From a virus: a stretch of 32,719 nucleotides of DNA. Positions within the stretch are counted from its first letter, which is position 1; each line of letters begins with the position of its first letter. Made by a program: the position numbers and the translations under genes. The stretch is from positions 1 through 32,719 of IMG/VR virus record IMGVR_UViG_3300033145_001249. One strand, written 5' to 3'. Of this stretch, positions 1 to 32,719 are shown piece after piece. Under the pieces are notes generated by a model. The model saw nothing but the letters and a program-made list of their open reading frames with translations, was not told where the DNA came from and did not search any database.

Positions 1-2711
1 TTATTAAACCAATCGGATAAACTGAAACCATATAAAAGTCCTGTAAGATTGAATGTTACATTAACTAAATTTGCAAGGTCGTCCATATAAAAGTATAAAT
101 ATTTTTGCCCTTTAGATGGATAAGTTAAACTCATATTAGTATCCTCTGACGAATCCTTATTAAGATAAACATTACTTCCACGAAGTTCTCCAACATAAAA
201 TCTATCTTGTGTAGAATTTGTCTTATTAATCATAACATTTTCTGGATAACCAGAATTATTAAACCCAGTAATATTAAACCTAAAACTGTTAACCTCATCA
301 TATTGATGTAATCTAAAATAAGCATTTTGAATTTGGTTACCAGAATAATTAAACTTTTGTGAAGTTGACGAATCATTAAAAGTGTCTTTAGTAAAATTAT
401 TAATTATAAGATTTAGATTTGAAAAAAACTTACCATACGAATAATTAGTTCCATAATCTGGATGGTTAATATCAATCCACACAAAATCATAACCATTTGA
501 TGCATTTATGCTTAATTCTGTTCCAAGTTCAACATCTATATTAGAATAAAACCCATTTATGCTTAAATTTACTATTTCAAATCCATAATATCTTAAACTA
601 GTTGTATTACATTGACTGGCTTCGTCACAAATAGTAACATTCCAAAAATAAAAAATGTCAGAGTTTAAACTTGTAAAATTAATATCATAATAATTAGATT
701 TGGTATTATATGTTGTCAAATTTATTGATGAAGTAGAATTGAACAAATAAAATGTAACATTCGCAAAATTTGTATCAGTAGCAGAAACATTTACATAAAT
801 CCAATCTTGCACAACAAAGTCAGCACTTGAGTTTGAAGTATCTGAATTACCAGCATACTCAATAAGAGGAAATACATTATCAAGCGTTATTTTCCTTGTT
901 TCCGTAGTATTACTGTAAGTATAATTATTATAAGTCGTAACATTATAAAAGTATTTCCCATCCAGCAAATTTGTAAAATTAATTTCATCACCATCAGAAT
1001 AAGAATAATAAGTTGTATCATTAGAAAATGTAGAATTATAAATAGAATAAGTAATATTAACAAAAAGTGTTTCGTTCGGCATATTAACTTCAATGAAAAC
1101 ATAATCATTACTTACATAAGTGTTATTAACTTCGGTGTCGTCCGTATAATCTATTTGTGGGTAAATAGGAATATAAAAAAATGAATAATTAGAAGTACCA
1201 AATTCACAATAAATAGAAGAATCACATGTTTTAATGTTCCAAACTGTTTCACCTTGTGAAACAGTTTTTTGAAATGTTTGTTCTATTTGATAACCATAAG
1301 GAAGATAAATGTAACTAAAAACGCTACCTTGTGGATTACTTGAATGGACAAAAAATGTAGACTTATTTAAATCTATACCCAAAACATCTGACATATTAGA
1401 ACTTATATCAAGAATTTCGCCAACAAAATTTCCTAAATAATCATATTCATAAATTACCAAATCTGTTCTGTCTGGAAGAAATAAACTTGTTCCATTACCA
1501 GTAATACCCCAAGGTGCATCATTTTGTGCATTTGTACCAAAATTATCAATATAAGTTAAATTGTTAGAAAAATATTTATAAACTTTATCACTTGAAGAAT
1601 CTATTATGTACAAAACACCATCATTATAATGAACACCTGATGGAAAAGTGTTTGTTCCTTCAAGTGACCAAATAGTTCTATCAGTAAAATCCAATGAAGT
1701 ATAATAAGTTGCTGTCTGATTATTATAATTAACTAACCAAACAAACGAACCGTTTGTATCCATACCCAAAGGTGCAAGATTTCCAGTAGTATAATTCGCT
1801 ACGTTTGAACCATTTGGATAAAATTTTGAAACATTATCGTTATTGTAATTAACTGTATATACATAATCTTCATAAGCAAAAATCCCAGTACTACCATCAA
1901 CGGCACCAGTAGTCCAATTTGCAATAAAATTCCCAAAAAGTTCTTCTTTAATGTTTGTCGTATTTGTCATACCCCAACTTCCTGATATATTATTATATAA
2001 ACTAATATTGACTATATAATTAGAACTATTCAAATCAACTGTAACATTAAAAGTTATAAGATTGTTATAAACTTGCGAATCATCTTCTGGAGAATTAAGT
2101 GTAACATTTAAATCTTCTTGTGGGTCAAAAAGTCTAACTAAATAAGTTTCATCGTTATCTTGAGGTCGGTATTTTATTATAATTTTATCACTTGCAACTT
2201 TATTTTGAAAAACTTTAGAATAATAAGCACCATCCTGCCATTCAACTTTCATATTATGCTCAAAACTAAACGGACTTTCAATTTTCTTAGTAATGCCTAA
2301 ATAACTAATATCATTTATCCCGTATTGAAATATTTTACCAACTCCATTAAGTATTCTAATCGTATGACTCACAGGAACTAATTCTACATTATCACTTGAA
2401 CCATCAAACTCGTAAGTATTTATTGCCACTATATCGTCTTTAAAATAAGCATACCTATAAATTGTAGTTTGATTCGTTAATTCATCTAAAGTATAATTAA
2501 CAATACGACTTTTAGCACGCATCAACTTAGTTCCGTCCCACAATTTTGTGTATTCAGTTCCTGCTAGAACCCATGAACTGTTTTCCCACACTTTAAAAGT
2601 TGTTTTAGTATTACTTATATCAATTCTTACAGAATCTGGCAACATAATATATACAGAATAAGATAATATAACTAAAAGCAAAAATCCTAAAATGTATGTT
2701 TTCTTTGCCAT
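1..2711 (-). CDS. Giant secreted, sequon-rich surface protein (3' end outside window)
   Basis: Starts at ATG 2711, directly after the TAA of the preceding tail gene (TAAATG), and stays open for 903 codons to the left edge, so the C-terminus is missing. The N-terminus (MAKKTYILGFLLLVILSYSV) is a short basic stretch plus a hydrophobic core: a signal peptide or membrane anchor. Around residues 260-450 are repeated blade-like stretches (DGSTGIFAYEDYVYTVNY, GVHYNDGVLYIIDSSSDKVY) resembling an NHL/beta-propeller; the rest reads as Ig-like beta domains. N-X-S/T sequons are very dense, as in glycosylated archaeal surface proteins. Its place right after the tape measure and a tail protein suggests a tail-tip, fibre or receptor-binding protein. 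Alternatively it could be a host-surface glycoprotein made during infection. Reading frame is certain; role is inferred. Confidence 0.85.
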   Translation of the reverse strand, partial: MAKKTYILGFLLLVILSYSVYIMLPDSVRIDISNTKTTFKVWENSSWVLAGTEYTKLWDGTKLMRAKSRIVNYTLDELTNQTTIYRYAYFKDDIVAINTYEFDGSSDNVELVPVSHTIRILNGVGKIFQYGINDISYLGITKKIESPFSFEHNMKVEWQDGAYYSKVFQNKVASDKIIIKYRPQDNDETYLVRLFDPQEDLNVTLNSPEDDSQVYNNLITFNVTVDLNSSNYIVNISLYNNISGSWGMTNTTNIKEELFGNFIANWTTGAVDGSTGIFAYEDYVYTVNYNNDNVSKFYPNGSNVANYTTGNLAPLGMDTNGSFVWLVNYNNQTATYYTSLDFTDRTIWSLEGTNTFPSGVHYNDGVLYIIDSSSDKVYKYFSNNLTYIDNFGTNAQNDAPWGITGNGTSLFLPDRTDLVIYEYDYLGNFVGEILDISSNMSDVLGIDLNKSTFFVHSSNPQGSVFSYIYLPYGYQIEQTFQKTVSQGETVWNIKTCDSSIYCEFGTSNYSFFYIPIYPQIDYTDDTEVNNTYVSNDYVFIEVNMPNETLFVNITYSIYNSTFSNDTTYYSYSDGDEINFTNLLDGKYFYNVTTYNNYTYSNTTETRKITLDNVFPLIEYAGNSDTSNSSADFVVQDWIYVNVSATDTNFANVTFYLFNSTSSINLTTYNTKSNYYDINFTSLNSDIFYFWNVTICDEASQCNTTSLRYYGFEIVNLSINGFYSNIDVELGTELSINASNGYDFVWIDINHPDYGTNYSYGKFFSNLNLIINNFTKDTFNDSSTSQKFNYSGNQIQNAYFRLHQYDEVNSFRFNITGFNNSGYPENVMINKTNSTQDRFYVGELRGSNVYLNKDSSEDTNMSLTYPSKGQKYLYFYMDDLANLVNVTFNLTGLLYGFSLSDWFN

Positions 2712-3167
2712 TTAAACACTTTCTCCCTTAACAAAATCAAAAGTAACTCTATATTCTGCTGAATCATTGCCTGTGTAACCTGCAGCAACAGCGTTATCGT
2801 TAGAAATTTTTTTAATAGTAAGAGTTTCAATATAACCAGATAGACTTTCATCTTCATAGACCATTGTAATTTCTCCACCATTTATTCCCCCACCTTTTAC
2901 GATTGACTTTAAATCTTCTTTAACTTGGTAAGCCGACTTTGCGTCAGTTTTAGTTATCACGCTTTCTATATGATAAGTTTGCGTTATTCTAAGCAAATCT
3001 ATTAATATTGTTTCTTTTGGACCTCCTGATTGATTAGAAGAACCAGTTCCACCCTTACCTGCAATCTTTTTAAGTGTATTAATCATATTTTCTGCAATTC
3101 CATCTAAAAGTGCAAGAGTCACACTATAACCACCTTTTGACACTGTTATGTTATCGTTGACTGCAAT
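2712..3167 (-). CDS. Tail protein after the tape measure; apparent AUU start
   Basis: About 151 residues. No ATG exists at the 5' end: the frame opens at a TGA and the first plausible initiator is ATT at 3167 followed by GCA, seven bases after a GAGG. An internal GTG at 3143 is the only conventional start and would remove eight residues (AVNDNITV) that read as natural protein. The product has a helical N-terminus, a Gly/Ser-rich linker near residues 38-50 and a beta-rich C-terminal half (GEITMVYEDESLSGYIETL). Position between tape measure and surface protein matches a distal tail or baseplate-like protein; I do not recognise the family with certainty. Stop and next start are contiguous (TAAATG). 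Two other virion genes in the window have the same AUU/AUC-GCA start pattern. Confidence 0.75.
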   Translation of the reverse strand: MAVNDNITVSKGGYSVTLALLDGIAENMINTLKKIAGKGGTGSSNQSGGPKETILIDLLRITQTYHIESVITKTDAKSAYQVKEDLKSIVKGGGINGGEITMVYEDESLSGYIETLTIKKISNDNAVAAGYTGNDSAEYRVTFDFVKGESV

Positions 3168-3168
3168 T

Positions 3169-4440
3169 TTATGTCCTCACCGATTGATTTATTAATGATG
3201 TTATTTGGTCTGTATTCTTACGAAGCATTACTTCAAAATCGTCTTTATTTGAAACAGTAACATTATAAGTTGGACTTACTACTACATTTGAACTCAAAAC
3301 ACCCCTCTGTCGTTCCATCTCACCAAGAAAACCAGCACGACCAGATATTTCTTCTTTACCATAAAGCGATTCAATAGTCTTACTAAGTTTCCCAGAAGTT
3401 TGTAATTCTGCCAAACGATTATAAAATCCTTGAGAATAATCTTCCATTAATGTTGGAAATTGTGGCATCTTAGCCTTAGTAAATATTGAAATAATAGATT
3501 CTCTTATCCATTCTCCAATTGTATACCAGAAATCAATATACTTTCCAGCCATATTTACTATATCTGCGAAAGCCTTACCAGTTCCTTTTGGGTCTTGGAC
3601 AAATTCTATAGCTGTCAAAATAGAAAATGTAACAACACCACCTTTAAGTTTTGCACTAAGTCCTCCTTTAGTAGCAAGAGCTACGAAAGCTGAAGCACCA
3701 AGTTTCTTTTCCCATTCAAAATCATCAGCTTCTTCAAGAAAAATATCAGATATAGTGAAAACTGCTGCACCTGTCCATCCTATACCTCTTGCAAGTTTAC
3801 TGTCAAACAATTTAGCCAATTTTCCACTTACAGCATCAATACCTTTTATAACAGACCCCCCACCGATTCCTTTCAAAATATTCATAATAGATGAAGCACC
3901 AAGTGCTAATTGTCCTGTTGTCATAAGAACACCACCAAGTCCTTGTAATGCGTAAGAAACATAACCTATAGCTCTTTGTGCTTCTTCTGGAAGACTTGTT
4001 AATGCGTCAAAAAGTGGTAAAACACCATAGTCAAGTAAATCGAGTGTTGCTGGTAACATAACTATCCCCATCATATCGCTAAGAAGTTCATTAACCCCCA
4101 ACCATTCTCTCGAAGTAGCAGTTAAATTAGCCATTGTTCTATTAAGTGCCATTCCTGCAAACATTACTCCTAAATAATTCATTTCAAATCTTTGAAGGAC
4201 TGACGAACTTCTTTCCATAAGACTAGTATATTCTTTAACTTGTTTTCCAGTATGATTCACTATGAATCCCATCTTATCAAATTTAAGTCCAGCAGCACCC
4301 ATAACACGGTTTACTCCTGATTGTGTTGTATTAAGTTTTTTTGTCCATTCGTCATAAAATTTTGCTAATCTTTTAACTTTATTAGGGTCTTTAATTTGAT
4401 TTTCAAAAACAATTTTTACTCTTTTTGTTACATCTGCCAT
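3169..4440 (-). CDS. Tail tape measure protein
   Basis: A 423-residue protein with a charged helical N-terminal part (residues 1-85) and long hydrophobic helices around residues 85-200 and 235-280, the usual make-up of a tape measure protein, which sets tail length and helps DNA pass the membrane. It follows two small overlapping genes in the place of the tape-measure chaperones and precedes tail-tip genes. It is short for the family; by the usual rule of about 0.15 nm per residue the tail would be roughly 60 nm. Its ATG overlaps the preceding stop by one base (TAATG). Assignment rests on order and composition, not on a recognised motif. Confidence 0.8.
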   Translation of the reverse strand: MADVTKRVKIVFENQIKDPNKVKRLAKFYDEWTKKLNTTQSGVNRVMGAAGLKFDKMGFIVNHTGKQVKEYTSLMERSSSVLQRFEMNYLGVMFAGMALNRTMANLTATSREWLGVNELLSDMMGIVMLPATLDLLDYGVLPLFDALTSLPEEAQRAIGYVSYALQGLGGVLMTTGQLALGASSIMNILKGIGGGSVIKGIDAVSGKLAKLFDSKLARGIGWTGAAVFTISDIFLEEADDFEWEKKLGASAFVALATKGGLSAKLKGGVVTFSILTAIEFVQDPKGTGKAFADIVNMAGKYIDFWYTIGEWIRESIISIFTKAKMPQFPTLMEDYSQGFYNRLAELQTSGKLSKTIESLYGKEEISGRAGFLGEMERQRGVLSSNVVVSPTYNVTVSNKDDFEVMLRKNTDQITSLINQSVRT

Positions 4441-4640
4441 TATTTTTTACTCCTTTTTATGTTCATTTCTTCCAACTTTTCAAACAATTTATCCAATACT
4501 TCAGAATCAAGATTAAGAAATTCGTCATAAGGTATCCAACCAAAATTTAACATAAGATACACCCATGTATCATAATGGTCAAATTCTTTATTCTTACCAA
4601 ATATTTGATTAGTTATTTCATTTATCTTCTGTTGAGACAT
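4440..4640 (-). CDS. Small protein before tape measure (second tape-measure chaperone, gpT-like)
   Basis: 66 residues from ATG 4640 (MSQQKINEITNQ). A TTG further up (4682) would add 14 basic residues lying wholly inside the previous gene, so I prefer the ATG, which has GAGAGGG about ten bases upstream. The segment YDTWVYLMLNFGWIPYDEFL followed by a charged helix resembles the short second assembly chaperone of siphoviruses. It overlaps the end of the 4618-5049 gene by 23 bases in another frame, the usual layout of the lambda G/GT pair. Reaching this frame from the first gene needs a +1 or -2 shift, not lambda's -1, so separate coupled initiation is the simpler reading. Confidence 0.7.
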   Translation of the reverse strand: MSQQKINEITNQIFGKNKEFDHYDTWVYLMLNFGWIPYDEFLNLDSEVLDKLFEKLEEMNIKRSKK

Positions 4641-5049
4641 TTTTCTTAACCCTCTCTTCTTGAATTTTCTTAATAGTTTCAATATGTTTAACGTTCTTAG
4701 GTTGTGGCATTAATTTACCTAATACTTCATGCAATTCTGTAGGATGTTCAGAAATAAACAACTCTAAATCGTCCTCATCTGCTTCAGGCATTGACCTTAA
4801 TAAAATCCCTTTAAACAATTCAATCATTCCAAGACTTACTTCTTCTACTAACTTATTATAAGTTTCTTTATCTTCCGAATCTTTTAATTTGTTAACTTTG
4901 TTAAGTTTTTTTGAAATATCTGTAACTTTAATTTGTTGAACTACATTAAGTTTTTTAAGATAAATAACTTCCTCATTACCGTCTTCTCCTTTTAAAACAA
5001 ATGGAACTGGTTTAGAAATGTGTCTTTTTAGTATATCTAACTCACTCAT
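4618..5049 (-). CDS. Tape-measure assembly chaperone (gpG-like)
   Basis: 143 residues. The N-terminal beta part (HISKPVPFVLKGEDGNEEVIY) followed by an alpha-helical region with acidic patches (SMPEADEDDLELFISEHPTE) is typical of tail assembly chaperones encoded just before the tape measure, which bind it while the tail tube polymerises. It starts at ATG 5049, overlapping the previous TGA by four bases (ATGA), and overlaps the smaller 4440-4640 gene at its 3' end. Function is inferred from order and composition; no catalytic motif is present or expected. Confidence 0.72.
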   Translation of the reverse strand: MSELDILKRHISKPVPFVLKGEDGNEEVIYLKKLNVVQQIKVTDISKKLNKVNKLKDSEDKETYNKLVEEVSLGMIELFKGILLRSMPEADEDDLELFISEHPTELHEVLGKLMPQPKNVKHIETIKKIQEERVKKNVSTEDK

Positions 5050-5375
5050 TTTTTGACCTCCTTTCCTTTTTTAATTATTTTACCTGATAACATTCTAATC
5101 TCTCCAGTATCTTCTTCATTAGTAGGTTCTTCTACTTTATTTACTTTACTAATGATGTAATCAAGTTTATTATTTATATTTTCAAAAAATACAGTTTTCA
5201 TCCCTTTATATTCTATTGCTTGGTCGAGAATATTCTTCAAAAAAAGTCCATAATCTCCTGCAAAATTCTCGTTAGCTATTTGTATGAAAAGTTCTTTAGT
5301 CTTTTTAGGAACACGACTTATTGACAATCTTCTTTCTTTTTCAAAAAGCAATACATCATTTAATTTGTCATCCAT
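5046..5375 (-). CDS. Ribbon-helix-helix-like small protein in the tail cassette
   Basis: 109 residues. Residues 16-55 (RLSISRVPKKTKELFIQIAN, then a GDYGLFLKNILDQ segment) read like the strand-helix-helix of RHH DNA-binding proteins; a stretch of this style is common in small archaeal proteins. A second helix around residues 58-80 may be a coiled coil and the C-terminus is lysine-rich. Start ATG 5375 overlaps the methyltransferase stop by eight bases; its end overlaps the chaperone start (ATGA). A possible DNA-binding protein among tail genes is unusual: it could be a regulator or simply a helical structural protein. Moderate confidence in the fold, low in the role. Confidence 0.6.
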   Translation of the reverse strand: MDDKLNDVLLFEKERRLSISRVPKKTKELFIQIANENFAGDYGLFLKNILDQAIEYKGMKTVFFENINNKLDYIISKVNKVEEPTNEEDTGEIRMLSGKIIKKGKEVKK

Positions 5376-5925
5376 TTTTTACTTTTAGTAATTTAATTAG
5401 TCTATTTATGTCATTAGAAATATAATAATATACTCCTTTTCTTATTACAATAAATTTGTCTCTTTCAAAAGGGATTACATCAAGTAGTTCATTGGGACCA
5501 AAATAAAATTTATGGTCTGGGTCGTCAAAGAAAGCACTTGGCGTTGTTACAATCCATTTTTCTGAAATTCTATCTATTTCTTTAAAAAGATTCTTTATTT
5601 GAGTTTTAGTATTAAGATGTTCGATTAATTCAGAACAAACTGTTCGTTTAAATTGTTTATCTTTGTAAGGAAGTTTCTTAGCCAAATCTACTTTATCAAA
5701 TATCCCTCTCCAACCTCTTTTTTTAAGATATTCATGTGCAAGTATAGAATTATCGCAAGCATGAGTTGTATTTAAAATAGAAGGCATAAAAGCTCCACAA
5801 CCTAAATCTATACTTGGTTGTCGGTTTACAAATTTCTTTAATACTTTTATTCTTTCAATAAACATTGAATCTTTAGTAAATGTCTTCATTAATTCATTAT
5901 TTCGTTTAATACAATCTCTACTCAT
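5368..5925 (-). CDS. SAM-dependent class I methyltransferase
   Basis: 185 residues. Motif I is SIDLGCGAFMPS (residues 38-49, DLGCG at 40-44), followed by an acidic position at D80 (VDLAKKLPYKDKQF) and the post-motif CSELIEHL (97-104), an arrangement seen in Methyltransf_11-type enzymes. The substrate cannot be read from sequence; location directly after a glycosyltransferase (four-base overlap) suggests methylation of a sugar or nucleotide-linked glycan on virion or cell-surface glycoproteins. DNA methylation is less likely because no NPPY-type motif is present. Start ATG 5925. Confidence 0.82.
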   Translation of the reverse strand: MSRDCIKRNNELMKTFTKDSMFIERIKVLKKFVNRQPSIDLGCGAFMPSILNTTHACDNSILAHEYLKKRGWRGIFDKVDLAKKLPYKDKQFKRTVCSELIEHLNTKTQIKNLFKEIDRISEKWIVTTPSAFFDDPDHKFYFGPNELLDVIPFERDKFIVIRKGVYYYISNDINRLIKLLKVKNG

Positions 5926-6809
5926 TTTTTCCTCCGATTTACAAGTTCAAAATTTTTAGAATCTTCTGGACCATGCATAACATAAAATCCCATTTGTTTA
6001 GAACTTTCTTTAATTATACTCCAATCAGTATTTTTATGTACAGCTCTAACATCTGAATCACACCAAAACTCAAAATGTTTAGCATTAGCTTCAGCAAAGT
6101 ACCAAAGGTCTTCACCCCAAATGAATGTTGGATGTGTCCTGAACGCACACTTTTCTAACACTTCTCTTTTTATCATAAGACAACCCAATCCAACACCATA
6201 AGTTTTAAATAAATTAGGATTTTTTTCATCTTTAATTATGTGAGGAATTAACAATTTTTCTTCCTTAGTAAGCGTTTTATTTTTAAATTTTTTAGCAAAC
6301 CTCTTGTAAGCGTTTACTTCAGAAAAACTAAAATAATTAAGACCTTTTCCTAGAGTAATCTCACCAGATTTAAGAAGGCAAGGTCGTCTGTTTGGTTTAT
6401 AGAAAACATGAACATAAAATCCTACATGGTCTTTGTCATAATAAAGAAGTTTATGTAATCCATTCTTTGGAATAAAAATATCATCGTCGAGAACCATCAT
6501 GTGACTGTAATCTTGTTTAAGAAAATATTGTCTTATTTCTTCACGAACGTGTGCAAGCATTTGAAGATGGTTAGTCTTTTTAGGATTCCATTCGTGCCTC
6601 CAAGTAATAATCTTCTTTCCTTTTACCTTAAGTTTTTTAAGTTTATTATAATACTTTTTACTTTTAAGAGTGTTGTCAACTATACAAACATCAAAATTAG
6701 GATAAGTAAGTTTTTCTAAATGTGCAATCCATTCATCAATGAGATGGTCATGTCGGTTACTACTAGGACAACAAATTAATACTTGGGGTATACTTTTATT
6801 TAGTTTCAT
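5922..6809 (-). CDS. GT-A fold glycosyltransferase
   Basis: 295 residues. The N-terminus (QVLICCPSSNRHDHLIDEW) is a GT2-like nucleotide-sugar binding start; the metal-binding acidic triad is MVLDDDIF (D108-D110), and the C-terminal acceptor/base region carries FIWGEDLWYF followed by a His-containing AVHKNTD. These indicate transfer of a sugar from a nucleotide donor. It begins at ATG 6809 with GGAG eight bases upstream and overlaps the methyltransferase start. With the second glycosyltransferase at 9327-9953 and several sequon-rich secreted proteins in the window, modification of virion or surface glycoproteins is the likely task; exact sugar and acceptor unknown. Confidence 0.88.
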   Translation of the reverse strand: MKLNKSIPQVLICCPSSNRHDHLIDEWIAHLEKLTYPNFDVCIVDNTLKSKKYYNKLKKLKVKGKKIITWRHEWNPKKTNHLQMLAHVREEIRQYFLKQDYSHMMVLDDDIFIPKNGLHKLLYYDKDHVGFYVHVFYKPNRRPCLLKSGEITLGKGLNYFSFSEVNAYKRFAKKFKNKTLTKEEKLLIPHIIKDEKNPNLFKTYGVGLGCLMIKREVLEKCAFRTHPTFIWGEDLWYFAEANAKHFEFWCDSDVRAVHKNTDWSIIKESSKQMGFYVMHGPEDSKNFELVNRRKK

Positions 6810-6829
6810 TCTTCTTTTCTCCTATTCTT

Positions 6830-6858
6830 AAATTAAAAAAATAAAAAATTTAAATTGT
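6830..6858 (-). terminator. T-tract terminator after the major tail gene
   Basis: Read on the minus strand, the first bases after the major tail protein stop become a run of T tracts (TTTTTTATTTTTTTAA), the usual archaeal terminator type. A similar tract follows the major capsid gene, so both abundant virion proteins have one, which fits partial termination after highly expressed genes. Confidence 0.6.
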
Positions 6859-6874
6859 TTGGTTTATGCCATTA

Positions 6875-7477
6875 CTACCATTTAGTAGAAACAGTATAAC
6901 TTGCGAGCGATGTAAGTGTAGCGGTTGTAGCTCCACCAACAGATTCTATCTTTACATTAGCTGTACCATCTTTATCAAATGCTGGAACTTTATAAGTTAC
7001 TGTAAACTTTAAAATTCCGTCAGTGAAACTTGGTGTAACTTTAGTAAAAAATCCGTCAGCCGCTGCTACTCTAAGTGCATAATTAGTAGGTGCTATGACT
7101 TGAGCTTCAGCGTCTACTGCTGCGTCTGTCCACATAATAGCCATTCTGTACTTTGTTCTTGTTCTATCTGCTAAACAAACTATAGGTTGTGTATTGTCTA
7201 AAGTGTTCATTAAGTCAAAGAAACCAGTACCAGCTGTTGCTGATGCTAAACCAGTAGTTCCTGCTTCAACAGGGTAAGCCTCTAATGTAATTGTTGTTGG
7301 TTCTTGTGGTGTAAACTTTACAAGTCTACCGCCTGCAAGAGTATTTATTACATCAAATCCTTTTTCACCTATATCAATGTCTACTGTTTCAGTAATAGTA
7401 ACGAATGGAACATCAATTCCTGCTGGTGCCGCTATTGCTATTTTTCCTATTTCAGACCATGTATCAGGTTGTGCGAT
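6875..7477 (-). CDS. Major tail (tube) protein; apparent AUC start
   Basis: About 200 residues. The N-terminal half (VTITETVDIDIGEKGFDVI, then GGRLVKFTPQEPTTITLEAY) matches the pattern of siphovirus tail-tube proteins, and the C-terminal half (GILKFTVTYKVPAFDKDG) is a second beta sheet. It is followed by T tracts, as expected for an abundant protein. The frame has no ATG before 7210, far inside the fold. Upstream it is open only to a TAA at 7486-7484; candidates are ATC 7477 (GGAGG nine bases upstream, next codon GCA) or ATA 7483 (GGAGG only three bases upstream). The ATC-GCA choice matches two other AUU-GCA starts in the window. Starting at 7210 would delete nearly half the protein. Confidence 0.82.
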   Translation of the reverse strand: MAQPDTWSEIGKIAIAAPAGIDVPFVTITETVDIDIGEKGFDVINTLAGGRLVKFTPQEPTTITLEAYPVEAGTTGLASATAGTGFFDLMNTLDNTQPIVCLADRTRTKYRMAIMWTDAAVDAEAQVIAPTNYALRVAAADGFFTKVTPSFTDGILKFTVTYKVPAFDKDGTANVKIESVGGATTATLTSLASYTVSTKW

Positions 7478-7479
7478 TT

Positions 7480-7647
7480 TTATTTACCTCCTTTTGATTT
7501 ATTTACCTTTTCTGTCTCTTCGACTTGTTCAATATGAAATCCATCGCCAGGTATTTTGTCTAAGATTTTTGTTTCTTTTGGACCAAATACAAGTGCTCCG
7601 CAGGACACTGTTTGTTCTAAAAGGTTAGTAACTCTATATTTTATCAT
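7480..7647 (-). CDS. 55-residue protein before the major tail gene
   Basis: Starts at ATG 7647 with GGAGG six bases upstream and reads MIKYRVTNLLEQTVSCGALV to a Lys/Gly-rich end (KSKGGK) whose codons form the Shine-Dalgarno sequence of the next gene. The beta-rich pattern with a VFGPKETKIL turn resembles small head-tail or tail accessory proteins, but I do not recognise the family. It overlaps the preceding gene by four bases (ATGA), so it lies in the same coupled tail operon. Confidence 0.7.
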   Translation of the reverse strand: MIKYRVTNLLEQTVSCGALVFGPKETKILDKIPGDGFHIEQVEETEKVNKSKGGK

Positions 7648-7790
7648 TTCTTACCTCCTATTGATTTATATACAATATTTGCTATAGCCCAGAAATCAGA
7701 CTCTGTGTAAACCTTCTTAGTTCTAGGATTGATTTTACCCTTAAATTTAGCCTTAATCGACTGAAAAATAGTATCCAATTTTTGTGGCAT
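7644..7790 (-). CDS. 48-residue basic protein in the tail operon
   Basis: ATG 7790 overlaps the TGA of the gp10-like gene (TGATG) and its own TGA overlaps the next start (ATGA). The product (MPQKLDTIFQSIKAKFKGKI, then a VYTESDFWAIANIVYKSIGG end) is basic with one amphipathic helix. The tight stop-start overlaps on both sides are the main evidence that it is translated. The final Gly-Gly codons supply the GGAGGT ribosome-binding site of the following gene. No family recognised; perhaps a small tail accessory protein. Confidence 0.68.
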   Translation of the reverse strand: MPQKLDTIFQSIKAKFKGKINPRTKKVYTESDFWAIANIVYKSIGGKK

Positions 7791-8245
7791 CACTTATTAC
7801 CTCCAGACGATTTAAGGGCTTTATCAAGATGCTTATTTATTAATTGTGGTAACATATTTAATCCTTGTTCGAGTGCTGGTGCTATAAAGGGTGTGAATTT
7901 TGAAACAAACGCTTTTCCTGAAGGCAATCCGTAAATCTCACCAAACCTAATACCACTTCTTGTAGGAGCATATACACTAATTAAATGTGGTGTGAATCCA
8001 GTTTCTTGGAATACTCCATAAGGACTTGTTACTTCAATTTCAATTTGTTTTTTGTTTAACTTTTGAAGTAAAATACTTTGTGCCAAAGCTCCAGTTATTC
8101 TTGGTGCTCGAAGTTTTGCAGACTTTTGAACGAATTTCATAAATTCATCACCCGACTTTTCAATTTCTTTTTCCATCTTTTTAGAAATTTTAATTAAGAA
8201 ACTATTTAATTCATTAGCTCCAAGCATCTTCATTGTAAATACCAT
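7790..8245 (-). CDS. HK97 gp10-like tail completion / neck protein
   Basis: 151 residues. The central segment LRAPRITGALAQSI (about residues 45-58), the strand EIEVTSPYGVFQETGF, and a late FIAPALEQGL helix are the signature layout of HK97 gp10-like (minor tail/neck) proteins, where Ala-Pro-x-x-Thr-Gly-x-Leu precedes a beta hairpin. Such proteins join the connector to the tail terminator. It lies between the tail-terminator-like gene and the major tail protein, the expected neighbourhood. Starts at ATG 8245 or the in-frame ATG at 8233 (MKMLGANEL); the first overlaps the previous stop by one base. Confidence 0.8.
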   Translation of the reverse strand: MVFTMKMLGANELNSFLIKISKKMEKEIEKSGDEFMKFVQKSAKLRAPRITGALAQSILLQKLNKKQIEIEVTSPYGVFQETGFTPHLISVYAPTRSGIRFGEIYGLPSGKAFVSKFTPFIAPALEQGLNMLPQLINKHLDKALKSSGGNK

Positions 8246-8706
8246 TATGAATAAGTCTTTGTTATTCTAAATCGCCACGAAAAAATCGCACTACGAAGAT
8301 GAACTTTGAACCCTCCACGATTTACACTATCAGCTAAAGTATTATCAAGATTAACAAAATCCATACCAAGACCTCTTAAAGTCTCTCTATATGTCTCTAT
8401 TGCTTCAATTATAGCTTGTCTGAACCTATCAGCTGATTCAGATTTAGTAGAATATACATCAATTGTAAAAGTTCCATTAACTTGTTTTTTTGTCTGTGTA
8501 AAATCTGTCCAATTCATGTCAAGAGGGTTTACTATAACTATTGGATAGGTAGATTTAGAATCAATTTTGTTATCTGGAAAAGAACTTGCATAAGTTTGAA
8601 TAGTTTGAGTAGAATCGTCAGAATTTGTTATAGAAGTTACAGTTTTAGTTCTATTATAAATAAGATTCCAAATATCAGTTTCAATATTCTTTTTATTAAT
8701 TGTCAT
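8245..8706 (-). CDS. Tail terminator-like protein
   Basis: 153 residues. A helix, a beta strand containing TYPIVIVNPLD, and FTIDVYSTKSESADRFRQAI leading into a long helix resemble the alpha-beta fold of tail terminators (lambda gpU type), which cap the finished tail tube and join it to the head. Order supports this: head closure upstream, gp10-like and major tail protein downstream. It starts at ATG 8706 and is the first gene after a clear archaeal promoter, with an untranslated leader of roughly 40 bases. Fold assigned by pattern only. Confidence 0.7.
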   Translation of the reverse strand: MTINKKNIETDIWNLIYNRTKTVTSITNSDDSTQTIQTYASSFPDNKIDSKSTYPIVIVNPLDMNWTDFTQTKKQVNGTFTIDVYSTKSESADRFRQAIIEAIETYRETLRGLGMDFVNLDNTLADSVNRGGFKVHLRSAIFSWRFRITKTYS

Positions 8707-8764
8707 TTTTATTGCTCTGCAATTTAATTATAACCCTCTGGATTATATTAATATAAAACTTAAA

Positions 8765-8803
8765 GAATATATAAACATTTCCATTAAGTTATAATTTACA
8801 CAA
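8765..8803 (-). promoter_or_regulatory. Promoter of the tail operon, with TTGTGTAA motif
   Basis: On the minus strand the TATA box is GTTTATATATTC (8776-8765), preceded by GGAAAT and TTATAACTTAAT. The same extended sequence occurs upstream of the protease gene (18943-18970). A TTACACAA motif (plus strand 8796-8803; TTGTGTAA read on minus) lies about 20 bases upstream of the TATA box, similar to two copies at the other promoter. Expected initiation is about 25 bases downstream, giving a leader of about 40 bases before ATG 8706. Likely a coordinated late promoter. Confidence 0.72.
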
Positions 8804-8815
8804 GATATTATACTT

Positions 8816-8974
8816 TTACTTTTTAATCTTGTTTACTTTTTTTTCGTATGCTTTTTTGATAAATTCTTCAATATATCTTGACCTATTACCTGTAAGAATA
8901 TCTATCATACCTATTACATCGTTTGATAAATATATGTTTATTCTTTTTCCCCACTTTACCTTATTTTTTGCCAT
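8816..8974 (-). CDS. 52-residue ribbon-helix-helix protein
   Basis: Starts at ATG 8974, overlapping the TAA of the head-closure gene by one base (TAATG), and reads a basic N-terminus, the strand KRINIYLSNDVIGMIDIL, a GNRSRYIEEFIKKAYEKK helix and a lysine-rich tail. Strand, short helix, then NRSRYIEEFI is a classic RHH (Arc/CopG-like) pattern. Such proteins bind operators as dimers. It is the last gene before the shared-type promoter at 8765, so it could bind that promoter or the TTGTGTAA motif; this is inference from position. Confidence 0.78.
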   Translation of the reverse strand: MAKNKVKWGKRINIYLSNDVIGMIDILTGNRSRYIEEFIKKAYEKKVNKIKK

Positions 8975-9327
8975 TATACAATTTTTCCATAAACTTCTAT
9001 AACAAATGTAGTGCCTTTTACTGTTTGTTTGTTTACTTTTACCATTTCGTAAGTAGTTGAGTCATAGATTATTTTATTTCCATTAGATAAGTTGGACTGC
9101 GTCCCTTTAAAGAAAAACCTTTTATCAGCTCCTATCATTATACCTTCTTTATCTTTAACTTCTTCAGGACTTAAATCGTTCATTACAGCTTTTACTCCTG
9201 TTTCATCAGAATTAGAATCTGTAGCATCGCCATAATCTGAAAGTGTTTGACTTACAGTCCTAACAGTCACAGTTTCGCCTAAATCATCTATTTCTTTAGT
9301 AATTGGTTTTATACATATCTTTGCCAT
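8974..9327 (-). CDS. Head-closure (stopper)-like protein
   Basis: 117 residues, all-beta in appearance: a paired-strand start (ETVTVRTVSQTLSDYGDATD), the segment MNDLSPEEVKDKEG, and an ending SNGNKIIYDSTTYEMVKVNK followed by a strand. This matches the SPP1 gp16 / HK97-type head-closure fold, in which a barrel closes the portal channel. Position after the adaptor and before the tail terminator fits. ATG 9327 overlaps the stop of the glycosyltransferase by one base, so the glycosyltransferase has been inserted between two connector genes. Confidence 0.7.
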   Translation of the reverse strand: MAKICIKPITKEIDDLGETVTVRTVSQTLSDYGDATDSNSDETGVKAVMNDLSPEEVKDKEGIMIGADKRFFFKGTQSNLSNGNKIIYDSTTYEMVKVNKQTVKGTTFVIEVYGKIV

Positions 9328-9953
9328 TATTCCATATCGTCAACTTTGAAAACATATTCTCCAATATGCCCTAATTTAATTGTAGGGTCTATCCAGACTG
9401 AATATCCCATCTTTTTAGCTCTAAAATCAAAAGCCCAATCTTCACTAATATATTCTGCTTTATTAATCATTGGAATGTTAGGAACTAAATATTTTTCCCT
9501 AACTTTTTCTATTACTTCTCTTTTTACCATTTTAAAACCGTTACCAAGAAAACATACTTCAAAAAGTTCATCAGGAATATTCCATTCATACTTTTTTGGG
9601 AACTTTCCTGTCTGTTCATAAATTCCTTGTAAATCTAATGGTCTATAAACAGGAAGACATGGTTTTTTCTTATAAACATAAAGTCCTCCAACTATGTCCT
9701 TATTAAGGCTAATAAGATAGTCTATTACATCATTATAAGGTCCTAAATATAATATGTCTGCGTCTAGATTGAAAAAGTAATCGCAATCTGTTTGAAGAAA
9801 TCTATCAATTAAAATCTTTCGTGCATGTTCAACACTTGCACCAATTACCTGATTAAAAACTATTTCATGTTTAGATTTAAGGAAAATTGTCTGATTATCT
9901 TTAACTTTTGGACTTATTAAATTAAAAACTGGTAGTGCTACAAACACTTTCAT
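9327..9953 (-). CDS. Second GT-A glycosyltransferase, between connector genes
   Basis: 208 residues. N-terminus KVFVALPVFNLISPK, then HARKILIDRFLQTDCDYFFN leading into the metal-binding LDADIL (D64-D66), and a C-terminal catalytic/acceptor stretch SEDWAFDFRAKKMGYS (from S170) with IKLGHIGEY (His196). This is the usual order for small viral and archaeal GT-A enzymes. Translation is coupled to both neighbours by one-base overlaps, so it is made together with the adaptor and head-closure proteins. It is unrelated at the sequence level, as far as I can see, to the glycosyltransferase at 5922-6809. Likely modifies a glycan on virion or host-surface protein; acceptor unknown. Confidence 0.85.
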   Translation of the reverse strand: MKVFVALPVFNLISPKVKDNQTIFLKSKHEIVFNQVIGASVEHARKILIDRFLQTDCDYFFNLDADILYLGPYNDVIDYLISLNKDIVGGLYVYKKKPCLPVYRPLDLQGIYEQTGKFPKKYEWNIPDELFEVCFLGNGFKMVKREVIEKVREKYLVPNIPMINKAEYISEDWAFDFRAKKMGYSVWIDPTIKLGHIGEYVFKVDDME

Positions 9954-10603
9954 TAGAATGTATCCTCGCTTACTTTAGAATGTATTTCTTCAAGAGAATT
10001 AATCTGATTTACCATATCTAAATATCTTTGATAATAATGACTAAAAGATTGCATATCTTTTGTAATCTTAGTAGAACCGAACGAAACACTTGGAGCACAA
10101 CCAATGTTAAGTTTTGCATAACAATAAGCTGCTGTCAAAAAAATTGAAGCTAAGTTCACTTTTGAATCAACAGAATCTGCTAACTGTCTTACACGGGAAT
10201 AAGCGTATGTAATATAATAAGTGTTGCTTGGACTTGGTGCTGAAGAAAGTGTAATTGAACAAGCATCGTCATCCACAGAACTTACTGTAAGTTCTGTTTC
10301 AGTTCCATCACTCGTTACTTGATAAAAAATTATATCATCTTTAGTAATTTCTCCATCATTATCCATATCTGCTAAGAATTTCCCTTTCCAATTTTTCACA
10401 TAATAAGTAGTATTAGACGAGTCTCTTTTATTTTGCCTAGTGTTATCTATATAATCAATATTTTCTCTTATAACTTGAACATTTATGTCAGAATTAAGTT
10501 GTTTAGTAGCTTTTAAAATTAATGCTGTTACATCGGTGTTACCAACATCGTTAGAATCAATGTTAGTGATTAAGTTCAAGTCTGAATATGTTGCGTATGC
10601 AAT
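9953..10603 (-). CDS. Head-tail adaptor with an inserted calcium-loop domain; apparent AUU start
   Basis: About 216 residues from ATT 10603, next codon GCA, nine bases after GAGG. The first conventional start is TTG 10579, which would remove AYATYSDL, a segment that looks like the normal start of phage adaptor proteins. The core is helical (LILKATKQLNSDINVQ; LASIFLTAAYCYAKLNIG; a C-terminal FSHYYQRYLDMVNQI helix), as in gp6-like adaptors. In the middle (about residues 66-130) sits a beta insertion opening with DMDNDGEITKDD (D79-D90), which fits the 12-residue EF-hand/dockerin calcium loop at all ligand positions. It follows a 52-base gap after a secreted protein gene. Confidence 0.78.
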   Translation of the reverse strand: MAYATYSDLNLITNIDSNDVGNTDVTALILKATKQLNSDINVQVIRENIDYIDNTRQNKRDSSNTTYYVKNWKGKFLADMDNDGEITKDDIIFYQVTSDGTETELTVSSVDDDACSITLSSAPSPSNTYYITYAYSRVRQLADSVDSKVNLASIFLTAAYCYAKLNIGCAPSVSFGSTKITKDMQSFSHYYQRYLDMVNQINSLEEIHSKVSEDTF

Positions 10604-10655
10604 TTTAAATTACCTCTTTATGTTTTAATATTAAACACTTTAAAGTTAATAAACT

Positions 10656-11704
10656 TTATGGATACCTCCCTTCAATGAAAAATGCAAAATTGTTACCAGT
10701 AACATTACAAGCAACATAATCTACCCATAACCAGATTCCTTGATTTTCTGAACTTACTAAGTCAAATATCTCATTATAAGTTTCATTCACTGTTAATCTA
10801 GTATTTATATTAGAACTATTAGATGCGTAAAGGTTTATACAAGTATTTGATAAATTTACTTTCATATAAATACTTGTATCAAATGTATTATAACTTGTAA
10901 TGTTTAAAAAAGGAACTGAAGCACTTTGTCCGATTGGAGTCATATTATATTGTGTTGTTGAATTTGCGTCTAATCTGAAGTAAGTAATGCCATCTGGCAG
11001 ACTTATTGAAAAATTGGGTGCAAAATCTTCTCCTTCATATTCAATAGTTGTATTAAAAGTAAGCAAATCTCCTGAACAAACCCAATCACCATTAACCCTT
11101 GTAAAATTATGTCTATAGTTCCCTGTAACTGAATAATACTCAATGAATGTAATATTTGAACAGTTTGTCACATTAAGAATTGTTGTAACATTTATCATAT
11201 CAGATAAAGTACTTTTAATAAGTCTTTCTGTTGTAATTTGATAAGTAAAATTTAAAGGACTATTCACCCTACTTACACCCTCAGTCAAGTTATAATTATC
11301 CAAAACAGTACAATCTTCACCAGAGCCTAAAGTAACATTCAACTGACCATCGTTAGAGAGGATATTAGAAGAAGAACCGTTACATAAATAACCAGAAGAA
11401 TTGAAATAGAAACTATTAGATAAACCACTTACACTAAAATATCCTGTATTATTGCCAGAATTGTTAATTATTAAATTGCTTATAATATCTTCAAATAAGG
11501 TAATATTTTGACTATCTCCTGCACAAGTTGAATTTATTGTTAATTGTGTTAAAGTAAAATTAGCAAGTAAAGTAAAATTGTAACCTACGCAAGTGTTTTG
11601 TATTTCTGTTTGATTTTCTATTGTTAAAGAACTTGATAAAGTTAATAAAAATAAAGTACTTACTAAGAAAAAGATAAATTTAAGTTTTTTTTTTGAAGTT
11701 CCAT
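10656..11704 (-). CDS. Sequon-rich secreted protein, reading frame broken at an A10 run
   Basis: The start is ATG 11704 (MELQ), four bases after the previous stop, but frame 0 stops after about 13 codons. Shifting by -1 inside the A10 run just after the start gives MELQKKKLKFIFFLVSTLFL, a textbook signal peptide, and then stays open for a protein of about 349 residues. The last 228 residues alone carry 17 N-X-S/T sequons plus several Cys, so this is a heavily glycosylatable secreted or virion-surface protein. Between the beta-helix spike and the connectors it may be a spike or decoration partner. The break could be an assembly error (A11 in reality), polymerase slippage, programmed frameshifting or phase-variable loss; the intact downstream frame argues against an old pseudogene. 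Confidence 0.75.
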
Positions 11705-11705
11705 T

Positions 11706-13697
11706 TTAAATACATCCTCCATTAGATGAAATTATGCAAGTTCCATTATAAGATATATAAGCAGAGCAAGTTAGTCCATTTAAACATATTTTATCATTAG
11801 TTTCTATAGTTATTGATTTATTTGAAGGTATATCTTGTATTCTAATTCCTTGAGCAGTAGTTGCTTCACTATCTATGTCTATCCCAATTGCATTACCTTC
11901 TAAATCCAAAAGCATAGCTTGTTTTGTGTTATCTATAGAATCATCATTTAGCAATAATAAATATCTTGATGCACTTCTTGAAGTAGTTCCTTGAATAGAT
12001 ATTCCATGTTGAGTTCCACTATTAATAATCTTTAATCCAGTAGCATTACCATTAACATCAATATAAAGGGCATCCCCAGAACCTTCTTGAATTAATCTTA
12101 ATACTCCTTCTGTAGTATCTGAATTTTGTTGTTCAAAAAAGACAAGAGGAGAATTAATTTGAATTGCTGTGCTTCTAATTTTAAGGGCATACCTTAGAGT
12201 ACTAAGAACCCCCTCTTGTTCTATATTCAAAGCTATATTTCCATCAACATTTTCAATAAATAAATCATCTGCAGAAACACTTCTTTGAACTCCAATATCA
12301 ATTCCTTTACTAAAAAAAGCATCATCAAAAGTGTTAAAATCAATTATAGTGTTGTTAGTTCCTTCATTATAAGCACCTGTGCTATAATTAAAAATATGAT
12401 TATTTACAAATTGATTTTCTGTTTGATTATCATCTCCTGAAATTCCAAGCCCATATTTTAAATAAGAACTATTAAAATGAGAAATAAAATTATCTGAAAT
12501 AATATTATATCTTGTATTATCAGCATTTATAGAAATGCCATCATAAGTTCCAGATGTTTGAAGTCCAGTTCCATAAATATAATTTCCAATAACAAAATTA
12601 TTGTCTGCTCTTATCCTTATTCCCTCTAAACCAGTATATAAAATAATATTACCTTTAATTAAATTATTACTTCCTGCTGAATCAATCCCTACACTTGTAG
12701 AAATATTTTGAATAGAATTTCCAATAACAACATTTTTATTACCATATATCCTTATTCCTTGAGAGCTTGAATTAATAACAATGTTATTTGAAATTATATT
12801 GCCTTCTGCTCCAGAACCTGATTCTAAGTTTATCCCTCTTCCACCACAATCTTTAACAGTATTAGAATCTACCACATTCCTATGACCTTCACTTTCAACA
12901 GCAATACAAATATTAGTTCCCCCTTTAACATTATTTCCATAAACAGAACCATAACTTGAATATGTATGAACAAAAATTCCGTAATCTCCAGATAAAATTT
13001 GATTGTCACTAATAGAATATCTTTCAACATATTTTGTTCTTATTGCCACCCTATTATTATTAAAAAATGATTCACTGATAATAATATCCGTATTATCTCC
13101 TGCGTTGATACCTTCAAAACTTATCCCATCTCCTTCAGTATTATCTATTATTACATTTTCAATTATTATCCCTTTAACTTTTTTTAAAGCAATTCCATGA
13201 TTTAAGTTTGTATCGGCTTGAGTTGCTCCATTACCATCAATCCTTAAATTTAAGATAGTAATATAAGAATTTCCAGTTGTTTTATCACTATTATTTATAA
13301 CATTTACATTACTAGCATCATCTAAATAAATTAATGTTGAGTATCCCCATCCTTTCAAAGTTATATTTGAAGGTAATAATATGGTTGAAGAAATATTGTA
13401 TCTCCCTTTTGGTATTTTAACTATACAACCATCAGAAGAACATTTATCAATAGTTGCTTGAATATCACTACCATTTCCTGCCTGAACATATAAAACTTCA
13501 TTTATCCTATCAGCACTAATACTATCAACATTAGTAATATTATTATCTTTCATATCCAAATTTCCTCCAAAAAAAGAATTTGTATCACTTATAATTGTGG
13601 AAGCATAAACACTAAAACCTAAAATCATAACTGCAAAAAACACAAAAAACCATTTTTGGTTGTTATTTAACTTTTTATTTTCTCTTTTCTTTTTCAT
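11706..13697 (-). CDS. Large secreted right-handed beta-helix protein (spike/fibre)
   Basis: 663 residues. A basic N-terminus followed by a hydrophobic segment (WFFVFFAVMILGFSVYAST, about residues 16-34) forms a signal peptide or anchor. Residues 70-100 (VQAGNGSDIQATIDKCSSDG, then IVKIPKGRYNI) are the entry of a pectate-lyase-like fold, followed by about 300 residues of short strand repeats (NNIVINSSSQGIRIYGNKNV type). A second beta-rich region (residues 450-620) ends in a Cys-rich tail. Such folds serve as tailspikes that bind or cut polysaccharide; no catalytic residues can be assigned. A secretion signal on a virion protein is odd for a phage but fits a protein displayed on the archaeal cell surface or membrane-associated assembly. 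Confidence 0.85.
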   Translation of the reverse strand: MKKKRENKKLNNNQKWFFVFFAVMILGFSVYASTIISDTNSFFGGNLDMKDNNITNVDSISADRINEVLYVQAGNGSDIQATIDKCSSDGCIVKIPKGRYNISSTILLPSNITLKGWGYSTLIYLDDASNVNVINNSDKTTGNSYITILNLRIDGNGATQADTNLNHGIALKKVKGIIIENVIIDNTEGDGISFEGINAGDNTDIIISESFFNNNRVAIRTKYVERYSISDNQILSGDYGIFVHTYSSYGSVYGNNVKGGTNICIAVESEGHRNVVDSNTVKDCGGRGINLESGSGAEGNIISNNIVINSSSQGIRIYGNKNVVIGNSIQNISTSVGIDSAGSNNLIKGNIILYTGLEGIRIRADNNFVIGNYIYGTGLQTSGTYDGISINADNTRYNIISDNFISHFNSSYLKYGLGISGDDNQTENQFVNNHIFNYSTGAYNEGTNNTIIDFNTFDDAFFSKGIDIGVQRSVSADDLFIENVDGNIALNIEQEGVLSTLRYALKIRSTAIQINSPLVFFEQQNSDTTEGVLRLIQEGSGDALYIDVNGNATGLKIINSGTQHGISIQGTTSRSASRYLLLLNDDSIDNTKQAMLLDLEGNAIGIDIDSEATTAQGIRIQDIPSNKSITIETNDKICLNGLTCSAYISYNGTCIISSNGGCI

Positions 13698-13776
13698 TTT
13701 TTAATTTGGTTAATTCTTCCTCCTTTATTACTATCTTTGGAACATTTATTTCTATTATTTTCTTTTTTTGTTTCAT
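13675..13776 (-). CDS. 33-residue charged peptide preceding the beta-helix gene
   Basis: From ATG 13776: MKQKKKIIEINVPKIVIKEE, then a Lys/Glu-rich helix, ending inside the start of the beta-helix gene (23-base overlap, other frame). ATG 13776 lies about 25 bases after a TATA box (TTTATAAAG), so it would be the first codon of a leaderless transcript, and its last codons contain the AAAGGAGGAAG Shine-Dalgarno region of the next gene. It may be a coupling leader peptide. An alternative start at 13786 gives a different 30-residue frame with poor composition. Short, so moderate confidence. Confidence 0.5.
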   Translation of the reverse strand: MKQKKKIIEINVPKIVIKEEELTKLKNEKEKRK

Positions 13777-13795
13777 TAAATGCCATAGTATTTAT

Positions 13796-13807
13796 ACTTT
13801 ATAAACA
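13796..13807 (-). promoter_or_regulatory. TATA box for the beta-helix spike operon
   Basis: Minus-strand sequence TTTATAAAGTAT lies about 25 bases upstream of ATG 13776, the distance expected for leaderless archaeal transcription. Just upstream (13810-13830) is a short imperfect hairpin (CCCT...AGGG) which may end transcripts from the RHH gene. Confidence 0.55.
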
Positions 13808-13832
13808 AAATCCCTACTTTATCAGGGCTTTG

Positions 13833-13979
13833 TTAGTTTTCTGTTACTTTCACCTCAGATTTTAATCCTAACATTCTTAAAAAGGTTGAAGTTTTAAGTC
13901 CACATTTTTCTGCTTTCTTTTGAATTTTATTAAATTCTTCTTCATTACATTTTACTTCAATTGTATTATTTTTTACCAT
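13833..13979 (-). CDS. 48-residue RHH / mobilisation-protein-like DNA-binding protein
   Basis: Starts at ATG 13979 and reads a strand (NTIEVKCNEEEFNKIQKK), then AEKCGLKTSTFLRMLGLKSE. The order strand, helix, CGLxxSxFLRxLGL is the typical pattern of RHH proteins related to MobC and antitoxin regulators. It sits in a cluster of short genes between two secreted-protein operons. It may regulate one of these operons; target unknown. Weakly spaced from its neighbours (3 bases after the tiny membrane peptide stop). Confidence 0.7.
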   Translation of the reverse strand: MVKNNTIEVKCNEEEFNKIQKKAEKCGLKTSTFLRMLGLKSEVKVTEN

Positions 13980-13982
13980 TTT

Positions 13983-14048
13983 TCAAAATCCCAAACCAAT
14001 CATACTAACAAAACAAAGTATAATTAGATAGTTAAATTTAGTTTTCAT
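13983..14048 (-). CDS. Tiny membrane peptide (21 residues)
   Basis: ATG 14048 follows the zinc-ribbon stop at once (TAAAATG) and encodes MKTKFNYLIILCFVSMIGLG plus one residue: a single basic-then-hydrophobic helix. Operon-like spacing on both sides supports translation, but the size is minimal. It could be a membrane peptide or the remnant of a signal sequence. Confidence 0.4.
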   Translation of the reverse strand: MKTKFNYLIILCFVSMIGLGF

Positions 14049-14049
14049 T

Positions 14050-14202
14050 TTATATTTTGCTCCATTTTTTATATCCTAAGAAGTTGTTTCCAAAGTATCT
14101 TTCTGTGAAAGGAACAAACCTTAAACCACAATCACAATCAAATCTTCTATTATGTCCACGGAATCCTCTTTCAACCATAACTTGACCACACTTACAAAGC
14201 AT
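14050..14202 (-). CDS. 50-residue zinc-ribbon protein
   Basis: From ATG 14202: CKCG at residues 3-6 and CDCG at 23-26 form two zinc knuckles separated by 16 residues with basic character, followed by FVPFTERYFGNNFLGYKKW. This is a compact zinc ribbon, often seen in archaeal viral DNA- or RNA-binding proteins. It starts 20 bases after the Cys-rich protein's stop and couples into the tiny membrane peptide. Function unknown. Confidence 0.72.
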   Translation of the reverse strand: MLCKCGQVMVERGFRGHNRRFDCDCGLRFVPFTERYFGNNFLGYKKWSKI

Positions 14203-14222
14203 TTTCTAAATCCTTTGAATTT

Positions 14223-14864
14223 TTATGTTTCATAATGTAAAATAAATTGATTTCTTCCTTGAGCAGAACCAACCCAATAAGGGTCTAAGTCTATTCCTTG
14301 TAAATCAATACCCCATTTAATTGTAGCCTCTGGCTGTTTGTATCCAATAAGTTGAAATTCATAGATTTTATTCTTATCAAAACATATCCCAGAGAGTTCT
14401 TTAGCTGGAAGCCAGACATCACCACTTTTACGGTAACACATTTTATTGGTTGAACTTAATTTATCACACCTTTGGTATCGTAATTCAACATCTGTCTGTT
14501 TAGTAGAACTTGGACAATAATATAAATCACCTTTTACATGCACCCATTCAAGATAACTTCTTCCGTATGTACAATATTGTCTACCAGACTCTTGAGAATT
14601 TTTCACATAAAGTTCCCAATCGTAAACATGAGGTTCAAAATAAATCCCATTAAAAGTGCTACCAAAACAAACTGAATAATCTTTAAGAGATAAGTTAAAA
14701 TAAGAAACGCAAACATCTGTACAGTTAATATCTCCACTAGTAGTAACATCTATTCCATAAATAGAACCAAGTCCAAATAAGAACATAAGTAACCCTAAGA
14801 TTGTAGAACTACCATAAATCCATACTTTCTTTCGTTTAGTGTCAACCCTTTTTCTTAAAGTCAT
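14223..14864 (-). CDS. Membrane-anchored cysteine-rich secreted protein
   Basis: 213 residues. A basic N-terminus (MTLRKRVDTKRKKVW) is followed by a hydrophobic helix (about residues 17-37), then an extracellular part with about nine Cys (CTDVCVSYFNLS, YCTYGR, YYCPSS, CYRKSG, GICFDK) and an ending LIGYKQPEATIKWGI. I have the impression of similar proteins in DPANN archaeal genomes, usually annotated hypothetical; this would fit transfer from a host. Likely disulfide-stabilised and outside the membrane. Starts at ATG 14864, overlapping the previous TGA (ATGA). Confidence 0.72.
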   Translation of the reverse strand: MTLRKRVDTKRKKVWIYGSSTILGLLMFLFGLGSIYGIDVTTSGDINCTDVCVSYFNLSLKDYSVCFGSTFNGIYFEPHVYDWELYVKNSQESGRQYCTYGRSYLEWVHVKGDLYYCPSSTKQTDVELRYQRCDKLSSTNKMCYRKSGDVWLPAKELSGICFDKNKIYEFQLIGYKQPEATIKWGIDLQGIDLDPYWVGSAQGRNQFILHYET

Positions 14865-15064
14865 TTTTTGTAAATTACGAAATATTGTAATTCGCTTGTA
14901 TCATATTTAATTGATAGTATATTATTAACAGGAATTTTATAATCATTTAAAAGGTTTACTAATTGGGTTATAGAACTTACGTAAGCTATAGCATTATATT
15001 CGCCAGAGATTATTTGTCCTGGAACATTAGCTTGTCCTGTTGGGATTGTTATTACGCTTGGCAT
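14861..15064 (-). CDS. 67-residue small protein, paralogue of its upstream neighbour
   Basis: Starts at ATG 15064, with a TATA-like box about 24 bases upstream (leaderless). The product ends ITQLVNLLNDYKIPVNNILS followed by IKYDTSELQYFVIYKK. The 44-residue protein encoded just upstream shares the pattern L-x-x-LL ... VP ... I-x-x-I ... Y-x-VIY-x-K, so the two look like diverged duplicates. The family is unknown to me; small alpha-beta proteins of this sort occur between capsid and tail genes in phages. Confidence 0.62.
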   Translation of the reverse strand: MPSVITIPTGQANVPGQIISGEYNAIAYVSSITQLVNLLNDYKIPVNNILSIKYDTSELQYFVIYKK

Positions 15065-15082
15065 ACAAATTAATGGATAAAA

Positions 15083-15094
15083 GAATATAAAAAC
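15083..15094 (-). promoter_or_regulatory. TATA-like box upstream of the 67-residue gene
   Basis: Minus-strand GTTTTTATATTC lies in the 34-base gap before ATG 15064, centred about 24 bases away, the position of an archaeal TATA box for a leaderless transcript. The core is weaker than the TTTATATA boxes elsewhere in the window. Confidence 0.5.
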
Positions 15095-15098
15095 TTAT

Positions 15099-15233
15099 CT
15101 ATTTCCAATAGATTACTATATAATTAGTTCCGTCATGTAAAATACCTGCTATGTGAGTTCCTGGAACGTTTTCAGCGTTCAAACTTGTAAGCAAATCTGC
15201 TAATACTGTATCAGATACAGAAAAGTATGTCAT
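15099..15233 (-). CDS. 44-residue small protein
   Basis: ATG 15233 overlaps the previous TAA by one base (TAATG). The sequence MTYFSVSDTVLADLLTSLNA continues to a VPGTHIAGIL turn and ends in YIVIYWK. It is the shorter partner of the 67-residue protein downstream. One helix plus a beta hairpin are expected. Unknown function; tight coupling and the paralogy support that it is a real gene. Confidence 0.62.
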   Translation of the reverse strand: MTYFSVSDTVLADLLTSLNAENVPGTHIAGILHDGTNYIVIYWK

Positions 15234-15391
15234 TATGTGAACCCCGCATATTTCCAACCAGAGATTATACGGATATATAATCTGTTATTGGTAGCGTCGT
15301 AATAAAGTTCGCCAACTTCGGTATTATGAAGTGGTGGTAAACTTAAAACTACCTTCGCTTTAGATGCTTTTTTATAATTTTGAGTGCCCAT
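15233..15391 (-). CDS. 52-residue protein with a GELYYDATNNRLYIR motif
   Basis: From ATG 15391: a basic start (MGTQNYKKASKAKVVLSLPP) then VGELYYDATNNRLYIRIISG and WKYAGFT. The 'GELYYD...NRLYIR...GW' pattern is common in short phage structural or fibre-associated segments, where it forms beta hairpins. It may be a small decoration or fibre-associated protein. Upstream is a clear TATA box after a T-tract terminator, so it heads its own small transcription unit. Confidence 0.65.
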   Translation of the reverse strand: MGTQNYKKASKAKVVLSLPPLHNTEVGELYYDATNNRLYIRIISGWKYAGFT

Positions 15392-15457
15392 AATTCTTAC
15401 TTTTACATAAAAGTAATTAATCCTCTTTTAAATATCATGTTATTTATAATACCTTAT

Positions 15458-15469
15458 AATATATAAATC
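15458..15469 (-). promoter_or_regulatory. TATA box of the small-gene unit below the HhH gene
   Basis: GATTTATATATT on the minus strand, directly after the T-tract terminator of the preceding gene. Predicted start lies about 45 bases before ATG 15391; in the leader is a perfect 7-bp inverted repeat (ACTTTTA-CA-TAAAAGT, 15399-15414). Confidence 0.6.
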
Positions 15470-15478
15470 TTTCTAATA

Positions 15479-15505
15479 TGAAAAAAAGAAAAAAAAGAAA
15501 AAAAA
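15479..15505 (-). terminator. T-tract terminator after the HhH gene
   Basis: Minus-strand run of three T8-T7 blocks separated by single C residues starting right after the HhH gene stop. No stable hairpin precedes it, as usual for archaeal termination. Confidence 0.65.
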
Positions 15506-15786
15506 TTAAAATAAAAATTTCTTTAGTTTCTTGACTAAATCGTTACGTAATGGAACTTTATCATCTTTCAAAGCATTTACAAGTTCTTTTTTGGACTTAT
15601 ATATTCGCTTTAAGTCTGACAATGTTTCGTCACCTATACCTTTAATCTTACTAAGTTCATCAAGAGAGTTTACTTCTTGTGTTTTTTTTTTGAACTTATA
15701 GATTCTGTTTTCGGGTTAGGTATTGATTCGTTTGCAAGTTTCTCCATTCGCTCTTTGTCTAATTGATAAATTTTTTCAAAGCTCAT
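15506..15786 (-). CDS. Helix-hairpin-helix protein, reading frame broken at an A10 run
   Basis: ATG 15786 lies two bases after the previous stop. The first 33 codons (MSFEKIYQLDKERMEKLANE and onward) run into an A10 tract after which frame 0 stops within a few codons. One additional A (or a -1 shift) continues into LDELSKIKGIGDETLSDLKR, a clear helix-hairpin-helix (IKGIG) motif, and ends about 93 residues in total. HhH motifs bind DNA non-specifically; in this position it may be a head-associated protein. The break has the same tract length and phase as that at 10656-11704. Sequencing error, transcriptional slippage or frameshifting are all possible. Confidence 0.7.
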
Positions 15787-15787
15787 T

Positions 15788-16720
15788 TTATACGTTTGAA
15801 TTACAATCAATCAAAGAACCGCCTGTGGTAGAACCTTCAAAGTTCTGGCATCCAGCACCGTTTGATTCAGCTTCGATAGTAACATCCCATGTACCAGCAA
15901 GTTTATTATCTACTATCATAAGTGTACCAGCTGTAGGTGTTCCAGTCATAGCTATAGCTGTTGTGCTTGCATTAGCAACTCCAAAGAACCTATTACCATC
16001 AATTATACCATCTGGTCTTGTACCACCTGTTGGAACATATTGAATACCCGTTGTATCAACAGTAACCTTAAATGTATTATTTCTAATAAGTGTTCTTGTT
16101 GCATTAGCATAAATACATCCAGTTTCCCAACTTCTGAAATAACAATCTTCGATAGTTAAATCAGGTGCGTCCTGTGTATCGTCGCATGTTATCGCATAAG
16201 TACCTTTACCCCAACCATCAAACCTACAATTTGCTATATAGCATTTATAAGATGTAGTAGTTCCAGCAATAGCAATCCCAACACCAGCGTCATCAACAGT
16301 TGATATTCCTAATCCAATTATTGATACATTGTTAGCATCTACAGAGAAAATATCGAAAGCATCGTCATTGTAAACAAGTGCAACATAATCATTATAACTT
16401 TTATTTAATCCAATTATTTTAAGATTGTTAGTTGTAATGTCTATTGGTTCAGAAATTTCATAATCTCCAGGAGCTACATAAATCACATCACCATTACTTC
16501 CAGCAGTATCAACTGCTTCAGCTATAGTCTTAAAAGCACCACCCCAAGTTTTACCATCTCCACTTATTGAAACACTAGAATTTACATACCATACATTACC
16601 TGGAGAAGTAACTAATGAATTACCTTGAAACCATAAATTTTCTACAGCTTCAATATTCTTAAACTTACCGCTACCACTATGCATTCCGTATCTTCCACCT
16701 ATCCTATTAAATTTTGACAT
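15788..16720 (-). CDS. Beta-helix (pectate-lyase-like) virion protein after the capsid gene
   Basis: 310 residues. After a short N-terminus (MSKFNRIGGRYGMHSGSGKF) the segment WYVNSSVSISGDGKTWGGAF and TIAEAVDTAGSNGDVIYVAP is the classical entry of a parallel beta-helix, followed by strand repeats (ISEPIDITTNNLKIIGLN) and a capping end. No signal peptide is present, in contrast to the larger beta-helix at 11706-13697. Located directly after the major capsid gene with its own GGAGG site (11 bases before ATG), it is likely a capsid decoration or fibre protein. Enzymatic activity cannot be inferred. Confidence 0.82.
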   Translation of the reverse strand: MSKFNRIGGRYGMHSGSGKFKNIEAVENLWFQGNSLVTSPGNVWYVNSSVSISGDGKTWGGAFKTIAEAVDTAGSNGDVIYVAPGDYEISEPIDITTNNLKIIGLNKSYNDYVALVYNDDAFDIFSVDANNVSIIGLGISTVDDAGVGIAIAGTTTSYKCYIANCRFDGWGKGTYAITCDDTQDAPDLTIEDCYFRSWETGCIYANATRTLIRNNTFKVTVDTTGIQYVPTGGTRPDGIIDGNRFFGVANASTTAIAMTGTPTAGTLMIVDNKLAGTWDVTIEAESNGAGCQNFEGSTTGGSLIDCNSNV

Positions 16721-16754
16721 TCTTGTTTTTACCTCCTTTCATGTTTTGGTCCAT

Positions 16755-16790
16755 CTATCCTAAGATAGAATCTCTATCGGATTTCTCCGA
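16755..16790 (-). other. Hairpin cluster between capsid and beta-helix genes
   Basis: The 138-base gap holds a locally GC-richer stretch with three short perfect inverted repeats: CTATC-CTAA-GATAG (16755-16768), GATAGA-ATC-TCTATC (16764-16778), and TCGGA-TTTC-TCCGA (16777-16790). The first two share one arm and cannot form together. It could protect the capsid mRNA end, act as a processing site, or control the downstream ribosome-binding site. Confidence 0.45.
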
Positions 16791-16820
16791 GCCTTCAAAA
16801 CAATTTTTGTCTTGATTATT

Positions 16821-16855
16821 AAAATAAAAAAAATAAAAAAATAAAAAAATTTTTA
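16821..16855 (-). terminator. T-tract terminator after the major capsid gene
   Basis: Read on the minus strand immediately after the capsid stop: repeated T7-T8 blocks (TTTTTTTATTTTTTTATTTT). This is the strongest T-rich tract in the window and would let capsid mRNA be made in excess over the genes that follow. Confidence 0.68.
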
Positions 16856-16858
16856 ACT

Positions 16859-17983
16859 TTATGCGTCTGACACGTCAATACTTACTACAGCATCACTATG
16901 AACAGCGACAATTGAATATGCACAAAAAAGTCCAATCCTAATTTGGTCTCGTGATTTATATTCAAACACCTCAACTGAAGGCGATTGTCCCCAAACAAGT
17001 GCGATAGCTTTCTTTGCTTTACAAAGAACACATCTAGTTGTAGCCACAGCAGCTGTTGTATTATCTGGAGCAGTTCCAGAAGCGGCTGTTTGTTCAACGT
17101 TACTAGTCACTACAATCCTTACACCCAAATATTGTCCAATTTCACCGTTTTGTACAACAGTATCTGAACCATATTCAGCAGCATTAACAAATTGTGAATC
17201 CTTTCTAAGAGCTTCCTCTTGAGCAGGACCTATAAATAGAACGAATGGGTCGTCTGGAGTATTTTGCCAACAATTCTTCTCTACAGTTGAATCGTAAGTA
17301 AAAGTACCGTTTTGTCCAGAACCATCAGCTCTATACCAATTTTGTTTAGCTTTAAGGTATCTTGCAGCAGTAGCAACTAAGTCAGTAGTCATTGTATCAC
17401 CTGCAGCTAATGTATCTGCACCGTCAGCGTCTCCACCGTAAAGTCCAATCTTTCCAGCAGTTCCTGATACAGCTAAAGTCATTTTATCATTTGAACCAAA
17501 TGCCAAACCGATTTCTACATCGATTCTGTCACCTATTGCGTATGATAATTCATCTTTAGCCCATTGTGATAGATTAAGAGCATTAGAACGAATATCGTAT
17601 CGTCTTATTGCGTAACCTAATTGAATAGGTAATGGTGTAGCTAACACATTTGCAGTATTATCTAATGTTGTCCATGAAATATCTGCTATTGTATTTGCAT
17701 AAGGACCAGTACCAGCACCAGAACCACCACTCTCACCACCAGAAGTGTTCCAAGTCATCCCAGAGTAACCTTCGTAAAGTGTTCGTCTTGGAATTTCTAA
17801 AGACCTTGTATTAGGCTCTAAAGTATAAGAACTCACAAAATTAGCAAAGAAAAACTGTTTCTTCGCAGCATCCATTACTTCTTGAAGGAACTTAACAGGT
17901 TGATTACCATATATTGTACCAAGGCTTGAACCTCTAACATCACTTGTTTCAGTCGCAGCCAATTCTTGAATAGATTCTTTCAT
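16859..17983 (-). CDS. Major capsid protein (HK97 fold)
   Basis: 374 residues from ATG 17983, one base after the protease/scaffold stop; a GTG at 18034 would add 17 residues translated from the protease end and is unlikely. Features: an N-terminal helix, FANFVSSYTLEPNTRSLEIP (near residue 45), a Gly/Ser-rich loop (SGGESGGSGAGTGP, possible E-loop region), a long central helix with LPIQLGYAIRRYDIRSNALN, and a late domain FVLFIGPAQEEALRKDSQF followed by IGQYLGVRIVVTSNV, typical of the P- and A-domains of HK97-like capsids. Codon use is richer in GCA/GGT than in neighbours, fitting high expression. Followed by strong T tracts. Confidence 0.9.
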   Translation of the reverse strand: MKESIQELAATETSDVRGSSLGTIYGNQPVKFLQEVMDAAKKQFFFANFVSSYTLEPNTRSLEIPRRTLYEGYSGMTWNTSGGESGGSGAGTGPYANTIADISWTTLDNTANVLATPLPIQLGYAIRRYDIRSNALNLSQWAKDELSYAIGDRIDVEIGLAFGSNDKMTLAVSGTAGKIGLYGGDADGADTLAAGDTMTTDLVATAARYLKAKQNWYRADGSGQNGTFTYDSTVEKNCWQNTPDDPFVLFIGPAQEEALRKDSQFVNAAEYGSDTVVQNGEIGQYLGVRIVVTSNVEQTAASGTAPDNTTAAVATTRCVLCKAKKAIALVWGQSPSVEVFEYKSRDQIRIGLFCAYSIVAVHSDAVVSIDVSDA

Positions 17984-17984
17984 C

Positions 17985-18398
17985 TTATTGAAAATTTTGA
18001 GACAATAATCCAGCCATTTCTCTAACTCCTTCACTATGTGTTGGAGCTGTCAAAGTTGCTCTAATGCTTCCACTATTTCTTGATGTCTTTGGAGCAGGTT
18101 TATTCAATTTAGCATTAAGTTCTTGTACTTGTTTCTTCATTGATTCAAGTTCAGACTTAATTTCCGAATTATAAGCCATTTCCTGAACAGCAGGTTTCTT
18201 ACTAGCGATAACTTTTTGCACTTTGCTTAAAATAGCGTTAAGTTCTTCAACAGAAAGATTATCAAAACTTAATTCTTCCTCTTTCTTTTCAGGTTCTTTA
18301 ACTGGTTCTACAGGTTTAGTAGGTTCTACAGGCTTTGCAGTTTCTACAGGTTTATCGTCTACTTTTGACGTTTCAGTTTCCTGATTAGTTTCACTCAT
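17985..18398 (-). CDS. Nested scaffold protein from an internal start (candidate)
   Basis: 137 residues in the same frame as the protease gene, beginning at ATG 18398 (MSETNQETETSK). AAAGGAGGT lies upstream, with ten bases between GGAGG and this ATG. A nearer out-of-frame ATG makes the two-codon ORF ATG-AGA-TGA, whose stop overlaps this start, so re-initiation is also possible. The product would be the acidic/Pro-rich plus coiled-coil scaffold without the protease. A strong ribosome site in the middle of a leaderless gene is otherwise unexplained. Confidence 0.6.
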   Translation of the reverse strand: MSETNQETETSKVDDKPVETAKPVEPTKPVEPVKEPEKKEEELSFDNLSVEELNAILSKVQKVIASKKPAVQEMAYNSEIKSELESMKKQVQELNAKLNKPAPKTSRNSGSIRATLTAPTHSEGVREMAGLLSQNFQ

Positions 18399-18923
18399 CT
18401 CATTATTACCTCCTTTCAGTTTGTTTAAATTTGATTCGTCGTTTTCTTTTATTAATTCTTTAGATTTGTAAAGTGTTTTTGATGTAATATTTTTCTTGCT
18501 AAGATTAATATACGAAGGGTCTATTGCTTGTTTTGAAACTATAGAAAAATTATCAAAAGTAAAATTTTTAAAATCAGTTCCATTATCTTCACCGATTACT
18601 CTTGGACTAACACCAAAACTAGCTCTTGCTAATTCTGTCTTAATAATAGTATTAGTATCCCACATCTCAAGGTCTCCAATTACTTCACCAGCAACATATC
18701 TTTGATTAATTATTCTACCTACCCAACTTCCAGCAGCATTATTCGGATTTGCTGGATGGTCTAAAAAAAGTTCACTAGCTTTCTTCCAATCAGTATTCTC
18801 AAAAGCTTTTTTAATATCTATTTCAGAATAATCAAACCCATTCCAAGTTCCTGGACTCATTAAAACTATATCTTTTCTAATAGTTGGTAATTCAATATTT
18901 AGTTTTTGATTGACAGTGTTCAT
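17985..18923 (-). CDS. Prohead protease fused to scaffold
   Basis: 312 residues. The N-terminal domain (1-150) carries FLDHPANPNNAAGSWVGRI, the catalytic-His region of prohead serine proteases, and ASFGVSPRVIG, which holds the probable catalytic serine. A short linker leads to a C-terminal region with Pro/Lys/Glu repeats (KPVEPTKPVEPVKEPEKKEE) and a coiled coil (KSELESMKKQVQELNAKLNK), typical of scaffold. Starts at ATG 18923, about 25 bases after a strong TATA box (leaderless), and ends one base before the capsid start. An internal Shine-Dalgarno and ATG in frame suggest that scaffold is also made alone, as in lambda C/Nu3. Confidence 0.83.
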   Translation of the reverse strand: MNTVNQKLNIELPTIRKDIVLMSPGTWNGFDYSEIDIKKAFENTDWKKASELFLDHPANPNNAAGSWVGRIINQRYVAGEVIGDLEMWDTNTIIKTELARASFGVSPRVIGEDNGTDFKNFTFDNFSIVSKQAIDPSYINLSKKNITSKTLYKSKELIKENDESNLNKLKGGNNEMSETNQETETSKVDDKPVETAKPVEPTKPVEPVKEPEKKEEELSFDNLSVEELNAILSKVQKVIASKKPAVQEMAYNSEIKSELESMKKQVQELNAKLNKPAPKTSRNSGSIRATLTAPTHSEGVREMAGLLSQNFQ

Positions 18924-18942
18924 AATATTGATTAATCAATAA

Positions 18943-18999
18943 GATATATAAACATTTCTATAAGGTTATAACTTGTGTAAGTATTTATAATTTGTGTAA
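18943..18999 (-). promoter_or_regulatory. Head-operon promoter with two TTGTGTAA motifs
   Basis: Minus-strand TATA GTTTATATATC (18953-18943) is centred about 25 bases before ATG 18923. The sequence upstream (TTATAACCTTATAGAAAT) closely matches that of the tail promoter at 8765-8790. Two copies of TTGTGTAA on the plus strand (18973-18980 and 18992-18999) are 19 bp apart, about two helical turns, and look like operator sites. They overlap the 3' side of the upstream gene's spacing region only. Confidence 0.72.
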
Positions 19000-19004
19000 G
19001 TTAT

Positions 19005-19436
19005 CTACTTTAATCTTGTTGGGCTTAAAAAAGAAAGGTTTACTTCAGTTTTTTTAGTTTCTAAAGATTCCTTATTTAAACTGTTCACATAATATTGATA
19101 CTCTAAATTTGATATTTTTATATTATCTAAGGAGTTAATAGGTTCTAAGTGGATAACATTTCTTTTTTCAAACTCTTTAACAATTTTATAATGTAAGATA
19201 ATTATTTCGTTAAGTAAAAAATTAAGTTCTGCACCTTTTAATATTCTTTCAAAATAAATATGGGTGAGGTCATGATATTTATTAAGAAGTGTATACTCCA
19301 TATTTTCTACTTCAGCTTTAACATCAAAATCCTTTGGATAAATCCAATCTGGTTCTGTTGGAAACTTCTCAGTTGGTAATTCTTTTTCTCCCTCTTCTAC
19401 AGGATATTCTGTTTCGTTCATTTCTTTTTCAGACAT
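19005..19436 (-). CDS. Acidic protein after the portal gene
   Basis: 143 residues, start ATG 19436 (a second ATG five codons on is possible), overlapping the end of the portal gene by eight bases. Residues 1-35 are very acidic and Pro-rich (EYPVEEGEKELPTEKFPTEP); the remainder is helical (HDLTHIYFERILKGAELNFL; NEIIILHYKIVKEFEKRN). Position between portal and protease is where many phages encode a minor head or capsid-assembly protein, but no family is recognised. Confidence 0.68.
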   Translation of the reverse strand: MSEKEMNETEYPVEEGEKELPTEKFPTEPDWIYPKDFDVKAEVENMEYTLLNKYHDLTHIYFERILKGAELNFLLNEIIILHYKIVKEFEKRNVIHLEPINSLDNIKISNLEYQYYVNSLNKESLETKKTEVNLSFLSPTRLK

Positions 19437-20817
19437 CTTTAGCCTCTTTTTTCATTTTTCTTAGATACATCTGTGTAACAACATCAGTCTTTTTATTAGT
19501 CTCCTGGTCATTATTATCTTTCTTTTGTTCAGATTCATTAAAAGATTTTAATTCAAGTCCTTCTTGTTCAGCTATTAATTCTCTAACCTCATTTGGTTGA
19601 ATTACTCCAAGTTGTACCCATTGAAGAAGTCTATCAGACTTCTCATCCCAATCTTCAGTACCTATCTTGTTCCAGATTATTTTAGGAACTTTTTTATACT
19701 TTCTTAATTTAGCAAGTGGTTTAAGGATGTTTTTCTCAAAAGTTAAAATCATTTTTTTCACTATATCATTAAGTGTAAATTCTAAAAGTTTTTGCATATT
19801 GTTCAACGTTGCCCTATTTGTAGCTTCTCCAGAACCTGTAGCAAAAGCCATTGGTATCCCAAACGATGCGGATTGATTTTCTCTAAGACTTTTAATAGAC
19901 CTATCTACTATATCTGACTGTTTTACTTCAATAGGTTCAATTCGATGATAATAAGGTACTGCAAAATATCTATCATGTTTAAATTTTTTCATTATTTCTA
20001 AAGCACTTTCAAGTCTTTGAGGTGTTGCTGGAGTTTTCTCATTTCCGACATAATCTACTAATGGATAAGTTCCTCTAGCGTATATTGAATTAGTCTGTGC
20101 TTCTTCGATATTTAATTTTCTTACTATAGATTTATAAGCGGGTTCAACAAGTCCATACGAATCAAAACCATTGGCTCCAGTATACAATTTGAAAAGTGCA
20201 ATTCTTTCTCTTAATAAAAAAATCTGTCCTTCGTCTTTGTCAATTAGTTCTTTGTATTCTTCTGGAACTTCATCTCCAAGATTTTTAGTATTTGTATCGT
20301 AAGAGTTTCCAATAGTTTGAACATATCCAATAGACATTTGGTTAGAATCTAATAAAATGTTTCCGTTAGAGTCTCTAGCATAGTCCATTTGTTTGGGGTC
20401 TATTCTAGTAAGGTCTAAGATGTCTGTCATTTCTTCATTGTACACATTTTCAATCCAAGAATATCCAAAAACTTGTTCAGTAAAAAAAAGGTATCCGAAA
20501 AGTTCATCAATTGTATAATCGTCTCCAATATTACCAAGATTGTCAATAAAACTCATAAAATCTTTTTTATCGTTTTCGTCAACATCCCATCTATATCCAG
20601 CAGCCATTATCATTTGATTATTTTTATTAACTGAATTAAATGTTATAGGGTCTGCATAGTAAGCATTTTCAAGTTCTTGTGGTATTACTCTTCTTAAAAT
20701 TTTTTGTGCAATTTTTGAAGTCTTTGACGAAATCGAACTACGTCTCCTCCCTTCACTAACCCCACTTACTAAATTTCTGCTTACTCCAACAAAATCGTCG
20801 GAAAGTGTTTTTATCAT
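19429..20817 (-). CDS. Portal protein
   Basis: 462 residues. The order matches siphovirus portals: an N-terminal arm, the wing (VNKNNQMIMAAGYRWDV; ELFGYLFFTEQVFGYSWIEN), a beta region with LTRIDPKQMDYARDSNGNIL, the clip/stem region (YFAVPYYHRIEPIEVKQSD) and the helical crown after FGIPMAFATGSGEATNRATL, with a late WDEKSDRLLQWVQLGVIQ. These appear in SPP1/HK97-like portals. It lies downstream of the terminase with only a small membrane-protein gene between. Start ATG 20817 overlaps that gene's stop by four bases. The C-terminal 60 residues are charged and probably disordered. Confidence 0.86.
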   Translation of the reverse strand: MIKTLSDDFVGVSRNLVSGVSEGRRRSSISSKTSKIAQKILRRVIPQELENAYYADPITFNSVNKNNQMIMAAGYRWDVDENDKKDFMSFIDNLGNIGDDYTIDELFGYLFFTEQVFGYSWIENVYNEEMTDILDLTRIDPKQMDYARDSNGNILLDSNQMSIGYVQTIGNSYDTNTKNLGDEVPEEYKELIDKDEGQIFLLRERIALFKLYTGANGFDSYGLVEPAYKSIVRKLNIEEAQTNSIYARGTYPLVDYVGNEKTPATPQRLESALEIMKKFKHDRYFAVPYYHRIEPIEVKQSDIVDRSIKSLRENQSASFGIPMAFATGSGEATNRATLNNMQKLLEFTLNDIVKKMILTFEKNILKPLAKLRKYKKVPKIIWNKIGTEDWDEKSDRLLQWVQLGVIQPNEVRELIAEQEGLELKSFNESEQKKDNNDQETNKKTDVVTQMYLRKMKKEAKDV

Positions 20818-21161
20818 GTTTCACTCCTAAACCAAATATCTTTCCAAAGTTGGATTAATTCAGATTTAATTAAATATAAAACAAGACCATATGCAGGAAA
20901 ACCATACCATTTAAAATCAATACCAAAAATTATCCAAAGTAAATAGTTAATAATGAGTCCATAAAAAACTCCGTGAAAGATTAATTGTTTAACTGATTCT
21001 TTTTCAAATAACTTTAAAAGTTTATTAAATCTATTTTTTGTTTGATTTTTTTTTCGATTTAGATAAATTCTTATTTTTGTAAACATTTCTCTTAAAGTGT
21101 TTTTATACACTTTTTTTTGCACATTTGGTACTATTTCTGGTATTTTATTAATTTTTTTCAT
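20814..21161 (-). CDS. Small basic membrane protein before the portal
   Basis: 115 residues: a very basic N-terminal half (IRIYLNRKKNQTKNRFNKLL) followed by two hydrophobic segments (GVFYGLIINYLLWIIFGI, about residues 67-84, and FPAYGLVLYLIKSELIQLW, 88-106). Two membrane helices with a basic cytoplasmic domain are expected. It is the first gene after a divergent promoter and is translationally coupled to the portal. Function unknown; possibilities include a holin-like or membrane-docking role. The leaderless start at ATG 21161 lies about 24 bases from the TATA box. Confidence 0.7.
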   Translation of the reverse strand: MKKINKIPEIVPNVQKKVYKNTLREMFTKIRIYLNRKKNQTKNRFNKLLKLFEKESVKQLIFHGVFYGLIINYLLWIIFGIDFKWYGFPAYGLVLYLIKSELIQLWKDIWFRSET

Positions 21162-21179
21162 TAAGATTAAAGAATAGAT

Positions 21180-21191
21180 AAATATATAAAC
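21180..21191. promoter_or_regulatory. Bidirectional TATA box between divergent genes
   Basis: AAATATATAAAC (GTTTATATATTT on the other strand) is nearly self-complementary and lies about 24 bases before ATG 21161 on the minus strand and about 26 before ATG 21212 on the plus strand. A single TATA element could thus direct leaderless transcription both ways. No second TATA-like sequence is present in the 50-base gap. Confidence 0.6.
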
Positions 21192-21211
21192 TTTTGTATT
21201 TTAAGATAATT

Positions 21212-21481
21212 ATGGAAGATGAAACCCTTTTTACTAAAGAGGAAATTGAAACTCTAAAAATTGCTTTTGGTTGGGTTATTGACAAAAAAATGAAACAAAC
21301 ACAATGGGTACTTGATACTAAAGGTGAAGAAGAATCTGTTAAGGTTAAAAAAGAACAAATGAAGATGAGTGTGAAAAACTATGAAAGCATTTTAAAAAAG
21401 ATTGGTTGGGAATTTCGTGAAGGAAAAAAATATCCTACAATATTTTCTTTCAAAAAAGCAAGAACTTATAATGCTTCTTAA
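21212..21481 (+). CDS. Lone plus-strand gene inside the structural block
   Basis: 89 residues from ATG 21212 (MEDETLFTKEEIETLKIAFG); the TTG at 21194 is inside the promoter and is not needed. The product is helical and charged, with KMKMSVKNYESILKKIGW style helices and a C-terminal FSFKKARTYNAS. No family recognised; the size and composition suit a small regulator. Its TAA (21479-21481) is directly adjacent to the terminase TGA on the opposite strand, so the convergent genes meet without a base between them. Being the only plus-strand gene in the left arm it might be an antisense or timing regulator. Confidence 0.7.
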   Translation: MEDETLFTKEEIETLKIAFGWVIDKKMKQTQWVLDTKGEEESVKVKKEQMKMSVKNYESILKKIGWEFREGKKYPTIFSFKKARTYNAS

Positions 21482-22933
21482 TCAAGCACTAAGCAATTTT
21501 TCTCCACCACCTATATCTTGTTCTACAGCACCTTTTACTGCAAGAGCTAATGCAATCGCAAGGTCGTCATGTGTTGCCCTACTCGCTATCGTTGGAAGTC
21601 TAGTATTTGGAGTTAATCCTGCTTTAAATCCAATCAATTGAGTCGCCAATTCTAAGATTATTTTTTGTTCTTCATAATGATTCTCATCTTTAGAAAACGG
21701 AAGGACTAATAACTTATTTTCTATAGCAGATTTAAGAGTGCCAAGTAAATGTCCTCTTGCAGTAGAACTAAATGTAACAGCTTCTGCTGACAATCCATAA
21801 CTAATTAAACTATTTACAACTTCTTGTCCAATGTTAGACTTATCTACAAGAAAGTAATAAGGATTATATTGAGATGCAAGTTCTTTAAGTCGTTCGATTC
21901 TGTCATAATTAAGAATCCCCCTATGTTTTTCAATATGTTTTAAGATTATTTTTCCATTAAGACACTTTTCAACTACTGCATAAGAATCATAATCTGAATG
22001 TGGTCCGTCAGAAAGTGCCAAATCGACTCCAATAAATATATAACTATTCTTATCTTCAAGTTTATTTGTAAAATTTCTTTCGTAATCGTAACAATTAGAA
22101 ATATTTTTAACTTTAAAAATTGAACCTTCAATATCTGCCTCAGTATTCATCATATAATTTCTTTCAAAATTAGCATGCCCTTGCCTTTCTCTTATTTCCA
22201 TTAACTTTTTGATTGGAAAACGTTCTTCCCATATAGATTCACCAGTATTATAGTCATTATTTTTGTAATTAATAATTGCAGGATATTTTTTAGATACATA
22301 TTGTGGATTATTGTATAAAATTACCCCCAAATCTCCTGGCTCTATTGGTGTTGTAACTGCTGCAATTTTACCATATTTTGCATCATCTACTCTTGATTCT
22401 ACATCTCTAAACCATATTTGATAATAATCAGATTTATCCATGTAACTACTAACTTCATCACCGAAAATGTAATCTGGATGTTTTCCTCTTATACTCATCG
22501 AGTAAGGAGCATTATCTATTTTAGAATTATTAGAACATATCATTTTATCTTTAGTCCACATTTTTTTATCATTTCCTACAGGTTTAAGATGTTCAGCAAG
22601 AAAATCATTATCTTCGATACGAAACTTAATTTCTTCAATTATAGTAGATGATTGCCCTTTAACTACTTTAGAAATGATAACACTCCATGAACCTGGTTTG
22701 AATATACTAAGCCATATTGGATAAGCAATTCCAAAATAGTAACTTTTTCCGTATCCTGTAGGAGCAAGTATTAAGATTCTTTTATTTTTTCTAAGCATTT
22801 CACACCATTCACGATGAAATGGTTTTACTGTGTATCCTAAAACTCGTTCACAAAAAAAAGCAAAATCAAATATACATCTATTTACGAAATTTGTTTCATC
22901 TTCCCCTTGCAATATTTCTTTTTTAGTTCTCAT
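21482..22933 (-). CDS. terL: Terminase large subunit
   Basis: 483 residues. ATPase domain: Walker A APTGYGKS (57-64), Walker B YIFGDE (155-160), coupling motif TTP (194-196). Nuclease domain: first acidic GVDLALSDG (D304), second VDKSN (D364), and the C-terminal HDDLAIALALA (D456/D457), all three positions of the RNase H-like headful/cos nuclease. It packages DNA into the prohead through the portal. No clear small terminase is seen nearby; the HNH-ligase operon immediately upstream does not supply one. Starts at ATG 22933, seven bases after the PRTase-HAD stop. Confidence 0.95.
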   Translation of the reverse strand: MRTKKEILQGEDETNFVNRCIFDFAFFCERVLGYTVKPFHREWCEMLRKNKRILILAPTGYGKSYYFGIAYPIWLSIFKPGSWSVIISKVVKGQSSTIIEEIKFRIEDNDFLAEHLKPVGNDKKMWTKDKMICSNNSKIDNAPYSMSIRGKHPDYIFGDEVSSYMDKSDYYQIWFRDVESRVDDAKYGKIAAVTTPIEPGDLGVILYNNPQYVSKKYPAIINYKNNDYNTGESIWEERFPIKKLMEIRERQGHANFERNYMMNTEADIEGSIFKVKNISNCYDYERNFTNKLEDKNSYIFIGVDLALSDGPHSDYDSYAVVEKCLNGKIILKHIEKHRGILNYDRIERLKELASQYNPYYFLVDKSNIGQEVVNSLISYGLSAEAVTFSSTARGHLLGTLKSAIENKLLVLPFSKDENHYEEQKIILELATQLIGFKAGLTPNTRLPTIASRATHDDLAIALALAVKGAVEQDIGGGEKLLSA

Positions 22934-22940
22934 AAATTAT

Positions 22941-23711
22941 CTAATTTTTAATACAAAGTACATATTTATTAGTTTTACTTTTTATCACTCTCGCTTGATA
23001 TTCTTCATCTTCAATGAATAGATGCAAATTAGTTCTTTTAAGATACTCGATAGACTTATGGATTGTATGTAAATTTTTATCTCTTCGTTCTTTTGCTGTA
23101 GAATTTAACATCACAAGTTCTTTATATTTTACATTATTCTCATTTAACCATTTTTCAGTTTGTGTTCTATACTTTTCAAGTCTTGCAGTAATTATTGCTC
23201 CGATTTCGTGACTTGGTATATAAAGAGTTTTTGTATTTTCAATAAAGTTAAGGTAATTAAAACTATCGTCATTTTCTAATTCTGTAGGTTTAATACAAAG
23301 AACTCCATCTAAGTCGAAAGCCATTTCAGAAACTACTTTGGACTGTAACCAGTTCCATTCAAATAGTCTTGGACCTTTTATTTGATTAAAATAAAAATCA
23401 ATCTTATATTGTATAATTGATTTTATATCTGATGTATAAACAACAGCATAATATAAATTTTTTGATTTAATCTTGTCTTGGTAAGATTTTAAAGTCCTTC
23501 CAAAGAGTAAACTATCATCAAATATTAAAATTTTTTCTGGCGATTTTTTTACTTCTTCAATTGGTATTAATTTACTACTGTGAAATTTAGAATAAATAAA
23601 AGCTGGAATCATACCAGAGTTAGGAATAAAACTTACAACTTCAAATTTTGGTAATCTTTTAACAAATTCTTTAATATCTTTAATAAACTGTTCATAAGTA
23701 ATAAAATTCAT
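22941..23711 (-). CDS. Phosphoribosyltransferase-HAD hydrolase fusion
   Basis: 256 residues. N-terminal part: IPNSGMIPAFIYSKFH and the PRPP-binding loop ILIFDDSLLFGRTL (61-74), as in type I PRTases (two acidic residues followed by a small/hydroxyl loop). C-terminal part: HAD motif I FDLDGVLC (132-139), motif II region IITARLEKYRTQTEKWL (T175), and motif IV FIEDEEYQARVI (233-243). Such fusions occur in mobile and viral genomes and are thought to act in nucleotide or sugar-nucleotide metabolism, but the substrate here is unknown. ATG 23711 overlaps the zinc-ribbon TGA. It might supply modified nucleotides or sugar precursors for the glycosyltransferases. Confidence 0.82.
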   Translation of the reverse strand: MNFITYEQFIKDIKEFVKRLPKFEVVSFIPNSGMIPAFIYSKFHSSKLIPIEEVKKSPEKILIFDDSLLFGRTLKSYQDKIKSKNLYYAVVYTSDIKSIIQYKIDFYFNQIKGPRLFEWNWLQSKVVSEMAFDLDGVLCIKPTELENDDSFNYLNFIENTKTLYIPSHEIGAIITARLEKYRTQTEKWLNENNVKYKELVMLNSTAKERRDKNLHTIHKSIEYLKRTNLHLFIEDEEYQARVIKSKTNKYVLCIKN

Positions 23712-23839
23712 TTGAAACCTCTAATTTCAATTTTTCTATTAGGGTCTAAAATATATCCACATTTTCTGCATGTATAAGATTTATCATCAAGATTTTGTTT
23801 GAATTGCGTACTATTACAACAAGGACATTTAGGTTTCAT
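23708..23839 (-). CDS. 43-residue zinc-ribbon protein
   Basis: From ATG 23839: CPCC at residues 5-8 and CRKCGY at 24-29, a compact four-Cys zinc ribbon with an aromatic residue after the second knuckle and a basic C-terminus (DPNRKIEIRGFK). Start follows the previous TAA directly; the stop overlaps the PRTase-HAD start (ATGA). Similar short ribbons occur in archaeal transcription factors, but this one is too small to place. Confidence 0.75.
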   Translation of the reverse strand: MKPKCPCCNSTQFKQNLDDKSYTCRKCGYILDPNRKIEIRGFK

Positions 23840-24088
23840 TTAATTACCTATTATAAGAATAACACGTTTTCCTATATATTTTTTATTAACATAAATAGCA
23901 CCAGACACTTTCTGAGCTTTTACTTCTTTAACAACAAAATCAATATCACTTTCTTTTAACATATTAAAAATAACTGAAAGGGAATCATTTAAAGAGTTAC
24001 CTTGAGATAAAGTATAAACTTCAATGTTAGATTTAGTATTTTCCACAACTATTTCAGAAGAATCTTTATTAGAATCATTACTTTCCAT
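23840..24088 (-). CDS. Small protein with AbrB/DUF2080-like C-terminus
   Basis: 82 residues from ATG 24088 (MESNDSNKDSSE), preferred over an earlier in-frame ATG because of GGTGG just upstream and the odd sequence of the extension. The C-terminal strand-turn-strand SGAIYVNKKYIGKRVILIIG resembles the DUF2080 / AbrB-like element common in archaeal mobile DNA ('YVPKxWIGKxVxV'). The N-terminus is acidic and a helix near residues 40-55 precedes it. It overlaps the ligase gene by 11 bases and may be a small regulator. Moderate confidence in the motif, low in function. Confidence 0.65.
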   Translation of the reverse strand: MESNDSNKDSSEIVVENTKSNIEVYTLSQGNSLNDSLSVIFNMLKESDIDFVVKEVKAQKVSGAIYVNKKYIGKRVILIIGN

Positions 24089-25124
24089 TTTGTCCACCTT
24101 TATGACGTTTACCTTTAAACCAATCAAACATATCACATCTTAATTTTGCCATTCTCCCATCTGGATGAGTGAATACTATTCCTTCAACAAAACCTTCACG
24201 ATTTCCTTGCATACTAGCATAAAGTGGAATTAATTCTTTAAACCATTCAGAAATTGTATTAAAATCTTTAGGATAATTACCCCAAGACTTATATTTAAGA
24301 TGTTTTTGACAGAAGGTATTAAAGGGAATCCAGAGATGAACATCTAATTTATAAGGATTCCCATTAACCTTAGGACCTATAAGTTCACCAAAATGTTGTC
24401 CATCACCAAGAAATTCTAAATAACCTCTTTCTTTTGAATTAAGTAATCCTTCAATTAACCATTTTTTACCTTTATTAATAAAAGGGATTCTTTCAGTTCT
24501 ATTAAAAATAGCTGTAACTGTTCCTTCTATAATTATAATACTAACATTTGTCCCATGTAGTTTTTCAATAGCCATAACAGAATCATCTTCAAAAACCCAT
24601 TGCATATCTTCATTTACCTCATCATAAACAATATAATTATTATCCTCATCTATTTTTCTTTTGAACAGAGACTCTATTTTTTGCATATCAACTACTTTAT
24701 CTTTTATATATAATTTAGAATATTTCCCATGTTTATACATTCCATGTTTAGAACCATCATTACCCAACCCTAAATCTTTTCTATCTTGATAGTTTTGTTC
24801 ATAAGAACTCCACTCTAAATTTGTTAAATAATTATTTTTCTTATCACTATCAAGATGTCTACAAATTGACATAGTGGTGGGTTTTAATCCTTTGAATGTA
24901 TTTAGAACTAAGATATTTATTCTATATGTTTTATTATCTATCCTAACACAAGAATATCCCACACCATTATCAAATAATTTTAAAACTTTTGGTTCATTTG
25001 CCTTTCCATGTTTCCCATTCTTCCAACTCCTAATTTCTCCAAAATTAGACACCTCATACATAGGATGATTTTCTATTTCTTTCCATTCTGTAATCACTTC
25101 AAGTTTAGGCATATCTTTTATCAT
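24078..25124 (-). CDS. HNH endonuclease fused to an RNA ligase
   Basis: 348 residues. Residues 1-140: NUMOD4 (EWKEIENHPMYEVSNFGEIR), then an HNH_3-type nuclease (ICRHLDSDKKNNYLTNLEW, H90 and N97/N98) and a basic linker of NUMOD style (GSKHGMYKHGKYSKL). Residues 145-348: an Rnl-type RNA ligase with nucleotidyl-transfer motif I EKLHGTN (lysine K188), motif III/IIIa FGELIGPK and IPFNTF, motif IV EGFVEGIVF (310-318) and motif V AKLR (326-329). Ligases repair or circularise RNA by an adenylated-lysine intermediate; HNH domains of this kind are free-standing homing enzymes. The frame is continuous, so it appears to be a true fusion at the ligase N-terminus. Promoter TATA directly upstream. Confidence 0.88.
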   Translation of the reverse strand: MIKDMPKLEVITEWKEIENHPMYEVSNFGEIRSWKNGKHGKANEPKVLKLFDNGVGYSCVRIDNKTYRINILVLNTFKGLKPTTMSICRHLDSDKKNNYLTNLEWSSYEQNYQDRKDLGLGNDGSKHGMYKHGKYSKLYIKDKVVDMQKIESLFKRKIDEDNNYIVYDEVNEDMQWVFEDDSVMAIEKLHGTNVSIIIIEGTVTAIFNRTERIPFINKGKKWLIEGLLNSKERGYLEFLGDGQHFGELIGPKVNGNPYKLDVHLWIPFNTFCQKHLKYKSWGNYPKDFNTISEWFKELIPLYASMQGNREGFVEGIVFTHPDGRMAKLRCDMFDWFKGKRHKGGQNGK

Positions 25125-25142
25125 AATATCTATAAAATATCT

Positions 25143-25155
25143 ATATTTATAAAGA
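25143..25155 (-). promoter_or_regulatory. TATA box of the ligase-terminase operon
   Basis: Minus-strand CTTTATAAATATA is centred about 25 bases before ATG 25124, giving leaderless transcription of the HNH-ligase gene. A weaker ATTTTATA at 25138-25131 is suitably placed for the internal ATG 25112. Confidence 0.58.
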
Positions 25156-25199
25156 TATATATGGTGAACTATATAAATAATATATATTAAAATAAAAGG

Positions 25200-25572
25200 A
25201 AAAACTCTAAAAATTGGTCGAGTAATAAATGGAAATGTATAAATTTTGACGTTCTATTAAGTGAAACTCACTATACATCAATTCTCCTTTCTTTGTTGTG
25301 AAACGTGTTATTTCCTTGTATTATGGTGTTATATAAGTATATGTGTATATTATTATATACTATATAATCATTTATATCAAATAGAAAGATTTATAAACTA
25401 AGAACACTAAGAAATAATGTGTTATATAAAATAAATATATAATATATGAAAACAAAAGAGACCCAGAAATAGAAGGTTGTCTAAGAGAGACATATAAGAC
25501 TGGCTCATTAATAGTAATGCAGTTAATAGTTAATAAGTCTTTAGTATGTTTGTATTTATAATTATTATAGGT
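25200..25572. other. AT-rich gene-free region with inverted repeats
   Basis: No convincing gene on either strand. It holds an operator-like repeat AGTGA-AAC-TCACT (25260-25272), an imperfect inverted repeat of TATATAAGTATAT and ATATACTATATA (25332-25366), several TATA-like sequences (for example ATAAATATATAATATATG at 25430-25449), and a small hairpin TGTCT-AAGAG-AGACA (25478-25492). Position between the leftward and rightward gene blocks makes it a likely control or replication-start region. Confidence 0.5.
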
Positions 25573-25800
25573 TTGTTGCAGTCTCTATAGGAAGTTTAAA
25601 GAGGGTAGCCTCTGGCGGGGTAAGACTATACAATCTCCACAGGAAATGTGGGGAGGTATACCTTGACTTCCTATCCAGAAGGGGAGTTCCATCGGCAAAA
25701 ATGTAAGAAGTTTTAGGAATGGAAACCTTAGGAAATATGGAACGAGAGGGGGAGAAAGTCCATAATCGTTAAAATTAACACCTCTCGCGGAATGGAGAAA
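25573..25800 (+). ncRNA. Candidate structured RNA, GC-rich with nested hairpins
   Basis: About 228 bases clearly richer in G and C than the flanks. Helices seen: a closing 9-bp stem ATAGGAAGT/ACTTCCTAT (25587-25595 with 25666-25674); inside it AGAGG-GTAG-CCTCT (25600-25613) and a compound hairpin TATAC/GTATA plus TCTCCACA/TGTGGGGA around a GGAAA loop (25627-25660). Downstream: TTCCAT/ATGGAA (25687-25692 with 25719-25724), CGAGAGG/CCTCTCG (25743-25749 with 25781-25787), and TATGGA/TCCATA (25736-25741 with 25759-25764); the last two cross, a possible pseudoknot. Strand is assigned by the rightward gene block and upstream TATA-like sequences. An open frame covers part of it but lacks a start. 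I recognise no known class; RNase P, group I/II introns and tRNA were considered. Confidence 0.5.
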
Positions 25801-26136
25801 TAGAGAAATATATAATAAATATAGGACAAAATAGGCAGGAAAACACAAAAAGAACAACCAAAGACTCAAAAAAGAACATAGAAAGACTGTTAAAAGCATA
25901 TTGAAAGTCTTAATAAGCTTAATAAAAGACTAAATAGAGAAGGTCAAAGAAAGGCTTAAAGAAGGTCATATAAGAGTAAGCTAAGTATAAGTTGTCAAAG
26001 GTCTTAATGCACACTGGAAAAGACTTTAAAAAATAAAAATAAAAAAAGAGGATGGATAGATAGAATTTTTAAAAAGAAAGGTTTTGTCTATTCTTACTCT
26101 TGAATTTAATAATATTAATAAAAATGGTAATAGTAA
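25801..26136. repeat. Purine-rich region with scattered AGACT/AGTCT motifs
   Basis: No gene recognised. The plus strand is strongly A/G-rich. AGACT or AGTCT occurs repeatedly from about 25495 to 26025 (nine times in roughly 550 bases), often as AAAGACT(C/T)AAAA. One pair forms the inverted repeat AGTCTT...AAGACT (25906-25911 with 25926-25931), and AGAAGGTCA-like copies lie at 25939-25970. Iteron-like spacing is irregular. May be an origin or binding region for a viral protein. Confidence 0.42.
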
Positions 26137-26304
26137 ATGGAAGATACTAATATAAGTAAGTGTTTAGATAATGATTGTTTTAGGGTAGCCTGTGGCACTA
26201 CGGACTCTAACGAACTATTCGAAAGGAATATAAGGTTTACGACTACGAAGGAAGAAAGAGAGCTTATAAGAGAATGTATAGAGAAAGCGAGGGTTTTAAA
26301 ATGA
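26137..26304 (+). CDS. 55-residue protein, first gene of the rightward block
   Basis: From ATG 26137: MEDTNISKCLDNDCFRVACG, then TTDSNELFERNIRFTTTKEE and a charged helix ending in KARVLK. Its stop overlaps the next start by four bases (ATGA). Codon use is unusual for the window (several ACG, AGG, GCG codons). The nucleotide stretch GGGTAGCCTGTGGC also occurs, with one change, in the GC-rich region at 25603, in the same frame relative to an RVA(S/C)G peptide. Unknown family; four Cys are not in a clear zinc pattern. A noncoding origin is possible but the ATGA coupling supports translation. Confidence 0.55.
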   Translation: MEDTNISKCLDNDCFRVACGTTDSNELFERNIRFTTTKEERELIRECIEKARVLK

Positions 26305-26438
26305 ATATAGAAAAATTACTTAAACAAATGAAAGAGAAAGACAAAGAAAGGATAAACTCAAGACTCAAAAAAACACAACATCAAAAATCAAACTTAACAA
26401 ATAAACAACAATATATAAGGAGTTTAATAAAATGGTAA
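26301..26438 (+). CDS. 45-residue basic helical peptide
   Basis: ATG 26301 overlaps the previous stop (ATGA). The product MNIEKLLKQMKEKDKERINS followed by RLKKTQHQKSNLTNKQQYIR is almost entirely a basic amphipathic helix, then SLIKW. The last codons hold the AAGGAG that serves the next gene, whose ATG (26432) lies before this stop. Possibly a small nucleic-acid-binding protein. Coupling to both neighbours is the main support. Confidence 0.55.
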   Translation: MNIEKLLKQMKEKDKERINSRLKKTQHQKSNLTNKQQYIRSLIKW

Positions 26439-26716
26439 AAAAAGAAGGTTTTAAAATGATTAATAAAATAATTTGTTTGATTTTGGGACATATAACTTAT
26501 AATCAAGTTGTAAATATGGGAACTAAAAGAGAATATTATAATAAAGTTTGTTGGAGATGTGGAAAGATTACTAAATTAAAAGAGGTTCAAAAAATGATAA
26601 GAAGAACTTATAAAATAAATTTGAACATTAAAGGAGTAGATATAGGTTGTAAATATTATCCTGCAATTAATGAAGAATTTTATAATTATATAATAAGTAT
26701 GGGTGTAAAGAAATGA
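26432..26716 (+). CDS. DUF1660-like zinc protein with C-terminal extension
   Basis: 94 residues from ATG 26432 (nine bases after GGAG); an internal ATG at 26456 is an alternative and aligns better with the domain. IICLILGHITYN followed about 30 residues later by VCWRCGKI is the pattern of DUF1660-type prophage proteins (Cys, Gly-His, then CxxC), a small zinc site. The C-terminal half (RRTYKINLNIKGVDIGCKYY and a helix) is unlike that family and may be a second domain. Stop overlaps the next start by four bases. Role unknown. Confidence 0.65.
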   Translation: MVKKEGFKMINKIICLILGHITYNQVVNMGTKREYYNKVCWRCGKITKLKEVQKMIRRTYKINLNIKGVDIGCKYYPAINEEFYNYIISMGVKK

Positions 26717-27102
26717 TAACTAAACAAGAATTAGAAACTATAAGAAGTAAAGCCCCTTTAATGAGTGAAGGTAGTATAAGCCCTTTTCAAGTATCAAGAA
26801 TGGGGAAAAGAGAATTTAAAGAATGGGAAAAAAATAAACAAATAAGATATAATATAGAAACAAAATTTAAAGAACAAAATAAAACAAAAGAAGAAAGAGG
26901 AAAAGATAAAGAAGATAAAAAAATAAGAGAATTGGAAAGTAGAAAACTGCAAATAAACTCACAAATAAATACTATAAAAGACTTTTCGCAATTAAAAACT
27001 AAAAGGGATAATAGTTTAAAAAGAACCTATAAAGAATACATAACAGAACTTAAAGAAATAAATTTAAAATTGATGAAAGGAGGGTATAAAAAAAATGAAT
27101 AA
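26713..27102 (+). CDS. Charged coiled-coil protein
   Basis: 129 residues. The first 40 residues (SKAPLMSEGSISPFQVSRMG) look partly ordered; residues 45-129 are very rich in Lys/Glu and predicted coiled coil (EERGKDKEDKKIRELESRKL; KEYITELKEINLKLMKGG). It starts at ATGA overlapping its neighbour and its end contains the AAAGGAGGG that serves the next gene (eight-base overlap). No family recognised. Could be structural or bind nucleic acid. Confidence 0.65.
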   Translation: MITKQELETIRSKAPLMSEGSISPFQVSRMGKREFKEWEKNKQIRYNIETKFKEQNKTKEERGKDKEDKKIRELESRKLQINSQINTIKDFSQLKTKRDNSLKRTYKEYITELKEINLKLMKGGYKKNE

Positions 27103-27805
27103 ACAAATATTAACATATGATTTAAATAGAAATGAAGAAAGACCATATTATAGAGGTATATGGGAATTTGTAAATGATATTAAAAAGGAAAATTTAAAAG
27201 GCAAAACTAAAACTTTATTCCATAATATTGTTGATTGCAATAGCCTACCAGATGTCTTAAAGTTTGTCGTGTTTGATTGGGAAAATTTAAAGGTTTTAGT
27301 TTATAGAGAACCAGAAATAAAGATATATTCTTTTGAAAGTTATAATGAAGTTTTAAAGGCTTTGAAGAAAAATGAATCTTATTTTATTAAAGAGGGCTTA
27401 AAAGATGATAATGATAACTTAAAAAAAATTATGTTATTTAAAGATATTGATAAATATAAAATAAAAGAAATTGTTAAAGGTAATACTAAAATAAGAATTG
27501 GAGATTTTTTAAGTACTTGCTGGGGATATGACCAAACAAACGTAGAGCTTTTTGTTATTAAAAAAATAATTGGAAAGAATTATTTTATTATACAAGAGGT
27601 ATCACAACAGACAGATAATGATAATAAATTAATGTATGATATGGTTAAAGTGTCGGATAGTGTTATAAAAATAGATATACCAAAAAAGGCTTTTATAAGT
27701 AATGATGGTTATATGTCAATTTGTGAAGGTGGATATAAAAGACATTTATCCTTAACAGATATTAATAAATATCATTATAAAACAAATAGTCAATTTGGAC
27801 ATTAA
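27095..27805 (+). CDS. Protein with phage-type 'WGYDQTN' domain
   Basis: 236 residues, ATG with GGAGGG nine bases upstream. The C-terminal half holds STCWGYDQTNVELFVIKKII, then a beta-rich stretch and a final SLTDINKYHYKTNSQFGH. The 'WGYDQTN(V/I)xxF' motif is one I have seen repeatedly in small uncharacterised proteins of phages and plasmids, where it forms a beta barrel-like module; function unknown. The N-terminal half (about 1-120) is a separate alpha-beta segment. Last gene before a T-rich terminator-like tract. Confidence 0.7.
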   Translation: MNKQILTYDLNRNEERPYYRGIWEFVNDIKKENLKGKTKTLFHNIVDCNSLPDVLKFVVFDWENLKVLVYREPEIKIYSFESYNEVLKALKKNESYFIKEGLKDDNDNLKKIMLFKDIDKYKIKEIVKGNTKIRIGDFLSTCWGYDQTNVELFVIKKIIGKNYFIIQEVSQQTDNDNKLMYDMVKVSDSVIKIDIPKKAFISNDGYMSICEGGYKRHLSLTDINKYHYKTNSQFGH

Positions 27806-27835
27806 ATTTTTTATTCCTTTTTGATTTTTTAAAGG
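27806..27835 (+). terminator. T-rich terminator after the WGYDQTN gene
   Basis: Immediately after the stop the plus strand reads T6, T5 and T6 blocks, with CCTTT...AAAGG as a weak inverted repeat. The 77-base gap that contains it ends in AAAGGAG before the next ATG. Confidence 0.5.
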
Positions 27836-27882
27836 ATTGTTGGAAGAGAAAGAGTAATTAAATTAAAGGAGAATATAGAAAA

Positions 27883-28095
27883 ATGGAAACTATAAACGAT
27901 TTACCTAAGGGAATTTTAAACTACCTTTGGAAATGGGAATATAATCACTGGGCAGAAGAAGGAAAAGAAAGAAATATTGAAGAGGAATTAAATAATTTTG
28001 GTTATTCTTTAGTTGAAAAAGATTGTATTGGAGAATATAACGATTTGAGAGGTTATTTAAATTTTGAGATTATACCTTTTGAAGAAAGTGATTAA
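27883..28095 (+). CDS. 70-residue acidic protein
   Basis: ATG 27883 has AAAGGAG about eleven bases upstream. Sequence METINDLPKGILNYLWKWEY and later SLVEKDCIGEYNDLRGYLNF is acidic, with aromatic clusters; helical in the middle (EERNIEEELNNFGYSL style). No family recognised. Good ribosome site and codon use like its neighbours support it as real. Confidence 0.6.
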   Translation: METINDLPKGILNYLWKWEYNHWAEEGKERNIEEELNNFGYSLVEKDCIGEYNDLRGYLNFEIIPFEESD

Positions 28096-28129
28096 AATTA
28101 AAGATAATTTGAATTAAAAGGGGGAAAAC

Positions 28130-28312
28130 ATGGAAAAAGTAGATTTAGACAAAGAGTATAATTTGTGGAAGGAAGAGAATGAAGAAATACTAAAAGAGAA
28201 GTTTTTAGATACTCATAATTTTTATGATTATTTAGAAGAAGAATGGCAAAAATACCAAGACGAAAGGGGATTAATTGATAAAAGTAACGATATAGAAAAA
28301 TTAATTAATTAA
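28130..28312 (+). CDS. 60-residue acidic helical protein
   Basis: ATG 28130, six bases after a GGGGG-rich ribosome site. The product is mostly one or two acidic helices (DKEYNLWKEENEEILKEKF; NFYDYLEEEWQKYQDE). It shares the W/Y/E-rich style of its upstream neighbour, but not enough to claim homology. Small acidic proteins in an early block can be inhibitors of host enzymes; this is speculation. Confidence 0.6.
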   Translation: MEKVDLDKEYNLWKEENEEILKEKFLDTHNFYDYLEEEWQKYQDERGLIDKSNDIEKLIN

Positions 28313-28322
28313 TAAAATAAAG

Positions 28323-28628
28323 ATGAAAATTAAAAAGAATTTAAGGAAAATTGCAAGCATAGTATTATTAATGGTATTTCTATGGGTAGCATTTTTCTCA
28401 ATACAAAATTTTTGGATGGGTTACCACAAATTAGACCTAAGTTTTAATTTCTTAAATCAAGGGTTTAAATTTGATGTAGACACAACAGGGAAAACACACA
28501 CACTTACAGAAGGGTACATAACTGGGTTGAAAGGGATGACAGACGCATTTATATGGATGTGTTTAGATTGTATTTTGGCAGTGGTTATAGGATTTATATA
28601 TAAAAAAAATGAAAAGAGAGGAATTTAA
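28323..28628 (+). CDS. Small membrane protein (two helices)
   Basis: 101 residues. A basic N-terminus precedes helix 1 (IASIVLLMVFLWVAFFSI, about residues 10-27), a loop of about 45 residues with FDVDTTGKTHTLTEGY, then helix 2 (FIWMCLDCILAVVIGFIY, 76-93) and a basic end. N-in/C-in topology with the loop outside is expected. No family recognised. A holin-like role is possible but its place in the early block is unusual for that. Confidence 0.65.
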   Translation: MKIKKNLRKIASIVLLMVFLWVAFFSIQNFWMGYHKLDLSFNFLNQGFKFDVDTTGKTHTLTEGYITGLKGMTDAFIWMCLDCILAVVIGFIYKKNEKRGI

Positions 28629-28769
28629 ATGAGGATATACAAAAAATCGGAAATTGCACACCTTAAATGGAAACTTATACACCAAGATGGCTTAAGTCCG
28701 AGTCAGGCACAAAAAAGAATTGAGAAAATGCGGAAATGGTTGGAAAAACATAAAAATGAAAAAAATTGA
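28629..28769 (+). CDS. 46-residue basic helix-turn-helix-like peptide
   Basis: ATG 28629 starts right after the membrane-protein stop (TAAATG). Sequence MRIYKKSEIAHLKWKLIHQD, then GLSPSQAQKRIEKMRKWLEK: two basic helices around a GLSPSQA turn, which resembles an HTH. Ends within the start of the next gene (14-base overlap). Possibly DNA-binding; too short to be sure. Confidence 0.58.
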   Translation: MRIYKKSEIAHLKWKLIHQDGLSPSQAQKRIEKMRKWLEKHKNEKN

Positions 28770-28863
28770 AGAAATGACAGAAAAAGAATTAATGGAAATA
28801 TGTAAAAAGTCTAAATGCGAAAAGTGTAAAATTAAAAAGTTTTGCACGAGCGGAGCAGAATAA
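28756..28863 (+). CDS. 35-residue four-Cys peptide
   Basis: From ATG 28756: MKKIEEMTEKELMEICKKSK followed by CEKCKIKKFCTSGAE. Cysteines at about 16, 21, 24 and 30 (C-x4-C-x2-C-x5-C) could bind zinc or an iron-sulfur cluster. It overlaps its neighbour in another frame and stops five bases before the ATPase start. Very short, but the cysteine pattern and tight spacing are suggestive. Confidence 0.5.
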   Translation: MKKIEEMTEKELMEICKKSKCEKCKIKKFCTSGAE

Positions 28864-28868
28864 GAAAA

Positions 28869-29615
28869 ATGGAAGAAAAAAACGAGATAGAGGACAATAA
28901 TCAACCACTAATGATAGAAAGATTATTTAAAAAACATAGAAGTGTTGGGGTTCTTGGAAATTCAAATACGGCAAAAAGTTCGGTTTGTTTAAATGAATTA
29001 TTAAAATTAAAAAAGAAATTTAAAATAGAAATTTATGTTTTTGGGGTTGAAAGGGATTTATACGAATATCTTGAATCTAAAGGGATAAAAATATTAAACT
29101 CGGTTGATGATATACTTGATATGAAAATTAAAGAAGCAGTTATTTATATAGATGAATTTGCAGATATTTATGATACTAATATGGCAAGTAAACAAACAAA
29201 CAGGATAAGAAGATTTTTTAATAGATTATACCACCTTAATAATTATGTTTTAATTTCTACATCACAATCTAAATTCTGGAATGTATTTATGTGTTCAATG
29301 ATTAAAGCATATATTGTAAAGGAAATAGATTTTGATTCACTCGTTCGGGGGACTTTTCTAAAAAGGAAAATTATAAATATCTCTGGAAATAATAGTGAAT
29401 ATAGGTTAGAGGCTAAAAAAAATGAGTATTATGTGGTTACAAATGAAGATATTGTCAGAAAAGGAAATTTTGGATACAATAAAGAATTAGATTCAAAGAA
29501 GAATTTGGTAAACCCTTTTGTTAAAATGGAAACTAAAATAAATAATAAAGAATCACATCTGAAACTTGAAAGTTCTCTTGATTTGAATCTTGAAAAGAAA
29601 AATGTAATATTCTAA
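28869..29615 (+). CDS. P-loop ATPase with variant Walker A
   Basis: 248 residues from ATG 28869; a start at 28842 would overlap the small Cys peptide. Walker A is GNSNTAKSS (G30-S38), with Ala replacing the Gly before the lysine; Walker B is AVIYIDEFADIYD (90-102) with catalytic Glu96; a polar sensor-like NNYVLISTSQSKF follows (124-136). The C-terminal 110 residues are basic and helical. Arrangement resembles Zot/FtsK-like or archaeal viral packaging/transfer ATPases that act on DNA. The terminase already serves packaging here, so this may work in replication or genome segregation. No replication gene is otherwise visible. Confidence 0.75.
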   Translation: MEEKNEIEDNNQPLMIERLFKKHRSVGVLGNSNTAKSSVCLNELLKLKKKFKIEIYVFGVERDLYEYLESKGIKILNSVDDILDMKIKEAVIYIDEFADIYDTNMASKQTNRIRRFFNRLYHLNNYVLISTSQSKFWNVFMCSMIKAYIVKEIDFDSLVRGTFLKRKIINISGNNSEYRLEAKKNEYYVVTNEDIVRKGNFGYNKELDSKKNLVNPFVKMETKINNKESHLKLESSLDLNLEKKNVIF

Positions 29616-29617
29616 AC

Positions 29618-29821
29618 ATGAGACCAAAAACGATAAAACAATTAGTAATGGAAATGTTAAATAAAAAAGAATGGTTAACAGAACAAGAAATTAGAAAGAA
29701 AACTATTAAAGTTAATGTTAATATTGGAATTATGAAATTATTTAAAGAAGGAAAAATTGTTAGAAAAAAAGTTAAATCAAATCATTCAAGTAGATTAATA
29801 TATACTTACAAAATTAAATAA
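29618..29821 (+). CDS. Winged-helix DNA-binding protein
   Basis: 67 residues, ATG two bases after the ATPase stop. MRPKTIKQLVMEMLNKKEWL, TEQEIRKKTIKVNVNIGIMK and a basic wing ending in SRLIYTYKIK fit a small winged helix (helix, helix, recognition helix, beta hairpin). Likely a transcription regulator of the early block or of the late promoters. Target unknown. Confidence 0.7.
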   Translation: MRPKTIKQLVMEMLNKKEWLTEQEIRKKTIKVNVNIGIMKLFKEGKIVRKKVKSNHSSRLIYTYKIK

Positions 29822-29825
29822 GAAG

Positions 29826-29836
29826 GTTTATAAAGC
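29826..29836 (+). promoter_or_regulatory. TATA box for the second winged-helix gene
   Basis: GTTTATAAAGC is centred about 28 bases before ATG 29859, the position for a leaderless transcript, and starts five bases after the stop of the previous gene. This would begin a separate right-end operon. Confidence 0.65.
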
Positions 29837-29858
29837 TGTATTAACTACTACTATCAAT

Positions 29859-30029
29859 ATGGAACAAATATTAAAAGTTTTGGAAAATTGTGAAAAATCT
29901 ACGACGGAAATAGCATTTTTAATTAATAAAAATTATTATTCAACTTTACAATTATTAGAAAAATTGGAAAAAGAAAAGAAAATTAAAAAAACAAAAATAA
30001 ATAAATATACTTTTTGGAGAATTAAATAA
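29859..30029 (+). CDS. Second small winged-helix protein
   Basis: 56 residues from ATG 29859: MEQILKVLENCEKSTTEIAF, LINKNYYSTLQLLEKLEKEK, then KKIKKTKINKYTFWRIK. Helix, STTEIA helix, LxxLEKEKKI recognition-type helix and a lysine-rich wing match ArsR/MarR-like miniature regulators. It is headed by its own TATA box and couples to the next gene (TAAAATG). Probably a regulator of this operon; it differs clearly in sequence from the winged-helix protein before it. Confidence 0.75.
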   Translation: MEQILKVLENCEKSTTEIAFLINKNYYSTLQLLEKLEKEKKIKKTKINKYTFWRIK

Positions 30030-30030
30030 A

Positions 30031-30342
30031 ATGGATAAAGAAAGTTTGAGTGAAAAAGAATGTAATATATTAACAAAGAATTACCTTGAAAGTGCATTAC
30101 AACAGGCAAGTTGGAATGGAGAAAATCAAATAATAATAAAGGATACAAGTGAATTAGGATTTGAAAAGGGATTTTTTAAAAAAGATGTTAAAGAATTTAT
30201 TGAGAAGTTGATGGAAGGAGATACTATAGAATTTTCTGTTGGAAAAGGATATGACCCTCTTTCTGTAAAGTTAGGGATTCAAAAAGAAAGGAAAAGAATG
30301 AATAAAAAAATAGATAAACTTGTAGGAGAGGGACTGACATGA
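30031..30342 (+). CDS. 103-residue hypothetical protein
   Basis: Starts two bases after the winged-helix stop; stop overlaps the next start (ATGA). Contains NYLESALQQASWNGENQIII, a GFEKGFFKKDVKEFIEKLME helix and GDTIEFSVGKGYDPLSVKLG. Alpha-beta, compact. No family recognised. Operon partners suggest an early regulatory or host-takeover role. Confidence 0.65.
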   Translation: MDKESLSEKECNILTKNYLESALQQASWNGENQIIIKDTSELGFEKGFFKKDVKEFIEKLMEGDTIEFSVGKGYDPLSVKLGIQKERKRMNKKIDKLVGEGLT

Positions 30343-30482
30343 ATAAATGTTATATTGAGAATGGATATTTTTATGAAGAAAATAGAATAATTTGTGGTAT
30401 TTGCGCAAGCGATATGGGAAAATCAGATAAAAAAGAAGGAGAACTTTCTTACTGCGGATGTGAAGAAAGAGAATATATTTAA
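30339..30482 (+). CDS. 47-residue zinc-knuckle protein
   Basis: From ATG 30339: MNKCYIENGYFYEENRIICG, ICASD, then an acidic linker and YCGCEEREYI. CGIC at residues 19-22 and CGC at 39-41 with C4 can bind zinc. It overlaps the previous stop by four bases and ends one base before the start of the PcfJ-like gene. Its presence shows that the next gene starts at 30484, not earlier. Confidence 0.68.
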   Translation: MNKCYIENGYFYEENRIICGICASDMGKSDKKEGELSYCGCEEREYI

Positions 30483-30483
30483 C

Positions 30484-31962
30484 ATGGAAAAAGAAATATT
30501 AAAATATGCAAATGGAATGAATGCAAATAATAAGGTTTTAGATTGGTTAGAAAATAATGTAACAAAAGATAAACCACAAGGAGAGGTAGAACATATAATA
30601 GATTACATAATTCAAACAAAACAAGATTTTTTTAAAGCAACTTATAATCGTGTAAGTAAAAGGGCAAAAGAGTGGTTAATAAAACTAAACAAGGGAGGGG
30701 TGAATATTAAAGATGTTGAGGGGGTTGATGTTAAAACTATAAAAAAATGGAAAGAAGGTTTTAGATTTGTTAAATTAATATCTGAAAATGCTTATAAAAG
30801 AGAAGGGTTTATGATGGGGCATTGTTCAGCAAGTTATTATGGGAAAGAGGATACACTTTATTCTTTAAGAGATAAAAATAATAAACCACATGCAACACTA
30901 TCAAGTAATTCATTACAAATCAAAGGTCATGGTAATGGAAGTATTCATCCAAAATATATAAAATATAATGTTGAAATGTTAAGAGAATTAGGTCTTGAAG
31001 TAAGAGAAAATGAGATGAAGAATCTTGGTTATATAGATGTTGAAGATTTTAAAAAATATCTTTCTAAAGAAACAATTAAAGATTTATTTAATGGCAAATA
31101 TCATTACCTAAAAAATAAGCTTTTAGACAAAGAAAATGAAGAATTTGCTTGTTTTGAATTATTAGATAAGATACCATTAATTGAATATAATAAAAAGAAT
31201 ATATGTAACATTAATTTTAATCTGGGTAGTTTTAATAATAATGCTATAAAGTTTCTATTTAAAAAGATAAGTTTTTTTAAGAAAAATAAAAAAGATTCTG
31301 CTCAGATTGGAAGTTCAGGAAATTATGCCAAGATTGGAAGTTCAGGAGATTATGCTCAGATTGGAAGTTCAGGATATTCTGCTAAGATTGGAAGTTCAGG
31401 AGATTCTGCCAAGATTGGAAGTTCAGGATATTATGCCAAGATTGGAAGTTCAGGATATTATGCCAAGATTGGAAGTTCAGGAAATTATGCCAAGATTGGA
31501 AGTTCAGGAGATTATGCTCAGATTGGAAGTTCAGGATATTATGCCAAGATTGGAAGTTCAGGAGATTATGCCAAGATTGGAAGTTCAGGAGATTATGCCA
31601 AGATTGGAAGTTCAGGAAATGATGCTCAGATTGGAAGTTCAGGAAATGATGCTCAGATTGGAAGTTCAGGAGATGATGCTCAGATTGGAAGTTCAGGAAA
31701 TTATGCCAAGATTGGAAGTTCAGGATATTCTGCTCAGATTTCATCTAAAGGACAAGATTCAATTATAGCAGGGATTGGAATTAATACGATAATTAAAGCA
31801 AAAAAAGGAAATTGGATAACATTAGCAGAGTATGATAAAAACAACAAACCTTTATTTGTTAAATCTGCTATAATTGATGGTATTAAATTGAAAGAAGATG
31901 TTTTTTATAAACTAAAAAATAAACGATTTGTAATGGTAAAAATGGATAAAGATAAAATATGA
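30484..31962 (+). CDS. PcfJ-like protein with a 16-unit IGSSG repeat
   Basis: 492 residues from ATG 30484; an upstream GTG (30394) lies within the zinc-knuckle gene and is unlikely. Residues 85-170: KWKEGFRFVKLISENAYKRE, MMGHCSASYYGKEDTLYSLR and PHATLSSNSLQIKGHGN, the hallmark Met-x-HC...YSLRD...PHATL...QIKGxxN of PcfJ-like proteins in phages and plasmids. Residues 274-417 are 16 units of nine residues, [KQ]IGSSG[NDY][YSD]A, expected to stack as a beta solenoid; a degenerate unit and a closing beta domain follow. PcfJ-like function is not established. The repeat could be a spacer, a binding surface or a decoy. Coupled to the following gene by ATGA. Confidence 0.85.
   Translation: MEKEILKYANGMNANNKVLDWLENNVTKDKPQGEVEHIIDYIIQTKQDFFKATYNRVSKRAKEWLIKLNKGGVNIKDVEGVDVKTIKKWKEGFRFVKLISENAYKREGFMMGHCSASYYGKEDTLYSLRDKNNKPHATLSSNSLQIKGHGNGSIHPKYIKYNVEMLRELGLEVRENEMKNLGYIDVEDFKKYLSKETIKDLFNGKYHYLKNKLLDKENEEFACFELLDKIPLIEYNKKNICNINFNLGSFNNNAIKFLFKKISFFKKNKKDSAQIGSSGNYAKIGSSGDYAQIGSSGYSAKIGSSGDSAKIGSSGYYAKIGSSGYYAKIGSSGNYAKIGSSGDYAQIGSSGYYAKIGSSGDYAKIGSSGDYAKIGSSGNDAQIGSSGNDAQIGSSGDDAQIGSSGNYAKIGSSGYSAQISSKGQDSIIAGIGINTIIKAKKGNWITLAEYDKNNKPLFVKSAIIDGIKLKEDVFYKLKNKRFVMVKMDKDKI
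31303..31734 (+). repeat. Sixteen tandem 27-bp coding repeats
   Basis: Exact 27-bp spacing with an unchanging core AGATTGGAAGTTCAGGA. Differences are nearly limited to codons 7 and 8 of each unit (AAT/GAT/TAT, then TAT/TCT/GAT) and to the junction, where GCC is followed by AAG and GCT by CAG in all units but one (GCT-AAG near 31381). A 17th unit (from 31735) has lost the core. Confidence 0.95.
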
Positions 31963-32123
31963 AAAGATATACCATAGAAATTCAAAATTGTATGGAAGTT
32001 AAGGTGGATGCAAATTCTCCAGAAGAAGCAAGACAAAGGCTTGTTGAATCAGATGATTTGTGGTTTGAAGATTTTTTAAATACTGCAACTATATTCGATT
32101 CAATTAAAGAGGAAGAGATATAA
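31959..32123 (+). CDS. 54-residue acidic small protein
   Basis: ATG 31959 overlaps the previous TGA. Sequence MKRYTIEIQNCMEVKVDANS, then PEEARQRLVESDDLWFEDFL: a strand-strand-helix pattern (TIEI...VKVDANSPEEARQ) seen in many small phage proteins of the 'double-stranded beta plus helix' sort. Function unknown. Confidence 0.68.
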   Translation: MKRYTIEIQNCMEVKVDANSPEEARQRLVESDDLWFEDFLNTATIFDSIKEEEI

Positions 32124-32128
32124 TTGAA

Positions 32129-32248
32129 ATGAAACAAAAACCAATAAAAATAATTAAGAATAAAGATGGAACTTTTTGGAATGCTAATGATGGTAAAGAA
32201 ATATATTCAAGAGATATAATCAAATTATTAGATTATCTTCAAATTTAA
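32129..32248 (+). CDS. 39-residue hypothetical protein
   Basis: ATG 32129 is five bases after the preceding stop: MKQKPIKIIKNKDGTFWNAN, DGKEIYSRDIIKLLDYLQI. Short strand pair and a helix; no family recognised. Last gene of its operon; a new TATA box follows. Confidence 0.5.
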   Translation: MKQKPIKIIKNKDGTFWNANDGKEIYSRDIIKLLDYLQI

Positions 32249-32296
32249 TATGTGGTTAATAAATCAAATTAATTCTATAAAAACCACAACCAAAAG

Positions 32297-32311
32297 GTTT
32301 ATATATAAGGT
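32297..32311 (+). promoter_or_regulatory. TATA box at the right end
   Basis: GGTTTATATATAAGG, a near-palindromic strong TATA element, is centred about 24 bases before ATG 32327 (leaderless). It is the strongest plus-strand promoter sequence seen in the window. Confidence 0.7.
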
Positions 32312-32326
32312 TATATATTTATATAT

Positions 32327-32467
32327 ATGAAAAAAACATGCGAACACAACTTAACAAGAAAATTATATTTTCAGCGAGGGAATAAATGGATTACAACTAA
32401 TCTTTCAATTTGTGAAGATTGTAAAAAAGTATTAGTAAATAAACAAGAGGAATTAAAAAATGGATAA
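32327..32467 (+). CDS. 46-residue zinc-knuckle protein
   Basis: From ATG 32327: MKKTCEHNLTRKLYFQRGNK, WITTNLSICEDCKKVLV and an acidic end. C5, H7, C29 and C32 make a plausible zinc site (CxH...CxxC). It resembles short C(E/x)H...CxxC ribbons found in phages. Overlaps the next start by eight bases. Confidence 0.7.
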   Translation: MKKTCEHNLTRKLYFQRGNKWITTNLSICEDCKKVLVNKQEELKNG

Positions 32468-32719
32468 AGAATCAATGAGAGAAATAATAAAAGAGAAATT
32501 TGATGAGATAAGTTTTGATGAATGGGTTGGTGATTTAGAAAAAGATTGTGCATTATTTAGGGTAGGAACTGAAACTATTTATTTAAAACCTAAAGAGCCA
32601 AAACTTAATTTTCCCTTTATTTTTGAAGATGCTTATTATAAAATTCTTATTACAGATATGGGACATTTAATAATATTTAAAAAAGTTAAAAGTGATTATC
32701 ATTTTGACAAAAGAGATAG
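32460..32719 (+). CDS. Hypothetical protein running to the right edge
   Basis: From ATG 32460, 86 complete codons plus two bases to the edge: MDKESMREIIKEKFDEISFD, EWVGDLEKDCALFRVGTETI and later FIFEDAYYKILITDMGHLII. Acidic, alpha-beta. Incomplete here. If the window were a circular genome cut at an arbitrary place, joining its first bases would end this frame after two more residues (Ser-Tyr-stop). No family recognised. Confidence 0.6.
   Translation, partial: MDKESMREIIKEKFDEISFDEWVGDLEKDCALFRVGTETIYLKPKEPKLNFPFIFEDAYYKILITDMGHLIIFKKVKSDYHFDKRD

Follow-up and report, generated by a model that had tools for sequence, protein, structure and literature searches.

Structural genes and the three startless frames

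The window, by which we mean the whole analysed stretch of 32,719 nucleotides, is an IMG/VR virus record with a G+C content of 29%. It derives from a head-tail virus whose terminase, portal, HK97-type major capsid protein (MCP), head closure and neck genes are listed in Table 1. Three further genes on the minus strand, named below by their first positions, open without a conventional start codon. Re-reading of the sequence gave TGA GGA CAT AAA ATT GCA at 3167, TAA ATA AAA ATC GCA at 7477 and TAA TTT AAA ATT GCA at 10603, each with a GAGG or GGAGG Shine-Dalgarno (SD) core 7-9 nt upstream, exactly as the first-pass annotation had described them. Its statement that no conventional start is available at the true 5' ends was likewise borne out, since no ATG, GTG or TTG occurs between the upstream stop codon and the conserved N-terminus in any of the three genes. 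Reading downstream, the first standard codon in the 3167 gene is a GTG, its codon 9; the 7477 gene has none until the ATG at codon 90 of 200, and the 10603 gene has TTG at codon 9 followed by ATG at codon 80. No SD sequence at normal spacing was found before these internal candidates. The upstream stop codon ends 1 nt before the ATT at 3167, 2 nt before the ATC at 7477 and 52 nt before the ATT at 10603, and the last gap contains no ATG. Initiation at the ATC and ATT codons would yield the predicted N-terminal peptides AQPDTWSEIGK in the 7477 product and AYATYSDLNLITNIDSNDVGNTDVTALILK in the 10603 product.

The pattern GAGGN{4,8}AAAATYGCA has three matches in the whole window, which are the sites at 3167, 7477 and 10603, and none in 100 dinucleotide shuffles. 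The common context AAAATYGCA pointed out earlier has only limited meaning: A-rich spacers and GCA second codons are also found at ATG starts, and the corresponding starts in related viruses precede GCC, AGC, ACA, GGA or CCA, so that AAA before and GCA after the start are not diagnostic.

The AF2 model of the 7477 product (pLDDT 65) has the T5 tail tube as its top PDB fold match (E 4.6e-5), and the protein thus folds like a tail-tube protein. In agreement with the earlier claim about the major tail protein, about half of this fold would be lost with the first internal ATG. The tail-tube protein had no match in INPHARED, and neither homologue alignment gave a convincing match when used as a profile against PDB sequences. 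The model of the 10603 product (pLDDT 83.7) has an ordered N-terminus and weak structural matches to phage neck proteins, which together with the position of the gene suggest a putative neck or head-tail adaptor protein.

Table 1. Structural genes, SD cores and AUU/AUC/AUA starts in the window and in related loci
Record	Feature	Position	Strand	Start or remark
Window	Terminase	21482-22933		
Window	Portal	19429-20817		
Window	HK97-type MCP	16859-17983		
Window	Head closure	8974-9327		
Window	Neck	7790-8245		
Window	Putative head-tail adaptor gene	9953..10603	-	ATT 10603-10601, then GCA
Window	SD core GAGG, adaptor gene	10613..10616	-	9 nt 5' of ATT
Window	Tail-tube-like (major tail) protein gene	6875..7477	-	ATC 7477-7475, then GCA
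Window	SD core GGAGG, tail-tube gene	7487..7491	-	9 nt 5' of ATC
Window	Conserved gene after putative tape measure gene	2712..3167	-	ATT 3167-3165, then GCA
Window	SD core GAGG, 3167 gene	3175..3178	-	7 nt 5' of ATT
L084	Adaptor	5001		ATA-GCC, leader AGGAGGTAAGTTAAA-ATA-GCC
L094, L095	Adaptor	5001		ATT-AGC; two loci related to each other
L076	Apparently head closure	1101		ATT-ACA, leader GGAGGTAATTAAA-ATT-ACA
L063		10713		ATC-GGA
L069		11262		ATT-ACA
L068		8226		ATT-CCA
L003		14759		ATT-CCA; window homologue 7790-7650 has ATG

Several other features of the genome were observed by eye or in passing. Two glycosyltransferase-like genes and one methyltransferase-like gene (5922-6809, 9327-9953 and 5368-5925, minus strand) lie among the structural genes, and the surface proteins are rich in NxS/T. 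The product of 30394-31962 (plus strand) contains a long run in which a unit of the form IGSSG(N/D/Y)YA(K/Q) recurs about 16 times almost unchanged, the rest of the protein being non-repetitive. A small hairpin, ATTGCNNNGCAAT, at 8706-8738 (minus strand) stands just 5' of the ATG of gene 8706-8245; L003 has this stem with a different loop.

Another window frame, 11705-10656 (minus strand), is also startless, for a different reason: it needs a -1 shift at the A10 run 11694-11685. Its ATG is in the 0 frame, the run follows a few codons later, and the remainder, which completes a surface-type product with a signal-like N-terminus, is in the -1 frame; slippage, a phase-variable tract and an assembly error are the alternatives here. 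The small gene 15786-15506 (minus strand), between the MCP and adaptor genes, has an uninterrupted frame only if a -1 shift takes place at the A10 run 15691-15682, and its product would read MSFEKIYQLDKERM...SSKKK followed by a helix-hairpin-helix-like part, KIKGIGDETLSDL. Homologues have the same -1 shift at A10 (L089) or at A9 (L007), and in L033 the second part has an in-frame ATG; judged by this comparison, it is a case of conserved -1 slippage at poly-A, either ribosomal or transcriptional.

Start codons in related viruses

Alignment with homologues, which the first-pass annotation had proposed as a check, placed AUG at the position of AUU or AUC. All 17 unfused homologues of the tail-tube gene (26-68% identical, BLAST) carry an ATG that coincides with the aligned start or lies only a few codons from it, and the L001 leader is nearly the same as that of the window (GGAGGTAATTAAAA-ATG versus GGAGGTAAATAAAA-ATC). 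In the adaptor gene, the aligned codon is ATG in most of the unfused homologues, as in L007 (AAA-ATG-GCA-TAT, versus AAA-ATT-GCA-TAC in the window), while three relatives have ATA or ATT there (L084, L094 and L095, Table 1). Both distant homologues of the 3167 gene (L001 and L003) begin with ATG. These ATG codons indicate that the start position is right and that the change affects the third base of the codon; they make a mis-called start at an internal GTG, ATG or TTG unlikely. The weak codon is not kept as non-AUG across homologues in the manner of infC, most of them having ATG.

Relatives were collected by scanning viral collections for capsid, terminase, tail-tube and adaptor homology, which gave 105 related IMG/VR loci (1.34 Mb, some overlapping; identical ORFs were counted once). 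For each ORF with a homologue-fixed start, we asked whether ATG, GTG or TTG was present and, if none was, which codon stood behind the SD; the ORFs of the family loci were run through the pipeline without one-by-one curation. Among approximately 860 homologue-fixed starts, 829 are ATG, 20 are GUG or UUG with an SD and 11 are AUU, AUC or AUA (AUH). The 11 belong to nine viruses, being the three window sites and eight cases in eight other viruses. The original observation of three genes in one genome was thus confirmed and proved too narrow, and the suggested search of related contigs for AUY-GCA starts did yield further AUH starts, although with second codons other than GCA. Six of the 11 (the three window sites, L084, L076 and L063; the strict set) have no standard alternative at all, and in the other five a GTG inside their own SD is a formal alternative start.

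Within the family, AUH starts are enriched in the window (3 of ~41 versus 8 of ~819, p 0.013, the denominators being approximate). The adaptor gene is the hotspot, with 4 of 24 homologues versus 7 of ~836 other starts (p 1e-4), or 3 of 23 when L094 and L095 are merged to count independent cases (p 0.002). Because the loci were fetched by homology to the four proteins and are not a random sample, such gene-wise rates are preferable to overall ones. All 11 substitutes are ATH, with no CUG and no ACG; if substitutes were drawn at random from the seven non-standard codons one step away from ATG, the chance of obtaining only ATH would be ~0.006 for the strict six and 9e-5 for the eleven.

The same pipeline applied to 12 Firmicute phages (35-45% G+C, 0.46 Mb) gave 284 ATG, 20 GUG or UUG and no AUH in ~304 starts. 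Against this bacterial control, the AUH share of all starts in the family is in modest excess (Fisher p 0.035), and the ratio of AUH to GUG/UUG is 11:20 compared with 0:20 (p 0.002).

A plain scan for an SD followed by a given codon, ignoring homology, was too noisy, with AAA, AGA and AAT as common as ATT, and only homology-supported cases were therefore counted. This left aside L067 ~3021 (ATA/ATT), L037 17491 (ATA-GCA) and L069 14529 (ATT-GCG), where no homologue fixes the start. The other non-canonical pipeline matches were rejected after inspection by eye, each being an antisense shadow ORF, a fused gene or a single-vote mapping.

Probable initiation at AUH codons and the alternatives

Predicted duplexes with the archaeal 16S tail are at or below -7.2 kcal/mol at all 11 AUH starts, compared with a median of -6.0 at window ATG starts (p 6e-5 for all 11, 0.002 for the strict six). 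A TATA-like peak lies at -29 to -32 before the ATG of non-SD genes only (101 in 638 genes versus ~21 per neighbouring bin), which, by its spacing, is the archaeal leaderless layout; this TATA spacing was sought at the AUH starts and found at none. By their strong SD and their lack of a leaderless TATA, the AUH codons therefore belong to internal cistrons led by an SD, which would be able to hold the ribosome.

Archaeal hosts are suggested by these TATA boxes, which precede leaderless ATGs by ~30 nt, and by a weak MCP match. The likeness to HK97-type archaeal tailed viruses lies in this distant MCP similarity, which extends over ~100 residues (38%) to an Altiarchaeum virus (BK059162) whose record names an archaeal host. 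No provirus was found in GTDB contigs with the portal and MCP-profile queries. Asn/Thr-rich surface proteins such as those of the window virus are of a kind that we take to be associated with DPANN archaea. No tRNA gene was found in the window, and hence no virus-coded initiator tRNA there. In the close relative L002, a tRNA with anticodon CAU (5711-5781, Rfam 48.7 bits) directly follows an RNA ligase gene, which is also present in the window with no adjoining tRNA; as an initiator this tRNA was rejected, since it apparently lacks the GGG/CCC anticodon stem of initiators.

At the level of sequence comparison, the start position, the SD association, the recurrence and the restriction of the substitution to the third base are established. 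We consider it probable (about 0.8) that AUU and AUC serve as genuine SD-dependent start codons of three internal cistrons in an archaeal tailed virus. The strong SD would set the 30S subunit so that the initiator Met-tRNA faces the AUH codon and matches its first and second positions, the mismatch at the third being tolerated; translation would begin with Met, presumably at a yield below that of AUG. Changes from ATG to ATH have arisen repeatedly and persisted in the virus family, so that its archaeal hosts probably tolerate AUH starts. The first-pass annotation had offered relaxed initiation in the host or a deliberate low-efficiency start. Its reading of AUU and AUC as real starts agrees with the ATG of homologues and with AUH in independent contigs; deliberate low efficiency is unproven, and relaxed host initiation is favoured by the recurrence across the family. 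Counting against AUH initiation, codons other than AUG are reportedly disfavoured by archaeal aIF1 (PMC6237735); given such proofreading, the hosts may be less strict or the SD may compensate, as extended SDs do in Staphylococcus aureus.

It is conceivable, if rather doubtful, that the archaeal hosts of this virus family routinely accept a third-position mismatch, with AUU, AUC and AUA as standing starts, in host genes too, that standard gene callers miss. It is rather unlikely that weak AUH starts have been selected for dosage, limiting low-copy morphogenesis proteins that share a late mRNA with other genes. The tail-tube protein also begins at AUC although it usually ranks with the most abundant proteins of the virion; this speaks against dosage as a general explanation and makes a low-dose signal unlikely for this gene. 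For the adaptor such a signal is possible, that gene being the AUH hotspot, and AUU and AUA starts reduce yield in S. aureus reporters (PMC13009471); against it, most adaptor homologues have ATG, the window codon is unconserved at every depth tested, and L084, L094 and L095 were retrieved with the adaptor itself as query.

It is highly improbable that the genes are reached from the upstream gene by frameshift, readthrough or reinitiation and need no true start codon. The short distances from the upstream stop at 3167 and 7477 and the conserved -1 slippage at A-runs elsewhere in the virus group would suit such coupling, but the 10603 gene lies well beyond its upstream stop, most of the homologues stand as genes of their own with an ATG, the junctions show no slippery heptamer, and reinitiation would still need the AUH codon; frameshifting, weighed at each of the three sites, was rejected. 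Also highly improbable is an error of sequencing or assembly, or a mis-calling of genes that start at internal GTG, ATG or TTG codons, since, even though the record is a metagenome contig, homologues carry ATG at these positions, similar AUH starts occur in independent contigs from other metagenomes, and internal starts would remove conserved N-termini and lack an SD at normal spacing.

Comparison with known systems

Non-AUG initiation, including initiation at AUU, is known in bacteria and eukaryotes. No report of AUU, AUC or AUA starts in archaea or archaeal viruses was found in the literature searched, whose coverage left out most subscription journals. Their recurrent use by such viruses in virion genes is apparently new, AUU initiation itself being known. 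If the reading is true, at least one group of uncultured archaea selects its starts less strictly at codon position 3 than generally described, and standard annotation truncates or loses virion genes of its viruses, here including that of the tail tube. Gene callers could then consider ATT, ATC and ATA where a strong SD and homology agree, and AUH use by the aIF1-based archaeal machinery with help from the SD would be directly testable with defined viral leaders.

The E. coli infC gene has an AUU start under IF3 control. E. coli pcnB, cited in PMC13009471, likewise has an AUU start. Both resemble the present sites in having a near-cognate AUU behind an SD; however, they are bacterial regulatory genes of the cell, controlled by IF3, whereas here structural genes of an archaeal virus are involved, several per genome. 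In S. aureus, cvfC1 starts at AUU and ccpN and infC at AUA, aided by a strong extended SD (PMC13009471). The assistance of an AUH start by a strong SD is common to both systems, but the S. aureus cases are bacterial and their non-AUG codons are kept within the genus, while here the codon varies among relatives and is ATG in most. Finally, AUG, GUG and UUG are the only archaeal start codons named in a review (PMC7531240). Archaeal GUG and UUG starts share with the AUH codons non-AUG initiation by the aIF1/aIF1A/aIF2 machinery, but their mismatch is at codon position 1, and that of the AUH codons described here is at position 3.
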